Part shown: positions 1 to 64,000 of the stretch, piece by piece | Layout of the letters: every line of letters begins with the position of its first letter | Numbering within the stretch: position 1 is the first letter of the stretch | DNA from: Sphaerobacter thermophilus DSM 20745 | GTDB taxonomy: Bacteria; Chloroflexota; Chloroflexia; Thermomicrobiales; Thermomicrobiaceae | Length of the DNA: 64,000 nt | Direction: 5' to 3' | NCBI RefSeq assembly: GCF_000024985.1 | Contig: NC_013523.1 | Coordinates: 2,232,001 to 2,296,000 of the forward strand | Made by a program: the position numbers and the translations under genes | The notes under the pieces: model-generated | The model's database searches: none | What the model was told of the DNA's origin: nothing | What the model saw: only the letters and a program-made list of their open reading frames with translations

Positions 1-645
1 CGCCTCGCGGATGTGGTAGCCGCTGATGCTGATCGTGTTCCAGTTGGGCAGGTGCTCACGGCAGTAGGCGAAGGTGTCGGTGACAAGGCGCATGGATGGC
101 CGGGGCGGGAAGATGTACGTCCCGCGGGCGGCGTACTCCTTCAGGATGTCGTTCTGGATGGTGCCGCCCAGCTTCGCCGGGTCCACCCCCTGCTCCTCGG
201 CGACGATCTGGTAGAGGAGCAGCAGGAGTGAGGCGGGGGCGTTGATCGTCATCGAGGTGGTGACCGAGGAGAGGTCGATCCCGTCGAACAGCCGGCGCAT
301 GTCGTCGAGCGTGCTGATGGCGACACCAACGCGACCGACCTCGGCCCGCGCCGCCGGGTGATCGGAGTCGTAGCCGAGTTGGGTCGGCAGGTCGAAGGCG
401 ACGCTCAGCCCGGTCTGCCCACGCTCCAGGAGGAGCCGGAAACGGCGGTTGGTCTCCTCGGCCGAGGAGAAGCCGGCGTACTGGCGCATCGTCCAGCGGC
501 GGCCCCGGTACATCGTCGGGTAGATGCCGCGCGTGAATGGGTACTCGCCCGGGTCCGGCTCGGGCGGGCGTTCCTTCGCGCGGTAGACCGGTTCGATGAC
601 GATGCCGGAGTCGGTCACGACCTCCCGGCGCCCCTTCTCGGCCAT
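1..645 (-). CDS. Methylmalonyl-CoA mutase, large (catalytic) subunit, N-terminal part
   Basis: The enzyme interconverts methylmalonyl-CoA and succinyl-CoA with adenosylcobalamin, feeding propionate-type carbon into the TCA cycle. Only the first 215 codons are present; the gene runs off the left edge. Family motifs seen are [12 protein letters not shown] (about residues 36-46), the substrate-barrel segment AFDLPTQLG (83-91), [11 protein letters not shown] (161-171) and [10 protein letters not shown] at the cut end. The ATG at 645 is chosen because it gives the usual short lead-in before the family begins; longer open frames here are out of frame with it. Methylmalonyl-CoA epimerase lies 173 bp upstream on the same strand, as expected for one pathway. 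Whether the B12-binding domain is on this chain cannot be seen. Confidence 0.95.
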
Positions 646-818
646 CGGATGCTCCTCTGTGCGTCATGCGTCACGCGTCATCAGTGGTCTGTGAGGCGTG
701 TTCCGTGTTGCGTGTTCCGTGTTGCGTTGCCATTGTTCCGACGTCGCTGGTGAAGCCACCGAATACGCAACACGCATCACGCAACACGGATGACCAATGA
801 CGTATCACGCATGACGTC
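646..818. repeat. Family B short-word repeat between mutase and epimerase
   Basis: The spacer is almost entirely made of two short words and their variants: gcgtcatgcgtcacgcgtcat near 660-681, then alternating cgtgttccgtgttgcgt at about 697-727, and their complement aatacgcaacacgcatcacgc at about 764-784, ending in atgacgtatcacgcatgacg. The two arms are complementary, so the spacer could fold into a long imperfect hairpin. The same words recur at 32.1, 37.4, 38.7-38.9, 52.6 and 63.2-63.4 kb. No gene is seen. Confidence 0.75.
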
Positions 819-1235
819 TCACTCCACCTCCACCAACTCCACCAGCACGCCGCCGCAGGAGCGGGGGTGGAGGAAGGCGATGCGCCAGTCGTGGATGCCC
901 CGCCGGGGCTCGGCGTCGATCAGCTCGATCCCGGCCTCGGCCAGCCGGCGCAGCGTCCCGTCCAGATCGCGCACGCCGAAGGCCACGTGGTGCATCCCGT
1001 CGCCGCGCGCCTCCAGGAACCGTGCCACGCCGGTGTCAGGGATCGTCGGCGTCAGCAGCTCGACGTAGCCCGGCCCGGCGTGGAAGGAGGCGACGCGCAC
1101 GCCCTGATCGGCAACGTCGAACACCTCCGGCTCACCGAAGCCCAGCGTGCGGTAGCGCGCCACCGCCGCCTCAAGGTCATGCACGACGATGCCGACGTGG
1201 TGGAGGGCCGGTTGCCCGAGCACCTCCGGGATCAT
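819..1235 (-). CDS. mce: Methylmalonyl-CoA epimerase (VOC superfamily)
   Basis: A 138-residue vicinal-oxygen-chelate protein of the usual length for methylmalonyl-CoA epimerase, which converts the (2S) form to the (2R) substrate of the mutase. Two VOC repeats are visible. Likely metal ligands are H12/H13 in ALHHVGIVV, H82/H83 in GMHHVAFGV and E133 in LVELVEVE, the typical His-His-Glu pattern. It starts 7 bp after the minE stop, so it is probably translated from the same transcript as the min genes. The mutase follows downstream. Confidence 0.93.
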   Translation of the reverse strand: MIPEVLGQPALHHVGIVVHDLEAAVARYRTLGFGEPEVFDVADQGVRVASFHAGPGYVELLTPTIPDTGVARFLEARGDGMHHVAFGVRDLDGTLRRLAEAGIELIDAEPRRGIHDWRIAFLHPRSCGGVLVELVEVE

Positions 1236-1242
1236 GGGCCCC

Positions 1243-1530
1243 CTACCTTCGCTGCGGCACCCCAGAGCGGCGCACCGGTACGTTTGCCGTCAGGCTCTCG
1301 CCTCGCTCACCCCGGGTGATGTGGATCTGCAGGGCGTCGGCGTCGATGTCGAGGTGGCGCGAGAGGATCTTGACGATGTCCTGGCGGATAGCCTCCATCG
1401 CGGCCGGCGTCAACTTGACGTGGTCTTGGATCAAGACCTCGACAAGCCGCTGCTTGGCCACACTGGCGCTCGCGGGTTGGGACGATCGCGACGCCTGGCG
1501 GCGGCCAAACAACGTGTCGAACAGGCCCAT
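1243..1530 (-). CDS. minE: Cell division topological specificity factor MinE
   Basis: A 95-residue protein of MinE length. MinE stimulates MinD ATPase and drives pole-to-pole oscillation of MinCD. Seen here are an N-terminal amphipathic stretch MGLFDTLFG that could target the membrane, the MinD-interacting segment AKQRLVEVLIQDH and a C-terminal topological-specificity domain with IRQDIVKILSRHL and ITRGER. Its ATG shares one base with the minD stop (TGATG), so the two are translationally coupled. MinE is not universal in single-membrane bacteria, so a full minCDE set is informative. Confidence 0.93.
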   Translation of the reverse strand: MGLFDTLFGRRQASRSSQPASASVAKQRLVEVLIQDHVKLTPAAMEAIRQDIVKILSRHLDIDADALQIHITRGERGESLTANVPVRRSGVPQRR

Positions 1531-2393
1531 CAGCCCCCTCCTCCCCGAACCGCGACGCCACCCTGGTTGCCGCCGCCCAGGCCGATCGCTCGGAGGAAGC
1601 GGCGGAAGGCGCCGTCCGGCTCTTCCATCACCATCAGCGGCACATCCTGCCCAGTCAGCCGCGCGGCGATGTTGCGAAATGCCTGCCCAGCACGCGAGCG
1701 GGGATCGAGCGCGGCCGGCTCGCCCCGGTTGGTGGACGTCACGATCGTCTCGTCATCCGGCACGATCCCCAGGAGGGGAATCGAGAGGATGTCGGTGACA
1801 TCCTCGACGCTCATCATGTCGCCCCGCCGCACCAGCATCGGGTTCAAGCGGTTGACGATGAGCCGGGGAGTCGGCAACTCCGCCGCCTCCACCAGGCCGA
1901 TGATCCGATCGGCGTCGCGTACCGACGACACCTCCGGGTTCGTCACCACCACGACCTCGTCCGCGCCCGCGATCGAGTTGCGGAAGCCCTGCTCGATCCC
2001 GGCCGGGGAGTCGATCAGGATGAAGTCGAACTGCCGCCGCAGCTCATCGCACAGCGCCTTCATCTGCTGCGGCGAGACCGCTTCCTTCTCACGCGTCTGT
2101 GCTGCCGGGATCAGGTGCAGGCTGTTGAGCCGCTTATCGCGGATCATCGCCTGCCGCAGCCGGCAGTTGCCCTCAACGACGTCGACAAGATCGTAGACGA
2201 TCCGATTCTCCAGGCCAAGCACGATGTCAAGGTTGCGCAGGCCGATATCGGCGTCAATCAGGACGACCGACTTGCCCAGGGCCGCCAGCGCGGCACCGAC
2301 GTTGGCCGTCGTGGTTGTCTTGCCGACCCCGCCCTTCCCCGAGGTGAATGTGATGACGCGTCCGAGGGTGGTCTGCTGCTGTTCCTCTCCCAT
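1530..2393 (-). CDS. minD: Septum site-determining ATPase MinD
   Basis: A membrane-associating ParA/MinD-family ATPase that recruits MinC to block polar Z-rings. The deviant Walker A motif SGKGGVGKTT lies at residues 18-27 with both signature lysines (K20, K25), and DADIGLRNLD follows. Near the C-terminus, FRRFLRAIGLG looks like the amphipathic membrane-targeting helix; it is followed by an unusual glycine-rich tail. The ATG at 2393 is preferred over an upstream in-frame start at 2453 because GAGGTGGGG sits just before it. It has 287 residues and lies between minC and minE. Confidence 0.95.
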   Translation of the reverse strand: MGEEQQQTTLGRVITFTSGKGGVGKTTTTANVGAALAALGKSVVLIDADIGLRNLDIVLGLENRIVYDLVDVVEGNCRLRQAMIRDKRLNSLHLIPAAQTREKEAVSPQQMKALCDELRRQFDFILIDSPAGIEQGFRNSIAGADEVVVVTNPEVSSVRDADRIIGLVEAAELPTPRLIVNRLNPMLVRRGDMMSVEDVTDILSIPLLGIVPDDETIVTSTNRGEPAALDPRSRAGQAFRNIAARLTGQDVPLMVMEEPDGAFRRFLRAIGLGGGNQGGVAVRGGGG

Positions 2394-2460
2394 AGTCCCC
2401 ACCTCTATCAGGCGGTCCGGTCCCGGTACGCCGGGCGCCGCGGCGCCCGGCACCCCCGCC

Positions 2461-3177
2461 TCAGCGGCTCAACCGGTCCGCCCGCCACGACTCGACGACG
2501 ATCTCACCGTCCTGGATCCGAGCGAGCATCGGCCCCTCGGCCCGTGCGCCCTGCTCATCGGGAGGGCGAGCAAAGATGCGACCGATGCGCAGCTGCGTCG
2601 GCATCAAGCGGAGGGCACAGATGACGGCACCAGGATCGCCATCGATCCCGGCGTGGACCGTCCCGCGGATCGCCCCCCAGACGACGACGTCACCGGCGGC
2701 ATAGACCTCGGCCCCGGCGTTGACGTCACCCATGATCACCACGTCGCCGTCACTCTGCACCGACGATCCCGACCGCAGGGTCCGGCGCACGTAGAGTGCA
2801 ACCCGCTCCCCCTCCGCGGCCGCCGGGGCGTCGCGATTGATCCCCTCGTCGCGGCTGACGAGGCGCAGCGGGTGGTAGCCCCAGGTGTGGAGCAACTCCC
2901 GGTGCGCGGGCACGCTGGCGGTGACGGTGCGCAGGGTGATCCCGCGCTCGGCCAGCAGCGCCCGCAGCGCGACGATTTCTTCCACGTTGGGGACGCGGGT
3001 GCCGTAGTCCAATACGATCTCCGCCTGCCGGAAGAAGTCGCCCCCGCTGTCGATGTGGCTGCGCACCTGGCCGAGCAGGACCGGCAGCGGCACTTCGGGT
3101 GGCAACTGGATGACGAGGCCGTCCTGGGTGCCGCGCACCCGGACCTGTCCCGACTCGCTGCGGTGCGGCTCCGCCAT
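2461..3177 (-). CDS. minC: Septum site-determining protein MinC
   Basis: An FtsZ-assembly inhibitor of about 238 residues. The N-terminal part (about 1-95) resembles the FtsZ-binding domain. The C-terminal part carries the beta-helix repeats typical of MinC, seen as SDGDVVIMGDVNAGAEVYA, GDVVVWGAIRGTVHAG and the MinD-binding end. The start at 3177 has AAGGAG upstream. An alternative ATG at 3255 overlaps the mrdA stop as ATGA and would add 26 poorly conserved residues, so it cannot be excluded. The order is mreD-mrdA-minC-minD-minE. Confidence 0.9.
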   Translation of the reverse strand: MAEPHRSESGQVRVRGTQDGLVIQLPPEVPLPVLLGQVRSHIDSGGDFFRQAEIVLDYGTRVPNVEEIVALRALLAERGITLRTVTASVPAHRELLHTWGYHPLRLVSRDEGINRDAPAAAEGERVALYVRRTLRSGSSVQSDGDVVIMGDVNAGAEVYAAGDVVVWGAIRGTVHAGIDGDPGAVICALRLMPTQLRIGRIFARPPDEQGARAEGPMLARIQDGEIVVESWRADRLSR

Positions 3178-3251
3178 CGGACCCCGCTCCTTCCTAACAC
3201 CGAACTGGACGCCGGGTCCGGCCGGCGCCCCGCGCGCCCTGGGCGCGCGCC

Positions 3252-5516
3252 TCATACCGCCTGCGGCGTCTTCCCGAAGTAGGCGGCGAGGACCGCGTCC
3301 GCCACCGGGGTCGACACGACCGCCCCTTCCCCGCCCGCCGGAATCAGTACGGTCACCACGATCTCGGGATCGTCGTACGGGGCAAAGGCGGTGAACCAGG
3401 CATGCGACTGCCTGTACTTCCCGTCGACAGCGACGCCATACTCGGCAGTCCCGGTCTTCCCGGCGATCGGAATGTCGTCGCCCGTCCGGGGAAACTTGCC
3501 GTAGGCCGTCCCGATGCGGTCCGTTATGGTGCGCCGCATCCCGCGCCGCACCGTCTCAATGTGCTCGGGCGCCACGTTCAGCCGGTGCACGACCTCCGGC
3601 TCGAAGCGCCGGATAATGTTACCCGCTCCATCAGCCAGTGCCTCAACCAGCCGCGGCCGGTAGTAGGTTCCCCCGTTGGCGATTGCCGCGATCCCGCATG
3701 TCAACTGCAGCGGCGTGCACGACAAGTGCCCCTGGCCGATGGAGACGTTAATAGTATCGCCGACAGACCAGTATTCGCGCAAAGGGGATTGGAACAACCA
3801 CTTGGGGTTCGGCACGACTCCCGAGGCCTCGGAAGCCAGCTCGATCCCCGTCGGCGCGCCCAGGCGGAACTCCTTGGTCAGCCCCTCATGGATCCGATCG
3901 ATCCCGAGACCGTGGAAGAAGTAGGGCTGCGGGTCCCCGGGATTGTAGTAGTGCAGGGGCAAATCGGCCCCCTCCGCCTGCTGGTTCGGCGCGCCCACGT
4001 TGTAGAAGTAGACGTCGCACGAGACGGCGATGGCCTCCTCCATCGCCACCGCGCCGTGGCCGTTCTGCACCCAGCAGTAGTAGTACTGGCCGCCGGATTC
4101 GTCTCCCACCACCGGCACGCGGATCTGCCCAGCACAGTAGACGTGGTCCTGCGGCCCGATGACACCCGCCTCGAGCCCCAGGCAGGCCAGGAGCGGCTTG
4201 ATCACGGAGCCGGGTGGGAACTCGCCGCTGATGGCGAAGTTCGTCAGCGGCTTGAACGGGTCGTTGAGATAGGCGTCGTACTGCTCCTGGGAGATGCCGT
4301 CGACGAAGAGCTGATTGTCGAACGTCGGCCAGCTCACCAGCGCCAGGATCGCACCGGTGCGCGGGTCGAGCGCGATGACCACACCGCTCCCGACCGGGTC
4401 CCGCCCATCTTTCATGGCTGCCTCGTTGGCCGCGGCGATCCCCTCGCGCAGCGCCTCCGTCGCCTTCAACTGGAAGTCGCGGTCGATCGTCAGGACGACC
4501 GTGTGGCCGGGCTGGGGATCCTGGCGCAGGGATTCCAGCTCGTTGACCTTCACCCCGTGGGCGTCGACCTGCACCCAGCGCAGCCCGTGCTGTCCCCGCA
4601 GCACCCCCTCCATGTGCTCCTCGATGCCGCCCCGGCCGACCCAGTCGTCGAAGAGGTAATTCCCGTCCGGGCCTCCAGCCGCCTCGTACTCCTCCTTCGT
4701 GATCGGCCCGACGTAGCCGAGGATGTGGGAGAACTCCGGCCCGGCGGGGTACTGGCGCACCAGCGTCTCGTCGCTGACCTCCACGCCCTTCAGGTACAAC
4801 CGGTTTCCCTCGATGGCGAGCGCCACCTCCCGGTCCACGTCCTTCTTGAGCAGGACCGGCCGCGGCGCACCCGGGTTGGCCTCCAGGGTATAGCGGACGC
4901 GGTCCATGACGTGGACGCCCGGGAGCCGCTTGACCTCCTCGCGGAGCCGCGCGGCCTCTTCGGGAGAGAGATCTTCGCGAATGATGTACAGATCGTCAGA
5001 ACTGCCGCTGCGCAGCACGCTCCCCAGCAGGCGGGCCGGCTCGATCCCGACCAGCGCCGCCAGCTCGCGCAGCACATACTCTTCGGACCCCTCGGGCAGC
5101 GCCGAGCGACGGACGACGAGCAGGTCCCGCAGGTCGAGCAGCCGGACGAGCTGCTCGGCGATGGCGTCAGCTTCTTCGGAGTCGTCGGGGAAGAGAGCCG
5201 GCACGACCGAGACGGTCCAGCTGATGCGGTTCTCGGCCAGGACGTTCCCGTTCCGATCGACAATCAACCCGCGCGGGGCGCGGATCGGCTCGTCGCGGAA
5301 CTGGTTGCCGGCGGCCGCCAGCTCGTACTCGGCGGCGTCGATCACCTGCATCTTGAACAGCTTGGCCACCAGAGCGCCGAAGCCACTGAGGAACAGCCCC
5401 TTGAGCAGGAAGGCGCGCCGCGTGAGGAACACGGCGTCGTCCGGCCGGTTGTCGGCGCGCCGCCGTTTCCGGTCCGCTGGGCGGACCAGCTCCATGCGCT
5501 TATGCCCGCGCCGCAC
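3252..5516 (-). CDS. mrdA: Penicillin-binding protein 2 (elongation transpeptidase)
   Basis: A class B PBP of 754 residues that cross-links peptidoglycan during cell elongation. In order it has a basic N-terminus, one membrane segment (about 35-55, FLLKGLFLSGFGALVAKLF), a dimerisation domain containing RGLIVDRNGNVLA, and the transpeptidase domain. The catalytic SxxK is S437-V-I-K440 in GEFPPGSVIK, followed by an SCD box in the SxN position and KTGTAEYG. The GTG at 5516 overlaps mreD by 17 bp and has GGGGGTGGGG upstream. An ATG at 5495 is a plausible alternative start. Confidence 0.95.
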   Translation of the reverse strand: MRRGHKRMELVRPADRKRRRADNRPDDAVFLTRRAFLLKGLFLSGFGALVAKLFKMQVIDAAEYELAAAGNQFRDEPIRAPRGLIVDRNGNVLAENRISWTVSVVPALFPDDSEEADAIAEQLVRLLDLRDLLVVRRSALPEGSEEYVLRELAALVGIEPARLLGSVLRSGSSDDLYIIREDLSPEEAARLREEVKRLPGVHVMDRVRYTLEANPGAPRPVLLKKDVDREVALAIEGNRLYLKGVEVSDETLVRQYPAGPEFSHILGYVGPITKEEYEAAGGPDGNYLFDDWVGRGGIEEHMEGVLRGQHGLRWVQVDAHGVKVNELESLRQDPQPGHTVVLTIDRDFQLKATEALREGIAAANEAAMKDGRDPVGSGVVIALDPRTGAILALVSWPTFDNQLFVDGISQEQYDAYLNDPFKPLTNFAISGEFPPGSVIKPLLACLGLEAGVIGPQDHVYCAGQIRVPVVGDESGGQYYYCWVQNGHGAVAMEEAIAVSCDVYFYNVGAPNQQAEGADLPLHYYNPGDPQPYFFHGLGIDRIHEGLTKEFRLGAPTGIELASEASGVVPNPKWLFQSPLREYWSVGDTINVSIGQGHLSCTPLQLTCGIAAIANGGTYYRPRLVEALADGAGNIIRRFEPEVVHRLNVAPEHIETVRRGMRRTITDRIGTAYGKFPRTGDDIPIAGKTGTAEYGVAVDGKYRQSHAWFTAFAPYDDPEIVVTVLIPAGGEGAVVSTPVADAVLAAYFGKTPQAV

Positions 5517-5997
5517 GCCCCACCCCCATACGCTCCATCAGCAGCACGAACAGGTACATCGGTGGCACCACCATCACGTTGAGCAGCGCCGTCAGGATGC
5601 CCAGTCGCACGCTCGCCAGGAACGGATAGCTCGTCCCGGCAAGGAGCGATACGAGCAGCGTCACGACGTGGTGAGCCAGCGTGGCCCCGACCACCGCCAC
5701 CAGCGGGATGATCAAGCCGCTGTGGAAGAGCCGTCGCCGCGCAAGACCCCCGATCAGCGCGACGGGTACCAGTGCCAGCCCGTTGGACCCGAGCGGGTCG
5801 AGCGTCAGGACATCAAGCAGCAGCCCGAGCGGGAAGACCCAGAGCAGCCCCTCGGGCGCGCCCCGCAGCCCGCTCCAGACGAGCACGAGGACGAGGATGA
5901 GGTTCGGGCCGATCCCGAGCACATTGACAACCGGGAACACCGTGATCTGCACAAATGCCGTGATGATGAGGATCAGCGCAAAGAAGAGGCGTGTCAC
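5500..5997 (-). CDS. mreD: Rod shape-determining protein MreD
   Basis: A small polytopic membrane protein of the elongation machinery, with about five hydrophobic segments and a body typical of MreD (LILVLVLVWSGLRG, FPLGLLLDVLTLDPLG, PPMYLFVLLMERMG). The GTG at 5997 gives 165 residues, the usual family size. An ATG at 6135 in the same frame would add 46 hydrophilic, atypical residues. It leads the operon, yet the usual partners mreB and mreC are not upstream; the next gene is divergent. It overlaps mrdA slightly. Confidence 0.85.
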   Translation of the reverse strand: MTRLFFALILIITAFVQITVFPVVNVLGIGPNLILVLVLVWSGLRGAPEGLLWVFPLGLLLDVLTLDPLGSNGLALVPVALIGGLARRRLFHSGLIIPLVAVVGATLAHHVVTLLVSLLAGTSYPFLASVRLGILTALLNVMVVPPMYLFVLLMERMGVGRAARA

Positions 5998-6377
5998 CCT
6001 CGCCGCGTCGCCCCGCTCGTTGTCGGAAACGGACTGCCACCCATCCCGGCGAATCGTATCATAGGCCCTCTCGGGGCCACAAACGGATAGCGGGCCCGAA
6101 CCAAAGCGCCGGCAGGATGAACGTTGAGGAATCACCCCCCGGTAAACCTTTCAGCAGCCTGCGACGTCACTCATGAGTCATCCGGAGCGACGCGAAGGAT
6201 GACACGGTGGTGATTCTGGCCTGTCGCGACCTTACGTCAACTTCGATGGTGCCGGCGCTCCTGAGGCTCTTGAGGCAGCGACCGGGGCAACCGGGATGAC
6301 AACGTTAGCGCGCGGCCTGACAATAGGTCGCCGAGCGGAACGGTCGGGCACGCCGTAATCTGTATCGAGGAGGAACG
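5998..6377. other. Divergent intergenic region between mreD and the PfpI-like gene
   Basis: No convincing gene unless mreD uses the upstream ATG at 6135. It holds an inverted repeat, GTCATCC at 6177-6183 and GGATGAC at 6197-6203, resembling the terminal words of a repeat near 45.3 kb. On the minus strand CCTATGATACG near 6055-6065 is a possible -10 region for the mreD operon, but no good -35 box is seen. GAGGAGGAACG at 6367-6377 is the ribosome binding site of the next gene. Confidence 0.5.
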
Positions 6378-6941
6378 ATGAAGTTTGCCTTCGTGATCTA
6401 CGACGGGATGACAGCCCTCGATTTCATCGGCGCCTATGACCCGCTCACGCGCCTCAAGACGATGGGATTCATGCCTGAAGTTACCTGGGACATCTGCGCC
6501 TACACCGCGGAGGTGCGAGACGGCTCCGGGCTGCAATTCACGCCCACCCGCATCGGCGAGCCGCTCGCGGGGTACGATCTGGTCTACGTGCCGGGTGGCT
6601 TCGGCACCCGCACGCTGGTTCAGGATGCGGGGTTCCTGGCCTGGCTGGCGACGGCCCGCGACAGCCGTTGCCTGGCCTCGGTCTGCACCGGGTCGCTCCT
6701 GCTGGGAGCGGCGGGGCTGCTCGCCGGCCGCAGGGCAACCAGCCACCCATCCGCCTACGACGAGCTGCGTGCCTACACGCCGCAGGTCGTGGATGAGCGC
6801 GTGGTGGACGAGGGGAACCTCGTCACCGGCCGGGGCGTCTCCAGCTCCATCGACCTGGGGCTCTACCTGGTGGAACGCATCGCCGGACCGGAGGTCAAGG
6901 CCCGCATCAAGCAGCAGATGGACTACCCCTACGGTGCATAA
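6378..6941 (+). CDS. DJ-1/PfpI family protein (isonitrile hydratase-like)
   Basis: A 187-residue cytoplasmic protein of the DJ-1/PfpI superfamily. The nucleophile-elbow cysteine is C103 in SVCTGSLLLGAAGLL, followed by GRRATSHPSAYDEL, a pattern typical of isonitrile hydratase-like and ThiJ-like members. The start YDGMTALDFIG carries the acidic residue (D15) that pairs with the cysteine in these enzymes. The ribosome binding site GAGGAGGAACG directly precedes the ATG. Substrate is unknown; hydratase, protease-like or glyoxalase-like activity cannot be separated from sequence alone. Confidence 0.85.
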   Translation: MKFAFVIYDGMTALDFIGAYDPLTRLKTMGFMPEVTWDICAYTAEVRDGSGLQFTPTRIGEPLAGYDLVYVPGGFGTRTLVQDAGFLAWLATARDSRCLASVCTGSLLLGAAGLLAGRRATSHPSAYDELRAYTPQVVDERVVDEGNLVTGRGVSSSIDLGLYLVERIAGPEVKARIKQQMDYPYGA

Positions 6942-7046
6942 CTGGGGGGGGACGCCATCCCGAGAGCGCCGGCGGCGGGACAACATCGGGGGTATGAGAG
7001 AGCGCGGGCACGCGGCCGGCGCTCCGTGGAAGGGGAGAAGCATCTC

Positions 7047-7376
7047 GTGGCAACCATCGAGGACTTTGAGAAGATCGACATGCGGGTCGGCCGGATCATC
7101 GAGGTTGAGGAGTTCCCGGAGGCCCGCAAGCCGTCCTACAAGCTCACTATCGACTTCGGCCCGCTCGGTATCCGCCGCTCGTCGGCCGGATTGAAGCCCT
7201 ATTACCAGCCGGAGGAGCTGATCGGGCGCCAGGTGGTCTGCGTGGTCAACTTCCCGCCGCGCCGCGTCGCGGGCTTCCCGTCGGAGGTTCTGGTGCTGGG
7301 AGCTATGCAGGCTGACGGCCGCGTCGTCCTGCTCCAGCCGGATCGCGAGTCGGAACTGGCAGCCCCGATCGCCTGA
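7047..7376 (+). CDS. csaA: CsaA-like tRNA-binding domain protein
   Basis: About 109 residues, nearly all one tRNA-binding (EMAP II-like) OB-fold, matching the secretion-chaperone-like protein CsaA in length. Visible are FEKIDMRVGRIIEVEEFPEARKPS, the core LTIDFGPLGIRRSSAGL and FPPRRVAGFPSEVLVLGA. CsaA proteins are dimers reported to bind tRNA or act as chaperones. The GTG at 7047 is chosen since GGGGAG precedes it; a GTG at 7026 is in frame. It lies downstream of the PfpI-like gene on the same strand and converges on uppP. Confidence 0.88.
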   Translation: MATIEDFEKIDMRVGRIIEVEEFPEARKPSYKLTIDFGPLGIRRSSAGLKPYYQPEELIGRQVVCVVNFPPRRVAGFPSEVLVLGAMQADGRVVLLQPDRESELAAPIA

Positions 7377-7401
7377 TCGATCACTCCGCCGACCGGGGTG
7401 T

Positions 7402-8241
7402 CTAGCGCACCCCGGTCGCGACCAAGGCTAGGAGCAGCACGCCCAACCCAAGCCGGTAGACGACGAAGATCATCGTCGAACGCGTCCGCAGATAGCGCAG
7501 CAGGAACGCGATGGCGAGGTAGCCGACGATGGCAGCGGTAGCCATCCCGGCGAGGAAGGACTGCCCCTCCCCCGGGGCCAGCCCGGTTTCCATGAGTGAG
7601 CGCGTCTCCAGCACGCCCGCGCCGACGATGGCCGGGATGCCGAGCAGGAACGAGAAGCGTGCCGCCGCATCCCGCTGCAGCCCGCGGAAGAGCGCTGCGG
7701 TGATGGTGCTGCCCGAACGCGACACCCCCGGCAGCAGCGCCAGCGCCTGGGCCAGTCCGACCACCAACCCGTCGCCGGCGTTGATGCACTCGACCGGTCG
7801 GCAGTGCTTGGCGACCCGCTCGGCCAGGGCGAGGAGCGCACCGAGAGCGATCAGGAGGAGCGCCACGAGGACGATGGCGGTGTTCCCCCCGGCGCCTCCG
7901 TGGAAGAAGGAGTCGATCGTGTCGTTTGCGACGAACCCGACGATGGCGGCCGGGATCGAGCCGAGGATGATGATCCAGCCCATCCGCGCCATCGGGTCGG
8001 CCAGCGGACGGCGCTCGATCAGCCCGCGCGGCACGGCCACGGCGATCTGAAAGATCTCCCGCCGGAAATAGACCAGCACCGCGACCAGCGTTCCGAGGTG
8101 CAGGGCGACGTCGAACGTCAGGCCCGACTCCTCCCAGCCGAACAACCAGGGAATGATGATCAGGTGGGCCGAACTGCTGATCGGCAGGAACTCGGTCAGG
8201 CCCTGGACCGCGCCCAGGACAATCGCGCGCAGGACGTCCAC
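7402..8241 (-). CDS. uppP: Undecaprenyl-diphosphatase (UppP/BacA)
   Basis: A 279-residue polytopic membrane enzyme that dephosphorylates undecaprenyl pyrophosphate to recycle the lipid carrier for peptidoglycan; the family also gives bacitracin tolerance. Both signature segments are present: QGLTEFLPISSSAHL near the N-terminus with catalytic Glu, and LPGVSRSGSTI at about 170. About eight hydrophobic segments follow. It starts with GTG immediately after the stop of the flippase-like gene (no spacing), so the two are co-translated. Confidence 0.95.
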   Translation of the reverse strand: MDVLRAIVLGAVQGLTEFLPISSSAHLIIIPWLFGWEESGLTFDVALHLGTLVAVLVYFRREIFQIAVAVPRGLIERRPLADPMARMGWIIILGSIPAAIVGFVANDTIDSFFHGGAGGNTAIVLVALLLIALGALLALAERVAKHCRPVECINAGDGLVVGLAQALALLPGVSRSGSTITAALFRGLQRDAAARFSFLLGIPAIVGAGVLETRSLMETGLAPGEGQSFLAGMATAAIVGYLAIAFLLRYLRTRSTMIFVVYRLGLGVLLLALVATGVR

Positions 8242-9231
8242 TCAGTCACCCACCTCCTCGGCCGACAGGCGCCGCACGGCGCGCCAGGAGAGGCTCTCGC
8301 GCCACCAGTGGTAGAGGCCGACGAGCGTCACCGGGAAGTAGAGCGCGGCGTGGACGGCGATCGCATAGGAGAGGGCGGTTCCCCGCTCGACACCGACCGC
8401 CCCGGCCAGCGCTAGCAGGATGCCGGCCTCGAAGGGCCCGACGTAGCCCGGGGAGGCCGGGATCAAGGTCGCCAGGTTGGCCACGGCGGTGACCAGGAGC
8501 ACCGCCCCGGGGCTGAGCCCAAGCCCGAAGCCCTCGGCGATCACCCAGTACATGGACGCTTCCAGCAGCCAGGCGCCGAGTGACGCGACGGCGACCGCGA
8601 TCAGGTCGCCCCGGCGCCGAAGGATACCCAGCCCATCGAGGAAGGTGTGCGCCGCCTGCCCGAGCGGCACGGCGACGCGTGCCGGGAGCAGCCCCAGCCC
8701 GCGCTCCAGCAGCCACCGGCGCGGCCACTCGGTCGTCAGCACGACGAGCCCAAACAGCAATCCGCCGAAGAGCACCCCGGCGACCAGCCCGACGTGGCGC
8801 ACCTGCGCCGTCAGCGCCACCGACAACGAGGCCACCAGCATGAAGAGGAGCATCGTCAGCCCGTCGAAGACCTTCTCGACCGCGATGGTCGCCAGCACCG
8901 ACGACGCCCGCACGCCACGGCGATTGGAAAGCATATACGCCCGCACCAGCTCGCCGGCCCGGAACGGCAGGACGTTGTTCGCCATAAAGCCAACGGTCAC
9001 AACCGGGAAGAGGTCGCGCGGCGCGCAACGATGCACCGCACGGAGCAGGGACGACCAGCGGAGGGTGCGCACCCACAGCCCGGCGAAGTAGAGCAGGACG
9101 GCCGGCAAGAGCAGCCAGTAATTGGCGCGCGCCAGCGACGCCCCGATCTGGTCCAGATCCTGGCCGTGGAAGGCGATCACCAGGAAGATGAGGCTCACGG
9201 CGAACCCGAGCCAGACGCGCGGCTTACCCAC
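8242..9231 (-). CDS. Lysylphosphatidylglycerol synthase TM-region/UPF0104 flippase-like membrane protein
   Basis: A 329-residue integral membrane protein with about eight hydrophobic segments and the features of the UPF0104/LPG-synthase TM family: RTLRWSSLLRAVH, VGFMANNVLPFRAGELVRAYML and PASPGYVGPFEAG. Only the membrane flippase-like domain is present, with no cytoplasmic aminoacyltransferase domain. It probably moves a lipid or lipid-linked substrate. Tight coupling to uppP suggests a role around lipid carriers of the envelope, but the substrate is inferred only. Confidence 0.85.
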   Translation of the reverse strand: MGKPRVWLGFAVSLIFLVIAFHGQDLDQIGASLARANYWLLLPAVLLYFAGLWVRTLRWSSLLRAVHRCAPRDLFPVVTVGFMANNVLPFRAGELVRAYMLSNRRGVRASSVLATIAVEKVFDGLTMLLFMLVASLSVALTAQVRHVGLVAGVLFGGLLFGLVVLTTEWPRRWLLERGLGLLPARVAVPLGQAAHTFLDGLGILRRRGDLIAVAVASLGAWLLEASMYWVIAEGFGLGLSPGAVLLVTAVANLATLIPASPGYVGPFEAGILLALAGAVGVERGTALSYAIAVHAALYFPVTLVGLYHWWRESLSWRAVRRLSAEEVGD

Positions 9232-9318
9232 CCAGAATCTCCAGCCGTGCAGCGTATCGTCGATGCCGCGCCCCGGGCAACGCCGTGACGGGCCACCAGA
9301 GTATACCGTCCCCGCGCC

Positions 9319-10302
9319 TCACGACAGCAGCGACTTGAACTGCTCCATGCTGGCTCCTCCGTGGATGCGCAGCCGGGGAAGGAGCAGTTGGTCCTGCTCA
9401 GCCGTGGCCCGGCCGCCCTGGGTGGTCACCGCGATCTCATAGCCGGCGTCCCGCACCGCGGCTACGCTGCGCTGGTCGAAACGGCCCACCGGGTAGCAGA
9501 AGGCGCGCACCGGATGGCCCAGGTGCGCCTCCAGGGCCTGCTTGCTGTCCATCACCTCGGCCCGCACCTGCGCCTCCCCCAGCGACGGGAGCTGGTGGTG
9601 CGACACCGTGTGCGACCCGATCTCGACCAGGCCGGAGCGGTCCATCTCCGCGATCATGTCCCAGGTGACGTACGGCGGCTGATCCACCGCGCCGGTGATG
9701 ACAAAGAGCGTGGCCTTGAAGCCGTACTGCTTAAGCACCGGAAAGGCAGCGGTGTAGAAGTCCCGGTAGCCGTCATCGAACGTGAGCACGATCGGCTTGG
9801 GCGGCAGGGGGCGGCGCCGGGCCCGGACATCGGCCAGTTCACCCAGCGTGATCGGGGTGTAGCCCTCCTGTGCCAGCCAGGCCATCTGCTCGGCGAATCG
9901 TTCCGGACTGACCGAGAGGTCACGGCCGATCGAGTCACCCGGCCCCGGGTCGGGACGGACGTAGTGGTACATCAGGATCGGCACCGGAGTGATCTGGCCC
10001 TGCGGCTCCGGAGTCGGCGTCGGCGTGGGTGTGGGCACCGGCGTGGGCGTCGGCTCCGGGGTAGGCGTCGCCGTCGGTGTGGGTCGTGGGGTTGCCGTCG
10101 GTGTGGCGACCGGAATTGGTGTGGCGGGCACGCGCGTTGCGAGCGGGCGCTCGGGAGTCGCGGGGGTTGGGACCTCCGGCGTAGCCGGCCCCGCGGCGAT
10201 CACGGGAAGGAGGATGGTCGACGTGGGGATCGAGAGATTGAAGAGCGCAACGGCGAGCACCAGCAGCCCCAGCACCAGTCGGGGCCACACCGGCTCGCGC
10301 AT
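9319..10302 (-). CDS. Membrane-anchored polysaccharide deacetylase (NodB domain)
   Basis: A 327-residue exported carbohydrate esterase. It begins with an uncleaved or cleavable signal/anchor (about residues 6-36), followed by an about 70-residue Pro/Thr linker of TPTP-type repeats, then a CE4 NodB domain. The metal and catalytic motifs are VLTFDDGYRDF (Asp pair) and HTVSHHQL (His pair), with CYPVGRFD further on. It likely N-deacetylates peptidoglycan or another surface glycan. The ATG at 10302 has GAGGGGAAG upstream and is preferred over a TTG at 10329. Confidence 0.93.
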   Translation of the reverse strand: MREPVWPRLVLGLLVLAVALFNLSIPTSTILLPVIAAGPATPEVPTPATPERPLATRVPATPIPVATPTATPRPTPTATPTPEPTPTPVPTPTPTPTPEPQGQITPVPILMYHYVRPDPGPGDSIGRDLSVSPERFAEQMAWLAQEGYTPITLGELADVRARRRPLPPKPIVLTFDDGYRDFYTAAFPVLKQYGFKATLFVITGAVDQPPYVTWDMIAEMDRSGLVEIGSHTVSHHQLPSLGEAQVRAEVMDSKQALEAHLGHPVRAFCYPVGRFDQRSVAAVRDAGYEIAVTTQGGRATAEQDQLLLPRLRIHGGASMEQFKSLLS

Positions 10303-11439
10303 AACTTTCTTCCCCTCCCGAGCAAGCAATGCGCGGTTTGCGAACGATCCGCCAGAATCCTACCGTCGCCAGCCGCGAGCCGTCGAGTCCCTATCGTAGC
10401 TGACATGTTTGACATCCATTGACCTTTTGGGGGCCGATGCGTACTGAGTACAGCGCACCGACCTGCGACGCTGCGCAGCGTCGCGAGAGATCCGGCACAC
10501 GCCGTCGGGGCAGCTTCAACCGGCGGAAATCCGAGCCGGGGCGGGTATTTGGAGCAATGTGCGGAGACGGGCAGGGTGGATGGACGGGTACTGCGCGGTA
10601 CTCGCTTCTTGTCCAATTCGCGTAACTGGGTCCCGCGGGCACGACTGCATGGAACGTTTGTCAGGCTGGGTCGAGTAGACAAACGGGCAAACAGATGCTA
10701 TCGTCTTTCTGGGTTGTTTGTGGGGTGGGGTGCATACGGGTGCCCCCGGGACGACCCATTTGATCGCACAGTGGCCTGCGGGGCCGGGAACGACGAGGTT
10801 CCCACTGGGTGCCCATGGACCCGGCCTTGTGGTCCGTGCCCGTTGGGAGTTGCGGACGGCCCCGGCGCGTGGTTGCGACACGTCGCCGCCACGCTACCCG
10901 GCAAGCGCCGGTGGGACATGGGTAGGACCGGACTCTCACCGGGCGTCGCGGCACCATCATCCTCGTCACGCGATCCGCCCGGAAGCCCATCTCCGGTGCA
11001 CCGGGCGCTTAGGACGCGCAGGTTGTGCGGGCCAGCGGGCCAATGTTGGGGGGTTGCGGAACGAACGAGGAGCCGCACCGCTACCGCTCGATGGGGAACC
11101 AAACTGCCATCGCGCTGGCTGGTGCGGAGCCTCGTAGCAGGCGCCGGCGCAGCACCAGCGCCCCAGCTCCGGTGCCACACAACGCCGCAGAACGGCGAGG
11201 AGGGAGGACGCGTGCGGCTGCTCCGATCGAGGCAGCGTCCGCCGCGCCCCGGCTAGTAGCGTGTGGCGACACCACCGGAATCGGCGGGTGGAGGCTGTCG
11301 CCGGCAACCTCGCCTAAGCGTGGTGTACGGCATCGTCCCACGCCTTGGGTCGCCTCGAACGAGGTAGCCACGACCATGAGGCCGCGGCGGGCACGGCACA
11401 ACGCAAGCGTGAACACGAACTGCAGGGAGGACTGAGACT
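10303..11439. other. 1.1 kb region without a convincing gene
   Basis: Several open frames occur in all directions (for example 10549-11256 plus and 11253-11777 minus), but none shows a recognisable domain, a ribosome binding site or residue composition like the neighbouring genes. A promoter-like pair lies at 10676-10704, so much of this could be a long 5' leader of the XRE gene or an untranslated RNA. The last bases (GGGAGG near 11425) are the ribosome binding site of the XRE gene. No match to RNase P, tmRNA or SRP RNA signatures was recognised. Confidence 0.5.
10676..10704 (+). promoter_or_regulatory. Candidate sigma-70 type promoter ahead of the long leader
   Basis: TAGACA at 10676-10681, a 17-base spacer and TATCGT at 10699-10704. 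It matches five and four of six consensus bases. The nearest downstream gene is the XRE regulator, about 735 bp away. Confidence 0.35.
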
Positions 11440-11835
11440 GTGGAAAACGAACGCAGCGAGCGCAGACCAACGTCGTCGGAAGTGCGCCAACGCATCGGAC
11501 CGGCTATTCGCCGGCTACGCCAGCAACAAGGGCTGTCACTCTCCGATCTTGCCGAGCGCACCGGCATCTCGGTGTCGTATCTCTCGCGCCTAGAGAAGGG
11601 CCGCAGCGTCCCGTCCTTCACGCTCCTCTCCCGGCTCGGCAACGAGCTTGGCGTCGACATCGGCTTCTTCGTTGAGACCGAGCGGGAAGCCCAGGACGTG
11701 GACCGCGCGCTCGAGGAGGAGCTCAGCAAGACCTCCATCCCAGAGGACGTCTGGCCCGAGATCTTCTCGCTGAGCATCGAAGCCCGGAAGGCGCTCCTCG
11801 ACTACTTCGAAGCGCACGCCCGCGCCGGGAGCTGA
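11440..11835 (+). CDS. XRE-family helix-turn-helix transcriptional regulator
   Basis: A 131-residue DNA-binding protein with one HTH_3 domain at about residues 16-72: IRRLRQQQGLSLSDLAERTGISVSYLSRLEKG is a textbook Cro/CI helix-turn-helix. The acidic C-terminal part (about 80-131) is unassigned, and no cupin or peptidase domain follows. It starts at GTG with GGGAGG 9 bases upstream. There is no cognate antitoxin or toxin gene beside it; the downstream gene is a deaminase. Confidence 0.88.
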   Translation: MENERSERRPTSSEVRQRIGPAIRRLRQQQGLSLSDLAERTGISVSYLSRLEKGRSVPSFTLLSRLGNELGVDIGFFVETEREAQDVDRALEEELSKTSIPEDVWPEIFSLSIEARKALLDYFEAHARAGS

Positions 11836-11985
11836 TAAGGACAGCGTGTCTCGACCGGGGTGTGCCCGCCGGCACGGCCCGGTCGAACCCCAATCGCGCA
11901 CGATCGCACCGAGGACGCGCCTGGCGTGCTCGGTGCGTTGGTATGCGCCAGCGTCACCAGGCGTCATCGTCAGGATGGAAATCTC

Positions 11986-12432
11986 ATGAGCGACACGCAC
12001 GAGCGCTATATGCGCCTGGCCCTGGAGGAAGCGGCCAAGGCCAAGGCGGCCGGCAACGGCGCCTACGGCGCGGTGGTCGTCCGCGACGGGCAGGTGATCG
12101 CCACCGGGCGCAATGAAGCCACCACCACGAGCGACCCCACCGCTCATGCCGAAACGATCGCCGTGCGCAACGCCGGCATGGCGCTGGGCACGCTCGACCT
12201 GTCAGGCTGCACCCTCTACGCAACCTTCCAGCCATGCCCGATGTGCTGTGGGTCGATCCTGGTGAGCGGGATCAGCACGGTGGTCATCGGCGCGGTGCCA
12301 GACGACCCTGCCCAGACCCGCTGGCCCACCTACTCGGTCGATCGGCTGGTCGAGTGGCTCGGCTACCAGGACCGCGTCACCGTCATCACCGGCGTCCTCG
12401 CCGACGAGTGCCGGGCAATCCTCCAGCCATAA
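11986..12432 (+). CDS. Zinc-dependent nucleoside/guanine deaminase (CDA superfamily)
   Basis: A 148-residue cytidine-deaminase-superfamily enzyme. Zinc ligands and catalytic Glu are seen in HAE (H54, E56) and PCPMC (C84, C87). The order, spacing and C-terminal part fit the guanine deaminase/tRNA-adenosine deaminase-like group (ComE/TadA fold). The ATG at 11986, with AGGATGG upstream, starts the domain; an in-frame start at 11860 would add a region with no domain. Base or nucleoside specificity cannot be told from sequence. Confidence 0.88.
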   Translation: MSDTHERYMRLALEEAAKAKAAGNGAYGAVVVRDGQVIATGRNEATTTSDPTAHAETIAVRNAGMALGTLDLSGCTLYATFQPCPMCCGSILVSGISTVVIGAVPDDPAQTRWPTYSVDRLVEWLGYQDRVTVITGVLADECRAILQP

Positions 12433-12517
12433 CCCCGGCGCCGCCGGCACCGCCACCCGAGGGCGATCCGGAGGTCTGGAGACGACGACCCGGCAAGAAC
12501 GATCTACGGCGGTGGCA

Positions 12518-12543
12518 CGTGCCCGGGGGTAAACACCGGGCCC
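12518..12543. repeat. Half copy of family C repeat
   Basis: The words gtgcccgggggtaaacaccggg form the left hairpin of a repeat seen complete at 29.55, 51.2-51.7 and 57.3 kb. It lies between the convergent deaminase and transsulfuration genes. Confidence 0.6.
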
Positions 12544-12624
12544 AGACCACGGCGCGGGGATCCTTTCGCCCCCGTCGGCGGGCATCGCCGTCTTGCCGCG
12601 GCGCGTCGGCTGCGGGCCCAGCCG

Positions 12625-13812
12625 CTAGTTCCCGGGCACGCTGGCCGGGACGACCGCGGACAGGGCCTCGCGCAGGTCGTCCATCAGGTCATCCACGTGC
12701 TCGATCCCGACCGAGAGCCGGATCAGGTTCGGCGCGATCTCGAAGCCGGAGCCGGCCAGGCTGGCGTGGGTCATCTGACCCGGGTGCTCGATGAGCGATT
12801 CGACACCCCCCAGGCTCTCAGCCAGGGTGAAGAGACGCGTGCGGCTGACCACGGTCCGCGCCGCCTCGTAGCCGCCCTGCACCGTGAACGACACCATGCC
12901 GCCGAAGCCACGCGGCATCTGCCGCCGCGCCACCAGGTGACCCGGGTGGTCCGGCAGGCCGGGGTAGAAGACCTGCTCAACCGCCGGGTGCTCGCGCAGC
13001 ATCGCGGCGATCGCCATGCCGTTCGCGCTGTGCTCGCGCATGCGAACCGAGAGCGTCTTAATCCCGCGCAGCACCAGCCAGCAGTCGAACGGGCCGGGCA
13101 CCGCGCCCGCCGCGTTCTGGTGGAACTTCAGCGTTTCGTAGATCTCGGGGTCGTTCCCCAGCACCGCGCCGCCGATCACGTCGCTGTGCCCGCCCAGGTA
13201 CTTGGTGGTGCTGTGGAGCACCAGGTCGGCGCCCAGCGTCAGCGGCTGCTGCAGGTACGGCGAGGCGAAGGTGTTGTCGACCACCAGCCAGATGGACCGG
13301 TCCCCGATGACCTCCCGAATCCCGGCGATGTCGACGATCTTGAGGTACGGGTTGGTCGGCGTCTCGACCCAGATCATGCGCGTGTTCGGCTGGATGGCGC
13401 CCGCCACCGCGTCCAGATCGGTCAGATCGACCATCGAGAACGTGATGCCGTAGCGGGAGGCGACCCGCGCCGCCAGGCGGTAGGTGCCGCCATAGGCGTC
13501 GTCGGACAGGATCAAGTGGTCGCCGGGGTTGAGCAGGTACCAGGTGTTCTGGGTCGCCGCCAGGCCGGAGGCGTAGCACAGTCCCCAATCGGCCTGCTCC
13601 AGCGCGGCCAGCGCCGTCTGCAGCGCGCTGCGGGTCGGATTGTCGGTGCGGCCGTACTCGAACCCTTTGTGCTTGCCGACCTCCTCCTGGGCAAAGGTGG
13701 AGGTCTGGTAAATCGGCACGATCACCGCCCCGGTCGCCGGGTCCGGGTCCTGCCCCGCGTGGATGGCGAGGGTCTCGAACCGCAGGGTCGTCTCATCCTG
13801 CGCCATATGCAT
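12625..13812 (-). CDS. Trans-sulfuration PLP enzyme (cystathionine gamma-lyase/gamma-synthase)
   Basis: A 395-residue Cys/Met-metabolism PLP enzyme. The Schiff-base lysine is K204 in LVLHSTTKYLGGHSD; the family also shows FEYGRTDNPTR and ASGLAAT. It lies 134 bp downstream of a cystathionine beta-synthase gene, which favours gamma-lyase activity (cystathionine to cysteine) in reverse transsulfuration. Gamma-synthase activity is equally possible from sequence. AAAGGA precedes the ATG at 13812. Confidence 0.92.
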   Translation of the reverse strand: MHMAQDETTLRFETLAIHAGQDPDPATGAVIVPIYQTSTFAQEEVGKHKGFEYGRTDNPTRSALQTALAALEQADWGLCYASGLAATQNTWYLLNPGDHLILSDDAYGGTYRLAARVASRYGITFSMVDLTDLDAVAGAIQPNTRMIWVETPTNPYLKIVDIAGIREVIGDRSIWLVVDNTFASPYLQQPLTLGADLVLHSTTKYLGGHSDVIGGAVLGNDPEIYETLKFHQNAAGAVPGPFDCWLVLRGIKTLSVRMREHSANGMAIAAMLREHPAVEQVFYPGLPDHPGHLVARRQMPRGFGGMVSFTVQGGYEAARTVVSRTRLFTLAESLGGVESLIEHPGQMTHASLAGSGFEIAPNLIRLSVGIEHVDDLMDDLREALSAVVPASVPGN

Positions 13813-13872
13813 CCGAATCCTTTCGCGTGGTGCGGGGACGCCCCCGCACCCGTTGTATGCGTAATCCGTTCA

Positions 13873-13946
13873 CTCTCCTCTCCCACAAACCCGCCCTGAG
13901 CGGCGCTGAAGGGTTGGGAGAGGCACGGGGGCGAGGGCAGTTCCCC
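13873..13946. repeat. Family A C-rich repeat, variant copy
   Basis: The segment reads ctcctctcccacaaacccg, then a middle word ccctgagcggcgctgaagg, then gttgggagaggc and gggcgagggcag. It forms the flanks of the dispersed CCCTCTCCC...GGGAGAGGG hairpin with a longer central insert. It fills the gap between the CBS and transsulfuration genes. Confidence 0.7.
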
Positions 13947-15347
13947 TTACCCGCCGTTCTTCTGGTGCGCCACGAAGTCCAGCAGGTCGGCGCGGGTGAT
14001 GATACCGACCAGCACCCCCTCCTCCTGCACCAGGACCGCCGGAGAACCGGCAGCCAGGAGCGGGAAGACGCGCTCGACCTCTTCCTTGACGTCCACCAGC
14101 GCGAAGGGCGGGTCCATCACCGTGCTAACCGGCTCGCGGATCGCCTCCGGGCGGCGGAAGACCTGGTCGAGCAGTGTTCGCTCTTGCAAGCTGCCGACCA
14201 CACTGTGGACCTCGATCCGGCCGTCTCCGGTGCCGCCGGCCCGCACCACCGGCATCTGCGAGATGCGGTAGCGCCGCAGCAGGTCGATCGCCTCCTCAAC
14301 CGTCTGGTCGACCGTCGCGGCGACCACGGCGGGGATCTCCGCATCTGCCTCACGCGCCAGCAAGGCCGCCACCCGCGACCCGTGTGCGAAGCGCGAGAGG
14401 AAGCCGTTCTCCCGCATCCAGTCGTCGTTGTAGACCTTCGAGAGGTAGCCCCGCCCGCTGTCGGGCAAGAGCACGACCACCAGCGACTCCGGGTCGTCCA
14501 GCCGAGCGGCGACCTGCAGCGCCGCCCAGACGGCCGTGCCCCCCGAGCCGCCGACCAGCAGGCCCTCCTCGCGCGTGACCCGGCGGGCGGTGAGGAACGA
14601 GTCCCGGTCGCTGACCTGGATGAACTCGTCGACGACCGCGCGGTCGAACGTGCCCGGCCAGAAATCCTCCCCGATACCCTCGACCTTGTAGGGCCGGATG
14701 TTGTCCGGGTCGGTGTAGATCGATCCCTCGGGATCGGCGCCGATGACCTTGATGTTCGGGTTCTGCTCCTTCAGGTAGCGGCCGACACCGCTGATGGTCC
14801 CGCCGGTGCCGACACCGGCCACGAAGTGGGTGACCTTGCCCTCAGTCTGCCGCCAGATCTCCGGTCCGGTCGTCTCATAGTGGGCACGGGGGTTGATCGG
14901 GTTGAAATACTGGTTGGGCTGGAATGCGCCGGGGATCTCGCGCGTCAGCCGGTCGGCCACGCTGTAGTAACTCTCGGGCGACTCGCGCGGCACGGCGGTC
15001 GGCGTGGTGACCACCTCGGCACCGTAGGCGCGCAGCAGCGCAACCTTCTCCTGCGACACCTTGTCCGGCATGACGAACACACAGCGGTAGCCCCGCACGG
15101 CGGCCGCCATCGCCAGGCCAACGCCCGTGTTGCCGCTGGTCGGTTCGACGATCGTACCGCCCGGCTTGAGCCAGCCCCGCCGCTCAGCCTCTTCAATCAT
15201 GCGGAAGCCGATGCGGTCCTTGACGCTCCCGCCGGGATTGACGAACTCAACCTTGGCCACTACGGGGGTGGTGATCCCCTGCGTCACCCGGTTCAACCGG
15301 ACCAGTGGCGTTTCACCGATGAGCGAGAGGACGTTTGGGTGAATCAT
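13947..15347 (-). CDS. Cystathionine beta-synthase with C-terminal CBS pair
   Basis: A 466-residue PLP enzyme condensing serine and homocysteine to cystathionine. K43 in NPGGSVKDR is the PLP lysine; TSGNTGVGLA and GVGTGGTISGVGRYL are the substrate and phosphate-binding loops. Two CBS domains occupy the C-terminal part (about 340-466) and may sense an adenosyl ligand. The start MIHPNVLSLIGETPLVRL is the conserved family beginning. The open frame continues to 15629, but that extension reads through a dispersed repeat. It forms a reverse transsulfuration pair with the next gene. Confidence 0.94.
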   Translation of the reverse strand: MIHPNVLSLIGETPLVRLNRVTQGITTPVVAKVEFVNPGGSVKDRIGFRMIEEAERRGWLKPGGTIVEPTSGNTGVGLAMAAAVRGYRCVFVMPDKVSQEKVALLRAYGAEVVTTPTAVPRESPESYYSVADRLTREIPGAFQPNQYFNPINPRAHYETTGPEIWRQTEGKVTHFVAGVGTGGTISGVGRYLKEQNPNIKVIGADPEGSIYTDPDNIRPYKVEGIGEDFWPGTFDRAVVDEFIQVSDRDSFLTARRVTREEGLLVGGSGGTAVWAALQVAARLDDPESLVVVLLPDSGRGYLSKVYNDDWMRENGFLSRFAHGSRVAALLAREADAEIPAVVAATVDQTVEEAIDLLRRYRISQMPVVRAGGTGDGRIEVHSVVGSLQERTLLDQVFRRPEAIREPVSTVMDPPFALVDVKEEVERVFPLLAAGSPAVLVQEEGVLVGIITRADLLDFVAHQKNGG

Positions 15348-15559
15348 CGTCGTTCGGCCCGAGCGGGCCACTCCCCCTTTCCGCACGACGGCTCGCCCAC
15401 CGGCGTCCTGCCGCGAGGAAGCATCGCCTGGCGGGGTGAAGCCCCGCAGCGGCGATTCTAGCACGGGCGAACCGCCCACCCGGCTCCCCGGGAGCGCCGG
15501 CCTCGTGCCCGCTCCCGCGCTGTCTAGCTGTCTAAGAGAAGCGCAGGCGTCCTCGCCGC

Positions 15560-15637
15560 GAGAGCGGCCCTCACCCCCGACTCCTCTCCCAACGTTGGGA
15601 GACGGGTCGGGCAAGACGCCCGCGCTCACGATCCGGA
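15560..15637. repeat. Family A repeat between acs and the CBS gene
   Basis: The segment gccctcacccccgactcc, tctcccaacgttgggaga and cgggtcgggcaagacgcccg shows the family A hairpin with a central AACGTT palindrome and a second small hairpin. It may act as a transcription barrier after acetyl-CoA synthetase on the minus strand, but it has no T-run. Confidence 0.75.
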
Positions 15638-17563
15638 TCAGGACGCGCTGCCGTCCCCCTGGCCGCCCTTGATCTCTGCCCGCATGCGACGCCAGGCGGC
15701 GCGTGCTTCCTCGACAGAGGCTTCGTCCTCGATCGTCGAGACGTCGCCCGGGTCCTGATCCGCGATGACCGCTCGGAAGACGCGGCGCATGATCTTGCCA
15801 CTGCGCGTCTTCGGCAGCATGCTGACGAAATTCAGCTCGCCGATGACCGCTACCGGCCCCAGCTCCTGGCGCACGGTGCCGAGCAGTTCGCTCTTGAGCA
15901 GCTCCGTCGGCTGCCAGCCCGGCTTGAGCGCGATAAAGGCCGAGATGACCTCACCGCGGACCGGATCCGGCCGCCCGGTCACGCCCGCCTCGGCGACGGC
16001 CGGGTGGCGCAGGAAGGCGCTCTCTACCTCCGCCGTGCCAATGCGGTGCCCGGCAATCTTGATGATCTCGTCGGCCCGGCCGGAGAACCAGACGTAGCCG
16101 TCCTCGTCGATCGCACCCGAGTCGCCGGTATAGTAGACCCCGGGGATGCGCCGCCAGTACTCATTAGCGTAGCGCTCCGGGTCGCCCCAGATCGTCGGCG
16201 TCAGTCCCGGGAACGGCCGCTCGATGACCACGATCCCCGGCTCGTCCGGCCCGCACCGCTCCCCCTCCGGCGTCATCACTGCGAGCGCGAAGCCGGGCAG
16301 CGGCACGCCGGCCGAGCCGGGCTTGATCGGCAGCATGCCGAGCCCATAGGGGTTGCCGACCACCGGCCCACCCGTCTCGGTCTGCCACCAGTGATCCAGC
16401 ACCGGAACGCGGTCCTGGAAGACCTCCTTCTGCAGCCATTCCCAGGCGGGCGGGTTGAGCAGCTCCCCGGCGCAGAAGACCCGCTCGACCGACGATAGAT
16501 CATGCGCCCGCGCCGGCTCGGTGCCATAGCGCATCAGCATCCGGGCCGCGGTCGGGGAGGTGAAAATGCCGGTGACCCGGTTCTCCTCGATGATCCGGTA
16601 GACGGTCTCCGGGCCGGGGTGGTCCAGGGCACCCTCGTAGGCGATGGTGGTGCACCCCACCAGGAGCGGCGCGTAGACGATGAAGCTGTGACCGACCACC
16701 CAGCCGATGTCGGAAGTAGACCACCAGATGTCGGTCGGCTTCATCCCAAAGCACCAGTCGGCGGTGCTGCGGATGCCGACCTGATAGGTCCCGTGGCTGT
16801 GCACCGCGAGCTTCGGGCTGGCGGTGGTCCCCGACGTGGCCAGGATGTACGCCGGCTCGTTCGCCTCCATCACCTCGTGCTCGGCGCTCTGCCCGGCTCC
16901 CAGGGCCAGGAATTCGTCCCAGTCGAGGTCGCGCCCGGGCTGCATGGCGGAGTCGTCCGTCCGCCGCAGCACCACCACGCGCTCGACCTGCCCATCGAGC
17001 GTGTCGAGCGCAGCGTCCACGATCGGCTTCAACGGGACGGTGCGCCCCTTGCGCCAGGTCGCGTCGGCGGCCAGGAGAACCCGTGCCCCGGCGAGCTGCA
17101 GCCGCTGGGCCAGCGCCCCGCTGCCGAACCCGGCGAAGACGACCAAATGGATCGCGCCGATGCGCGCGGTGGCGAGCATCGCGATGATCGCCTCGGCGCA
17201 GGTGGGCATGTAGATCCCGACCCGGTCGCCGCGGCGCACCCCCAGCCCGCGCAGGGCGGCCGCCACACGCTCAACCTCGTGCAGCAACTGCGCGTAGGTC
17301 AGGACACGCCGCTCGCCGCGTTCGTTCTCGGCGATCAGCGCCGCGTGCCCGCCCCAGCCGCGCCGGACATGGTAGTCGAGCGCGTTGTAGCACAGGTTCG
17401 TCTCTGCACCGAGGAACCAGCGGAAGCCGGGCGGATCCCAGGCGAACACCTGATCCCAGGTGCGGAACCAGGGAATCTGCTCAGCCGCGCGCGCCCAGAA
17501 TCCTTCGTGGTCGTCGGCCGCCTCCTGCTGCCAACGGCGGACGATCGGGTTGACGACTTCCAT
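15638..17563 (-). CDS. acsA: Acetyl-CoA synthetase (acetate-CoA ligase)
   Basis: A 641-residue AMP-forming ligase of typical family length. The ATP/AMP-binding motif is ILATSGTTASPKLAVHSHG; further motifs are WWQTETGG, YYTGDSGAIDEDGYVWFSGR and KTRSGKIMRR, whose lysine is the acyl-adenylation and acetylation site. It makes acetyl-CoA from acetate; propionate use is possible given the methylmalonyl-CoA genes nearby. GGGAGGTGCGCG precedes the ATG at 17563. The frame is open to 17716, but the extension has no domain. Confidence 0.93.
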   Translation of the reverse strand: MEVVNPIVRRWQQEAADDHEGFWARAAEQIPWFRTWDQVFAWDPPGFRWFLGAETNLCYNALDYHVRRGWGGHAALIAENERGERRVLTYAQLLHEVERVAAALRGLGVRRGDRVGIYMPTCAEAIIAMLATARIGAIHLVVFAGFGSGALAQRLQLAGARVLLAADATWRKGRTVPLKPIVDAALDTLDGQVERVVVLRRTDDSAMQPGRDLDWDEFLALGAGQSAEHEVMEANEPAYILATSGTTASPKLAVHSHGTYQVGIRSTADWCFGMKPTDIWWSTSDIGWVVGHSFIVYAPLLVGCTTIAYEGALDHPGPETVYRIIEENRVTGIFTSPTAARMLMRYGTEPARAHDLSSVERVFCAGELLNPPAWEWLQKEVFQDRVPVLDHWWQTETGGPVVGNPYGLGMLPIKPGSAGVPLPGFALAVMTPEGERCGPDEPGIVVIERPFPGLTPTIWGDPERYANEYWRRIPGVYYTGDSGAIDEDGYVWFSGRADEIIKIAGHRIGTAEVESAFLRHPAVAEAGVTGRPDPVRGEVISAFIALKPGWQPTELLKSELLGTVRQELGPVAVIGELNFVSMLPKTRSGKIMRRVFRAVIADQDPGDVSTIEDEASVEEARAAWRRMRAEIKGGQGDGSAS

Positions 17564-17712
17564 CGCGCACCTCCCGCGGCCGTCGATCGGGTATGCTCCC
17601 GCCCCTCCGGAGCCAGGGGGCCGTCGCACCCCGGCAGTCCCTACAACCGATACCCAGGGTATCGCCAGTATCACCCTAACGGTCCGAGCCGGCAACTCCC
17701 ACCGGCACGGGG

Positions 17713-19194
17713 TCACCCGGCGGCGGCGATGGGCTGGCCAGTGGCAGCGGCTGGTCGGCCGTCTGGCGAGGAACCGGTCGCGGGCGCGAGCGGCACGGTC
17801 ACGGTCACGACGGTACCGCCCGTCTCCCCGCCGTCGATCCGGATCGACCCGTTGTGGCAGTCGACGATCCAGCGGGCGATGGCGAGGCCGAGGCCGGCGC
17901 CGGCGGCGCCGTTGGCGCGGGCTGCATCGCCCCGGTAAAAGCGGTCGAAGATGCGCTGGCGCTGCTCGGGCGGGATACCCGGCCCGGTGTCGCGCACGAT
18001 GATCTCGGCTGCGTCGTCGCGGCGGTGGAGGCTGAGTTCCACTTCGCCACCGGGCGGGGTGTAGGTAAAGGCGTTGTCGAGCAGGATCAGGAGCAACTGC
18101 TTGAGCTGGTCGGCGTTCCCGACGACGTCGATCTCGCCCGCATTGTGGACGCGGAATATGTGCTCACCGGCGAGCGGGGCCACCACGCGCGCGGCGTCGG
18201 CCACGACCTGATCGAGGTGGATGACCTCCAGGTCGGGCCGCCAGCCGACGTCGGCACGCGCCAGGGTCAGCAGGTTCTCCACCAGCCGACCCATGCGCTC
18301 GGCCTCGTCGCGGATGTCGGCCAGGCCGTCGCGCAGGTCCGCGGGATCCCAGCGCTCAGCGTCGATCTGGCGCAGCAGGATCTCGGCGTTGCCGCGCAGC
18401 GCCGTGAGGGGCGTGCGCAGCTCGTGGGAGGCGTCGGAGACAAAGCGTCGCTCGGCGGAGAAGGCCTCCTCAAGGCGGTCGAGCATCTCATTGAAGGTCT
18501 CGGCCAGTTGCCGCACCTCATCCCGCGTGGGAGGCGGATCGATCCGCCGGCTCAGGTCGCCCTCGTCACCGATGTGCTGAGCCGTGTGGGTGATGCGCGT
18601 CAGCGGCCGCAGCGAGCGGCCCGCCAGGACGTAGGCACCGACGGCGGTCGCGACCAGCCCCATCCCGCCACAGACGGCCAGCAGCAGCCGAAGCTTGCTG
18701 AGCGTCTGGTACATCGGGGTGAGCGGCTCGGCCACCTGGAGCGTGACGACCGGCTCCTCCGTCGGGTAGGCAACGAGGAGCACGCTGAGGACGCGCACCG
18801 GGGCGCCGTGGAAGTGCACTGTGTAGTAGACCGGCTCGCCCCGCAGGTTGCGTTCGAGCACCGACGCGGGCAGCGGGATGTAGTCCTCGAGCTGAGGGGA
18901 GTTGAGGTAGAAGCTCCCATCCGGGAGGGTCAACTGCGAGTAGAGGCCGGGGAATGTCACCGGGTCGAGATCGGGCGGCGGGAAGGGGAAACTCGGCCCG
19001 TCCGGACCGACCCGGACCGCCCGCGACTGCTCGCGCACCTGGCGCGCGACCCGCGTCCAGGCTTCCGCCAGCCGGGCGTTGACCTCGCTACTGAGCGAAC
19101 GCTGGAGGGTGAGGTAGACCCCTGCGCCCACCGCCACCAGGAGCACGGCCATCAGCGCGGTCGTCAAGAGCGCTATCCGGAATCGAACCGACAT
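17713..19194 (-). CDS. Sensor histidine kinase with HAMP domain
   Basis: A 493-residue membrane kinase paired with the OmpR-type regulator just upstream. It has an N-terminal membrane helix (about 7-29), an extracytoplasmic sensor region (30-165), a second helix (about 168-190), HAMP (about 190-245), a HisKA box ASHELRTPLTALRGNAE with the phospho-His, and an HATPase domain with LLILLDNAFTYTP, RDTGPGIP and GAGLGLAIARWI. Only 9 bp separate it from the regulator gene, so they form one unit. The stimulus is unknown. Confidence 0.94.
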   Translation of the reverse strand: MSVRFRIALLTTALMAVLLVAVGAGVYLTLQRSLSSEVNARLAEAWTRVARQVREQSRAVRVGPDGPSFPFPPPDLDPVTFPGLYSQLTLPDGSFYLNSPQLEDYIPLPASVLERNLRGEPVYYTVHFHGAPVRVLSVLLVAYPTEEPVVTLQVAEPLTPMYQTLSKLRLLLAVCGGMGLVATAVGAYVLAGRSLRPLTRITHTAQHIGDEGDLSRRIDPPPTRDEVRQLAETFNEMLDRLEEAFSAERRFVSDASHELRTPLTALRGNAEILLRQIDAERWDPADLRDGLADIRDEAERMGRLVENLLTLARADVGWRPDLEVIHLDQVVADAARVVAPLAGEHIFRVHNAGEIDVVGNADQLKQLLLILLDNAFTYTPPGGEVELSLHRRDDAAEIIVRDTGPGIPPEQRQRIFDRFYRGDAARANGAAGAGLGLAIARWIVDCHNGSIRIDGGETGGTVVTVTVPLAPATGSSPDGRPAAATGQPIAAAG

Positions 19195-19203
19195 CGATGG
19201 CTC

Positions 19204-19938
19204 CTACGATGATTGCGACCCCGCGCGCTCCTCCGTCGGCAGGCGCAGGGCATAGCCGGCGCCGCGGACGGTCTGAAGCAGGCGCGGCTCACCGCCCGCT
19301 TCGAGGTGGCGCCGCAGATTGCTGACGTAGACCTCCAGCACGTTCGACTCGCCGGGGAAATCGTAGCCCCAGACCCGCTCCATGATGACGTCCCGCGTCA
19401 GCACCTGGTTCGGGTGCCGCATGAAGAGCAGCAGCAGCTCGTACTCGCGGGTCGTCAGCTCAATGCGGCGATCGCCCCGGTAGGCGAAGCGCGAGGTGGT
19501 GTCGAGCGTCAGGTCGGCGAAGCGGTAGACGCCGTCGTCAGCCGGTTCCTCGGCGCGGCGCCGCTCCTGGCGCCGCAGGAGTGCACGGACCCGTGCCAGC
19601 AACTCCTCGAACGCGAACGGCTTGATTAGATAGTCGTCGGCTCCGGCATCGAGACCGGCCACCCGGTCGGCCACCTCGTCCCGCGCCGTCAGCATCAGGA
19701 TCGGCATCCCCTCGCCGGCCGCACGAATTCGGCGGCAGACTTCGAGGCCGTCGATGTCGCCCGGCAGCATGATGTCGAGGATGATGAGGTCCGGCGGGTC
19801 GTCGCGCACCGCATCCAGCGCGCGCGCTCCGGTGTCGGCCACCGTGACCCGGTAGCCCTCGAAGACCAGGCCGCGGCGCAGGAACGATGCAATCGCGCGC
19901 TCGTCCTCGACGACCAGGATGTGCTGCTCCTGCGCCAT
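19204..19938 (-). CDS. OmpR/PhoB-family response regulator
   Basis: A 244-residue two-domain regulator. The receiver domain has an acidic pair ED at 11-12, the phospho-acceptor D55 in [10 protein letters not shown] and a conserved Lys in LIKPF. The C-terminal winged-helix DNA-binding domain shows [23 protein letters not shown] and the [10 protein letters not shown] motif. It is the likely partner of the adjacent kinase. The M16 peptidase gene lies 19 bp upstream on the same strand. Confidence 0.95.
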
Positions 19939-19957
19939 TCCGTTCCGCCTCCCTCCA

Positions 19958-21235
19958 TCAGAGGTGCAGCAGCGACCGGAAATGGCTCTCGGCCTCGTAC
20001 GGCCCCACGATCGCCAGGTTCAGTAGGTCGGGTCGGAAGAGTTCGGTCGCCAACTCCTGGATCTGCTCGGCCGTGACGGCGTCGATCCGCGCCATGACCT
20101 CCTCCGGGGTGAGGATCTCGCCGAAGACGGCCTCCTGGCTCCCGACCCAGGCGGCAACGGCGCGGCTGTCCTCCAGCCCCATTACGATCCGACCCCGGCG
20201 CAGCTCCTTGGTGCGCTCCAGCTCGTCCGCCGGCACCGGCTCCCGGCGCAACTTGTCGAACTCGCGCAGGATCGCCTCGATGGTCTGCTCGACCCGCGCC
20301 GGGTCGGTCCCGGCATAGACGACGCCCTGGCCCACGTCGGCGTACTCGCGGAAGTACCCATAGACCTCGTAGACCAGCCCCAGCCGCTCCCGGATCTCCT
20401 GGAACAGGCGCGAGCTCATCCCGGAGCTGAGCACGGCGTCGATCATCTCCTGAACGTAGCGCCGGTCGTCGGTGTAGGGAAGCGCCGGGACGGCGACGCA
20501 CAGGTGCGCCTGCTCGGTCGGACGGGTGAGCAGCCGCACGCGCGGCTCCTGCTGCCGCACCTCGGCCTGGACGAAGGTATTGACGTCGCTGGCGGGGAGA
20601 TCGCCGAAGTACTGCTCGGCCAGCTCCACGACCTGCTCGTGGTGGATATCGCCTGCGGCCGCGATGACCAACCGGTCGGGCCGGTACTGGGTGCGCAGGT
20701 AGGTGATGAGGTCCTCGCGCGAGATCGCGCTCACGGTGTCGACACTGCCGATGACCGGGCGACCGACCGACTGCCCGTCCCAGACCAGCTCGTCGATGAC
20801 GTCGTGGATCAGGTCGTCAGGCGTGTCGTGGATCCCGCGGATCTCCTCGATGATGACGAAGCGCTCCTTCTCCAGCTCTTCGGGGTCGAAGGTGGAGTGG
20901 CGCAGCATGTCCGCCAGTACGTCGAAGGCCCGCGCCAGGTGCGCGCTCGGGACCTTGACCCAGTAGTTGGTGCTCTCGCGGCTGGTGGCGGCGTTGAGGA
21001 TGCCGCCGACGCCCTCGATCTCCTGGGTCAACATGATCGGATCGGGGCGACGCTCGGTCCCCTTGAAGACCATGTGCTCCAGGAAGTGCGAGATGCCCGC
21101 CTGGTCGTCGGACTCGTAGCGAGAGCCGACGCGGAAGTAGAGAATCAGCGTTGCGGAGCGAACGTGGTCCATCCGGCTGGTAACAACCCGGACGCCGTTC
21201 GGTAGAACCGTCTTCTGGTACAACGTTTCCCTCAC
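19958..21235 (-). CDS. M16 family zinc metallopeptidase (processing-peptidase-like)
   Basis: A 425-residue member of the pitrilysin/mitochondrial processing peptidase family. The inverted zinc motif HxxEH is intact (H50, E53, H54 in [13 protein letters not shown]), with a downstream Glu-rich helix [14 protein letters not shown] supplying the third ligand. This is the active type rather than the inactive partner subunit. A role in peptide turnover is likely. It heads the minus-strand run that includes the two-component pair. Confidence 0.92.
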
Positions 21236-21272
21236 TCTGAGGATACAGATCCGAAGTGTCGCCGAGGCACGC

Positions 21273-21767
21273 TCACGCGGTGGTGCCCGCCCCCGTGCCT
21301 GGCACGCGGCGCGCCATCTCCACGGCTAGGCGCAGCGCCGCCTCGGCGGTGCGTGCGATGTTGCTGGCGCGATCGCCGTCCCAGCGATGCTCCTCGCAGG
21401 CCTCACCCGCAGGTGTCACGCAGGCGATGTAGACCAGGCCGACCGGCTTGGTCGGCGTAGCCCCACCCGGTCCGGCGATGCCCGTCGTCGAGACGCCGAT
21501 GTCGGCGCCGGTCGTGGCGCGGACGCCGCGGGCCATCGCCAGCGCGCACTCGCGGCTGACCGCTCCGTGCTGCTCGAGCACCTCCCGCGGCACGTGGAGG
21601 AGGCGCTCCTTCAGGTCGTTGCTGTAGGACACGATGCCGCCGACGAAGTAGGCCGAACTCCCTGGCACCGTGGTGATCCGGTGGGCGACCAAGCCGCCGG
21701 TGCACGACTCGGCGGTCGCGATCGTCAACTCCTGCCGAGTGAGGATGTCTGCAAGCTGTTGTTCCAT
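21273..21767 (-). CDS. pncC: Nicotinamide-nucleotide amidohydrolase PncC (CinA C-terminal domain)
   Basis: A stand-alone CinA C-terminal domain of about 164 residues. It shows TIATAESCTGGLVAHRIT near the start, SYSNDLKERLLHV, and GIAGPGGATPTKPVGLVYIA. Members deamidate NMN to nicotinic acid mononucleotide in NAD recycling. The N-terminal competence domain is absent, as in many bacteria. The ATG at 21767 begins just before the domain; an in-frame ATG at 21803 is also possible. Confidence 0.88.
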   Translation of the reverse strand: MEQQLADILTRQELTIATAESCTGGLVAHRITTVPGSSAYFVGGIVSYSNDLKERLLHVPREVLEQHGAVSRECALAMARGVRATTGADIGVSTTGIAGPGGATPTKPVGLVYIACVTPAGEACEEHRWDGDRASNIARTAEAALRLAVEMARRVPGTGAGTTA

Positions 21768-21948
21768 CGTACGCGCGGCCACCCGGGCCACCCTTCCCCA
21801 CATCGCGGGACTCGATCACGTCTTTGAAGTATAGCAGGCGGGTCCAGATGACCCAGCGCCCGAGGAGCGCCGGCTACCCGCCAGCCTCCGCGCGGTCGCT
21901 CCGAGAGCGACGAGAGGTGGCCGACAGCCGACGCTCCTGATCGCGGCA

Positions 21949-22797
21949 TCAGCCCAACCAGCCGGCCGGCTCGTAGAGGGCGTTGCGCAGGGCCGCCCAG
22001 AGGGTTTGGTACTGCTGCCACGGGTCATCCCCGGGCACGAGGAGGGTGACCGGACCGAGGCGCTCGACCCCGGCGACGCGCGCGGCGCGGTCGCACTGCT
22101 GCATCGTGAGGAAGTCCACCTCCAGCCGGAGCGGCCGCTCCGGCGCGTAGACCCGTGCCCGGCTCAGATTGCTCAGCGCCCGAGCAGCGGCTTCCCGGAT
22201 CTCCGGCCCCGTCGCTGCCGGGGGGCGGCAGATCGCGGCGTTGCGCCCACGCGCTTCCTTCACCGCCACCGTCTCGATGTCGTCGCCCAGGAACGCGCGC
22301 GCCTCGGCCACGGTCGCGGTGTCACCGGTGACCATGATGACCGGGATGCCGAAGGAGCCGAGGATGGCGGCGTTCAGGCCGGTCTCGCCGTGCGGGCGGC
22401 CGTTGATGCGCAGTTCGGCCACCGCCGCCCCGGCGATGGTGTGCGGGTGCACGGCACGCGGCGTCTTCGCCATCGCGTGGTAGCCGATGAACACGGCGGC
22501 GTCGAAGCGCTCGCTGTCGGCACCTTCGAGCTGGCAGGCGTCACGCGCCTCCCCGGCGCCGGTCATCAGCCGCGCCGCGGGGTGGAGGTCCTCGATCAGG
22601 ATGTTGCGCATCGGACCGTGCCCGTCGCTGACGAGGATGTCCGTCGCACCCGCCTGGATCAGCCCCTCGATCGCGGCGTTCGCGTCGCCGGTCATCAGCT
22701 TGCGGCCGCGGTCGTACTCCCGCTCGGTCGACATCATCATGTCGCCGTGGACCACACCGGTGATCCCCTCGATGTCGACCGACATGTACACCTTCAT
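21949..22797 (-). CDS. M55 family D-aminopeptidase (DppA-like)
   Basis: A 282-residue zinc peptidase of the DppA family, which hydrolyses D-Ala containing peptides. Zinc ligands can be placed at D8 and E10 (SVDIEG), H60 (VSDGHGPM), H107 (FIGYHAM) and E138 (PHGETG), with H119 in VHPHTIAG as the likely nucleophile. A role in recycling D-amino-acid peptides from the cell wall is plausible. No peptide transporter is beside it. The start is clear because the domain begins at residue 1. Confidence 0.92.
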   Translation of the reverse strand: MKVYMSVDIEGITGVVHGDMMMSTEREYDRGRKLMTGDANAAIEGLIQAGATDILVSDGHGPMRNILIEDLHPAARLMTGAGEARDACQLEGADSERFDAAVFIGYHAMAKTPRAVHPHTIAGAAVAELRINGRPHGETGLNAAILGSFGIPVIMVTGDTATVAEARAFLGDDIETVAVKEARGRNAAICRPPAATGPEIREAAARALSNLSRARVYAPERPLRLEVDFLTMQQCDRAARVAGVERLGPVTLLVPGDDPWQQYQTLWAALRNALYEPAGWLG

Positions 22798-22907
22798 TGC
22801 CCAACCTCCCCTATCGGACCATCATCGGCGAGAGCGGCTCTCGCACCGGCCCATCTTCCGACGCCAGGGGTGGGGTGACAAGTATCCGGTCGGGGAGTGC
22901 TAGGCGA

Positions 22908-24059
22908 TCACCCGGCGGGCTGGCAATCGGCCGACCGGAGCGGCAGGCGGACGGTGAAGGTCGAGCCGCGGTTGGGCTCGCTGTCGACCCAGATGCGACC
23001 GCCATGGGACTCGACGATCCCCTTGGCGATGAAGAGGCCCAACCCACTGCCGACCAGGGTGGTCTCGCCGACACGGGAGAACGGCTGGAACAGCCGCGTC
23101 TGCTGATCGTCGGACAGGCCGGGGCCCTGATCGCTGATGGTGAGGATCGCCGACCCTGCCTCCTCGCGGAGGGAGGCGCGCACCTCACCGCCGTCGGGGG
23201 AGTACTTGACGGCGTTGTCGATGAGGTTGGCGACGACCTGCGCGATCCGCTCGCGATCCCAGCAGCCGGTCAGTTGCTCCGGGGCATCGAGGTGCAACCG
23301 GTGCTGCCCCCCGCTAACAAGTTGGGCCTCGACCACCTCGCGGACGACCGCAACCAGATCGACCGGGGCCGGCTGGAGCTTGAACTCGCCGACCCCGAGG
23401 CGGGCGGCGTCGTGGAGGTCCGTGGTGATCCGGCGCGTGCGCCAGACCGCCTCGATGATGGCTTCCAGCGCCCGGCGATCCTGCTCCGCCAGGTCCGGCT
23501 CGATGCGGCGCTGCAGCCCCTGGGCGTAGCCGACGATGGTGGTCAGGGGCTGGCGCAGTTCATGGGTGACCGCGGCAATGAAGACCTGGAGTTGCTGCTG
23601 GGCGTCGGTCAGCCGCCGGTTCCCCTCCTCGATCACGCGCGCGTCATGGAGCATGGCGACACGCTGGCGAGCGAGGAGCACTGCTGCGCCGACGATGAGG
23701 AGCAGCCCGAGCACATCCGTGATCCAGACGGCAACGGGGAGTCCCTGAACCGCGCCACTGATGACGCCGACACACAGTGCGGCGGCGCCGATGACGCCAA
23801 CCGCACGGGGGGTGAGCCACCGCGCCACCACCAGGATGGGAAGTGCGTAGAGGAGGGAGACGACCCGACCCTGAGGCATGAGGGTCAGGTCGAGAGCCAG
23901 GGCCACCAGGAGGCTCGCGATGGCCAGGGCACCGATCAGCCACGGGGAGACGCTTCGACGCTGCGACGCTGCATCGCCGGCCGGCACCGACGTGTCCCAC
24001 GCTGCCCCGCGAGGCTCTGACCCCGCCACCCTGGCCCGCTCCCCTGGCCCGATGTCCAT
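22908..24059 (-). CDS. Membrane sensor histidine kinase (orphan)
   Basis: A 383-residue kinase with a basic, low-complexity N-terminus, about three to four hydrophobic segments (about 40-130) resembling a membrane-embedded sensor, then HisKA with AVTHELRQPLTTIVGYAQG and an HATPase domain with VVANLIDNAVKYSPDGG, ISDQGPGL and GSGLGLFIAKGIVESHGG. There is no extracytoplasmic loop of size, so it may sense within the membrane or through a partner. No response regulator is adjacent. Confidence 0.9.
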   Translation of the reverse strand: MDIGPGERARVAGSEPRGAAWDTSVPAGDAASQRRSVSPWLIGALAIASLLVALALDLTLMPQGRVVSLLYALPILVVARWLTPRAVGVIGAAALCVGVISGAVQGLPVAVWITDVLGLLLIVGAAVLLARQRVAMLHDARVIEEGNRRLTDAQQQLQVFIAAVTHELRQPLTTIVGYAQGLQRRIEPDLAEQDRRALEAIIEAVWRTRRITTDLHDAARLGVGEFKLQPAPVDLVAVVREVVEAQLVSGGQHRLHLDAPEQLTGCWDRERIAQVVANLIDNAVKYSPDGGEVRASLREEAGSAILTISDQGPGLSDDQQTRLFQPFSRVGETTLVGSGLGLFIAKGIVESHGGRIWVDSEPNRGSTFTVRLPLRSADCQPAG

Positions 24060-24196
24060 ACTCTGCCTGCTCGGTCGTGCTCAGCGCCAGTGATACCGTG
24101 TTCGGCAACGAACGCGCGCATACGCGCTACCGCTCTCACAGAACTGGCACGGGCGCGTTGCCACAAACACCTATCAATGGACACCGTGTCACGCCG

Positions 24197-24225
24197 AGTA
24201 TAGCGCAGGCCAGTCCCTGGCGAAA
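24197..24225 (-). promoter_or_regulatory. Candidate promoter for the orphan histidine kinase
   Basis: Read on the minus strand, TTTCGC (24225-24220), a 17-base spacer and TATACT (24202-24197) form a -35/-10 pair about 135 bp before the kinase ATG. The -10 box is strong and the -35 box is weak. Confidence 0.4.
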
Positions 24226-24268
24226 GAGGTGCGATGACGGATCGCACGGATTCGCGCCGGGCCTGTGA

Positions 24269-25087
24269 TTAGGCTGCCCCCGGTGGAATGAGGCCCGTCG
24301 CCTGCAGTGCAGCGCGCGTGATGTCGCCGATCGCCTGCTCCCCGGCATGGAGGTCGGGAAGGTTCTCCGTGAAGACGGCAACCACGAGCGTACCGGCCGG
24401 GGTGGTGATGAAGCCGACGTCGTTGACCACGCCGGTCAGGCTGCCGGTCTTCGAGCCCCAGCGGATGCCCTCACCCTCGGGCACGTAGCGCCCGATCCGG
24501 CGCGGGTTCTGCTGCTTCTCCAGCATCGCCAGCATCGCCGTGCAGGACTCCTGCGACGCGGCACGGCCCTCCAGCAGCGCCTGGACGGCCAGGGCGTAGT
24601 CGTCCGGCGTGGCCCAGTTCTCCGGCTCGTCGGGGAGCGCCGGGCGCCCCTTCATCTTCCGGCTCAGGTTCGAGTCTCGCATGCCCAGCGACGCGATCAC
24701 GTCGTTCACCGCGTCGAGGCCGACGAGATCGATCAGCAGGTTGGTTGCGGTGTTGTCGCTGATCGAGATGGTGAGATAGACGAGGTCCTCCAGCGTCAGC
24801 TCCAGCCCGTCGTGCAGGTGCAGCAGCACGCCGCTCCCGGGCGCCTTGTCGGCAGCGCGCAGGACGATCCGGTCGGTCAGCGCGCGTTCCCCGGCGTCCA
24901 CCGCGCGGTAGACGGCGATCATGAGCGGGATCTTCACCGTGCTCGCGGCGCGGAAGCGCCGGTCGCCGTTGTGGCGGAAGGTTTCACCGCCGGGTGCGAC
25001 GATGGTCGCTCCTACCGTGCCTCCCGTCGCTTCGGCTGCCGCAACCGCCGCGGCTACGCCAGACCAGTCGATCGTCATCCCGTCCAT
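24269..25087 (-). CDS. Class A beta-lactamase-like serine hydrolase without signal peptide
   Basis: A 272-residue penicillin-recognising hydrolase. Visible motifs are S49-T-V-K52 (SxxK), S110-D-N (SDN) and KTGS near residue 217. The omega-loop region reads DEPENWATPDD, a shortened version of the class A ExxxN loop. The protein begins MDGMTIDWSGVAAAVAAAEA, which has no charged n-region plus hydrophobic core, so no export signal is seen. It could be a cytoplasmic esterase or amidase rather than a resistance enzyme. Confidence 0.85.
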   Translation of the reverse strand: MDGMTIDWSGVAAAVAAAEATGGTVGATIVAPGGETFRHNGDRRFRAASTVKIPLMIAVYRAVDAGERALTDRIVLRAADKAPGSGVLLHLHDGLELTLEDLVYLTISISDNTATNLLIDLVGLDAVNDVIASLGMRDSNLSRKMKGRPALPDEPENWATPDDYALAVQALLEGRAASQESCTAMLAMLEKQQNPRRIGRYVPEGEGIRWGSKTGSLTGVVNDVGFITTPAGTLVVAVFTENLPDLHAGEQAIGDITRAALQATGLIPPGAA

Positions 25088-25345
25088 GCCACGCCTCCCT
25101 AACTCACGTGCAAGCCCAACCGCCCGGCATCATAGCCGGTCGCGCCCATCCGTGCGCGGGAGAAGCGTCGTAGGCTACAATCCCGCGCGTGCCCGACGCA
25201 GGCAGACCACCGGGTTGAACACGCCGACCGCGAGGAGCAATGCCGTGACAATCGCGACGTTTCTTCTGACGCAGGGCTCGATCTGCAACCGGGCGGTGCC
25301 CCACGCCCGCCGTAGAGAGGAACGGAGCGAGAATGGCGGTCTGCC

Positions 25346-26599
25346 ATGCGGGGTAGGGAGCGACGGAACGCCTACTCCGTCTATCTGATCTTCGCGGCCG
25401 CATCGGCCTTTTTCTACACGCTCGTCTTCACCGTCAGCGCGGTCTACCGGGTCGAGCAGGCCGGGCTCAACCCGTTCCAACTGGTGCTCGTCGGGACGGT
25501 GCTGGAAGCATCGGTCTTCCTGTTCGAGATCCCGACCGGCGTCGTGGCCGACGTCTACAGCCGCCGCCTGTCGGTCATCATCGGCGTCTTCCTGGTCGGC
25601 GCAGGGTTCCTGCTGGAGGGTGCCCTTCCCATCTTCTGGACGATCCTGCTGGCGCAGGCCCTCTGGGGGATCGGCTACACCTTCACCAGCGGCGCAGTCA
25701 ACGCCTGGATCAGCGACGAGATCGGTGAGGAAGGCGCCGGGCGCGCCTTCCTCCGCGGCGCGCAACTGGGTCAGGCGGGCGCGCTGCTGGCGACGGGCGT
25801 CAGCGTCGCGCTCGCCAGCGTCCGGCTCAACCTGCCGATCCTGGCCGGCGGGGGCTGCTTCGCGCTGCTCGGCCTCTATCTCATCCTCCGGATGCCCGAA
25901 CGGCATTTCACCCCTCGGCCGCCGGAGGAACGCTCCTCGTGGCAGTCGATGCGGCGCACCCTGCGCGATGGGGCCCGCACGGTTCGGGGCCGGCCGGTAC
26001 TGATCACCATCCTTACGATCGGCGCCATCTACGGCATGGCCAGCGAGGCGTTCGACCGGCTCTGGCCGGTCCACTTCCTCGACAACTTCACCTTCCCGCA
26101 GATCGCCGACTTCGAGCCGGTCGTCTGGTTCGGCATTATCAACGCAGTGGCGATGGTCCTGAGCGCCGGGGTGACGGAGATCGCACGGCGCCGGGTCAAC
26201 ACCGCCAGTCACCGCGGCGTCGCGCGAGCGCTGCTGACGATCAACCTCCTGCTGATCGGCTCGGTCGCGCTCTTCGGCCTGGCCCAAGGCTTCACGGTCG
26301 CCCTGGCAGCCTACTGGCTGACCTACCTGCTGCGCACGACCCACGACCCGCTTTACACCGCCTGGGTCAACCAGCGGCTGGAGCCGCGGGTACGCGCCAC
26401 GGTCCTCTCAATCGCCAGCCAGGCCGACGCCCTCGGCCAGATCGCCGGCGGCCCGGTACTCGGCGCGGTGGCCACGCTCGCCTCGATCCCGGCCGCCATG
26501 ATCGGCGTGGCGCTCGCGTTCGTGCCCTCGCTCGGCCTGTACACCCGGGCGCTGCGCCGCCCCGAGGAGGTGGAAGCCGTCACCCCGGCAGCGGACTGA
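25346..26599 (+). CDS. MFS transporter
   Basis: A 417-residue permease with about twelve hydrophobic segments. The loop 2-3 signature of the major facilitator family is recognisable as GVVADVYSRRLSVIIG (usual form GxxxDRxGRR). FEIPTGVVADVYSRR resembles exporter-type members, so drug or metabolite efflux is possible, but the substrate is unknown. The ATG at 25346 has only a weak ribosome binding site. It converges on the VKOR/DsbA operon, with a hairpin terminator between. Confidence 0.88.
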   Translation: MRGRERRNAYSVYLIFAAASAFFYTLVFTVSAVYRVEQAGLNPFQLVLVGTVLEASVFLFEIPTGVVADVYSRRLSVIIGVFLVGAGFLLEGALPIFWTILLAQALWGIGYTFTSGAVNAWISDEIGEEGAGRAFLRGAQLGQAGALLATGVSVALASVRLNLPILAGGGCFALLGLYLILRMPERHFTPRPPEERSSWQSMRRTLRDGARTVRGRPVLITILTIGAIYGMASEAFDRLWPVHFLDNFTFPQIADFEPVVWFGIINAVAMVLSAGVTEIARRRVNTASHRGVARALLTINLLLIGSVALFGLAQGFTVALAAYWLTYLLRTTHDPLYTAWVNQRLEPRVRATVLSIASQADALGQIAGGPVLGAVATLASIPAAMIGVALAFVPSLGLYTRALRRPEEVEAVTPAAD

Positions 26600-26613
26600 A
26601 TGCCTCGACCGGG

Positions 26614-26651
26614 GAAGAAAAAACTCCCCTCTCCCACTGTTGGGAGAGGGG
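26614..26651 (-). terminator. Hairpin terminator of the VKOR/DsbA operon (family A repeat)
   Basis: An 11-bp stem (26626-26636 with 26641-26651) closes a CTGT loop. On the minus strand it is followed by AGTTTTTTCTTC, a good rho-independent terminator. On the plus strand no T-run follows. A family A copy thus appears to serve as a terminator 56 bp past the VKOR stop. Confidence 0.7.
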
Positions 26652-26707
26652 TTGGGGTGAGGGCCGTTCCCACGGGCCCTGTCCGCACATCGCGCCGTGG
26701 CGACGGC

Positions 26708-27157
26708 TCAGGCGATCTCGCTCTCCCCGGCGCCGAGGAAGCGCCAGAGGAGGACGCCCTCAGCGACCAGGATGCCGAGGGTCAGCACCGCCGACGTGAC
26801 GCACCACTGGCAGATGGCCTCGATCACGGCGATCTCGAGGTACGTCAGGTAGGCCGCGTAGAGCGCGCCGGAGAGGACCAGCGCGAAGGCGGCCATAGTG
26901 GCGGTGCTGGCCCAGGCCGGCCGAGTCCGGCGGAGGAATCCCAGGCCGATGACCGCGAGGTACATCCCCATCCCGAGGATCGAGATGGGGATGCCCGCAA
27001 TCTCCGCATAGGGGCTGTTCTGCACCGTCTTGCAGTCGCCGACGGTGCAGACGAGTGCGCCGGTGTCGTAGTGGCTGTAGGTCAGGTATCCGGCGACCAG
27101 CACCCCTGGGATCGCCAGGGCCAACGAGGCGGTCTGCCAACCAGTTCCGCGGATCAC
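26708..27157 (-). CDS. VKOR family disulfide-generating membrane protein
   Basis: About 149 residues with four to five membrane helices. Vitamin K epoxide reductase homologues reoxidise DsbA-like proteins using quinones. The active-site CxxC is CQWC, and a loop pair is seen as CTVGDCKTVQNSPYAEIAGIP with the conserved Ser/Asn region. The GTG at 27157 overlaps the stop of the DsbA-like gene by four bases (GTGA), so the two are coupled. The frame is open upstream to 27325, but there it reads through the DsbA gene in another frame. Confidence 0.92.
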   Translation of the reverse strand: MIRGTGWQTASLALAIPGVLVAGYLTYSHYDTGALVCTVGDCKTVQNSPYAEIAGIPISILGMGMYLAVIGLGFLRRTRPAWASTATMAAFALVLSGALYAAYLTYLEIAVIEAICQWCVTSAVLTLGILVAEGVLLWRFLGAGESEIA

Positions 27158-27897
27158 TGCCCCAGTGCCTGATCGATCGCGGCCTTCAGCGTCTCCCAGC
27201 GACCGTTCCAGCCCTGCAGGAGCTGGCCGTTGATCATAATGCTCGGCGTCCCGGTGACCCCGGCCTCTTTGGCCTCGTTGTACATGGCCTCGACGTCCTG
27301 CTTGTGCGTCCGGTTGTCGTAGCATTCGTTGAACGCTTCCATGTCCAGGCCAACTTGCCGCGCCATCTCCTTCAACCGGGCCTCGCTGAAGGCGCCCTGA
27401 TTCTCCCCGCGCTGGTTCAGGAAGACCGTGTCGTGATACTGCCAGAACTTGCCCTGGTCCTCGGCGCAGAAGGCTGCCTCGGCCGCGCGGGTCGATTCCG
27501 CTCCCAGGAAGGCGAAATCGCGATACTCAAAGGTGATCTTCCCGGTCGCGACATACTCCTGAATGAGCTGCGGCTTCACCGCACGGGTGAAGTAACCACA
27601 GCCTGGTCATTGATAGTCGCCCCACTCCACCACGTGGACCGGCGCGCCTTCCTGCCCCATGACGCGCCCGTTGGTCGGGATGCTCGCGTCCGGCGGCGGC
27701 GCCACCGCGATGTCCGAGACGTCCTCGCTGCCCTGCGGCCGGTTGAGCAGGATCAGCACGACGGCTGCGATCAACGCGACAGCGACCAGACCGCCAAAGA
27801 TCGACATCTGCCGCCGTCGCCGCGCCGCTCGCTCCGCCGCCAGCCGGCGCTCCGCTCTGCGGGAGCGCCGTGCCTCCCGCTCTGATTGGCGACTCAT
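27154..27897 (-). CDS. DsbA-like thiol oxidoreductase with in-frame TGA at the active site; probable selenoprotein (Sec-Pro-Gly-Cys)
   Basis: Read with TGA (27609-27607) as selenocysteine, the gene encodes 247 residues: a basic N-terminus, one membrane anchor (about residues 31-52), a short linker, then a thioredoxin/DsbA domain. The residues around the TGA are HVVEWGDYQ-U-PGCGYFTRA, so the TGA replaces the first Cys of CxxC (U97, C100). The cis-Pro loop GVTGTPSIMING is intact and the frame has no other stop. A SECIS-like hairpin begins 4 bases after the TGA. The ATG at 27897 has GGAGGAG directly before it. It overlaps the VKOR gene, its likely oxidising partner. Alternatives are a one-base TGC-to-TGA lesion or sequencing error, which would split it into 27607-27897 and a fragment from GTG 27579. 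Confidence 0.88.
27567..27609 (-). promoter_or_regulatory. Candidate bacterial SECIS element with its UGA codon
   Basis: After the UGA (27609-27607) and 4 bases, a 7-bp lower stem pairs GCUGUGG (27602-27596) with CCGCAGC (27573-27567), including one G-U pair. A 3-base bulge UUA follows on the 5' side. Then a perfect 7-bp upper stem pairs CUUCACC (27592-27586) with GGUGAAG (27580-27574), and the loop is CGUGC (27585-27581). The loop lies 21 bases after the UGA and has G at its second position. These values fit the known bacterial SECIS rules (loop 16-37 bases from UGA, G among the first two loop bases). Confidence 0.8.
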
Positions 27898-28098
27898 CTC
27901 CTCCGCGTTGCCCTTCCCAACAACACCACCTGCCCAGTTGTCTGGGCCGTATCGTACCACGCCCCCGCCCAGCTACGGCGAGTCGCGGCACGCCGGAAGC
28001 AGCCCACGTCCGTACTCCTAGCACGCGTACCTTAAGGATAGCTGAGGGATCGAGCCTCATGTCGATACTCGTGGCGGGCTGACGACCGAACGCCCCGC

Positions 28099-28161
28099 CA
28101 GCCGGCTGAGCCGGCTGGTGAAGGCCGCAGCGCCGCCGCCAGAGGCCTGCGCTGCGGCCTA
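28099..28161 (-). terminator. Double hairpin at the end of the AI-2E family permease gene
   Basis: The first hairpin pairs AGGCCGCAGCGC (28123-28134) with its exact complement at 28150-28161 and overlaps the stop codon of the permease. The second pairs CCAGCCGGC (28099-28107) with GCCGGCTGG (28111-28119). There is no T-run, so it may be a rho-dependent pause or mRNA 3'-end stabiliser ahead of the DsbA gene. Confidence 0.5.
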
Positions 28162-29301
28162 CCCCTCGTGCTCGCGCGCGGCCGGCTCGGGGACGCGATC
28201 CGGGGCGGGCTCCGGCGCGATCTGAGCGCGCCGCCAGGGGATGATCACCTCCTCGAACATGACCTGCACCATCGCCGCGGCCGGCACGGCGACGAACGCA
28301 CCCGCAACGCCGAGCAGCGCCGCCCCCACCAGTACGGCTACGAAGACGAGCAGAGGGTGGATGTCGAGCTGGTCACCTTCCACCCAGGGGGAGATGGCGT
28401 AGCCCTTGGCGTTCTCGATGACGAGCGAGGCACCGAACACCAGGAGGAAGGTCGTCCACCCCTGGAGCGCCGCGATGGTGAGCAGCGGGATGCGCGCCAG
28501 CCACGGACCAATGCGCGGCACCGCCTCGCCGAGCCCCACCACGATCGACAGCAGGACCGCGTACGGCACACCGATGATGATCAGCGCCACGTAGGTGATC
28601 ACCGCGATGATCGTCATGACGATCAGCTTGGCGCGCACGTAGTAGCCGATACGATCCCACATCTCGCGCATCACGCGCTCCGCGGTGTCGCGGTGATCGG
28701 GGCTGACCAGCGACAGGATAAAGCTCAGCAGCCGACCGCGCGTCGTGACCAGCAGCATCGAGATGACGAAGATGCTCAGGACGTCGAGAAAGAGACTGAA
28801 CAACTCGCTCGGCAACTCGGCCAGCCGGCTGCCGACGGTGCTCAGCAGTCGCGAGCCGGCCGTGGCGACCTGTTCCTCGAACGGTTCCAGTTCCGGGTAT
28901 TGCTCGCGCAGGCGCTCCCAGCTCTCCCGCACGGCCTGGTAGCGATCGACGTAGTTGGGGATCTCATCCACCAGCGTGGCGACCTGCCCGAAGAGGGGCG
29001 GCAGCACAAACCAGCCGATGGCCACCACGACGGCCATCGCCACCAGGTAGACCAACAGCACGGCGATGCCGGACGGTATGCGTAGCCGCTCGAGCTGGGA
29101 CGCCGGGCGCGCCGCCGCCGCGGCGAACAGGAGGCTGATGAACAGGATCAGCAGCACGCCACTCAGGCGCATCAGCAGGTAGAGCCCGAACGCGGTGAGG
29201 ATGGCGAACAGGAGCGCGTAGTAGATCGGCATGGCCCGCTGAATGACCGACTCGCGCTGCCGGGAAGCGGGCCGATCCCCGTCCAGGTCAACGCCTTCCA
29301 T
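28159..29301 (-). CDS. AI-2E family transporter (PerM/UPF0118)
   Basis: A 380-residue membrane protein with about eight hydrophobic segments. It shows the family features PPLFGQVATLVDEIPNYVDRY in the large central region and a late conserved block GLGEAVPRIGPWL with DQLDIHPLLVFVAVLVGAALLGVAGAFVAVP. Members export autoinducer-2 or act as Na+/H+ antiporters; the role here is unknown. The ribosome binding site GAGGAGAGAGCCT precedes the ATG. It is upstream of, but well separated from, the DsbA operon. Confidence 0.9.
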   Translation of the reverse strand: MEGVDLDGDRPASRQRESVIQRAMPIYYALLFAILTAFGLYLLMRLSGVLLILFISLLFAAAAARPASQLERLRIPSGIAVLLVYLVAMAVVVAIGWFVLPPLFGQVATLVDEIPNYVDRYQAVRESWERLREQYPELEPFEEQVATAGSRLLSTVGSRLAELPSELFSLFLDVLSIFVISMLLVTTRGRLLSFILSLVSPDHRDTAERVMREMWDRIGYYVRAKLIVMTIIAVITYVALIIIGVPYAVLLSIVVGLGEAVPRIGPWLARIPLLTIAALQGWTTFLLVFGASLVIENAKGYAISPWVEGDQLDIHPLLVFVAVLVGAALLGVAGAFVAVPAAAMVQVMFEEVIIPWRRAQIAPEPAPDRVPEPAAREHEG

Positions 29302-29709
29302 AGGCTCTCTCCTCGATACCCTCGCCTACTCTCCCACAGCCGGGTCCACCGGTCCGGGGCATCACCCCGGACCATGGGAGAATCCGCAATCCGCTGTCCC
29401 CCATTGTCGCCCTGCGGCGCGCGTTGCCAGCGAACTGCGGGTGCGATAAGACTACCCGGGAAGAGCATGGAGCTTGCCGAACGAATCGAGGACACGCGCT
29501 CGTCCTGGGCCTGAGGTGGGTAGTGCGAGGATCCCAGCGCCGCGGCGCGAGCCCGGGGGTAACCCCCCAGGCTCACCAGGCGAAGCCCGCTGCAGCGGGC
29601 TGGAACGGCGCCCGTTCGCGGTCGTTCTCGTGAACGTCGCTTCCTGGCACGGCGCCGTAGCCCTGCGCACGTGTCGCGGCCAAGACATGCACACCGAAAC
29701 GGAGGGGCG
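29302..29709. other. Divergent intergenic region with a family C repeat
   Basis: No gene is seen. A complete family C repeat lies at about 29550-29603: the hairpin gcccgggggtaaccccc and a second hairpin agcccgctgcagcgggct. GGAGGGGCG at 29701-29709 is the ribosome binding site of the chromate transporter. No clear promoter was recognised. Confidence 0.55.
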
Positions 29710-30903
29710 GTGACCATCGCGACGGACGAGGATGCATCCACGACCGGCACGCCAGGAGAGCGCGGTCGCGCGGCCCTGCGTGAGGTCGCATGGGTGGCGG
29801 TCAAACTCGGCTTCACCGCCTTCGGCGGACCGGCCGCGCACATCGCCATGCTGCGTGACGAAGTGGTCGTCCGCCGCCGCTGGGTGACGGAGCAGCACTT
29901 CCTCGACCTGCTCGGTGCGACCAACCTGATTCCCGGACCGAACTCAACCGAGATGGTGATCCACACCGGCTACATCCGCGCCGGGTGGCGGGGGTTGATC
30001 GCCGCCGGGGTCGGCTTCATCGCCCCCGCCGCGTTGATCGTCCTCGCCTTCGCCTGGACCTACGCCCGCGTCGGCACGACACCCGAGGCCGAATGGCTGC
30101 TCTACGGGATCAAGCCGGTCATCATCGCCATCGTGGCCCAGGCGCTCTGGAACCTGGCGAAAACCGCCGTCAAGGGCGTGCTGGCCGCCGCGATCGGCCT
30201 GGGGGTGCTCGCGCTGGCGCTGCTCGGGTTCAACGAGATCGTGCTCCTCTTCGGCGGTGCGGCACTGATGCTCGTGCTCACCCTCGCCCGCCGTGCGCGA
30301 CGCCCCCCGCCGGTCGCCGCACTACTGCCGCTGGTCGGAGCCCCGATCCCGGCGGCGACAGCCGTGGCCGGCACGGCGCCGTTCAGCTTCCTGACGCTGT
30401 TCCTCACCTTCCTCAAGATCGGCTCGGTCCTCTTCGGCAGCGGCTACGTGCTGCTCGCCTTCCTCCGCAACGACTTCGTGCTGCGCCTCGGCTGGCTGAC
30501 CGACCAGCAACTGCTAGACGCCGTCGCGGTCGGCCAGTTCACACCGGGACCGGTCTTCACCACCGCCACCTTCGTCGGTTACCTCGTCGGCGGGTTCCCC
30601 GGCGCGGCGCTGGCGACCGTGGGCATCTTCCTCCCCTCGTTCATCTTCGTCGCGGTGCTCAACCCGCTCATCCCCAGGCTCAGGGGATCCCCGTGGACCG
30701 GTCCATTGCTGGACGGGGTCAATGTCGCGGCCCTGGGGCTGATGGCAGCGGTCACCTGGCAGCTCACCCGCTCGGCCGTGGTCGACCCGCTCACGGCCGC
30801 GCTCGCCCTCGCCGCGCTGGTCCTGCTTGTGCGCTTCCGGGTCAACTCCGCCTGGCTGGTCCTCGGCGGCGGATTGGTCGGGCTCATCACGTGGCTATTG
30901 TGA
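29710..30903 (+). CDS. chrA: Chromate transporter, two-domain ChrA type
   Basis: A 397-residue CHR-family membrane protein made of two homologous halves. The first shows KLGFTAFGGPAAHIAMLRDE and NLIPGPNSTEMVIHTGY; the second shows FLKIGSVLFGSGYVLLAFL and GQFTPGPVFTTATFVGY. Long-chain CHR proteins export chromate or take part in sulfate-linked anion transport. The GTG at 29710 has GGAGGGGCG just before it; an upstream in-frame start at 29671 would add 13 residues that lack a ribosome binding site. Confidence 0.93.
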   Translation: MTIATDEDASTTGTPGERGRAALREVAWVAVKLGFTAFGGPAAHIAMLRDEVVVRRRWVTEQHFLDLLGATNLIPGPNSTEMVIHTGYIRAGWRGLIAAGVGFIAPAALIVLAFAWTYARVGTTPEAEWLLYGIKPVIIAIVAQALWNLAKTAVKGVLAAAIGLGVLALALLGFNEIVLLFGGAALMLVLTLARRARRPPPVAALLPLVGAPIPAATAVAGTAPFSFLTLFLTFLKIGSVLFGSGYVLLAFLRNDFVLRLGWLTDQQLLDAVAVGQFTPGPVFTTATFVGYLVGGFPGAALATVGIFLPSFIFVAVLNPLIPRLRGSPWTGPLLDGVNVAALGLMAAVTWQLTRSAVVDPLTAALALAALVLLVRFRVNSAWLVLGGGLVGLITWLL

Positions 30904-31003
30904 AGGGGTGGTTGAGAGGCGCGTCCCCCCTCACCCCAACCCCTCTCGGACGGAGCCCACCTGGGGAAAGGGGCTTCGGTAGGAGCGGGGCTCCGAGAGG
31001 GTA
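30904..31003. repeat. Family A repeat, GGACGGAGCCC subtype
   Basis: The segment ccccctcaccccaaccccTC, ctcggacggagcccacctgg and ggaaaggggcttc has the family A arms but a central ggacggagccca word in place of AACGTT. The same subtype occurs at about 37370, 38790 and 63270. It separates the chromate transporter from the arsM promoter. Confidence 0.7.
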
Positions 31004-31032
31004 TTGACAGCCGGCCTGCTTCATCGTAAATT
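31004..31032 (+). promoter_or_regulatory. Strong sigma-70 type promoter of arsM
   Basis: TTGACA (31004-31009) matches the -35 consensus fully, with a 17-base spacer and TAAATT (31027-31032) as the -10 box. It lies about 190 bp before the arsM start and is among the best promoter matches in the window. Confidence 0.8.
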
Positions 31033-31041
31033 ACCGATGAA
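31020..31041. promoter_or_regulatory. Candidate repressor operator overlapping the arsM -10 box
   Basis: A perfect 7-base inverted repeat, TTCATCG (31020-31026) and CGATGAA (31035-31041), flanks the -10 box TAAATTAC. Bound repressor would block RNA polymerase, as ArsR/SmtB family proteins do at metal-responsive promoters. No ArsR gene is in the window, so the regulator is inferred. A second small repeat CGTA-AAAA-TACG lies at about 31080-31091. Confidence 0.65.
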
Positions 31042-31218
31042 AGCCGCCGGTGGAGCGGCATTCGTTTCCGGCGGTAGTTCGTAAAAATACGATGGCCGGG
31101 AGTCGCGGTGGCTCGCCACCCGGACTTGGACCCACGCCCGTGTGGCCCGGCGGCGGCCTGGCGCATGCGACACCTGCGCGGCGAGGGACATCGCCCGGCA
31201 CGAGGAAGGACATCTCCG

Positions 31219-32055
31219 ATGCCTGAGCCATCTCGGCCCGCACTTGATGAGATCCGCCTGGTTGTCCGTGATCGATACGGGGCGGCGGCCCGGGCGGTTG
31301 AGACCGGCGCGGCAACGGGCGGCGGCTGTTGCGGCGGAGCACAGGTCAGCCCGCTCGTCGTGACCGCCTACGACCCTGACGCCCTGCGCGACCTGCCGCA
31401 GGAGGCCGTCCTGGCCGCGCTCGGCTGCGGCAACCCGACCGCGCTCGCGGCCCTGAAACCGGGCGAGATCGTGCTCGACCTCGGCTCGGGCGGCGGGATC
31501 GACGTGCTCCTCTCGGCCCGGCGGGTCGGCCCGACCGGCTTCGCCTACGGGCTCGACATGACCGACGAGATGCTGGAGCTGGCCGAGCGGAACCGGCAGC
31601 AGGCCGGTATCGAGAACGCGCGCTTCCTCAAGGGGCACATCGAGGAGATTCCCCTGCCCGACGCCAGCGTCGACGTCATCATCTCCAACTGCGTCATCAA
31701 CCTCTCCGGCGATAAGGACCGCGTGCTGCGCGAGGCGTGGCGGGTGCTCCGGCCAAGCGGCCGGTTCGCGGTCGCCGACATCGTGGTGCGCGGTCGCCTG
31801 CTGCCCCCGGTACGGCAGAGCCTGAGCGCGTGGTCCGCCTGCGTCGGCGGAGCGCTCAGCGAGGAGGAGTACCGGGAAAAGCTCGCGGCGGCGGGGTTTA
31901 TCGACATCTCCGTCGAGGCGACACGGGAATTGACCCTCGACGAGCTGATGGGCGATTGCTGTGGGGGCGGTGGTGCCGACCTGCAGGCGCTGACCACGCT
32001 CCAGGCGGAGCACGGCACTCTGATCTCGGCCTTCATCCGCGCCCGCAAGCCGTAG
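31219..32055 (+). CDS. arsM: Arsenite S-adenosylmethionine methyltransferase
   Basis: A 278-residue class I methyltransferase of the ArsM type, which methylates As(III) for detoxification. Arsenic-binding cysteines are visible in GGGCCGGA near residue 37, in NCVINLS and in a late DCCGGGG. SAM binding is shown by [20 protein letters not shown] and [17 protein letters not shown] precedes the ATG at 31219; upstream in-frame codons from 31108 belong to the leader. A strong operator-bearing promoter lies upstream, suggesting metalloid induction. Confidence 0.93.
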
Positions 32056-32229
32056 AGTAGACGGCCCTCACCCCCGTCCCCTCTCCCAACACTGGGAGAG
32101 GGGAGGAGGACGGAACACGCAACACGTATCACGGAAAACGCATGACGTTCCCCCTCTCCCAAGAGCCTGCCCCGAGCGAAGGTGAAGGGTTGGGAGCGGG
32201 GGCCAGGGGGTGAGGGCCGTTTCCCCGCC
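32056..32229. repeat. Composite A-B-A repeat between arsM and the histidine kinase
   Basis: A family A hairpin (about 32062-32104, tctcccaacactgggaga) is followed by family B words (ggaacacgcaacacgtatcacg, 32112-32133, then acgcatgacgt) and a second, longer family A copy (32150-32222). It fills the whole gap between the convergent genes. Confidence 0.75.
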
Positions 32230-33801
32230 CTACTTCGGCAGCTCCACCCAGAACCGGCAGCCTTCCCCCGGGCGGCTTTCGACGTCGATCTGCCCGCCGT
32301 GCGCCGACACGATGCCGTGGCAGATGAACAACCCCAAACCCAGCCCACTGCCGCCAGTGCTGTCGCGGCGGCTCCGGGTGTAGCGGGTGAACAGGTGGGG
32401 GCGGACGTCCTCGGGGATACCCGGCCCCTCGTCGCAGACCTCCAGGCGTGCCCGATCGCCGAGATCTCCGGCCGCGATGGTGATCTGGGTGCCGGGTGGG
32501 CCGTGACGGATCGCGTTGTCGAGCAGGTTTGCCAGCACTTCTTCCAGCCGCGGGCCGTCCCACCAGCCGACCACGGGCCGCTCCGGGAGCGCAAGCACCA
32601 CCTGGTGATTGACCAGACGCGGCTCGTAGCGGCGGACGACCCCCGCGATAAGCTCGCCGAGGTCGACCTCGGTGCGGTGGAGGTCGAGACGATCCATCCC
32701 AATCCGCGAGACGTCGAGCAACCGGACCGCCATCTGGGTCATGCGCTCCACCTGCTCCTGCACGATCTCGATCCGCCCGCGGATGTCCTCCGGCAGGCGG
32801 TCGGCGCGGCGCATGATGAGTTGCAGGTGGCCGCGAATGGTGGTGAGCGGGGTGCGCAGCTCATGCGCGGCGACGGCCAGGAAGTCGTCCTTCTCCTGCT
32901 CCAGTTCCCGACGCCAGGTGATGTCCTGCATGATCCCTACCGAGCCGACGAGGTGCCCCGCCTGGTCGCGCAGCGGCGCGAAGTTGCCCAGCACGAACAG
33001 GACGGACCCGTCCGGGCGCTCGACGCTCATCTCCACGCCGTGCAGGGTCTCGCCGGTCGCGGCGCGCACCAGCGGGTGGGTCTCCAGCGTGAAGGGCGTG
33101 CCCTCGGCGTCGCGGCAGGGGCACTGCGGCGCCCAGTCCACCAGCCGCATCCCCACGGAGGGCGCGGTGCCGAGCAGATACCTCACCGCGCGGTTGACGA
33201 CCGTCAGCCGCTGCTCTGGGCCCTCAGCGATGATCACCGCCTCCGGCAGGCGGTCGACGACCGACCGGAGAAACACGTGCTCGTCGCGGACGCGCCGGAA
33301 GCGCTGGGAGTGCTCCACCGCGACGGCGATGGCTTGCGCGATGGCGCCCAACACCTTCGCCAGGTCGTCGCCGGCCGGCGCAGTGTCGAACCCGCAGGCG
33401 AAGGCACCCACGGGCTGGCCATCGACGAGGAGCGGACAGGCCGCCGCTGCACGGAAGCCAGTCCGTACGGCGGCGTCCGCCGTCTTGGGTAACTGGTCGG
33501 CCACGGCCGGCAGGTCGGCGATGAACTGGTACTCGCCGGTGCGGATCGCGCGCGTGATCAGGGTCTCCTCGTCGAGAGAGAGCCGCTGCCACTGCTCCAC
33601 CAGGTCGGGCGGGTGGTTCCGGTGCCCGGCAAGAACCGCTCCCCCTTGCTCGGGGTCGTAGAGGAAGACGGCCGCGTTGACCGCGCCGAGGGTTAGCACG
33701 AGATCGAGGGCGGCTTCCACGACGCCGTCCCGGTCAGACACACGCGCGAGTAACCGAGTCAGATGGTCAAGCAGGACACCACCGTCAGGCATGACGGTCA
33801 T
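32230..33801 (-). CDS. Soluble GAF-PAS sensor histidine kinase (orphan)
   Basis: A 523-residue kinase without membrane segments. A GAF-like domain spans about 15-170 (cysteines C120 and C131 region in AACPLLVDGQPVGAFACGF), and a PAS domain about 185-310 with GIMQDITWRRELEQEKDDF. HisKA has AVAAHELRTPLTTIRGHLQ, and HATPase has VLANLLDNAIRHGPPG, CDEGPGIPE and GSGLGLGLFICHGIVSAHGG. The ATG at 33801 has GGAGGGGCG upstream; a GTG at 33831 is in frame. No response regulator lies beside it. Confidence 0.92.
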   Translation of the reverse strand: MTVMPDGGVLLDHLTRLLARVSDRDGVVEAALDLVLTLGAVNAAVFLYDPEQGGAVLAGHRNHPPDLVEQWQRLSLDEETLITRAIRTGEYQFIADLPAVADQLPKTADAAVRTGFRAAAACPLLVDGQPVGAFACGFDTAPAGDDLAKVLGAIAQAIAVAVEHSQRFRRVRDEHVFLRSVVDRLPEAVIIAEGPEQRLTVVNRAVRYLLGTAPSVGMRLVDWAPQCPCRDAEGTPFTLETHPLVRAATGETLHGVEMSVERPDGSVLFVLGNFAPLRDQAGHLVGSVGIMQDITWRRELEQEKDDFLAVAAHELRTPLTTIRGHLQLIMRRADRLPEDIRGRIEIVQEQVERMTQMAVRLLDVSRIGMDRLDLHRTEVDLGELIAGVVRRYEPRLVNHQVVLALPERPVVGWWDGPRLEEVLANLLDNAIRHGPPGTQITIAAGDLGDRARLEVCDEGPGIPEDVRPHLFTRYTRSRRDSTGGSGLGLGLFICHGIVSAHGGQIDVESRPGEGCRFWVELPK

Positions 33802-34002
33802 CTGATTCGCCCCTCCGCGTGGCACACACATCCGGCACCGCGCCGCGAGCCGCGGGAGTCAGCAAGCCAGGTTCAGACTGCGGCATCTTGACAGAAACGC
33901 ATTCTGCCAGAACACCTCCACTTGCGCCATAGCCCGAAAATCCCTGATGAAAACCCTCCTTAAGTACCATGGCGCGGGGAAGAATGACCGATCGGCGTAC
34001 CT

Positions 34003-35223
34003 CTACCCAACCGCCCCCGCTTCACGCAGCCGGGCAAACTCTGCCTCATCCACCCCGATCTCGGCCAGCACCTCGGCCGTGTGCTGGCCCAGCAGCGGCG
34101 GCGGGCGGCGGATGACCGGCGGCGTGGCGGTCAGCTCGATGGCCGGGCCGATCAGCGGGATCTCTCCCGCCCGGTCGTGCCGCACCTGCTGGATGATCCC
34201 CAGGTGGCGCACCACGTCGCTCTCCAGTGCCTGCCCGATGCTCCAGATCGGCCCGCACGGCACGCCCGCCTCGTTTAGCCGTGCCACCCAGTTGTCCACC
34301 GTGTCGCCCGCCAGCGCCTCGGTCACCAGCGCGTTGAGCGCCGGACGGTTGCGGACCCGATCAGCATTGGTACGGAAGCGGGGATCGTCAACCCACTCGG
34401 GGTGGCCCAGCACCTCAGCCAGCCGCCGCCAGACCGGCTCACTGGCGACGGCGATGTTGATGTGGCCGTCCTGGACCGGGAACGCACCGTAGGGCGCCGC
34501 GACCGGGTGGTCGTTCCCCTCGCGCTTGGGATCGCCGCCGCCGGCGAGATAACCACCGGTCTGGTAGGTCAGGATGCCGAGCACGGCGCCGAGGAGCGAG
34601 GTGTCGACCCGTTGCCCGAGCCCGGTCCGTTGCCGCTCAGCAAAGGCACCCAGGACCCCGATGGTGGCGAAGAGCGCCGCCAGGCAGTCGGCGATGGCCA
34701 CCCCGACCCGCACCGGCCCACTCTCCTCCGTGCCGGTCACGCTCATCAGCCCCGACATCCCCTGCGCGATCTGGTCGTAGGACGGCTGACCGGCGTAGGG
34801 ACCGCGCGGGCCGTAGCCGCTGACCTGGCAGAAGATCAGGCCGGGGTTGACCGCGCGCAGCGACTCCTCCCCGAGCCCCAGGCGCTCCATCACCCCCGGC
34901 CGGAAGTTCGTCACGATGATGTCCGCCCGCTCGGCCAGGGTGCGGACGAGCGCGGCGCCTTCCGGGTGCTTCAGGTTGATGACCGCGCTGCGCTTGTTCC
35001 GGTTGACCGACAGGAAGTAGGGGCTCTCCCCGGCGACGAAGGGCGGGCCGTAGCCCCGCGCGGCGTCGCCGTGCGGCGGCTCGATCTTGACCACGTCGGC
35101 GCCGAGATCGCCCAGCAGCATCGTGCACAGCGGGCTGGAGACCGCCTGCCCGAACTCCAACACCCGCACGCCTTCCAGCGGCTGCGGCCGCGCGCCGCCC
35201 GCCGGGTTGGTCGCGTCGCTCAC
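34003..35223 (-). CDS. CaiB/BaiF family CoA-transferase (class III)
   Basis: A 406-residue class III CoA-transferase, which swaps CoA between organic acids as an interlocked dimer. The start EGVRVLEFGQAVSSPLCTMLLGDLGADVVKIE is characteristic, as are SVNRNKRS, TNFRPGVMERLGLG and SGYGPRGPYA. D179 in VGVAIADCLAAL is the likely catalytic aspartate. The acyl substrate is unknown. It starts at GTG with GAGGAGGGAGAGG upstream and lies downstream of a CocE-like hydrolase gene on the same strand. Confidence 0.92.
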   Translation of the reverse strand: MSDATNPAGGARPQPLEGVRVLEFGQAVSSPLCTMLLGDLGADVVKIEPPHGDAARGYGPPFVAGESPYFLSVNRNKRSAVINLKHPEGAALVRTLAERADIIVTNFRPGVMERLGLGEESLRAVNPGLIFCQVSGYGPRGPYAGQPSYDQIAQGMSGLMSVTGTEESGPVRVGVAIADCLAALFATIGVLGAFAERQRTGLGQRVDTSLLGAVLGILTYQTGGYLAGGGDPKREGNDHPVAAPYGAFPVQDGHINIAVASEPVWRRLAEVLGHPEWVDDPRFRTNADRVRNRPALNALVTEALAGDTVDNWVARLNEAGVPCGPIWSIGQALESDVVRHLGIIQQVRHDRAGEIPLIGPAIELTATPPVIRRPPPLLGQHTAEVLAEIGVDEAEFARLREAGAVG

Positions 35224-35282
35224 CTGTGCCTCTCCCTCCTCAGCCCACGCCGACCGATCCGCGCATCGCGGACGGGGCGTCC

Positions 35283-37211
35283 TCAGGCGTCCGCGTCCTC
35301 CTCTTCAACGGGGATCAGCGGCAAGACGATGTGCGATGGATGGTCCCGGTCGTGGTGGATCGTGTTGATCGCCACCTGGGTGTGTGTGTGACGGCCCAGC
35401 GGCTCCCCGGTATTCGGGTTGACGTCAAAGCGCGGGAAGTTGCTGCTCGAGATATCGACCCTGATCCGGTGGCCGCGGCCGAACAGGTTGCTCGTCGGGT
35501 AGAGCGGGATCTCCACGCGGTAGACCTCGCCCGGCGTCATCAACTCGGCCCGCTCCGGGCTGTTGCGGTAGCGAAGCCGGAGGATGCTGTCAGAGAGGTT
35601 GAGCGCGTAGCCCTCCGGGTAATCCGGGCTCGGCGGGTAGACATCGATCAGCTTCACCGTCACATCAGTGTCGACGGCCGTGGAGGAGACCCACAGCACT
35701 GCCCGCAGCGGCCCGGTCACCTCCACCGGCTCCTCCAGCGGCTCAGTCTGGAACACCAGGATGTCGGGCCGGCTGCTCAGGGGCAGGTAGGGCGGCCGGG
35801 CCCCAAAGGTATCGGGCGTCGTACGCTGGTCCCACGGGCCGACCTTGACGATGCTGGCCCAGCGGTCCTCCAGCCGCACTTTGTCCGCGATCTCTGCCGG
35901 CACCGGGGCAAAGTCGTTGAGCGACGACATGTTGCCGCCGACCGTCGGAACCGGGTCGTCCGGATCGAAGCGGAAGCTGCTGGACGCACTCGGCGCAGTC
36001 GGGGGCTCGGTCCCGAGCGTCCCGCCCGGGCCGAGGTAGTACTCGGTGTAGCGCGTGCGCGCGAGTGGCCACTCGCGTTCGGCGCGCCAGCGGCCGCCGT
36101 GGAACAGCCGCCCCTCGGGCGTGCGGTGCCCGTCGCCGCCACCCATGACGAAGATCCACACCGGCGGGTCGTCATCGATCCCGGTGTCCAGCCCCTTGAG
36201 ATAGCGATCGAAGAAGCGCAGGTGATGGTCGTAGACGTTGTCCGCGAAGGTGCCGGCGATCGAGGCTCCCGGGCCGAACTCCACGTCGCCGGCCCACGTG
36301 CGGTCGGGCATCTCGGTGCCGTGCGTCCACGGGCCCATGATGACCCGAACCGGACCACGCTTGGCGGCAGAGAAGGCCGCGAAGTTCTCCAACGTGGCCC
36401 GGGTGTAGGAGTCGTACCAGCCGCCGGTGAAGAGCATGGGCACGTCGGCGTGCTGCTCGACGTGCGCCAGGAAGTCGAGCGAGGGCTGGGACCAGAACTC
36501 GTCGTAGTCGCCGCGGGTCCAGATATCGAAGAGCCAGCGCTCGTAGCTCGGCACGAGCGCCAGCGGGCTCTGGCCGGGGCGCAGCGGGAGGCGCTGCAGC
36601 CAGTCACGGAAGCGGGTGTTGGCCAGGGCCTGGCGCACCGCGGGATTGGCCGCGGCTTCCGGGCTGGTGGCCGCGCCCATGAAGGCCCAGGCCATGAAGC
36701 GGAGCTCAAAGGCGCCGTTGTGCCGCACCGAGCTGGAGTGCGCCTGGGCACCGCCCTGGTTGATGTACATCGCGGCCAGGTGCGGCGGGTTGAGCGCGGC
36801 GAGCGCGTTCTGCACCCAGGCGAGGTAGGAGGTGCCGAAGGTACCGACCTTCCCATCGCACCAGGGTTGCGCCGCCAGCCACTCGACGGTATCATATCCG
36901 TCCTCTGCCTCCTGGGAGAGGAAGGCGAAGGTTCCCTCGGAGGCATAGCGACCGCGCACGTCCTGAATCGCCACGACGTAGCCGTGCCGGGCGAAGAAGA
37001 TCCCCTTGGTCTCGACGGTGTGCGGCACGCTCTTGTCGTAGGGCGTGCGGACGAGGAGAGCGGGGAACGGCCCGGGGAGCGGCTCCCCATCGCGCGCGGG
37101 GCGGTAGATGTCGGTCGCCAGTCGCACCCCATCGCGCATCGGCACCATGACATCCCGGGCGACGACGACCTCGTATGTCGGCCGCGAGCGCGATTCGCCA
37201 GCCTGATCCAT
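35283..37211 (-). CDS. CocE/NonD family hydrolase (X-Pro dipeptidyl-peptidase S15 like)
   Basis: A 642-residue alpha/beta hydrolase with the CocE layout: an N-terminal catalytic domain, a helical cap and a C-terminal jelly-roll. It starts with VVARDVMVPMRDGVRLATDIYRP, a family hallmark. The nucleophile elbow is GTFGTSYLAW. Members include cocaine esterase, glutaryl-7-ACA acylase and X-Pro peptidases, so the substrate is open. The ATG at 37211 has GAAGGGGG upstream; an in-frame start at 37256 is less likely. No signal peptide is seen. Confidence 0.92.
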   Translation of the reverse strand: MDQAGESRSRPTYEVVVARDVMVPMRDGVRLATDIYRPARDGEPLPGPFPALLVRTPYDKSVPHTVETKGIFFARHGYVVAIQDVRGRYASEGTFAFLSQEAEDGYDTVEWLAAQPWCDGKVGTFGTSYLAWVQNALAALNPPHLAAMYINQGGAQAHSSSVRHNGAFELRFMAWAFMGAATSPEAAANPAVRQALANTRFRDWLQRLPLRPGQSPLALVPSYERWLFDIWTRGDYDEFWSQPSLDFLAHVEQHADVPMLFTGGWYDSYTRATLENFAAFSAAKRGPVRVIMGPWTHGTEMPDRTWAGDVEFGPGASIAGTFADNVYDHHLRFFDRYLKGLDTGIDDDPPVWIFVMGGGDGHRTPEGRLFHGGRWRAEREWPLARTRYTEYYLGPGGTLGTEPPTAPSASSSFRFDPDDPVPTVGGNMSSLNDFAPVPAEIADKVRLEDRWASIVKVGPWDQRTTPDTFGARPPYLPLSSRPDILVFQTEPLEEPVEVTGPLRAVLWVSSTAVDTDVTVKLIDVYPPSPDYPEGYALNLSDSILRLRYRNSPERAELMTPGEVYRVEIPLYPTSNLFGRGHRIRVDISSSNFPRFDVNPNTGEPLGRHTHTQVAINTIHHDRDHPSHIVLPLIPVEEEDADA

Positions 37212-37277
37212 AGCAGCCCCCTTCCCATGCGGCAGCGTCGGGGGCCATTGTAGCAAGGCAACGCCGCCGTCACCCCC

Positions 37278-37306
37278 TTGACAGCGTACGGACGTTGCCC
37301 TACGAT
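37278..37306 (+). promoter_or_regulatory. Promoter of dinB
   Basis: TTGACA (37278-37283), a 17-base spacer and TACGAT (37301-37306). The -35 box is perfect. The LexA-type box begins 2 bases after the -10 box, where repressor would cover the transcription start. Confidence 0.8.
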
Positions 37307-37308
37307 AC

Positions 37309-37320
37309 GAACAGATGTTC
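37309..37320. promoter_or_regulatory. LexA-type SOS box of dinB
   Basis: GAACAGATGTTC is a perfect GAAC-N4-GTTC palindrome, the form bound by LexA of Gram-positive type, with flanking C and T. It sits at the start point of the dinB promoter. The box at 39963-39974 is its exact reverse complement. Confidence 0.8.
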
Positions 37321-37552
37321 TATTCTGCCGGGGCGGAGTAGAACGAGAAATCCCTCTCATCCCGTACCGTGCCGGCCCCGCTCGGACGGAGCCCGCCAGG
37401 GAAGAGGGAAAAGAACGGAACACGAAACACGCAACACGGAACACGTTCCCCGGTCGCCTCTCCCAGGCGCCTACGTTGAACGAAGCCGAAAGGTTGGGAG
37501 AGGAGCCAGAGAGTGAGGGTCGACGCCTGACACCCAGGAGAGGAGCCGCGCC

Positions 37553-38737
37553 ATGAGCGTCGCGACGCACTGGCCGCGGGTCATCGTCCACGCCGACCTC
37601 GACGCCTTCTTCGCCGCCGCCGAGATCCTGCGCCGGCCGGAGCTGCGGGGCAAGCCGGTCATCGTCGGCGGGCGGCCCGGCGGGCGCGGTGTGGTCGCCG
37701 CCGCCAGCTACGAGGCCCGCGCGTACGGCGTCCGCTCGGCCATGCCGATCGCGCAGGCGGTCCGACTCTGCCCGCACGGCGTCTTCCTGCCCGGCGACCA
37801 TGCCTACTACCGCGAGCTATCGGGCCGCTTCCGCGCCATCCTGGAGCGCTTCAGCCCGCTGGTCGAGATGGTGAGCGTCGACGAAGCCTACCTCGACTTG
37901 AGCCACTCCGAGCGCAGCGTCGGCCCCCCGCTGGAGGCGGCGCGCGCCATCAAGCGGCAGGTGCGCGAAGAGTTGGGGCTAACCGTCTCGCTCGGCGTCG
38001 CCACCAGCCGCCTCGTGGCCAAGATCGCCTCCGATCTCGACAAGCCGGACGGCCTGCGCCTGATCGAGCCGGGCGCCGAGGCGGTCACCCTGGCCCCGCT
38101 GCCGGTCGAGCGCATGCCCGGCATCGGCCCGAAGTCGGTCGAGCGGCTCCAGCGCATCGGCGTCACGACGCTCGGCGGGCTGGCGCGGATGCCGGCGGCG
38201 GCGCTGCGGCCGATCTTCGGTCGGCGCGCAGACGAAGTGATCGCCCGCGCCCGCGGCATCGACCCGCGGCCGGTGAACCCGGAGCGCGAGCCTGCCAAGT
38301 CGATCGGGCGCGAGCGCACCTTCGGCCAGGACCTCACCGACCGGCACGAGATCGAGCGCGCCCTCTACCACCTCGCTGAGCGGACCGGACGCGACCTCCG
38401 CCGTGAGGGGCTGCAGGGCCGCGTGGTCGCGGTCAAGCTGCGCTACAGCGACTTCGAGACAGTCGGGCGGCAGCGACGGCTGCCCCGGCCGACCGACGAC
38501 CACCAGGAGATCGCGGAGGTTGCGATGGACCTGGTGGCCCGTCTGCTGGAGGAGCGCCAGGCGCCGGTGCGCCTGCTCGGCGTACGGGTGGCCGGGCTCG
38601 GCCCGGCCGCGATCCAGCTCACGATGTTCGGCGACGACCCGCTGCGGCGGCACCGGCTCAACCACGCCCTCGACGATCTCGCCGCGCGCTACCACGCCGG
38701 ACTGGTCATCCCGGCACGAGTAGCACGTCATACGTGA
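37553..38737 (+). CDS. dinB: DNA polymerase IV (Y-family, DinB)
   Basis: A 394-residue translesion polymerase. Catalytic acids are present in IVHADLDAFFAAAE and VSVDEAYLDLS, with the motifs KPVIVGG and GVATSRLVAKIASDLDKPDG. HhH motifs follow in MPGIGPKSVERLQRIGV. The C-terminal IQLTMFG resembles the beta-clamp binding pentapeptide. The last codons (ARHT then TGA) come from a family B repeat that starts inside the gene end. Expression is likely SOS-controlled by the box at 37309. Confidence 0.95.
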   Translation: MSVATHWPRVIVHADLDAFFAAAEILRRPELRGKPVIVGGRPGGRGVVAAASYEARAYGVRSAMPIAQAVRLCPHGVFLPGDHAYYRELSGRFRAILERFSPLVEMVSVDEAYLDLSHSERSVGPPLEAARAIKRQVREELGLTVSLGVATSRLVAKIASDLDKPDGLRLIEPGAEAVTLAPLPVERMPGIGPKSVERLQRIGVTTLGGLARMPAAALRPIFGRRADEVIARARGIDPRPVNPEREPAKSIGRERTFGQDLTDRHEIERALYHLAERTGRDLRREGLQGRVVAVKLRYSDFETVGRQRRLPRPTDDHQEIAEVAMDLVARLLEERQAPVRLLGVRVAGLGPAAIQLTMFGDDPLRRHRLNHALDDLAARYHAGLVIPARVARHT

Positions 38738-38905
38738 TGCGTCATGCGTCATGCGTCATCCGTCCTCCGTCATCCGTCACCCTCACCCCCGCCCCCTCTC
38801 GGACGGAGACCACCAGGGAAGAGGGGAACAGAACGGAACACGGAATACGCAACACGCAATACGCATGACGTATGACGCATGACACGTGACCCATGACGCA
38901 ACGGG
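38725..38905. repeat. Composite B-A-B repeat after dinB
   Basis: Family B words gtcatacgtgatgcgtcatg and onwards run from about 38728 to 38777, followed by a family A subtype (38778-38825), then aacacggaatacgcaacacg and acgcatgacgtatgacgcatg type words to about 38902. The flanking B arms are inverted relative to each other. The repeat covers the stop of dinB and reaches the start region of the next gene. Confidence 0.75.
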
Positions 38906-38919
38906 GAGGGATATCCGCC

Positions 38920-39579
38920 GTGGCGCAGGCGCTCTTCACAGAGTCGCTCGGAGACTTCGATCCGACACCGAACCTGGACACGCTCATCACCACGCTGGCG
39001 CGCCGGGCAAAGGAGGATCCGGCCGCCCGCAACGTGCTCTACCGCGCGCTCGGCTTCAAAGTCCAGCGCTTCGTGCGGCGCTACCACCGCCGCGCCGAGC
39101 GGCTGGTCATCTGTGATCTGGAGGACATCACACAGGAGGCGTTCGTCGTCTTCTGCGACCTGGTCGCGGCCTGGCCGGGTCAGGAGAGCTTCCTCGGCTA
39201 CTTCTTCAGTCGCTTCCCCTGGCGGCTCGCCCGCGCCATCGACATCATCGAGCGCGGCTGGTCGGCGGCCCGGCTCACTCCGCTGGACGACCTCGACACT
39301 GCTCGCTCCATCGCGCCGCTCGACCCCGACGACCTGTTCGCCCTGGCCGAGATCGGCGCCGGGCTCGACCCACGCGACCGCATGGTGCTGGAGCTCCACA
39401 TCGGCTACCGGCTGCACCTGCGCGAGGTGGCCCACGTGCTCGGCGTCCACCCGCAGACGGTCTACCGCGCCTGGGCGCGGATCACCGCCGAGGTGCGCCG
39501 CATGTGGCCCGAGATCCCGCCGAAGCGGGCGCGCCGGAAGCGCAGCCGACCCCGTCAGCCGGACGACGGACCTCGGTAG
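38920..39579 (+). CDS. Sigma-70 family-like RNA polymerase sigma factor
   Basis: A 219-residue protein with sigma regions 2 and 4 but no 1.1 or 3. Region 2 is seen in DLEDITQEAFVVFCDLVAAWPG and FPWRLARAID; region 4 in LDPRDRMVLELHIGYRLHLREVAHVL and VHPQTVYRAWARITAEVRR. The basic tail is PKRARRKRSRPR. It resembles ECF-like sigma factors with a diverged region 2. The GTG at 38920 has GGGGAGGG upstream; an ATG at 38893 lies in the family B repeat. It lies between dinB and imuB; no anti-sigma gene is seen. Confidence 0.78.
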   Translation: MAQALFTESLGDFDPTPNLDTLITTLARRAKEDPAARNVLYRALGFKVQRFVRRYHRRAERLVICDLEDITQEAFVVFCDLVAAWPGQESFLGYFFSRFPWRLARAIDIIERGWSAARLTPLDDLDTARSIAPLDPDDLFALAEIGAGLDPRDRMVLELHIGYRLHLREVAHVLGVHPQTVYRAWARITAEVRRMWPEIPPKRARRKRSRPRQPDDGPR

Positions 39580-39588
39580 CCGCCGCGC

Positions 39589-39864
39589 CTAGTCCGGCTT
39601 GAACAGCGGGCGCACCGGCCGCCAGGTAGCTCCCGGCATGTTGACGATCGTGAACTGGCTGGTGTAGCGGTCGTACAGCAGCGCCTCGTCCGGGTTCTTG
39701 ATCGTCTTCGGCGCCTGCCCCTTGCGCGCCTCTTCCCAGCTCACCCCGCCCTGTGGCGGCGGCCCGGCGACCGCGTGCCCCTCCACAACGGCTGGGGCGG
39801 ACTCCGTCGCCGGCTGCACCGCGGTCGACTCTCCTCCGGACGGCTTCTCTGCCTGACCCGACAT
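39589..39864 (-). CDS. Hypothetical protein, 91 residues
   Basis: Not recognised. The first half is low-complexity, rich in Ala, Glu, Pro and Ser. The second half (about 45-91) looks folded, with GGVSWEEARKGQAPKTI, ALLYDRYTSQFTIVNMPG and TWRPVRPLF. No membrane segment or signal peptide is present. GGAGGAAGCGCGCCG before the ATG at 39864 supports this start over 39903. It is divergent from imuB and shares with it the 176-bp region containing the LexA-type box, so joint regulation is possible. Confidence 0.65.
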   Translation of the reverse strand: MSGQAEKPSGGESTAVQPATESAPAVVEGHAVAGPPPQGGVSWEEARKGQAPKTIKNPDEALLYDRYTSQFTIVNMPGATWRPVRPLFKPD

Positions 39865-39951
39865 CGGCGCGCTTCCTCCACTTCGAATTCCCCGCTCGCC
39901 CACGCGAGCGCGACCTGCCCCGCCCCAGTGTAACAGAGTCCCACGACCCCC

Positions 39952-39980
39952 TTGCAGAATTCGAACATCTGTTCTATCCT
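39952..39980 (+). promoter_or_regulatory. Promoter of imuB
   Basis: TTGCAG (39952-39957), a 17-base spacer and TATCCT (39975-39980). The spacer contains the SOS box, a classical position for LexA repression. Confidence 0.75.
39963..39974. promoter_or_regulatory. LexA-type SOS box of imuB
   Basis: GAACATCTGTTC, a perfect GAAC-N4-GTTC palindrome between the -35 and -10 boxes of the imuB promoter. It is the exact reverse complement of the dinB box. Confidence 0.8.
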
Positions 39981-40040
39981 AGAGGCATCGGACAGCGCCG
40001 GTCCCCCGCTCCGGCGGGGGCCGAGGGGCAGCGGGAAGGG

Positions 40041-41234
40041 ATGACGGTGAGCATCGCCTGCGTCAGCATCCCCCACTTCGCACTCCGGGTCGAGGTCCTC
40101 GAGCGCCCGGAGCTCGACGGCAGGCCGCTCGTGCTCGCCACCCCACCCGGGGGCCGCAACCTGGTCGATGACTGCACACTCGAAGCCATCGCCGCGGGCA
40201 TCCGCCCCGGTCTGTCATTGCGCGAGGTGACCGCCCTCTGCCCCGACGCCGTCGTCGTCCAGCCGAACCCGGTGCGCGACGCGGCCGTGTTCGAGCGCAT
40301 CGTCACCCGGCTCGAAGGGCTCAGCCCACTGGTCGAGCCGGCCGCGCCCGGCTGTTGTTACGTCGACCTGCGCGGGCTCGACCGCCACTACGGCTCGCCG
40401 GAGCGCGCGGCCGCCCGCCTGCTCCAAGCCGTCCCGCCGCTCCTGCGCCCGCGGGCCGGCATCGCGCCGGGGAAGTTCGCCGCGCGCGTCGCAGCCGGAC
40501 AGGCGGCGCCGGGCGGCTGGCACATCGTCGCGCCGGAGGACGTCGCAACCTTCCTGGCCGACAAGCCGATCGACTGGCTGCCCCTTCCACCGGACATGCT
40601 GCGCCGACTGGAGCGCCTGGGGCTGCGCACCATGCGTGACCTCGCGGAGCTCCCGGCCCACGCGGTCCAGGCCCGCTTCGGCCCCGAGGGCCGCCGCGCC
40701 TGGGAGCTGGCCCAGGGGCTGGACAGCGACCCGGTCCGCCCGCGCGAGCGCGCCGAGTCGGTTGTCGTCGAACTGTCCCTGCCGGCACCGGCCACCAGCC
40801 GCGACGCCCTGATGATTGCCCTGCGCCAGCTCGTCACCCGCGCCTTCGCGCGCCCCGCGCTCCACGGCCGGGGTGTGCGGCAGGCACGACTGCGGGCCCA
40901 CCTGGAGGGCGGCCGCTCCTGGGAGCACGTCGCCACCCTCCGCGAGCCGGCCGGGCGCGAGCGGCTGATCGACGCCCTCGGCCACCGGCTCCAGGCAGTG
41001 ACACTCCCGGCCCCGCTGGAAGCGCTCACCCTGGAGCTGACCGGCCTGACCGCGGTAGCCGCCCACCAGGAGACGCTCTTCGGCACCCGCCCCCGGCGCG
41101 CCCGGCAACTCATCGAGGCCATCCGCCAGCTCAAACAGCGCTACGGTACATCCCCGATCTATCGCGTCGTGGAGGTCGAGCCATGGTCCCGAATCCCCGA
41201 GCGGAGACGCGCGCTGATCAGCTTCGACCCCTAA
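40041..41234 (+). CDS. imuB: ImuB-like inactive Y-family polymerase
   Basis: A 397-residue Y-family protein that likely lacks polymerase activity: where active members have DLDxFF it has CVSIPHFALRVE, and the SxDE site reads CYVDLRGLDRHYG. These losses are typical of ImuB, the hub of the ImuA-ImuB-DnaE2 mutasome. HQETLFG near the C-terminus resembles a beta-clamp binding motif. The ATG at 40041 follows GGGAAGGG; the frame is open from 39753, but that overlaps the promoter. Neither ImuA nor DnaE2 is in the window. Confidence 0.88.
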   Translation: MTVSIACVSIPHFALRVEVLERPELDGRPLVLATPPGGRNLVDDCTLEAIAAGIRPGLSLREVTALCPDAVVVQPNPVRDAAVFERIVTRLEGLSPLVEPAAPGCCYVDLRGLDRHYGSPERAAARLLQAVPPLLRPRAGIAPGKFAARVAAGQAAPGGWHIVAPEDVATFLADKPIDWLPLPPDMLRRLERLGLRTMRDLAELPAHAVQARFGPEGRRAWELAQGLDSDPVRPRERAESVVVELSLPAPATSRDALMIALRQLVTRAFARPALHGRGVRQARLRAHLEGGRSWEHVATLREPAGRERLIDALGHRLQAVTLPAPLEALTLELTGLTAVAAHQETLFGTRPRRARQLIEAIRQLKQRYGTSPIYRVVEVEPWSRIPERRRALISFDP

Positions 41235-41464
41235 ACCACCCGCGCCCGGCCCGGATCCTGACCGAGCAGGGCCGCCCGGCGGTCGTAATCGAAGGACAGC
41301 GGCGCTACCGGGTGACTCAGGTGCGAGACGCCTGGCGCATCGACGACGAGTGGTGGCGCAACCCGATCAGCCGCCGCTACTACCAGCTCGTCCTCGACAA
41401 TGGCAGCCTCCGCACCGTCTACCACGACCTCATCACTGACACCTGGTACGAGCAGGGGTATTGA
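41183..41464 (+). CDS. DUF6504-type small protein
   Basis: A 93-residue protein overlapping the end of imuB by 52 bp in another frame. The C-terminal two thirds is the conserved part: RYRVTQVRDAWRIDDEWWRN, ISRRYYQLVLDNG and TVYHDLITDTWYEQ. I recall this family near error-prone polymerase genes in actinobacteria, but its function is unknown. The first about 25 residues come from the imuB overlap, and the true start may be internal. Translational coupling with imuB is likely. Confidence 0.8.
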   Translation: MVPNPRAETRADQLRPLNHPRPARILTEQGRPAVVIEGQRRYRVTQVRDAWRIDDEWWRNPISRRYYQLVLDNGSLRTVYHDLITDTWYEQGY

Positions 41465-41781
41465 GGGGCCAGTCGCACCTTCCCACGAGGCACACGCCGC
41501 CATCCCGCAAAGGAAGTGGCCCTCACCCCCAACCCCTCTCCCAACGTTGGGAGAGGGGTGTCTCCTCTGCAGGAGACCGCCGAGGCTCCGTCCGACGCCT
41601 GCGCTCCTGGCACGGCGCGATCATCCGGCACATGACACCGAGTGATCCATTCCGCCGGCGAGGCTTGACACACTCACGCAAGAGATGCGGACGAACATGA
41701 GCGATCCGCGTTTCCACGCACCAGCCCTTCCCCCGGCGGAACGCGGCTCGCGGTAGGATTGGGGAGAGAGGGCAACGTGAG
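41465..41781. other. Intergenic region with a perfect 28-base palindrome
   Basis: Holds a family A copy whose core, 41532-41559, is a perfect 14 + 14 palindrome centred on AACGTT. It may separate the SOS genes from the MoxR operon. TTGACA at about 41664 has no convincing -10 partner. GGGGAGAGAGGG near 41760-41771 is the ribosome binding region of the next gene. Confidence 0.6.
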
Positions 41782-42657
41782 ATGGCGATGGAACACCCCG
41801 GGGCAGCCGGACGGGAGGGCGCTGTGAGCGGCGAGCAGCAGGTTGAGCGCTGGGCGGATGCAGGGATCGCGGAGGTGGTCGAGGAGCCGTACTACCTGCC
41901 GGTGGGCGACGAGGTGGAGATCTTCGAGGCGGCTTACGCACGGCGGTTGCCGGTGATGCTCAAGGGGCCGACCGGGGTCGGCAAGACCCGCTTTCTGCGC
42001 TACATGGCCTACCGGCTGGGACGCCCGCTGGTCACCGTCGCCTGCCACGACGACCTGACCGCCAGCGACCTGCTGGGGCGGTACCTCATCCGCGGCAATG
42101 AGACGGTCTGGATCGACGGACCGCTGACCCACGCCGTGCGCATCGGCGCGATCTGCTACCTGGACGAGATCGTCGAGGCGCGTAAGGACACCACCGTCGT
42201 GATCCACCCGCTCACGGACGACCGCCGCCGCCTGCGCCTGGAAAAGACCGGTGAGCTGATCGTGGCGCCGCCCGAGTTCCTGCTCGTCATCTCCTACAAC
42301 CCCGGCTACCAGAGCCTGATGAAGAACCTCAAGCCGAGCACCCGCCAGCGGTTCGTGGCGATCGACTTCAACTTCCCGCCGCCGGAGGTCGAGACCGAAA
42401 TCGTGGTCCACGAGAGCGGCGTCGATCGCGCGACCGCCGAGGCACTGGTGAAGCTCGCGGGGTTGATCCGCAACCTGAGCGACTCCGGCCTGGAGGAGCC
42501 GGCGAGCACCCGGCTGCTCGTCTACGCGGGCCACCTGATCCGCTCCGGGGTCTCCCCGCGCCGCGCCTGCGATCTGGCGATCGCCGCGCCGATCACCGAC
42601 GACCCGACGGTCCAGGCCGCCGTGCGCGACCTGGTCGCCACCGTCTTCCCGGCCTGA
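41782..42657 (+). CDS. MoxR-family AAA+ ATPase (CbbQ/NirQ/NorQ type)
   Basis: A 291-residue AAA+ ATPase. The Walker A motif GPTGVGKT is at 62-69, Walker B is [14 protein letters not shown], and sensor-like [23 protein letters not shown] follows, all typical of the CbbQ/NorQ group. These proteins remodel target enzymes with a VWA partner, activating Rubisco (CbbQO) or nitric oxide reductase (NorQD). The partner gene begins 3 bp after its stop. Neither Rubisco nor a Nor gene is adjacent; a ba3 oxidase operon lies 3 kb downstream. Confidence 0.92.
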
Positions 42658-42660
42658 GCC

Positions 42661-44568
42661 ATGCAGCGCTGGCTCCGACGCCTGCGACCGGGCAGAGAGG
42701 AACCGCGGGCCGCCGCGTCGCCCGCGGTGTCGGCCACTGCCGGGCTCGACTTCACCGAGGTCGAGGGGGCGCTCGCGCTCTACGCCACCGCGCTCTCCGG
42801 CGGGCGGCTTCGGGTCATGTCGAACACCGGCGCGGCGCGCGGGAGCTACACCGACGGGCGCACGATCTTCCTGCCGCCGCGGATCGACCTCTTCCCCGAC
42901 CCGACCGACGCCCGCCGCCTCTACCGGGTCATGACCGCCTGGAAGGTGCTGCAGGCGACCAGCGGCTACCTGGAAGCGGGCGACCTTCGCGGGGTGGAGC
43001 ACTACGGTGCGGCGCTGGCGCTGTATGAGGCGCTGGCGGGGGAGTGGCTCGACCGGCGGCTGGTGGCCACCTGGCCGGGGCTGGCGGACGATCTGGCGCT
43101 CCTGCGGGCCGACGCGCTGGCACGCCGGGACGGCGTCGCACCCCGAACACTGCCCGAGGCGCTGCTGCGGGCGCTCGTCGCCGCGCCGCTGGCGACACCG
43201 CCGGACCCCGCCGCGCTCGTTGCGGCTGTCGAGCAGGTGGGGCTGGACCCGGCGGCGGGCGCGCGACTGGCTGCGGTGCCGGAGGCACTCGTCGCACCGG
43301 GGCCGGAGCTGTGCCGGGATCTGGCAATCGAGCTGGCGCGGGTGGCTCCGCTCGATCCGGACGAGCCCGCCCCAGAGGCCATCCACTACCGGGGACGGCT
43401 CCGACCCGACCTGATACGTCGGCCAGCGGCGGTGGTGGAGGGCGACGACGAGGGCAAGGACGAGGCGCGGGACGACCGGAGGAAGCCGCCGCCCCGGGCC
43501 ACCGCGCGCGGGCTGCCGATCCACGTCGAGGCGCGAACGCCCGAGCAGTTCGCGGCGCGGGACCGGCGCGCCTCCTCCGGCGGGCGGCAGGCGATCCAGC
43601 TCAGCCTCGGCGACCGCGAGCCGCCGGTCACCTTCCAGCAGGTGCCGCTCACCGAGGAGGACAAGGCGGGGGCGCTCCTGTTCGACGAGTGGGACTACAT
43701 CCGCGGCATGTACCTCCCCGAGTGGTGCGCCGTCCGCGAGCGGCGCCCGCGCGGGGGCAGTTCGGAGCCGGTCGAGCGCATCCTGCGTCAGAACCGGGCG
43801 CTCATCACCCGGCTCAAGCAGCAGTTCGAGGCGCTGCGGCCGGAGCGGCTGCGACTCACGCGGCAGTTTGACGGCGACGCGCTCGACCTGGACGCTATCG
43901 TGGCCGACCACGCCGACCGCCGCGCCGGGTTCGCCCCCAGCGACAAGCTCTACAGCCGCGTGCTGGAGCGGGAGCGCAACATCGCCCTCGGCTGCCTCGT
44001 CGACCTCAGCGGCTCGACCGGCGCCTGGATCGACGACGACCCGCGCAACGACCAGGTGATCGAGGTGACGCGCCGGGCGCTGGTCCTCCTCTGCGAGGCG
44101 CTGAGCGTGCTCGACGACCGCTATGCGATCTACGGCTTCACCGGCGGCACCCGCAAGCGCTGCGAGATCACCGTCGTGAAGGGGTTCGACGAGCGCTACG
44201 GGGAGACGGTCAAGGGACGCATTGCCGGGCTCTCGCCGGGGTCGTACACCCGCATTGGCCCGGCGGTGCGCTACACCACGCGGGCGCTGATCCAGCAACC
44301 GGCACGGGTGCGGCTGCTGCTCCTGATCTCCGACGGCCGGCCGAACGACTTCGACGGCTACGGCGGGCGCTACGGGATCGAGGACACCCGCCGGGCACTG
44401 ATCGAGGCGCGACAGCAGGGGGTTGCTACCTTCGCGCTCACCATCGACGCCGAGGCGCGCGACTACATGCCGCACATGTTCGGCGGCGGCCACTACGTGG
44501 TGGTCGAGGACGTCCCCGCGCTCGCCCTGCGGCTAGCCGAGGTCTACCGGCGCCTGACCCTGCCGTAG
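42661..44568 (+). CDS. VWA-domain protein (CbbO/NorD type)
   Basis: A 635-residue partner of the upstream ATPase. The C-terminal von Willebrand A domain starts near residue 440 and has the MIDAS motif DLSGS in LGCLVDLSGSTGAW, with TRIGPAVRYTTRAL and LLLLISDGRPNDFDGY. The N-terminal two thirds is a long alpha-helical region with conserved FLPPRIDLFPD and EWDYIRGMYLPEWC. It likely links the ATPase to its target protein. The spacing of 3 bp shows a tight operon. Confidence 0.92.
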   Translation: MQRWLRRLRPGREEPRAAASPAVSATAGLDFTEVEGALALYATALSGGRLRVMSNTGAARGSYTDGRTIFLPPRIDLFPDPTDARRLYRVMTAWKVLQATSGYLEAGDLRGVEHYGAALALYEALAGEWLDRRLVATWPGLADDLALLRADALARRDGVAPRTLPEALLRALVAAPLATPPDPAALVAAVEQVGLDPAAGARLAAVPEALVAPGPELCRDLAIELARVAPLDPDEPAPEAIHYRGRLRPDLIRRPAAVVEGDDEGKDEARDDRRKPPPRATARGLPIHVEARTPEQFAARDRRASSGGRQAIQLSLGDREPPVTFQQVPLTEEDKAGALLFDEWDYIRGMYLPEWCAVRERRPRGGSSEPVERILRQNRALITRLKQQFEALRPERLRLTRQFDGDALDLDAIVADHADRRAGFAPSDKLYSRVLERERNIALGCLVDLSGSTGAWIDDDPRNDQVIEVTRRALVLLCEALSVLDDRYAIYGFTGGTRKRCEITVVKGFDERYGETVKGRIAGLSPGSYTRIGPAVRYTTRALIQQPARVRLLLLISDGRPNDFDGYGGRYGIEDTRRALIEARQQGVATFALTIDAEARDYMPHMFGGGHYVVVEDVPALALRLAEVYRRLTLP

Positions 44569-44635
44569 ACGGTACAATCGGAATCAACACGCGATCCGGA
44601 ACAGCGACACGGTGGGCGTGGTGAGGGAACCGAAG

Positions 44636-45190
44636 ATGACGGAGGAACGCAGCATCCAGGCGATCGACGAGACGGACATCGAGCCTGCAGCGCAGCCGGA
44701 CGAGGAGGAGCCCGAGGGCCAGGAACCGCCGATGCGCGAGGTTCTGGCCGATATCGCCCGTCGGCTGCCGCTCTATGCGCAACTCGCCACGCGCCTCGCC
44801 GCCGATACGCGCCTCGCCACCAGCCAGCGCTCGTCCCTGGCCGGGCTGACGGGGCGGAACGTCCCCCTTGGCCTGGTCCCCGGCCTCGGCCCGCTCCTCG
44901 CCAACGCCGAGCGGCTGATGCGCGGTGTGCAGACGATCAACGTCGTGCTGCACCAAGTGCAGCCCGAAGTCGCCGAGGAGCACCTGGCGGCCGTCGGCCT
45001 GACCCGCGCGCAGGTAGAGGCCGACCTGCGGGACATCACCCGCATCACCCGCCACCTCGGTCGCACCGGTGTCGCCACGCTCGACTCTCTGTCGGTCCAA
45101 GGCGCCCGGGTCGCCGGGCGGCTGGTCGGCAAGGGGATCCTTGCCTGGCGCGCCCGCCAGGCCCGCCGCAGCGGTAGCCAGCAGAACTGA
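44636..45190 (+). CDS. Hypothetical protein, 184 residues
   Basis: Not recognised. An acidic N-terminal third (rich in Glu, Asp, Pro) is followed by a segment containing MREVLADIARRLPLYAQLA and a Gly/Pro-rich turn NVPLGLVPGLGPLLANAE that recalls hydrophobic hairpins, then a helical region with Val/Ala and a basic tail RARQARRSGSQQN. It could be membrane-associated. GAGGGAA precedes the ATG at 44636. It follows the MoxR/VWA pair by 67 bp and might belong to that operon. Confidence 0.7.
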   Translation: MTEERSIQAIDETDIEPAAQPDEEEPEGQEPPMREVLADIARRLPLYAQLATRLAADTRLATSQRSSLAGLTGRNVPLGLVPGLGPLLANAERLMRGVQTINVVLHQVQPEVAEEHLAAVGLTRAQVEADLRDITRITRHLGRTGVATLDSLSVQGARVAGRLVGKGILAWRARQARRSGSQQN

Positions 45191-45672
45191 GTGAGCCGGC
45201 GGACGCCACCTGACAGGCACCATCCACCACGGCAAGCCCACCGTGTGGACTGCTGATACCAGTTCCGCGTCGCCGCTTGGACCCATGGCATCCTTCGACT
45301 CCGCCGCTCGCGGCTCCCGCCGCGGACGGCTCCGCTCAGGGTGACACAGAAACGAAGGATGACAGCCACTTGGCGTCAAAGGACGCGGCTGGCGCTGCCC
45401 ACATTGCGTGAACCTCACGCCCCTAGATAACGTCTTCGATGCAGGACATGACCCCTGATCCCGGTTTACGGAACCCATCCGCGATGATCCTCACATCAAT
45501 CCCGTGATGGGCGTCCACCTGCGCCATGAACCCTGTTGCGGTTTTGTAGCGCCCCTCGCGCACTTTTTCACAAGTCCGCGCTGCCTCTCGCTCTACAGTT
45601 CTCGGGAGGATGCGGCCCGTGTTCCTGGAGCACGGCCCACCCGCGCAGCGAGTAGCGAGGAGTAGATACGGC
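45191..45672. other. Intergenic region upstream of the oxidase operon
   Basis: No convincing gene. About 45288-45365 is a dispersed element: it starts catccttcgactccgccgc and ends gggtgacac...gaaggatgaca, so its ends are inverted repeats; inside, the palindromic word cgctcgcggctcccgccgcgg occurs. A minus-strand frame at 45423-45680 has no recognisable domain. The cox promoter is likely in 45500-45660 but no good box pair was found. GAGGAG near 45658 is the ribosome binding site of the next gene. Confidence 0.5.
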
Positions 45673-45882
45673 ATGAGCACGGCGCGGCTCTTTACGGTCC
45701 TGCTCGGCGGCCTGGCGGTCGGCGGGTTGGGCGCGATCTACGTCTGGAGCGCGACGACCGCGCTCCTCAAGGGCGATCTCACCTGGCAGCGTGGAGTGTC
45801 CGCGGCCGTCGTGGCCGCCGCGCTCATTCTGCTGCTCGGGGGGGTGGTGCGATACGTCCGCCACCTGGAGCAGCCACGCTAG
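45673..45882 (+). CDS. Small two-helix membrane protein of the oxidase operon
   Basis: A 69-residue protein with two hydrophobic segments (about 6-25, LFTVLLGGLAVGGLGAIYVW, and 41-60, AAVVAAALILLLGGVVRYV). I do not recognise the family. AGGAG lies 10 bases before the ATG at 45673. It is the first gene of a run that continues with oxidase subunits IIa, II and I, so it is probably an accessory or structural part of the ba3 oxidase. Confidence 0.7.
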   Translation: MSTARLFTVLLGGLAVGGLGAIYVWSATTALLKGDLTWQRGVSAAVVAAALILLLGGVVRYVRHLEQPR

Positions 45883-45915
45883 CCGCGGGCGATCGCTGGA
45901 TGGGGGAGGTCCTGC

Positions 45916-46056
45916 ATGGCCAACAAGGGTAAGCCACAGGCCGAACATGAGGAAGGTGGGCACCCAACCGGGACGCTCATCATCCTCCTGATCTACCTGG
46001 TGGTGATCATCGGTCTCTGGGGCTCGGTCTATTTGATCTTGCTCCAACGCGCATAG
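45916..46056 (+). CDS. Cytochrome c oxidase subunit IIa-like single-helix protein
   Basis: A 46-residue protein. A short hydrophilic start (MANKGKPQAEHEEGGHP) leads into one membrane helix with LIILLIYLVVIIGLWGSVYL and an end LLQRA. This matches the size and layout of subunit IIa of ba3 oxidases, which supplies the helix missing from the short subunit II. GGGGGAGG sits before the ATG. Its place right upstream of the subunit II gene (16 bp) supports the call. Confidence 0.82.
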   Translation: MANKGKPQAEHEEGGHPTGTLIILLIYLVVIIGLWGSVYLILLQRA

Positions 46057-46072
46057 GCCCGGGGAGCGACGC

Positions 46073-46540
46073 ATGAAGGTCGAATTCTACGAGAAAGTCT
46101 TCGTGGTCCTGACCGTCATCGTGCTGGCGGTCGGGCTCGTGACCATCGGCGCCTCGGTGGTCGTGGCCGGAGTGCACGTGCCGTCGCCCGCCGGGCGGGT
46201 CGACCCGCGTACCGTGGAGGAGACACCGCCGTTCAACGAGCCGGGCCTGCGCGAGATCGCCCCGGGCGAGTACGAGGCGGTCATCCTCGCCCGCGTCTGG
46301 TACTTCGAGCCGAAGGAGATCCGGATCCCGGCCGGCTCCACCGTCACCTTCCGGATGACCTCGGCCGACGTGGTCCATGGCTTCGAGCTGGAGAACACGG
46401 CGATCAACGGGATGCTCATCCCCGGCCAGGTGACGTCCATGACCAAGACCTTCGAGGAGCCGGGCGAGTATCTCTTCATCTGCCATGAGTACTGCGGGAT
46501 CGGGCATCACACGATGTATGGACGGGTGGTGGTCGAATGA
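46073..46540 (+). CDS. ba3-type cytochrome c oxidase subunit II (CuA)
   Basis: A 155-residue CuA protein with one N-terminal membrane helix (about 8-33) and a cupredoxin domain. All CuA ligands are seen: H102 in DVVHGF, then C137, E139 (backbone), C141, H145 and M148 in CHEYCGIGHHTM. The single helix is typical of the B-type family, which is completed by subunit IIa. It takes electrons from cytochrome c and passes them to subunit I, whose ATG overlaps its stop (ATGA). Confidence 0.95.
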   Translation: MKVEFYEKVFVVLTVIVLAVGLVTIGASVVVAGVHVPSPAGRVDPRTVEETPPFNEPGLREIAPGEYEAVILARVWYFEPKEIRIPAGSTVTFRMTSADVVHGFELENTAINGMLIPGQVTSMTKTFEEPGEYLFICHEYCGIGHHTMYGRVVVE

Positions 46541-48222
46541 CGGGCGCTGCGATCTCTCTCCCACGCGAAGCCGCTGCCGAGGAGGCGGTGACCGCCTACC
46601 CGGCCGCGCAGCTTCGCCCGATACGCTGGCAACTCCTCCTCGGCTTCGCCGGGCTCCTCATCGGGGGCTATATGGGGCTGCTCCAGGCCCTCGAGCGGAT
46701 CGGGGTGGACCTCTATAAGATCAGCGAGATCAAGACCTACTACCAGGGGCTCACCCTGCACGGCGTGCTGCTGGCGCTGGTCTTTACCTTCACCTTCGCC
46801 AACGCCTTCACGCAGTACATGACGATTCGCGCCTACGGGCGGCCGCTCGCCAGCACCGCCCTGGTGCACGCCTCGTTCCTCACCGCGCTGCTGGGGGTCG
46901 TCCTGGCGGGCTACGCGATCCTCACCAACCAGGCGAGCGTGCTCTTCACCTTCTACCCGCCGATGAAGGCCCACCCGCTCTTCTACCTGGGCGCGGCGCT
47001 CCTGGTCGTCTCGACCTGGCTGGTGCTCGCCAACCTGCTGCTGACGCTCCGCGCCTTCCGGCGGGATAACCCCGGCGAGCGGATCCCGCTGATCGCCTAC
47101 ATGGGGCTGTTCAACTACCTCATGTGGACCATCGCCACGGTCGGGATCGCGGTCGAGGTGCTGGGCTTCCTGCTCCCCTGGTCGCTGGGCTGGGTGAGCA
47201 CCACCGACCCGCAGCTCAACCGGATCCTCTTCTGGCTCACCGGGCACCCGATCGTCTACTTCTGGCTGCTCCCGGCCTACATGTCCTGGTACGCCCTGAT
47301 CCCGGGGCAGGTCGGTGGCAAGCTGTACAGCGACGGGCTAACCCGGCTGACCTTCCTGCTCTTCCTGCTCTTCTCGATCCCGGTTGGCCTGCACCACCAG
47401 TTCACCGACCCGGGCATCCCGCCGGCCATGAAGGCCATTCACGCGGTGCTGACCTTCGTGGTCTTCGTCCCGAGCATGATCACCGCCTTCTCGGTCATGG
47501 CGGCGCTGGAGATGGGTGGCCGCAAGGCGGGCGGCAAGGGCGTGCTCGGCTGGATCCCGAAGCTGCCATGGCGTGAACCGAGCGTCGCGGCGCAGCTCCT
47601 GGCGATGCTCACCTTCTTCCTGGGCGGCGCCACCGGCCTGATCAACGCCAGCTACACGATGAACCTGACGGTCCACAACACGGCCTTCGTGCCCGGTCAC
47701 TTCCACCTGACCGTCGGGACCGCCGTGGCCCTCACCTTCATGGGCATCGCCTACTGGTTCGTGCCCTACCTCACCGGCCGCCAGCTCTTCAGCCGCCGCC
47801 TGGCAATCGCCCAGGCCTGGTTCTGGGCCATCGGCGCGCTGATCTTCGCCCGCGGGCAGATCCAGGGCGGGCTGGACGCCATGCCGCGGCGCACCGCCAT
47901 CGGCTCGGCGACCTACTCCTTGCCCGGTTGGGATGTCTCGAACTGGTTCACCGCCGTCGGCGGCGTGATCATGGCGATCGGCGGGGTGCTCTTCTTCATC
48001 GTCCTGATCGGCACGCTCTTCAACCCCAAGCGGATTGACCCGGCCACGGTGGAGCCGGTCCTGAGCGAGCCGATCCACGGCCCCAAGGACACCTGGAAGG
48101 CATTCGACCGGGTCGGACTCTGGGTCATCGTGTCGATCGCGCTGATGCTGATCGCCTACCTCCCGGTGATCATCCCCTACCTCCCGGCCAACATGACCTC
48201 CCCGCCGATCAAGGTGTGGTAA
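46537..48222 (+). CDS. ba3-type cytochrome c oxidase subunit I
   Basis: A 561-residue heme-copper oxygen reductase, B family, with about 13 helices. Low-spin heme ligands are H75 (LTLHGVLL) and H390; the active site has H237 and Y241 (GHPIVYFW, the cross-linked His-Tyr pair), H286/H287 (GLHHQFTDPG) and H388 (VPGHFH). The presence of Y241 argues for oxygen rather than NO reduction. High similarity to the Thermus ba3 enzyme is evident in QVGGKLYSDGLTR. This type has high oxygen affinity. Confidence 0.95.
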   Translation: MTGAAISLPREAAAEEAVTAYPAAQLRPIRWQLLLGFAGLLIGGYMGLLQALERIGVDLYKISEIKTYYQGLTLHGVLLALVFTFTFANAFTQYMTIRAYGRPLASTALVHASFLTALLGVVLAGYAILTNQASVLFTFYPPMKAHPLFYLGAALLVVSTWLVLANLLLTLRAFRRDNPGERIPLIAYMGLFNYLMWTIATVGIAVEVLGFLLPWSLGWVSTTDPQLNRILFWLTGHPIVYFWLLPAYMSWYALIPGQVGGKLYSDGLTRLTFLLFLLFSIPVGLHHQFTDPGIPPAMKAIHAVLTFVVFVPSMITAFSVMAALEMGGRKAGGKGVLGWIPKLPWREPSVAAQLLAMLTFFLGGATGLINASYTMNLTVHNTAFVPGHFHLTVGTAVALTFMGIAYWFVPYLTGRQLFSRRLAIAQAWFWAIGALIFARGQIQGGLDAMPRRTAIGSATYSLPGWDVSNWFTAVGGVIMAIGGVLFFIVLIGTLFNPKRIDPATVEPVLSEPIHGPKDTWKAFDRVGLWVIVSIALMLIAYLPVIIPYLPANMTSPPIKVW

Positions 48223-48246
48223 CGAGCGTGTGCCCCCCTCACCCCA

Positions 48247-48312
48247 CCCCCCTCTCCCATCACGGGAGAGGGGGGCTCTCTTTTCGCCCCTCTCCCAACG
48301 TTGGGAGAGGGG
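48247..48312. terminator. Hairpin terminator pair between cox operon and ThDP gene
   Basis: A 12-bp stem (48247-48258 with 48264-48275, loop ATCAC) is followed by CTCTCTTTTCG, a good terminator for the plus-strand oxidase operon. A second family A palindrome lies at 48287-48312 with AACGTT at the centre. Both lie between convergent genes. Confidence 0.7.
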
Positions 48313-48334
48313 TCGGGGATGAGGGCTACGCCAT

Positions 48335-49966
48335 CTAGTCCCGCCGGCCGGCGAAGACGATCGGCCAGATGCTGGGCATCTCGCCGACCGGCACCTCGAT
48401 CAACGTGGGGTGATCGCTCGCGAGGGCGTCGCGCAGCGCGGCGCGCAACCCCTCGGGCCCCTCGGCACGCCGCCCTTCGACCCCGAACGACTCGGCCAGT
48501 TTGACGAAGTCGGGGTTCAGCAGGTCGGAGGCGATGGTCCGCCCGCCGAAGTTCTCCTTCTGGATGCGCCGGACGTTGCCGTAGGCGTTGTCGTTGAACA
48601 CGATCGTCACCAGGTTGATCCCGTGACGGACCGCAGTTGACAACTCCTGGACGTTGTACATGAAGCCGCCGTCGCCGTTGATCGAGACCACCCGTTTCCC
48701 GGGGTTGCCCACTTGAGCGCCGAGTGACGTTGCGAAGCCGTAGCCGAGCGTGCCCTGGTAACCCGACGTCAGGAAGGTGTTCGGCTCGTACACCGGGAAG
48801 CCGAGGTTCGACCAGTAGCCGACCTGCGTGCTCTCGTTGACCAGGATGCCGTCGTCCGGCAGCTCCTCGCGGATGACCTGGGCGTAGGACGCCTGCGGCT
48901 GCAGTTCGAAGAGGAGGTCGTCGATCCGCTCCTTGAGCGCGGTCAGTTCCTCCTCCCGCGACGGGCGCTTGCGGTTGTGGCGCGGCACACGGTTCACCAG
49001 CTCGGCCAGCCCCGCCTTCAGGTCAGCCGCGATGCCGACTGCAACCGGCGTATTCCGCCCGATCTCCTCCGGGTCGATATCCATCTGGATCACGGTCTGG
49101 TCAGGCCGCGGCCCCCAGGTGGAGGTTGCGGGCTGAACGAAGCGGGTCCCGGCGACGAAGACCACGTCGGCCTGGGGCAACAGCTCCCGCCCGGCGACCA
49201 TGTTCTGCGCCAGATAGTGGCGAGCCGAGATCGCGCCTTTCCCGTTGGCCGACATCACCACCGGCGCCTGCAGCATCTCCGCCAGCTCTCGCAGCTCTTC
49301 CCAGGCTTCGGCCCGCAGGATACCTCCGCCGACGAAGATCACCGGCTGCTTCGCCTCGCCGAGGGCTTTCGCCGCGGCCTCCAGCAGATCGGGGTCGCCC
49401 GAGGGCCGAGCCGGGGCCGCTCCCCGCTCGATCGGTCCTACGTCCCCGACCGCCTGCAGGATATCGGGCGGCACTTCGATCAGCACCGGCCGGGGTCGCC
49501 CGCTCGCCAGCTGCTCGAAGGCCGTCGCCACCAGCCCCGGCACCTCCCCCGGTGCCAGCGCCCGCGCCGCCCACTTGGTGAACGACCCCGCCAGCTCCAG
49601 CTGCCGCGGCACCTCATGCAGCACCCCCCGCCCCCGGTCGATCAGGTCACTGGCGATCTGCCCCGCCAGGCACAGCACCGGGCTGGAGCAGGCATAGGCC
49701 GTGGCCAGCCCACTGGCCGCATTGAGCAGCCCCGGTCCCGGCACCACCAGGCACACCCCCGGCCGTCCGGTGGTGCGCGCATAGCCATCCGCCATGTAGG
49801 AGGTGGCCTGCTCGTGGCGGGTGTGGATGACCCGGATGCGGTCCTGGACCGCATACAGGGCGTCGAAGGCCCAGTCGAGCTGCACGCCCGGCAGGCCGAA
49901 GACGACCGCCACCTCGTGCGCCACCAACGCGGCTGCCAGCGCCTCCCCACCCGTCATCTGTGCCAC
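48335..49966 (-). CDS. ThDP-dependent enzyme (acetolactate synthase large subunit-like)
   Basis: A 543-residue thiamine diphosphate enzyme of the AHAS/benzaldehyde-lyase/oxalyl-CoA decarboxylase superfamily. The catalytic Glu is E52 in HTRHEQATSYMADGYAR, and the cofactor motif is GDGGFMYN...NDNAYG. No regulatory subunit (ilvN) is beside it, and no QAP/FAD signature was assigned, so acetolactate synthase is only one option. The GTG at 49966 has AAAGGAG seven bases upstream; frames further up to 50077 lack support. Confidence 0.88.
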   Translation of the reverse strand: MAQMTGGEALAAALVAHEVAVVFGLPGVQLDWAFDALYAVQDRIRVIHTRHEQATSYMADGYARTTGRPGVCLVVPGPGLLNAASGLATAYACSSPVLCLAGQIASDLIDRGRGVLHEVPRQLELAGSFTKWAARALAPGEVPGLVATAFEQLASGRPRPVLIEVPPDILQAVGDVGPIERGAAPARPSGDPDLLEAAAKALGEAKQPVIFVGGGILRAEAWEELRELAEMLQAPVVMSANGKGAISARHYLAQNMVAGRELLPQADVVFVAGTRFVQPATSTWGPRPDQTVIQMDIDPEEIGRNTPVAVGIAADLKAGLAELVNRVPRHNRKRPSREEELTALKERIDDLLFELQPQASYAQVIREELPDDGILVNESTQVGYWSNLGFPVYEPNTFLTSGYQGTLGYGFATSLGAQVGNPGKRVVSINGDGGFMYNVQELSTAVRHGINLVTIVFNDNAYGNVRRIQKENFGGRTIASDLLNPDFVKLAESFGVEGRRAEGPEGLRAALRDALASDHPTLIEVPVGEMPSIWPIVFAGRRD

Positions 49967-50170
49967 ACTCAGTCTCCTTTCTCCTCGCTCGCCCGGAGCA
50001 CCAAGGATCGGCCGCGGCCGGAATCCGCATGGGCACGCCGGGAAAAGCCGGCCAAACCCGCGGCACGGTACCTGCACATTGCTGGCCGTGTTCGGCGTCC
50101 GCGACGTCAGCTCCGACGATTGTAGGACGGATCCACGAGAGCTGCACGCTCTCGCCCGTGGCGAGGGGTC

Positions 50171-50198
50171 TTGACGCGGACCGGGGCTCCGATATACG
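50171..50198 (+). promoter_or_regulatory. Candidate promoter of the first zinc-ribbon gene
   Basis: TTGACG (50171-50176), a 16-base spacer and TATACG (50193-50198), 44 bp before the start codon. Confidence 0.6.
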
Positions 50199-50241
50199 TT
50201 GATCCCACGGGGACAACAGGGGAGATGGAGGAGTCACGCCT

Positions 50242-50475
50242 ATGGCGCCACAGCCCGAGTCTGCTCGCCCGCAAACCGACTCGACAACATCAGCGTCCCA
50301 GGTCAACACCCCACGCTTCGACACGCCCGAAGCGTGGGAGCTCCGGTGCGCCGACTGCGGCGAGTCCTGGAGCGTCACGGCCGAATCGATGATCCAGGGA
50401 AACGATTGGATCTTGTGTCCCAGGTGTCGACCCGCTCACACCCCAGCACCTACACCACCATCGCCAGGCAAATAA
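50242..50475 (+). CDS. Small zinc-ribbon protein 1
   Basis: A 77-residue protein with a disordered start (Ser/Thr/Pro-rich), then a compact segment WELRCADCGESWSVTAESM and GNDWILCPRC. The two CxxC knuckles would bind one zinc. A short Pro-rich tail follows. GGAGGAG lies eight bases before the ATG. It shares the pattern CADCGxxWxV...W..CPxC with the gene at 50798, so the two are paralogues from a local duplication. Function unknown; nucleic-acid or protein binding is possible. Confidence 0.72.
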   Translation: MAPQPESARPQTDSTTSASQVNTPRFDTPEAWELRCADCGESWSVTAESMIQGNDWILCPRCRPAHTPAPTPPSPGK

Positions 50476-50797
50476 CCGCCTCGCTCGCACCGGCTGTGTC
50501 GATCGAGCTTCGCCCGAACCCCCGCCTATAGCGCCCGCGAACTGACCGGCTCGTCGTCGAACCAATGCGACGGGGTGATCATGGCGCCCGCATCGCGCGC
50601 AGTGCGTCCCGGCCTGTGCAGGGGGAGAGCAGCGATGCAGGCAGACGCACCGACCTCGTTCCAACGCGCAAGTACCAGGCCCCTTCTCCCACCTGAGTAC
50701 ACATATTTCTAGCCAAGATTGGCTATTGCAGCGCCTACTCATCGCCATGTAGACCTAACCTATCTGTTGTAGTTCCCCTTTTGATTTGGAGATCCCG
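50476..50797. other. Intergenic region with an AT-rich segment and inverted repeat
   Basis: No gene is seen. The last about 100 bp are unusually AT-rich for this genome and contain TAGCCAA (50710-50716) and TTGGCTA (50719-50725), an exact 7-2-7 inverted repeat likely to be an operator. No firm -35/-10 pair was assigned. GGAG near 50788 is the ribosome binding site of the next gene. Confidence 0.5.
50710..50725. promoter_or_regulatory. Palindromic candidate operator before zinc-ribbon gene 2
   Basis: TAGCCAA-GA-TTGGCTA, a perfect 16-base inverted repeat, about 73 bp before the start codon of the second zinc-ribbon gene and within its presumed promoter region. Confidence 0.5.
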
Positions 50798-51022
50798 ATG
50801 ATGCCCATTGACGACCGGCCCTACCGCCACCGGCATTTCGGCGCTCCGGCCGAGTCGCCACACAAGCCGAGCGCCACACCGTTGCTCCCACGCCGATTCG
50901 ACCTGACCTGCGCCGACTGCGGCACCACCTGGACCGTGAGTCCGACCGATATCCTGGCCGGGGACGCGTGGGTCACCTGCCCGGTCTGCGCGAATGCAGA
51001 GCGCGAGCAGGAAGAACGGTAG
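50798..51022 (+). CDS. Small zinc-ribbon protein 2
   Basis: A 74-residue paralogue of the upstream protein. It has a His/Arg-rich start (MMPIDDRPYRHRHFG), then LTCADCGTTWTVSPTDILAGDAWVTCPVC and an acidic end. The two CxxC pairs have the same spacing as in protein 1. GGAG lies six bases before the ATG at 50798; a second ATG follows at once. It has its own upstream region with an inverted repeat, so it may be regulated separately. Confidence 0.72.
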   Translation: MMPIDDRPYRHRHFGAPAESPHKPSATPLLPRRFDLTCADCGTTWTVSPTDILAGDAWVTCPVCANAEREQEER

Positions 51023-51721
51023 CGGCCACGGTGGGTGGCTGCGTCTCCCCGTTCGGCGTCTGGCGGTGACAACCGCCGCTCGCCCCTGCCTTCAAACCTG
51101 CGAACGGCGGCGCCGGCACGATGCCGGCGCTCCTCGTCCCAGCCAGTGCCGAACGTGGCTCGATCCGCCTGCCCGGATCTGCGCCTCTTACGTTCACCAC
51201 TCGGCGCAGGTTTCACACTGCCCGGCGTGTGCCCGGGGTGACCCCCCGGGCTGACAAGGAAAGCCGGCTGAAGCCGGCTGTGGAGTGCAGCGGCCAGCAC
51301 CGCTGCTTTGGTATGGCGCGGGATGATGGCGCGTCGGTCGGTTTCGTACCGTCGTCGGGACGACGGATGGGTGGCGAGAGGATCCCCGTATCGTGGTAAG
51401 TGCCCGGGAGTAAACTCCCGGGCTGAGAAGGCGAAGCCCACTGAAGGGGCTGGGGAGTCTTCGCCCCGCGAGGTGCCGGATCGGCTCACTACAGGTGTGG
51501 GAAAGAGAAGCCCCTTCAGTGGGCTCTTGTTCTTCAGCCCGGCGGCTTTGGCCCGGAGCACTCACCTGAACGGTGGAGACCGTTTCACCCGGGTCTGAGC
51601 CCTGCTGTGTCCCAGCCCGCTTCAGCGGGCTTCCGTTGTTAGCCCGGGGGTTCACCCCCGGGCACATGCCACCGGCATAGATCCGTCTAGTTGACCACGC
51701 TCGTCGATCGGGCGGTCCCGA
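51023..51721. repeat. Cluster of four family C repeats in inverted arrangement
   Basis: Two forward copies lie at about 51227-51281 and 51399-51457, and two inverted copies at 51508-51562 and 51611-51667. Each has two hairpins: gcccgggggt...acccccgggc and agccggctgaagccggct (or agcccactgaaggggct). Copies 2 and 3 share the same second-hairpin word in opposite orientation, so they can pair over about 110 bp. A small hairpin cgccggcacgatgccggcg lies near 51111-51129. No gene is seen. Confidence 0.75.
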
Positions 51722-52558
51722 TCATGAACTCCCACCCACCCCAATCCGCTCCAGGAACTCCAGGAGCAGCGCGTTGAAGGCGTCGGGGTTGTCGACGGGG
51801 ACGCCGTGACCGGCGTCGGGCACCTCCACCAGGTCGGTGGGCGGGAGGGCGTCGGCGACCGCGAGGGTCAGCTCGCGGTACTCGGGCTGGGTGTTGGCGC
51901 CGTAGACCAGGAGGGTGGGAATGTCGAGGGCGGCGAGCGGGCCGGGGCCGGGATCGAAGTCCATCACGGCATCAAACCACGCCGGAGTGGAATGCACGTT
52001 GTGCCGCCACTCAGCCAGCCGGCGGCGGCCGACCTTCTGCGGCCAGTCGGCACCGAGGCGGGGTGTGAGGAAGAGGTCGAGCGCCTCGTCCACCTTGCCA
52101 TCGTCCAGGAGGACCCGCGCCTGCCGCGCGGCGGCGCTGAGGCGGTCCCCGCCGCGGTCGGGCAGCAGTGCGGGGACCGACGGCTCCACCAGCAGCAGCC
52201 CCCGGACGCGCTCGGGCCGGAGGAGGCCGAGCGCCAGGGCGACCGTCGCGCCGAGCGAGTTGCCGATAACGACCGCCTGCTCAACGTCCTCGGCATCGAG
52301 GACGGCCAGCGCGTCGTACGCGGCGCGCTCGATGGTCGGGCGCTCACCGGCCGGGGCGCTGTTGCCATGGCCACGGAAGAACGGGGCGATCCAGTGGAAC
52401 TGCGGGAGGCGCAGCATCTGGTGGACCCAGTTGGAGGTGCCGACCAGGACGCCGTGCAAGGCAAGGATGGCCGGGCTCGCGCCCGGCTCGTGGCGCACCT
52501 CGTAGGCGATGCGTGCGCCGTCGTCCGCCTGGGTCATCCGCTGCTCGATCAGCGCCAT
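51722..52558 (-). CDS. Alpha/beta hydrolase
   Basis: A 278-residue alpha/beta hydrolase fold enzyme. The nucleophile elbow is VIGNSLGATVALALG with Ser in GNSLG; the oxyanion region is LALHGVLVGTSNW; the C-terminal catalytic His is in DAGHGVPVDNPDAF, and the Asp in DIPTLLVYGANTQPEY. No signal peptide is present. Substrate is unknown; esterase, lactonase or C-C hydrolase activities are all possible. It stands alone, with repeats on both sides. Confidence 0.9.
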   Translation of the reverse strand: MALIEQRMTQADDGARIAYEVRHEPGASPAILALHGVLVGTSNWVHQMLRLPQFHWIAPFFRGHGNSAPAGERPTIERAAYDALAVLDAEDVEQAVVIGNSLGATVALALGLLRPERVRGLLLVEPSVPALLPDRGGDRLSAAARQARVLLDDGKVDEALDLFLTPRLGADWPQKVGRRRLAEWRHNVHSTPAWFDAVMDFDPGPGPLAALDIPTLLVYGANTQPEYRELTLAVADALPPTDLVEVPDAGHGVPVDNPDAFNALLLEFLERIGVGGSS

Positions 52559-52568
52559 CGGTGATCCT

Positions 52569-52600
52569 TTACGTCATGCGTGATGCGTCATCCGTCAGTT
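52569..52600. repeat. Family B words upstream of the hydrolase gene
   Basis: acgtcatgcgtgatgcgtca followed by tccgtcag, immediately before the hydrolase start on the minus strand. There is no family A core here, so this is a solo B copy. Confidence 0.6.
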
Positions 52601-52728
52601 CCCCCGCCCCCCGTGGACACCTTCGAAAATCACCCGGCTCCGTGCGGGATGAGGGGGACATGCTTCCCACACAATCGGGGCGCGATCCATCGCGCCCCGA
52701 TCTGCTTGCATCGTTTGGCTGCGCGGGT

Positions 52729-54057
52729 CTAGCCCTCCAGCAGCAGGGATTCCGGATCCTCGATCAACTCCTTGACCCGCACCAGGAAGCGGACGGCATC
52801 GCTGCCGTCGACGATACGGTGGTCGTAGGAGAGGGCGAGGTACATCATCGGGCGGATGACGATCTCGCCGTCGACGACGACCGGCCGCTGCTCGATCTTG
52901 TGCATCCCGAGAATGCCGACCTGCGGCGGGTTGAGGATCGGCGTGCTCAGGAGCGAGCCGTAGACGCCGCCGTTCGTGATGGTGAAGGTGCCGCCCATCA
53001 GTTCCTGGAGCTGGAGCTTGCCCTCGCGCGCCCGCGTGGCGAGATCAAGGATCTCCCGCTCGATCTCAGCGAAGCTCTTGCGGTCGGCGTCGCGCACCAC
53101 GGGCACCACCAGGCCCTCCTCGGCGCCAACGGCGATGCCGATGTCGTAGTAGTGCTTCAGGACGATCTCGTTCCCCTGGATCTCGGCGTTGAGGTACGGG
53201 AACGCCTTGAGCGCGCCGACGACAGCCTTGGTGAAGAAGGACATGAAGCCGAGTTTGACCCCGTGCCGCTGCTGGAAGGACTCGCCACGCCGCTTGCGCA
53301 GCTCCATGACGGCGCTCATGTCGACCTCGTTGAAGGTCGTAAGCATGGCGGCGGTGTGCTGGGCCTCGACCAGCCGCTGGGCGATGGTCTGCCGCCGCCG
53401 GGTCATGCGGACGCGCTCTTCGCGGCGGCCGTCGGCCGCGATCTCGAACGGCAGTGCGCTCGGCGCCGCCGGTGCAGCGGGCGCAGCAGGCGCGGCCGGA
53501 GTGGGCGCCGGTGCCGGCGCCGCGGGTGCCTCGGCGCCGTTGGCCGGGGCGGCCGGCGCGGCCTCGCGGGTGCGTCCCGCGCGCTGAATGTACGCAAGCA
53601 CGTCCTCGCGGGTGACCCGGCCACCCTCACCACTGGCCGGCACCTGCGCCAGGTCGATATCGTACTCCGCCGCGAGGCGGCGAACCGCCGGGGTCGCGCG
53701 CGGCCCACCCGGCGCGGCCGGGACAGCGACCGGTTCGGGCTCTGGCTCCCGCGCCGGGGCCGGGGCCGGAGCCGCCGGGGCCTCGGCTGCCGCAGCAGGC
53801 GCCGGAGCGGCGGCAGCCTCCGCTTCCACGATGGCCCCGATCACCTCGCCGACGGCCACCGTCTCCCCCTCCGGCTTGAGGATCTTCGCCAGCACCCCAG
53901 ACTGCTCGGCTGTGATCTCGACGTTGACCTTGTCGGTTTCGAGTTCGACCAGCGTCTCGCCGACCTGGACCGGGTCTCCTTCTTTCTTGAGCCAGGTGCC
54001 GACGACCGCATCGACGACCGACTCACCGAGTTGTGGCACTCGAATCTCAACCGGCAT
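52729..54057 (-). CDS. sucB: 2-oxoglutarate dehydrogenase E2, dihydrolipoyllysine succinyltransferase
   Basis: A 442-residue E2 component. The lipoyl domain has its lipoyl-lysine at K43 (ETDKVNVEI), followed by Ala/Pro linkers, a peripheral subunit-binding domain (about 140-180, [25 protein letters not shown] minus edges), a second linker and the acyltransferase domain with [13 protein letters not shown], catalytic H413 and D417. The start overlaps the E1 gene by 11 bp. The E3 lipoamide dehydrogenase is not in the window. Confidence 0.93.
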
Positions 54058-56857
54058 GCTGCACTCCGTAGGTCTTCACCCGCGGCGAGGCCACCCCCGC
54101 GAAGGCCTCGGCCACGATGCGTCCCTGCTCGACCACGTGCACTTCGTGGAATCCCTCGGCGGGGCTGGCCCGCTCCGGCCGGCCGATGTAGCGCAAGTCC
54201 AGATCCGGCCCGATGATCCGGCGCAGGCGCGGCTCCATGTAGGTCCAGGCGCCCATGTTGGCCGGCTCCTCCTGCAGCCAGACCACCTCGCGCGCGTTGC
54301 GGTACGACTCCAGCACGCGGCGCAGATCCTCCTCGGGGAACGGGTAGAGCTGCTCAACCCGCACGATGGCCACCGGCGCCCCCGCCTTGCGCGCCTCGCT
54401 GGTGATCAGGTCAACGTAGACCTTGCCGCTGCAGAGGATGACCCGGCCGATCTCCTCACGCCGCTCTGCCGCCTCCGGGTCGTCCAGCACCGGCTGGAAG
54501 CGCCCTTCGGCCAGGTCGACCGGGAGCGAGGCCGCAGCCGGGTGGCGCAGCAGGCTCTTGGGGGTCATGACGATGAGCGGCCGCGGTGCCGACTTGAGCA
54601 GCGCCGCCTGCTTGCGCAGCAGGTGGAAGTACTGCGCCGACGTGGTGCAGTTGGCCACCCGCACGTTGTCGTCGGCCGCGAGCTGCAGGAAGCGCTCCAG
54701 GCGGGCGCTGGAGTGCTCCGGCCCCTGCCCCTCATAGCCGTGGGGCAGCAGCAGCGTGAGCGACGGGTTCTCCTGCCACTTGGAGCGCGCCGCCACGATG
54801 AACTGGTCGATGATCACCTGGGCCACGTTGGCGAAGTCGCCGAACTGGGCCTCCCAGAGGACCAGCGCCTCCGGCGCCTCCAGGCTGTAGCCGTACTCGA
54901 AGCCGAGCGCCGCGGCCTCCGACAGCGGGCTGTTGTGGATCGCGAACGAGGCGCGGGCCGACGGCATCTGCTGCAGCGGGACGAAGCGGTCGCCGGTCTC
55001 GACATCATGGAAGACGAGGTGGCGCTGGCTGAAGGTGCCGCGCTCCGCGTCCTGCCCCGCCATGCGGATCGGCGTGCCGTCGCGCAGGATCGAAGCGAAG
55101 GCGAGCGACTCGGCGTGAGCCCAGTCGAGCGGCCCGCCCTCTACCACGGCTGCCACGCGCCGCTGCATCTGCCGGCGCAGCTTGGGGTTGAGGTTGAACC
55201 CCTCGGGCAGGCGGTGGATCTCCTCGTTGAGCTGGATCAGCACGTCGAGCGGGACAGCCGTCTCGACATGACGCACCCGCGGGTCCACCGACTCCTCGAC
55301 GAGCGGCTCGCCCCCTTCCTCGCCGTGGGCGACAGCGTTGCGGATCTCCTGCAGCTTGTTGAGGGCCGCCTGCTTCATGGAGTCGGCTTCGTCCTTGGTG
55401 ACGACTCCTTCGTCCACGAGCGACGCCACCCAGATGTCGCGCACGGTTGGGTGCCGGCTGACGATCTCGTACATGCGCGGCTGGGTGAACCCCGGCTCGT
55501 CACCCTCGTTGTGCCCCCAGCGGCGATAGCCGATGAGGTCGATCAGGAAGTCCTTGTGGAACCGCTGGCGGTAGGCCACGGCAAGCCGAGTCGCGATCAA
55601 GCAGGCGACCGGGTCGTCGGCGTTGACATGCACGATCGGGATCTCGAAGCCGCGCGCCGGGTCGCTGGCGTAGTGGGTCGAGCGAGCCTGCCACGGCTCC
55701 GTGGTGAAGCCGATCTGGTTGTTGGCAATGATGTGCAGCGTACCGCCCACCTGGTAGCCGGCGAGGCGCGAGAGGTTGAGCGTCTCGGCGACGATACCCT
55801 CGCCCGGGAAGGCGGCATCCCCGTGGATCAGGATCGACAGCGCGCGCCGGACATCCTGCCGGGGCGGGCCGCCCTGGTCGCGGTCCTCCTGCGCGGCGCG
55901 AGTCATCCCCTGGACGACCGGGTTGACGAACTCCAGGTGGCTCGGGTTGGCGGACATCGAGAGGCGGGCACGGATCTCAGGGGCGTGGCGGACCGCTCCC
56001 ATGTGGTACTTGACGTCACCGGTCCAGCCGCTGCTGCCGCCCTCGGTGGCCGCGGCCGGCTCGCGGTGGTTGACCCCCATGAACTCGGCGATGATCTTAG
56101 CGTAGGGCTTGCCCAGCACGTGGGCCAGCAGGTTCAACCGTCCGCGGTGGGCTGCGCCGATGATGATGTCGGAGGTGCCGGCCTCGACCGCCTCCCGGAT
56201 GATCTCATCGAGCATGGGGACCATCATGTCGGTCCCCTCGATCGAGAAGCGCTTCTGACCGATGAAGGCGCGGTGTAGGAACTGCTCGAACGATTCCACC
56301 TCGGTCAGCCGCTGCAGCAGCGCCCGCTTCTGCTCGGCAGTGAGCGGCCGTGCGTAGCGGCCGGACTCGACCGCCTCCTGCAGCCACTCGCGCTCCTCGG
56401 CGATCTGCACGTGGTCAAAGTCGTAGCCGATGGTCCCGCAGTAGATGCGGCGCAGGTTGGCGATCGCCTCGGCGGCGTTGCGCGCGCCCTCAGCCGCCGG
56501 CCCACCAACCACCGTCGCCGGCAGCGCAGCGAGATCGGCCTCAGTCAGACCATGGGCCGCCGGATCGAGCGATGGATCGCCGGGCGGCTCACTGCCCAGC
56601 GGGTCGAGCCGCGCTGCGCGGTGGCCGCGTGAGCGAATACTCTGGGCGAGATTGGCAGCGGCAACGACCTTGGCGACATCGACCCCCGGCGCAGCCTCCG
56701 CAACCGCCGTGGCGACCGCACCATCCGGCTCCGGTGCCCAGCGCTCGAAGATCGCACGCGTTTCTGGGTCGACCGACTCCGGATCACGCAGGTAGCGGTC
56801 GTACAGCTCCAGGACGTAGCCAGCATTTGGGCCATGAAAACGGCTCATGACACTCAT
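54047..56857 (-). CDS. sucA: 2-oxoglutarate dehydrogenase E1 component
   Basis: A 936-residue thiamine-dependent E1 of the TCA cycle, decarboxylating 2-oxoglutarate and passing succinyl to the E2 lipoyl group. It starts [24 protein letters not shown], typical of the family's short N-terminal E2-binding helix. Other motifs are [55 protein letters not shown] and [20 protein letters not shown]. The ATG at 56857 follows GGTGGAAG; an upstream start at 56935 is not needed. It forms an operon with sucB. Confidence 0.95.
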
Positions 56858-57431
56858 TTGGCGCTTCCACCCATCTTCCCCGCACCGCTCCTTCGCAGCA
56901 ATCGATCGCGCGTCGTGCCCGGCGCCCCCGCGCACCAGGCCCGCCGGGACGGTTCACATCCCCGGCATGCGACGCGAGTACGCACAGCGTGCCCCCCACC
57001 CCGGTGAGGCCCATGGCCCGCGGTTATTCTCTGTCATCGGAGCGGCTACGATGCGCGCGGGTGCGGGCGTCACCGTTGTTACGCTGTTAATGGTACACCA
57101 ACTGGCACGCTTTCGGACGCCCCCTCCGCGCGTATCCTCTTCCGAATCGTACGCGCCGCACAGCCGGTGCCTGCGCATGTCCTGTCGCCCCGGTTCGCCG
57201 TCAGCGAATGACGGCGTCGACGCCGGCGGTGATGGAGTGTGGCGAATGATGCAAGGTCTCCGCGCATGGCGCGTGCCCGGGGGTAACCCCCCCCGGGCTC
57301 ACAATGAAAGCCGGCTAGAGCCGGCCGGGAACATAGGATTCACATCCGGGTAGTTCGGTGTCCACCGTCCGGTTCGTGCCCGAGGTAAACCCCCGGGCCC
57401 GTGCCACAGCGCGGGACCCTTCGCACCACCC
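56858..57431. other. Region upstream of sucA with family C repeats
   Basis: No gene is seen. A full family C copy lies at about 57272-57328 (gtgcccgggggtaacccc, then agccggctagagccggc), and a partial one at 57376-57400. The sucAB promoter should lie in 56900-57150 on the minus strand, where AT-rich bases occur near 57070-57110, but no clear -35/-10 pair was found. Confidence 0.5.
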
Positions 57432-58679
57432 CTACTGGCCCGGGCCCGAATCACTAAGACCGACGCCGCGGCCTTCGAGCACCCGGCGGATTGCCTGCTC
57501 CGAGTAGACCTCGGCCGGGGGAATGGCATGAGCCATGGCGGCGACGCGGGCGCGGGCCAGCGCCGGGTCCTCCCAGGTGCGGCGGCCGAATTCCTTCCAC
57601 TCCTCCTCGGTGAAGCGCGCCTCGAGCTGGCCGGTGGTGAACTCGAACATCGGCAACACATCGGCGTCACGCCGGGCGTGGTACTCGGCCAGCGCCGTCT
57701 GTTCGTCGATCTCTCCCTGCCACCAACGGTCGAGCGACTCGACGAGGAGCTGGGCGCTGCGGACCGCGTCACCCATCCCCTGCACACTGTGCGGGTCCTT
57801 GTGGCACCCGGCGTCGCCCACGAGTGCCCAGCCGGGGCCGACCGGCACGCGCAGGAAGTTCGGCAGATCGCCGGTGCCGACGATCGGCCCCTCGAGTTGG
57901 CTGTCGCCGATCCGCTCCATTGCCTCCGGGATGCGCGCCAGACCGCCGAAGAAGTGCTCCCGGTGGTTGCGCCGGAAGGCGTCGAAGGCGCTGGCCTGTA
58001 CGCCGAAGCCGACCAGGGTCAGCCCGTCGTCGCAGGGGAAGATGAAGGACGCGGCGTACTCGGCACCGATCTCGGGGTAGGTGCCGCGTACGGCGAAGGC
58101 GCTCGGCGGGTCGTCCAGCGGAACCCCGCGGAAGTAGCCGTAGTACCAGGCGAACATCGGCGGGAAGTCCTCATAGGCCGTCGCGCCGACCTCGCGCGCG
58201 ACCAGCGAGTGCCGTCCGTCGGCGCCGATAACGAAGCGCGCCCGCGCCTCGTGCTCCTGTCCCGCCTCCTGGTAGCGCACGCCGATGACCCGCTCGCCCT
58301 CCCGCAGAAGGCCGGTCACGCGTGCCCCGGTGTGCAGCTCGATTTCCGGGTGTGCTCCGGCCGCCTCGACCAGGATCGCGTCGAGCGGCTCCCGGCGGAT
58401 GCAGAGCGCGAAGTCGCGGCCGTCAACCTCGGCGAAGGGCGCGTCGACGTAGGGGAAGCGCAGACGCTTCAGCCGGGGCGCGTCGATCGCCAGCACACGG
58501 TCCAGCACGCCGATGCGCTCGAACGCACTGAGCGAGTCGGTGAAGAAGAGGTGGGTGGACAGCGTCGAACTGGGGAAGCGATCGCGATCGAGCAGCAGGA
58601 TGGAGTAGCCCCGCTGCGCCAGGAGCAGAGCGGTGGTTGAGCCCGCGATCCGGGCACCGACGATGATGGCGTCGTACAT
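57432..58679 (-). CDS. FAD-dependent oxidoreductase (geranylgeranyl reductase/PHBH-like)
   Basis: A 415-residue flavoprotein. The N-terminal Rossmann motif is DAIIVGARIAGSTTALLLAQRG, a GxxxxG variant of the FAD fold; VIGADGRHSLVARE is the DG motif, and LVGDAGCHKDPHSVQGMGDA is the GD motif that binds the ribityl chain. This is the GR2/PHBH family, which includes aromatic hydroxylases and geranylgeranyl reductases. Substrate is unknown. The ATG at 58679 starts the Rossmann fold; frames to 58742 are open but uninformative. Confidence 0.9.
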   Translation of the reverse strand: MYDAIIVGARIAGSTTALLLAQRGYSILLLDRDRFPSSTLSTHLFFTDSLSAFERIGVLDRVLAIDAPRLKRLRFPYVDAPFAEVDGRDFALCIRREPLDAILVEAAGAHPEIELHTGARVTGLLREGERVIGVRYQEAGQEHEARARFVIGADGRHSLVAREVGATAYEDFPPMFAWYYGYFRGVPLDDPPSAFAVRGTYPEIGAEYAASFIFPCDDGLTLVGFGVQASAFDAFRRNHREHFFGGLARIPEAMERIGDSQLEGPIVGTGDLPNFLRVPVGPGWALVGDAGCHKDPHSVQGMGDAVRSAQLLVESLDRWWQGEIDEQTALAEYHARRDADVLPMFEFTTGQLEARFTEEEWKEFGRRTWEDPALARARVAAMAHAIPPAEVYSEQAIRRVLEGRGVGLSDSGPGQ

Positions 58680-58881
58680 CAGACCGGGTCGTTCCTTGCC
58701 GTGAGCGCCAGCAGCCAGACCGTGCGGCGGCCCCACGGGCACACCGCCCGGCCAGCCCTAACTCTACCACCGGCCGGAACACACGCGTTCCCGTCCGGCC
58801 CGGCTGCGCCAGCATCCGAGCGGCTTCCTTCGTCCCTGCACGTAGGTAGACGATGAGCGCCGGGATCTTCCCGGCGCCCTT

Positions 58882-59988
<1,107 letters not shown>

Positions 59989-60393
59989 GCTGGATCCCCC
60001 TCTTTCCGGTATCGACCGGCGCACGCGCGCGGCGCCGCCCACGGTTGCGGCCTCTCCCCATCTTAACCCGCGTCGTACCTGCCGTCACCTACCCGACTGT
60101 GTGCGCAGGGCGCTCGGGCGCTCGTCTTCGGTTCGCCGAGCGGGATAGTGTCTCCGCCGCGCATCGCACGCCGCGTGCCGCTACACAGGCTACGCACGGG
60201 AAACCGGGAAAGCACGATCCGGGACGCCTGGGCTACCCGGTCGCGGCGCCGAGCGTGGTAGAGTCCGTTCACACGCATCCTCCACCATGCCCAGCCGGCT
60301 GTTATCCTTTGCCGCGCGTGGCGGAGGACCGCGCACCAACCAGCGATTCCCCAAGCTTGCAGATGGCGGCGGGGACACCTGCGAGGGAGAACG
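59989..60393. other. Divergent region between the ABC ATPase and SIS-domain genes
   Basis: About 405 bp without a gene. Both flanking genes read outward, so it should hold two promoters. TATCCT at 60303-60308 is a possible -10 for the plus-strand gene, but its -35 is poor. GCGAGGGAG near 60381-60389 is the ribosome binding site for the SIS gene. Confidence 0.45.
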
Positions 60394-61446
60394 ATGAGCC
60401 AGGGCCAGAATTTCGACCGGGAGGTACGCGAGCAGCCGGAGGCACTCGAGCGGCTCCTCGCTCGTGGACGGGAGCAGGCCGAGGCGATCGCGGAAGCGAT
60501 CCGCGACGCCGAGCCGAACCTGATCGTCATTGTCGCGCGGGGTAGCTCCGGCAACGCGGCGGTGTACGCCAAGTATCTCCTGGGCATGCGGAACGGATTC
60601 CCGGTCACGCTCGCTGCGCCCTCCATGTTTACCCTCTACCAGCAGCCGCCGCGGCTCGGCCGCGCCGTGGTGATCGGCATCAGCCAGTCGGGCCAGTCGG
60701 CCGACATCGTGGCGGTGGAAGAGGCGGCACGGCAGCAGGGAGCGCTCACCGTCGCCATCACCAACCACCCCGAGTCGCCGCTCGCCACCGCGGCGGACTA
60801 CTGCCTGCCGCTGCACGCCGGGCCTGAATACGCCGTCGCGGCCACCAAGACCTACACCAACCAGTTGATGGCGCTCGCACTCCTCTCCACTGCCCTCCGC
60901 GGGGAGGACGCTGACGCCGACTGGGAAGCGCTCGCGGCCATCCCGGCCGCCGCCGAGGCGGCACTGTGGCTCAACGCGGGGATCGCCGAGCAGGTCGAGC
61001 GCTTCCGCCACGTAGACCGCTTCGCCGTGATCGGCCGCGGCTACAACCTCGCCACCGCTCACGAGATCGCCCTCAAGATCAAAGAGACGACCTACACCAT
61101 GGCGCACTCCTACTCGTCGGCCGACTTTCTGCACGGCCCGGTGGCGATGATCGAGCCAGGCTTCCCGGTCCTACTCATCGCGCCCTCCGGCGCCACGCTG
61201 GACAACACCGCCGGGCTGCTCGGCCTGCTGGAGGAACGCGCAGCGGAGGTCATCACCATCTCCGACCAGGAGGACCTGCTGGCACGCGCCGGGACGCCGC
61301 TGCCGCTCCCGACGGGAGTGCCGGAGTGGCTCACGCCCGCGATCGCGGTGATCCCGGGGCAACTCTTGGCCGGGGCGCTCGCCGCCGCCCGTGGGCTCGA
61401 CCCGGACCAGCCACGGGGCCTGAGCAAGGTCACCGTCACGCACTAG
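60394..61446 (+). CDS. Double SIS-domain sugar isomerase/deaminase (GlmS C-terminal-like)
   Basis: A 350-residue protein with two SIS domains, like the isomerase half of GlmS, AgaS or FrlB, but without the glutaminase domain. Motifs are VARGSSGNAAVYAKYLLG, VIGISQSGQSADIV, ATKTYTNQLMAL and GRGYNLATAHEIALKIKETTY with the catalytic-type Glu and the final HGPVAMIE. It acts on phosphorylated (amino) sugars, substrate open. It lies divergent from a sugar ABC ATPase, suggesting a link to amino-sugar use. Confidence 0.92.
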   Translation: MSQGQNFDREVREQPEALERLLARGREQAEAIAEAIRDAEPNLIVIVARGSSGNAAVYAKYLLGMRNGFPVTLAAPSMFTLYQQPPRLGRAVVIGISQSGQSADIVAVEEAARQQGALTVAITNHPESPLATAADYCLPLHAGPEYAVAATKTYTNQLMALALLSTALRGEDADADWEALAAIPAAAEAALWLNAGIAEQVERFRHVDRFAVIGRGYNLATAHEIALKIKETTYTMAHSYSSADFLHGPVAMIEPGFPVLLIAPSGATLDNTAGLLGLLEERAAEVITISDQEDLLARAGTPLPLPTGVPEWLTPAIAVIPGQLLAGALAAARGLDPDQPRGLSKVTVTH

Positions 61447-61880
61447 TGCCCAGCCCAGCGTAAGCGATCCGGCAGGAGCCGGGTCGGGAGCGCAGTCGTC
61501 CAGCAACCCCTTGCGCCCCCACCGCTGGGGCGCCGAACCGCGCGCGCACCGACGGGAGCCGCGCTGCCGCTGGGCGCCGGGACTGTCGCCTGCTGGCGAT
61601 GAGGTGAATAATTGCCTGGATGGGCGACGCCCCCAGGCAGCGCGGTGTCCGGGGACGTTGCCGCCAGGCCCGGTGACACGGCGCACCGATTGCGGCCACG
61701 GCAGGGGTTGCGGTCCTGCCCGGCGCCGCTCGCTCGCCACCTCGGGTATGCTCCGGTGCGTGCCCAGCTCCCGCCCCTGAGCCGCTCCGGCAGCTTGGCG
61801 TCGGCGCGCGCGCCCGCATCGAGGGAGGAAAGACCAGCCATCACGGGGGACGGCTCCCGCCACGGCGAAGGAGGGTCAGC
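61447..61880. other. Leader region of mgtE, 434 bp
   Basis: No gene is seen. The region is strongly structured, with many GC stems; one hairpin is TGCCTGG...CCAGGCA around 61613-61639, preceded by gatgaggtgaataattgcc near 61598-61616. Such a long leader before a magnesium channel gene raises the question of a Mg2+-sensing RNA, but the M-box core was not recognised. AAGGAGGGTC at 61869-61877 is the ribosome binding site. Confidence 0.45.
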
Positions 61881-63233
61881 GTGAGCCTGGATGAGCAGAA
61901 GCGATCCCCGGAGGCCACGCCCAGCGACGGCGAGACCGTTTCGCTGCTCGACCAACTCCGATACCTGGCGACCGAAGGCGACCTGGTGCCATACCTCCTC
62001 CAGGTGCCGCCCTCCCGCCTGGCCGCCATCGCCCGCGACCTCGGCGACGAGGTCTTCGGCGACCTGCTGGGAACCCTCGACCCGGCCGACGCGGCCGAGA
62101 TCTTGAGCCGGCTGGCCGTGGCCGACGCCGCCGACGTGCTGGAGGCCATGGCCCCGGACGAGGCGGCCGACGTGATGGGCGAGATCGCGCCGGAGGCGGC
62201 CGACCGCATCCTGATCGAGATGGAGCCGGTCGAGGCCGCCGAGCTGCGCGACCTGCTCACCTACCCGCCCGACACGGCGGGCGGGCGCATGACCCCGGCC
62301 TTCGTCTCGATCGCACCGGACCTGCGCGCCGACCAGGCGGTCCTCGCGCTGCGACGACTGGCACAGGAGGCCGAGGGAGTCACCTACGTCTATGTCACCG
62401 ACCCTCACGACCGGCTGCTCGGCGTCCTCTCGCTGCGCAACCTCGTCCTCAGCCCGCCCCACCGCCGGGTGGGCGACCTGATGGTCACCGACCTGGTGAC
62501 CGTGCCGGCCATGGCCGATCAGGAGGAAGCGGCCCACCTCCTGACGGAGAACAACCTGCTCGCACTCCCGGTGGTCGACGACCAGCGGCGCCTGCTCGGG
62601 ATCATCACCGCCGACGACGTGGCCGACATCCTCGCTCAGGAGGCCACTGAGGACATCACCCGGCTGGGTGCATCCGCACCGCTGGAGGAGCCATACCTAC
62701 GCGTGTCGCCGGTCGAACTCTGGCGCAAGCGGATCGTCTGGCTCTTCGTCCTCTTCCTGGCCCAGGCATACACCGGCACCGTGATGCAGTTCTTCGAGGC
62801 CGAGTTGGCCGAGGTCATCGCCCTCTCCTTCTTCATCCCGCTCCTGATCGGCACCGGCGGGAACGCCGGATCCCAGGTCGTGATGACCCTGGTGCGCGCC
62901 ATGACGCTCGGCGAGGTACGCTTCCGCGACCTGCCGCGCGTCGTCACCAAGGAGTTCGCGACCGGCCTGATGCTCGGGATCACCATGGCCGTCGCCACCT
63001 TCATCCGGGCGCTGATGCTGGACGTCGGCGTCGACGTCGGCATGGTCGTCGCCGCTGCGGTGACCGCGATCGTCGTCTGGGCCGCAGTGGTCGGTGCCAT
63101 CCTCCCGATGGTCCTGCGCCAGCTCAAGGTCGACCCGACCGTGGTCTCGGCGCCGTTCATCTCCACCCTCGTCGACGGCACCGGCCTCCTCATCTACTTC
63201 ACCATCGCCCGCATGGTGCTGCGGTTAGGGTGA
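61881..63233 (+). CDS. mgtE: Magnesium transporter MgtE
   Basis: A 450-residue Mg2+ channel. The MgtE-N superhelical domain (about 30-130) has repeats such as LDPADAAEILSRLAVADAADVLEAM. The CBS pair (about 135-255) contains DLMVTDLVTVP and GIITADDVADIL. The membrane domain has five helices with FIPLLIGTGGNAGSQ and the pore residues of the family. Intracellular Mg2+ gates the channel through the N and CBS domains. It starts at GTG with AAGGAGGGTCAGC upstream. Its end merges into a family B repeat. Confidence 0.95.
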   Translation: MSLDEQKRSPEATPSDGETVSLLDQLRYLATEGDLVPYLLQVPPSRLAAIARDLGDEVFGDLLGTLDPADAAEILSRLAVADAADVLEAMAPDEAADVMGEIAPEAADRILIEMEPVEAAELRDLLTYPPDTAGGRMTPAFVSIAPDLRADQAVLALRRLAQEAEGVTYVYVTDPHDRLLGVLSLRNLVLSPPHRRVGDLMVTDLVTVPAMADQEEAAHLLTENNLLALPVVDDQRRLLGIITADDVADILAQEATEDITRLGASAPLEEPYLRVSPVELWRKRIVWLFVLFLAQAYTGTVMQFFEAELAEVIALSFFIPLLIGTGGNAGSQVVMTLVRAMTLGEVRFRDLPRVVTKEFATGLMLGITMAVATFIRALMLDVGVDVGMVVAAAVTAIVVWAAVVGAILPMVLRQLKVDPTVVSAPFISTLVDGTGLLIYFTIARMVLRLG

Positions 63234-63361
63234 TGCGTGATGCGTCATGCGTTCCCCTCACTCGCGGCCCCTCTCGGACGGAGCCCATCAGGGGAGAGGG
63301 GATGGATACGCAATACGCACTACGAGTGACGTATGACGCATGACGTATGACGCATCACTCC
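63232..63361. repeat. Composite B-A-B repeat after mgtE
   Basis: Family B words (gatgcgtgatgcgtcatgcg, about 63232-63251) are followed by a family A subtype with ctcggacggagcccatcagg (63255-63302), then acgcaatacgcactacgag and acgtatgacgcatgacgtat words to 63358. The arrangement matches that after dinB and fills the gap between convergent mgtE and the uracil-DNA glycosylase gene. Confidence 0.75.
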
Positions 63362-64000
63362 CTATAACCCCCGCTCACGCCGGATGGCATCGAGGAGAGT
63401 GAGGGCGCGGTCGAGCAGTGCGCGGTGGGCGGGGACGTTGAGCCAGTGGCTGACGCCGGAGGGGTGCGGGAGCGGCACGACCACGGCGGTGCCGTGGGTG
63501 AACGACTGCCCGACGAGTTGGGCGAGCGGGCGGTTGCCCACGAAGTAGGTCGATGCGAGCCTGCCCAGCGCCAGGATCACCTCCGGCTGCACCAGCGCGA
63601 TCTCTCCCTCCAGGTGGGGGCGACAGAGTGCGATCTCCCGGGCCGACGGAGCGCGGTCGCCCTTGCCGGAGCGGCTCGGACCGGGGAAGCACTTGGTCAG
63701 CGAGGTGAGGTAGCAGCGCTCGTGCAGCGCGTCCTCAGGGAAGCCCGCCTGGGCTAGCCAGCGGCGGAGCGTCCGCCCGCTGGCGCCGGAGTAGGGGATC
63801 GGGTTCTCCTCCCGGTGCTCCGCCGGGGCCTGCCCGATCACCATAATGCGCTGCCCGGTGTGGCCGCGGAAGACTGGCCGTGATTCGGGGATGAACCCGG
63901 CGGCGACACATGCGGTGCAGGCCCGGATGGCCGCCTGGTGCGCTTCCAGCCGGCGTTGCCGGTCCTCGACCGTGATCCGCAGATCCTCCGCGACTCGGTG
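63362..64000 (-). CDS. Uracil-DNA glycosylase family protein, 5' end cut
   Basis: A glycosylase of the family 4/5-like uracil-DNA glycosylase superfamily, removing uracil from DNA. The frame stays open to the right edge, so the start is outside. Motif 1 is VIGQAPAEHREENP with IPYSGASGRTLRRWL, and the late motif is PLPHPSGVSHWLN. An upstream CTAC (CxxC) and C in YLTSLTKCFPG may bind an Fe-S cluster. ATG at 63844 is internal and not the true start, since coding signal with the CxxC continues upstream. Confidence 0.88.
   Translation of the reverse strand, partial: HRVAEDLRITVEDRQRRLEAHQAAIRACTACVAAGFIPESRPVFRGHTGQRIMVIGQAPAEHREENPIPYSGASGRTLRRWLAQAGFPEDALHERCYLTSLTKCFPGPSRSGKGDRAPSAREIALCRPHLEGEIALVQPEVILALGRLASTYFVGNRPLAQLVGQSFTHGTAVVVPLPHPSGVSHWLNVPAHRALLDRALTLLDAIRRERGL

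Follow-up and report, generated by a model that had tools for sequence, protein, structure and literature searches.

Proteins related to DsbA or DsbG with a UxxC active site, in which selenocysteine (Sec, U) occupies the position of the first cysteine of the CxxC motif, have been described on several occasions (PMC1088965, 2005; PMC1794560, 2006; PMC2398784, 2008; PMC9312934; PMC13188914). The DsbA-like selenoproteins of this kind (PF01323), among them those from the Sargasso Sea and GOS data, share with the gene described here the Sec residue at the first CxxC cysteine and a SECIS hairpin which follows the UGA and contains a G in its loop; however, they derive mostly from metagenomes or from other phyla, and the available text of the surveys mentions no link to VKOR (PMC1088965, PMC2398784, PMC13188914). 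The DsbG-like family NF041057 (Rcas_1661 family thioredoxin-like (seleno)lipoprotein; PF13462) possesses the same domain and the same UxxC motif. Against its model, the protein studied here reaches 140 bits, which is under the curated cut-off of 190 and places it outside the family, while a selenoprotein from another genome of the class, G061, passes with 279 bits. Moreover, unlike the NF041057 family, our protein has an N-terminal membrane helix and is encoded next to a VKOR gene. Similarly, DsbA of Mycobacterium tuberculosis (Rv2969c) is membrane-tethered and has an adjacent VKOR (Rv2968c), and its second cysteine pair, which forms the disulfide Cys140-Cys192, has a counterpart at positions 144 and 192 of our protein; the active site of the M. 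tuberculosis enzyme, in contrast, is Cys-Pro-Ala-Cys and lacks selenium (PMC3792642).

The gene from Sphaerobacter thermophilus DSM 20745 presented here is a sibling of those for the already known UxxC DsbA proteins; its product carries a membrane anchor, and a VKOR gene is its neighbor. A literature search returned no paper combining VKOR, selenocysteine and DsbA, which is weak evidence as many journals were outside the search; S. thermophilus is named in a paper on tRNA-Sec, within an AhpC alignment, which does not include this gene. The strain has been described as strictly aerobic with a growth optimum of 55°C (PMC3035262). The predicted protein, a Sec-DsbA located beside VKOR, would add to the known selenoenzymes one from a thermophile that is obligately aerobic and can be cultured.

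An in-frame UGA in a dsbA-like gene

The window, i.e. the whole 64-kb stretch of DNA that was analyzed, is part of a genome of 3,993,764 bp in two contigs; two replicons have been reported for the strain (PMC3035262). On the minus strand, the reading frame from 27897 to 27154 comprises 247 codons followed by a TGA stop and has a sole internal stop, the TGA at 27609-27607, which represents codon 97. As originally predicted, this TGA falls on the first cysteine of the DsbA CxxC motif, in the context GDYQ-[TGA]-PGCGYF, where homologs lacking the TGA have TGC or TGT. Reading it as Sec yields the active site U97-P-G-C100, with Cys100 (27598-27600) as the resolving cysteine. The signs of an intact gene to which the prediction had pointed are all present: the frame is undisturbed, cis-Pro is kept as P218 within GTGTP (27244-27246), and there is a four-base overlap, GTGA, with the next gene (27157-27154). 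Mechanical ORF calling splits the gene, as had been anticipated, into products of 117 aa (27960-27607) and 141 aa (27579-27154), and the gene model is corrected here where the standard procedure gives two fragments. A scan of the whole window for single TGA codons with the coding signature of the genome on both sides identified three places, of which that at 27609 is the only convincing mid-gene TGA. The remaining two, at 9321 and 8244, resemble by their position ordinary gene ends followed by another ORF in the same frame.

The genes required as a check on the prediction, those for tRNA-Sec, SelA, SelB and SelD, all occur in the same genome. The tRNA-Sec with anticodon UCA scores 74.1 bits (cut-off 47), SelB 359 bits with its full length covered, SelA 527 bits and SelD 380 bits. 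SelD has an in-frame TGA of its own (TLASCAGUASKMGPE), so that the dsbA-like gene is probably not the sole client of the Sec machinery in this organism. SelD, encoded at G000:C1:928852-929787 (G000 being the window genome), is itself a predicted selenoprotein.

Recurrence of the UGA and the downstream hairpin

A search with the read-through protein covered 158 genomes from the class, and the aligned codon was read in 41 homologous genes, namely the best matches and those others on the list that have one in-frame TGA. Codon 97 is TGA in 16 of these listed genes and TGC or TGT in 25; cysteine was therefore found in all 25 non-TGA homologs among the matches listed, as the prediction demanded. In all 16 listed TGA-bearing genes the TGA falls at the identical codon, an agreement far beyond chance, and about 150 further codons are kept in frame behind it. 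The second cysteine of the motif is retained in 41 of the 41 listed homologs. The 16 genes stem from 14 genomes, the window genome and 13 others, which belong to several families. A clear tRNA-Sec was identified in ten of the 14, and SelB in three of the remaining four, which are drafts. The last draft, G072, has neither tRNA-Sec nor SelB above the cut-off in spite of its UGA-containing dsbA; its genome may be incomplete, or Sec decoding may have been lost recently. One genome of the same order as the window genome, G104, harbors three DsbA paralogs (L034, L054, L055), each with UGA at the active-site codon. A scan of genome contigs with protein fragments matched the Cys-type gene of Sphaerobacter sp. 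HOG56 and other relatives; it was left out of the counts, as one fragment demands cysteine at the site and the scan is biased against Sec genes.

Directly downstream of the UGA, the RNA is predicted to fold into a SECIS-type hairpin (27566-27603, minus strand) of 15 pairs, interrupted by a bulge of 3 nt; its energy is -22.3 kcal/mol, and its z-score relative to dinucleotide shuffles is -3.1. It consists of a lower stem (27603-27596/27573-27566), the bulge UUA, an upper stem (27592-27586/27580-27574) and the loop CGUGC (27585-27581). The upper part, CUUCACC-CGUGC-GGUGAAG, presents its loop from 21 nt after the UGA. A small apical loop containing a G, as seen here, has been described as a feature of bacterial SECIS elements (PMC1088965). 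Fourteen aligned TGA genes share the same stem at the same distance, with the loop CGUGN at +21, and among the TGA genes stem pairs are altered on both sides, as G-C/A-U and C-G/U-A compensations. In these 14 genes 82.7% of the cells are paired, a value reached in none of 500 shuffles and compared with 34-52% in slid controls, whereas the 25 Cys genes do not keep the stem (47% paired, about the level of the slid controls). The TGA genes of G061 and G064 have a stem of 6-7 bp located three bases closer to the UGA. The same two genes (L057, L058) encode UTAC in place of UPxC.

Hairpin strength with a G in the loop separates Sec from Cys genes (Mann-Whitney p 4e-6), a value which is optimistic, given that the genes compared share ancestry and that this test was adopted once the stem had been seen. 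It replaced a test in which the minimum free energy was calculated over all 54 nt following the codon and, compared with synonymous shuffles, did not separate the two groups. For the window gene on its own, comparison with synonymous recoding gives a borderline result for the hairpin (P 0.054); the SECIS evidence is comparative and drawn from related genes. A scan of the region against Rfam gave no match. When a covariance model of the hairpin was run on the whole genome, it recovered this gene alone (69.5 bits, a training sequence), followed by a match of 19 bits with E 0.12; thus, the model found no further Sec clients.

The same evidence bears on two trivial explanations of the UGA. As the two nearest relatives have an intact Cys gene, and as 40 pseudogenes have been reported for S. 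thermophilus (PMC3035262), a nonsense mutation might have turned a Cys-type dsbA into a pseudogene while VKOR is still expressed. However, the sole lesion would then have struck the one residue at which Sec is useful, at a codon that is also UGA in 13 further genomes from the class, in a genome with the Sec apparatus and in front of a SECIS hairpin, and the 150 codons past the TGA retain the frame, the invariant cysteines, the cis-Pro and the VKOR overlap. We regard decay of the gene as very improbable. That the codon is really TGC or TGT, misread in sequencing or assembly, appears even less probable: the TGA reading depends on one assembly of this organism, but that is a published hybrid 454/Sanger assembly (PMC3035262), the sequence that follows the codon folds into the hairpin typical of Sec genes, unlike that of the Cys sister, and independent assemblies have TGA at the same codon. 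Thus, the original reading of a UPGC selenoprotein is supported by the Sec apparatus, by the recurrence of the UGA in 14 genomes and by a hairpin specific to the TGA genes. The gene is predicted, with a high degree of confidence, to encode a selenoprotein with a Sec97-Pro-Gly-Cys100 active site. SelB with Sec-tRNA(UCA) would bind the hairpin just after the UGA, which would then be decoded as Sec.

Predicted fold and the VKOR neighbor

The protein matches PF13462 (Thioredoxin_4, 125 bits) and PF01323 (DSBA, 65 bits). In a structural model by AlphaFold2 with 41 sequences (mean pLDDT 90.5), residue 97 directly precedes the helix that begins at 98. Taken with the Pfam matches, the structural matches given below and the invariant Pro218, the model agrees with the DsbA family pattern of a thioredoxin fold with a helical insertion, a UxxC or CxxC motif at the start of helix 1 and a cis-Pro loop. 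Invariant alignment columns are 97 (Cys or Sec), Cys100, Cys144 (27466-27468), Cys192 (27322-27324) and Pro218; Cys144 and Cys192 are probable partners in a second, structural disulfide. A basic N-terminus is followed by a hydrophobic stretch at about residues 31-52 (27742-27807), which is part of a helix spanning residues 5-52 in the model, and we infer a topology in which this membrane helix anchors an extracytoplasmic DsbA domain. The partner of Bacillus subtilis BdbD is the DsbB-like BdbC. BdbD was the best structural match in Foldseek (3eu4), followed by DsbA proteins from corynebacteria, Wolbachia, staphylococci and M. tuberculosis; the similarity to BdbD (3eu3, 3eu4) amounts to a target-normalized TM of 0.85 at 26% identity, although its active site is a CxxC with cysteine, unlike the UxxC of the window protein.

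The downstream gene (26708-27157, minus strand), whose GTG start overlaps the dsbA stop within GTGA, encodes a VKOR protein (PF07884, 93 bits). It is adjacent and co-directional, and its translation contains the loop cysteines (CTVGDC) and a CxxC motif (CQWC). Of the 41 listed loci, several of which are cut by contig ends, 21 have a VKOR gene directly behind the dsbA homolog, among them those of the Sec genes of the window genome, G104 and G138; most of the distant Sec genes have none at this position. Behind VKOR, at 26626-26651 on the minus strand, a strong hairpin of terminator type followed by a T run (11-bp stem, then AGTTTTTTCT), which is a match to the intrinsic terminator consensus only, would close the two-gene dsbA-VKOR unit.

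Judged from sequence, VKOR is the probable re-oxidant of this DsbA, and fold and operon together suggest, with good though not full confidence, a DsbA-type oxidase that is re-oxidized by VKOR. Such a membrane-anchored, extracytoplasmic thiol oxidase, with Sec97 as the attacking residue of its CxxC-type site, would act on exported proteins, oxidizing their thiols by way of a selenenyl-sulfide (Se97-S100), and VKOR, coupled to it in translation, would restore it and pass the electrons to quinone. Reduction of a selenenyl-sulfide should be more difficult than that of a disulfide, which could be taken to favor a selenoprotein that acts as a DsbG/DsbC-like disulfide isomerase or reductase, or as another reductant, instead of as an oxidase paired with VKOR. 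The nearest UxxC family is indeed named DsbG-like in reviews (PMC13188914). Against such a role, BdbD and DsbA proteins lead the list of fold matches, VKOR overlaps downstream, and the model lacks an N-terminal dimerization domain of the DsbC/DsbG type; we consider it unlikely.

Sec decoding competes with termination. In addition to its role in the oxidase, the UGA might act as a regulated stop, by which the selenium status sets VKOR output: where selenium is available, the complete enzyme would be produced along with the coupled VKOR, and where it is lacking only a 96-residue anchor stub. As the VKOR start overlaps the dsbA stop, VKOR translation might be expected to drop when selenium is scarce; however, VKOR may start independently, and we hold this additional function to be rather doubtful.

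The Sec/Cys split within the genus

The two other genomes of the genus, G112 (84% identical) and G113 (69%), have cysteine at codon 97, and both possess tRNA-Sec and SelB despite the Cys gene. Such natural Sec and Cys orthologs within one genus make the effect of selenium versus sulfur on a disulfide-forming pathway testable. In a protein tree with site 97 masked, at least six Sec/Cys changes are required, three of them forced by well-supported branches, with gain and loss being indistinguishable by count.

A comparison of fourfold degenerate sites between the window genome and G112 revealed an uneven distribution of differences along the gene: 6 of 54 sites differ in codons 1-96, 15 of 25 in codons 97-170 and 5 of 28 in codons 171-247. 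VKOR differs at 3 of 103 sites, and the flanks at 69 of 491 (22 of 222 in the upstream AI-2E-type transporter gene, 47 of 269 in the MFS gene). Codons 97-170 differ from the flanks with a Fisher p of 5e-8, and with 2e-6 if the hairpin region is taken out (codons 110-170); both values are optimistic, as the limits of the segment were seen in the data before being tested. Selection on amino acids or on the hairpin hardly explains silent changes across 60 codons, whereas they would be accounted for if either lineage had had this segment replaced. A tree built on the catalytic domain groups G112 with G113 and leaves the window gene outside (96/91), while for codons 1-96 the window gene is joined with G112, a conflict in line with segment replacement. 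A donor is absent from the set of genomes; the nearest sequences to the segment are those of G112 (81%) and G113 (76%).

It might be speculated that, in S. thermophilus, a stretch of about 220 nt, starting at the active-site codon of a Cys-type dsbA, was replaced by the UGA and SECIS element of a diverged allele. Replacement could be imagined as import into the window genome or as loss of Sec in the sister, and we put forward the import as a tentative possibility. If true, the switch from Cys to Sec would have occurred in a single recombination step, leaving the N-terminal part, VKOR and the flanks still near the Cys sister. The Sec/Cys split inside the genus and the sharp block of divergence at the UGA may serve as a case for how such switches happen. 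Relative to the sister gene (L063), silent-site divergence jumps at the UGA and remains elevated over about 74 codons (27609-27388), with the flanks and VKOR being nearly identical.

Follow-up and report, generated by a model that had tools for sequence, protein, structure and literature searches.

In Escherichia coli fdhF the SECIS element has a GGUC-type loop, a short upper stem and a conserved bulged U on the 5' side, four pairs under the loop. Disulfide formation by a DsbA paired with VKOR is an arrangement already known. The consensus model for bacterial SECIS (bSECIS) elements sets limits of 3-9 nt for the loop, 4-16 bp for the upper stem and 16-37 nt for the distance from UGA to loop, with a G within the first two loop positions and a minimum free energy of -7.5 kcal/mol or lower (PMC13188914). 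The same source enters the family NF041057 (Rcas_1661 family thioredoxin-like (seleno)lipoprotein) as a 'DsbG-like protein', a selenoprotein with a UxxC motif (PMC13188914).

A gene for a DsbA-like/Thioredoxin_4 protein with an in-frame UGA occupies positions 27154-27897 (minus strand) of the 64,000-nucleotide stretch of Sphaerobacter thermophilus DSM 20745 analysed here (the window). It is recognized by matches to PF13462 (Thioredoxin_4; 125.1 bits, 4.1e-36, gathering threshold 23.2) and PF01323 (65.1 bits, 9.8e-18, gathering threshold 25.6), both above threshold, and reading beyond the UGA is marked by differences from the nearest congener that number 17, 14 and 41 at codon positions 1, 2 and 3. 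The likely start is the ATG at 27897, favored over an upstream GTG. From there the product would have about 247 residues, with a basic N-terminus, a single N-terminal hydrophobic segment, the Thioredoxin_4/DsbA domain (active site UPGC) and a GTP (cis-Pro) motif. The UGA (27607-27609, minus strand) stands in place of the first Cys of CxxC (GDYQ-U-PGCGYF). In the nearest solved relative, BdbD, CPSC aligns with UPGC, so that U falls at the first, nucleophilic position of the motif. This genome has one match to the family at E <= 1e-15. Elsewhere in the window, an ORF at 31108-32055 (plus strand) looks by eye like an arsenite methyltransferase (Cys-rich ends, SAM motif), and 24269-25087 (minus strand) encodes a class A beta-lactamase-like protein (PF13354, 8.2e-66).

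Around the UGA the minus-strand codons are GAC TAT CAA TGA CCA GGC TGT GGT TAC TTC ACC CGT GCG GTG AAG CCG CAG CTC. The upper stem consists of seven perfect pairs between CUUCACC (27592-27586) and GGUGAAG (27580-27574), and the lower stem of seven pairs, one of them U-G, between GCUGUGG (27602-27596) and CCGCAGC (27573-27567), all on the minus strand. A UUA bulge (27595-27593) separates them. The apical loop, CGUGC (27585-27581), is 5 nt long with G at position 2, and is spaced 21 nt from the UGA. The sequence and RNAfold thus bear out every geometrical element of the preliminary description: RNAfold of 50 nt returned its structure, with an eighth lower pair (G-U) added, at -22.7 kcal/mol (z -3.3), and none of 200 dinucleotide shuffles was equally stable. 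The upper hairpin alone folds at -8.4 kcal/mol. A scan of the window with Rfam gave no gathering-level matches, which is uninformative because Rfam to our knowledge contains no general bacterial SECIS model.

The coding sequence here is rich in GC, and synonymous recodings folded at least as well in 456 of 5000 cases (9%), as did 75 of 2204 coding positions in the window (3.4%). About 12.7% of synonymous recodings had, within the allowed distance, an upper hairpin just as good. The earlier view that a chance origin was unlikely was therefore overstated for the single sequence, since 9-13% of synonymous recodings match the fold. After these synonymous and coding-background controls, single-sequence rarity was dropped as the main argument. 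By itself the hairpin is suggestive rather than decisive, and weak evidence, because 3-13% of comparable coding sequence yields such stability. It is the comparison of homologues, above single-sequence stability, that makes the case for a SECIS.

Homologous sites were compared in 115 distinct sequences, which come from Chloroflexota and from some related archaea and bacteria. The active-site codon is UGA in 24 and Cys (UGC or UGU) in 91, and neither UAA nor UAG occurs at any of the 115. The UGA at this identical codon is thus shared with 23 further distinct sequences, including those of other genera and families. Thirteen UGA sequences, the window's among them, have a hairpin of the same type, with an upper stem and NGU loop at the same location; the set shares common ancestry and is small for covariation. 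In an ungapped scan the loop lies exactly 21 nt past the UGA and is 5 nt long in 10 of the 13 (window included), and in the remaining three a bulge is shifted. The upper stem is 83.5% paired across the 13. At its columns 22/32 six sequences have AU, four GU and three GC; at columns 18/36 the pairs include CG (four sequences) and UA (one). In three homologues (L135, L138 and L139) the difference from AU to GC comes from two codons that also differ in their amino acid (ACC Thr against GCC Ala, and GTG Val against GCG Ala), as would be expected if the RNA pair matters. For these 13 related sequences the covariation score of the upper stem was reached by 2 of 500 shuffles, and all slid controls scored lower.

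The lower stem behaves differently. Only 64.8% of its cells are paired in the 13 sequences, columns 12/39 form no pair in 11 of them, and the bulge columns 15-17 are variable. The pair counts rule out the lower stem as a conserved part of the SECIS. Conservation or covariation of the stems in UGA orthologues, on which the preliminary description had staked its reading, is thus seen for the upper stem, with compensatory changes, and is absent for the lower stem and UUA bulge. The SECIS core can therefore be placed at about 27592-27574 (minus strand), the upper stem and loop, on the strength of the fold and the compensatory changes; the lower stem and bulge, whose outer extent by RNAfold is 27567-27602 on the same strand, are not defining and are probably auxiliary. 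The RNAalifold consensus of the 13 sequences retains only the three pairs adjoining the loop; a bulge that is shifted in some members is part of the reason.

Not all UGA homologues carry this hairpin. Three (L093, L098 and L099) have a different one, GCCCUGGGUCCAGGGC, which fits the wide variation in sequence reported for bSECIS elements (PMC13188914). Two of the 24 (L123 and L146) gave no qualifying hairpin in the ungapped scan, and a one-base bulge, placed by eye, restores it. A variant with an extra bulged U on the 3' side, two pairs under the loop (UUCG CC CGUGU GG U CGAA), has been noted in L123, L146 and L150. Tandem pairs of DsbA-like homologues, all with UGA, occur in each of two genomes (L141 and L142), where the hairpins are of the form CCGCUA/UAGCGG with a CGUGU loop beginning 17 nt past the UGA. 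One genome (G406) has three UGA-containing DsbA-like homologues (L123, L149 and L150).

The Cys homologues serve as controls. The median stem score is 16 at UGA sites and 8 at Cys sites (Mann-Whitney p about 1e-10), a contrast that is inflated because many of the 91 Cys sites are from AT-rich archaea. None of the 91 reaches the stem score of the hairpin in the window, and nearly all of the nearer Chloroflexota Cys sites have only one to five of the seven upper pairs. Cys stands at the UGA codon in the two closest congeners (84% and 68% identical), which keep five or six upper and six or seven lower pairs. These residual pairs could be a relic of a selenocysteine ancestor or simply reflect close kinship. 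Among named relatives the nearest is a Sphaerobacter MAG (84%). In a tree of 73 proteins the UGA form of the window is sister to the clade of the two Cys congeners; the Sec/Cys label requires at least nine changes on that tree, five of them forced by well-supported branches.

The genome (3.99 Mb, two contigs) encodes all that selenocysteine insertion requires of it: tRNA-Sec (74 bits, with anticodon UCA by ARAGORN), SelA (527 bits), SelB (359 bits) and SelD (380 bits). Of the 19 genomes that carry the UGA, 16 have tRNA-Sec above 65 bits, and the remaining three are fragmented assemblies. The presence of tRNA-Sec or SelA failed to separate UGA from Cys genomes, as Cys relatives carry both; tRNA-Sec is necessary yet non-discriminating because it is also present in Cys-bearing relatives. 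Three other genes in the genome contain UGA, namely selD and two formate dehydrogenases. In selD (G000:C1:928852-929787) the in-frame UGA lies in CAG-U-ASK, and SelD, the selenium donor enzyme, is likely to be a selenoprotein itself. The formate dehydrogenase alpha genes L159 (G000:C2:11325-12113) and L160 (1092964-1093758) each contain an in-frame UGA as well; the hairpins that come after it have GGUCU loops above 7-8 unbroken pairs. These two long stems lend weak support to the earlier idea that a long unbroken upper stem may be a trait of the lineage.

The best account of the hairpin, and very probably the correct one, is that it acts as a bacterial SECIS directing selenocysteine into a DsbA-like UxxC protein, as the preliminary description had proposed; the selenocysteine machinery, the other UGA genes of the genome, the recurrent UGA, the covarying upper stem, the general absence of the hairpin from Cys homologues, the fit to the bSECIS model and a frame that stays open as far as the overlap with the downstream VKOR gene all support this reading. 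In one alternative the UGA would be a nonsense mutation, or an error of sequencing, in a Cys gene that is either decaying or intact, and the hairpin a coding accident of GC-rich DNA. This would agree with the Cys found at this codon in both closest congeners (84% and 68% identical) and with the frequency of chance hairpins in similar coding sequence (about 3-13%). Such an account fails to predict the pattern of 24 UGA, 91 Cys and no UAA or UAG, with the UGA codon recurring in other genera and families; the third-position bias past the UGA (17, 14, 41), the complete machinery and the covariation of the hairpin also argue against it, and it is very improbable. Stable downstream structure can promote read-through. 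This is the sole point, with none direct, for a reading in which the UGA is a real stop, with read-through that is regulated, either through a near-cognate tRNA or as a gated truncation, and in which the hairpin would be a generic stimulator independent of SelB. The aligned residue is a redox-active Cys in every non-UGA homologue, a classic Sec/Cys exchange; the loop distance and loop G fit the SECIS model, and a product truncated at the UGA would lack the catalytic domain. Read-through of this kind is very improbable.

With the hairpin as a SECIS, a ribosome would reach the UGA at 27609-27607 and SelB, with GTP and Sec-tRNA-Sec, would bind the apical stem-loop at about 27592-27574. SelB would then deliver selenocysteine and translation would continue past the UGA. 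The gene product is predicted to be a DsbA-like oxidoreductase, anchored in the membrane and with UPGC as its active site, that would most likely exchange selenenylsulfide/disulfide with the protein of the overlapping VKOR gene.

This VKOR-family gene (26708-27157, minus strand; PF07884, 5.4e-26) overlaps the DsbA-like gene by four bases: the junction sequence is GTGA, in which the stop TGA of the DsbA-like gene (27156-27154) overlaps the GTG start of VKOR. The Cys congeners share this overlap at their loci L117 and L046. VKOR also adjoins the homologue at a number of UGA and Cys loci (L118, L119, L123, L127, L101, L017-L020 and L124), and was not found near many other homologue loci. The GTGA overlap makes VKOR the likely redox partner of the DsbA-like protein, and a start placed inside the preceding stop suggests translational coupling. 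Because of this overlap, decoding of the UGA could also set the translation of VKOR, with selenium supply tuning the whole disulfide-forming pair in a genome where the selenocysteine DsbA is the sole family member matched at E <= 1e-15; this extension is speculative and rather unlikely. No paper combining a selenocysteine DsbA with VKOR was found in the open-access literature.

A gene that ordinary annotation would end at the UGA is thus a predicted selenoprotein. The frequent Sec/Cys switching and the VKOR overlap are more useful points than the SECIS. Sec and Cys forms this closely related, in a single genus, offer a system for the study of SECIS loss and gain, and of the redox benefit of selenocysteine in a DsbA-VKOR pair.

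Compared with described selenoproteins, the protein shares the DsbA fold family and UxxC with the DsbA-like members (PF01323) of the published prokaryotic selenoproteome, and is closer to PF13462. The best curated family is NF041057 (139.7 bits, 1.2e-40), which has UxxC at the same place and both Sec and Cys forms within one family. Unlike that family, this protein scores under 190 bits, the curated cut-off, has an N-terminus that by eye resembles a membrane anchor (no lipoprotein signal) and overlaps VKOR. Ten relatives, nine with UGA, score 128-154 bits against NF041057 on partial sequences. This protein is thus an outlier within a kind already known from the entry of NF041057 in PMC13188914. 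The hairpin resembles the SECIS of E. coli fdhF in that it immediately follows the UGA within coding sequence and has a small loop at its apex that contains G and U. It differs in its seven unbroken upper pairs, its lack of GGUC and its lack of a conserved bulged U. With a CGUGC loop and variable bulge columns it falls outside the fdhF type as usually defined, and the loops of the formate dehydrogenases are of the GGUC type. Against the bSECIS model the preliminary description holds: the 5-nt loop with G2, 7-bp stem, 21-nt distance and energy of -22.7 kcal/mol (upper part -8.4) all lie within the published range. Compensatory change among UGA homologues, a supporting test outside the published model, was found for the upper stem only. 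With G2 followed by U in common with the model, and no feature outside its ranges, the SECIS itself is ordinary and no new type of signal, and the gene adds a new selenoprotein to a kind that is already described.
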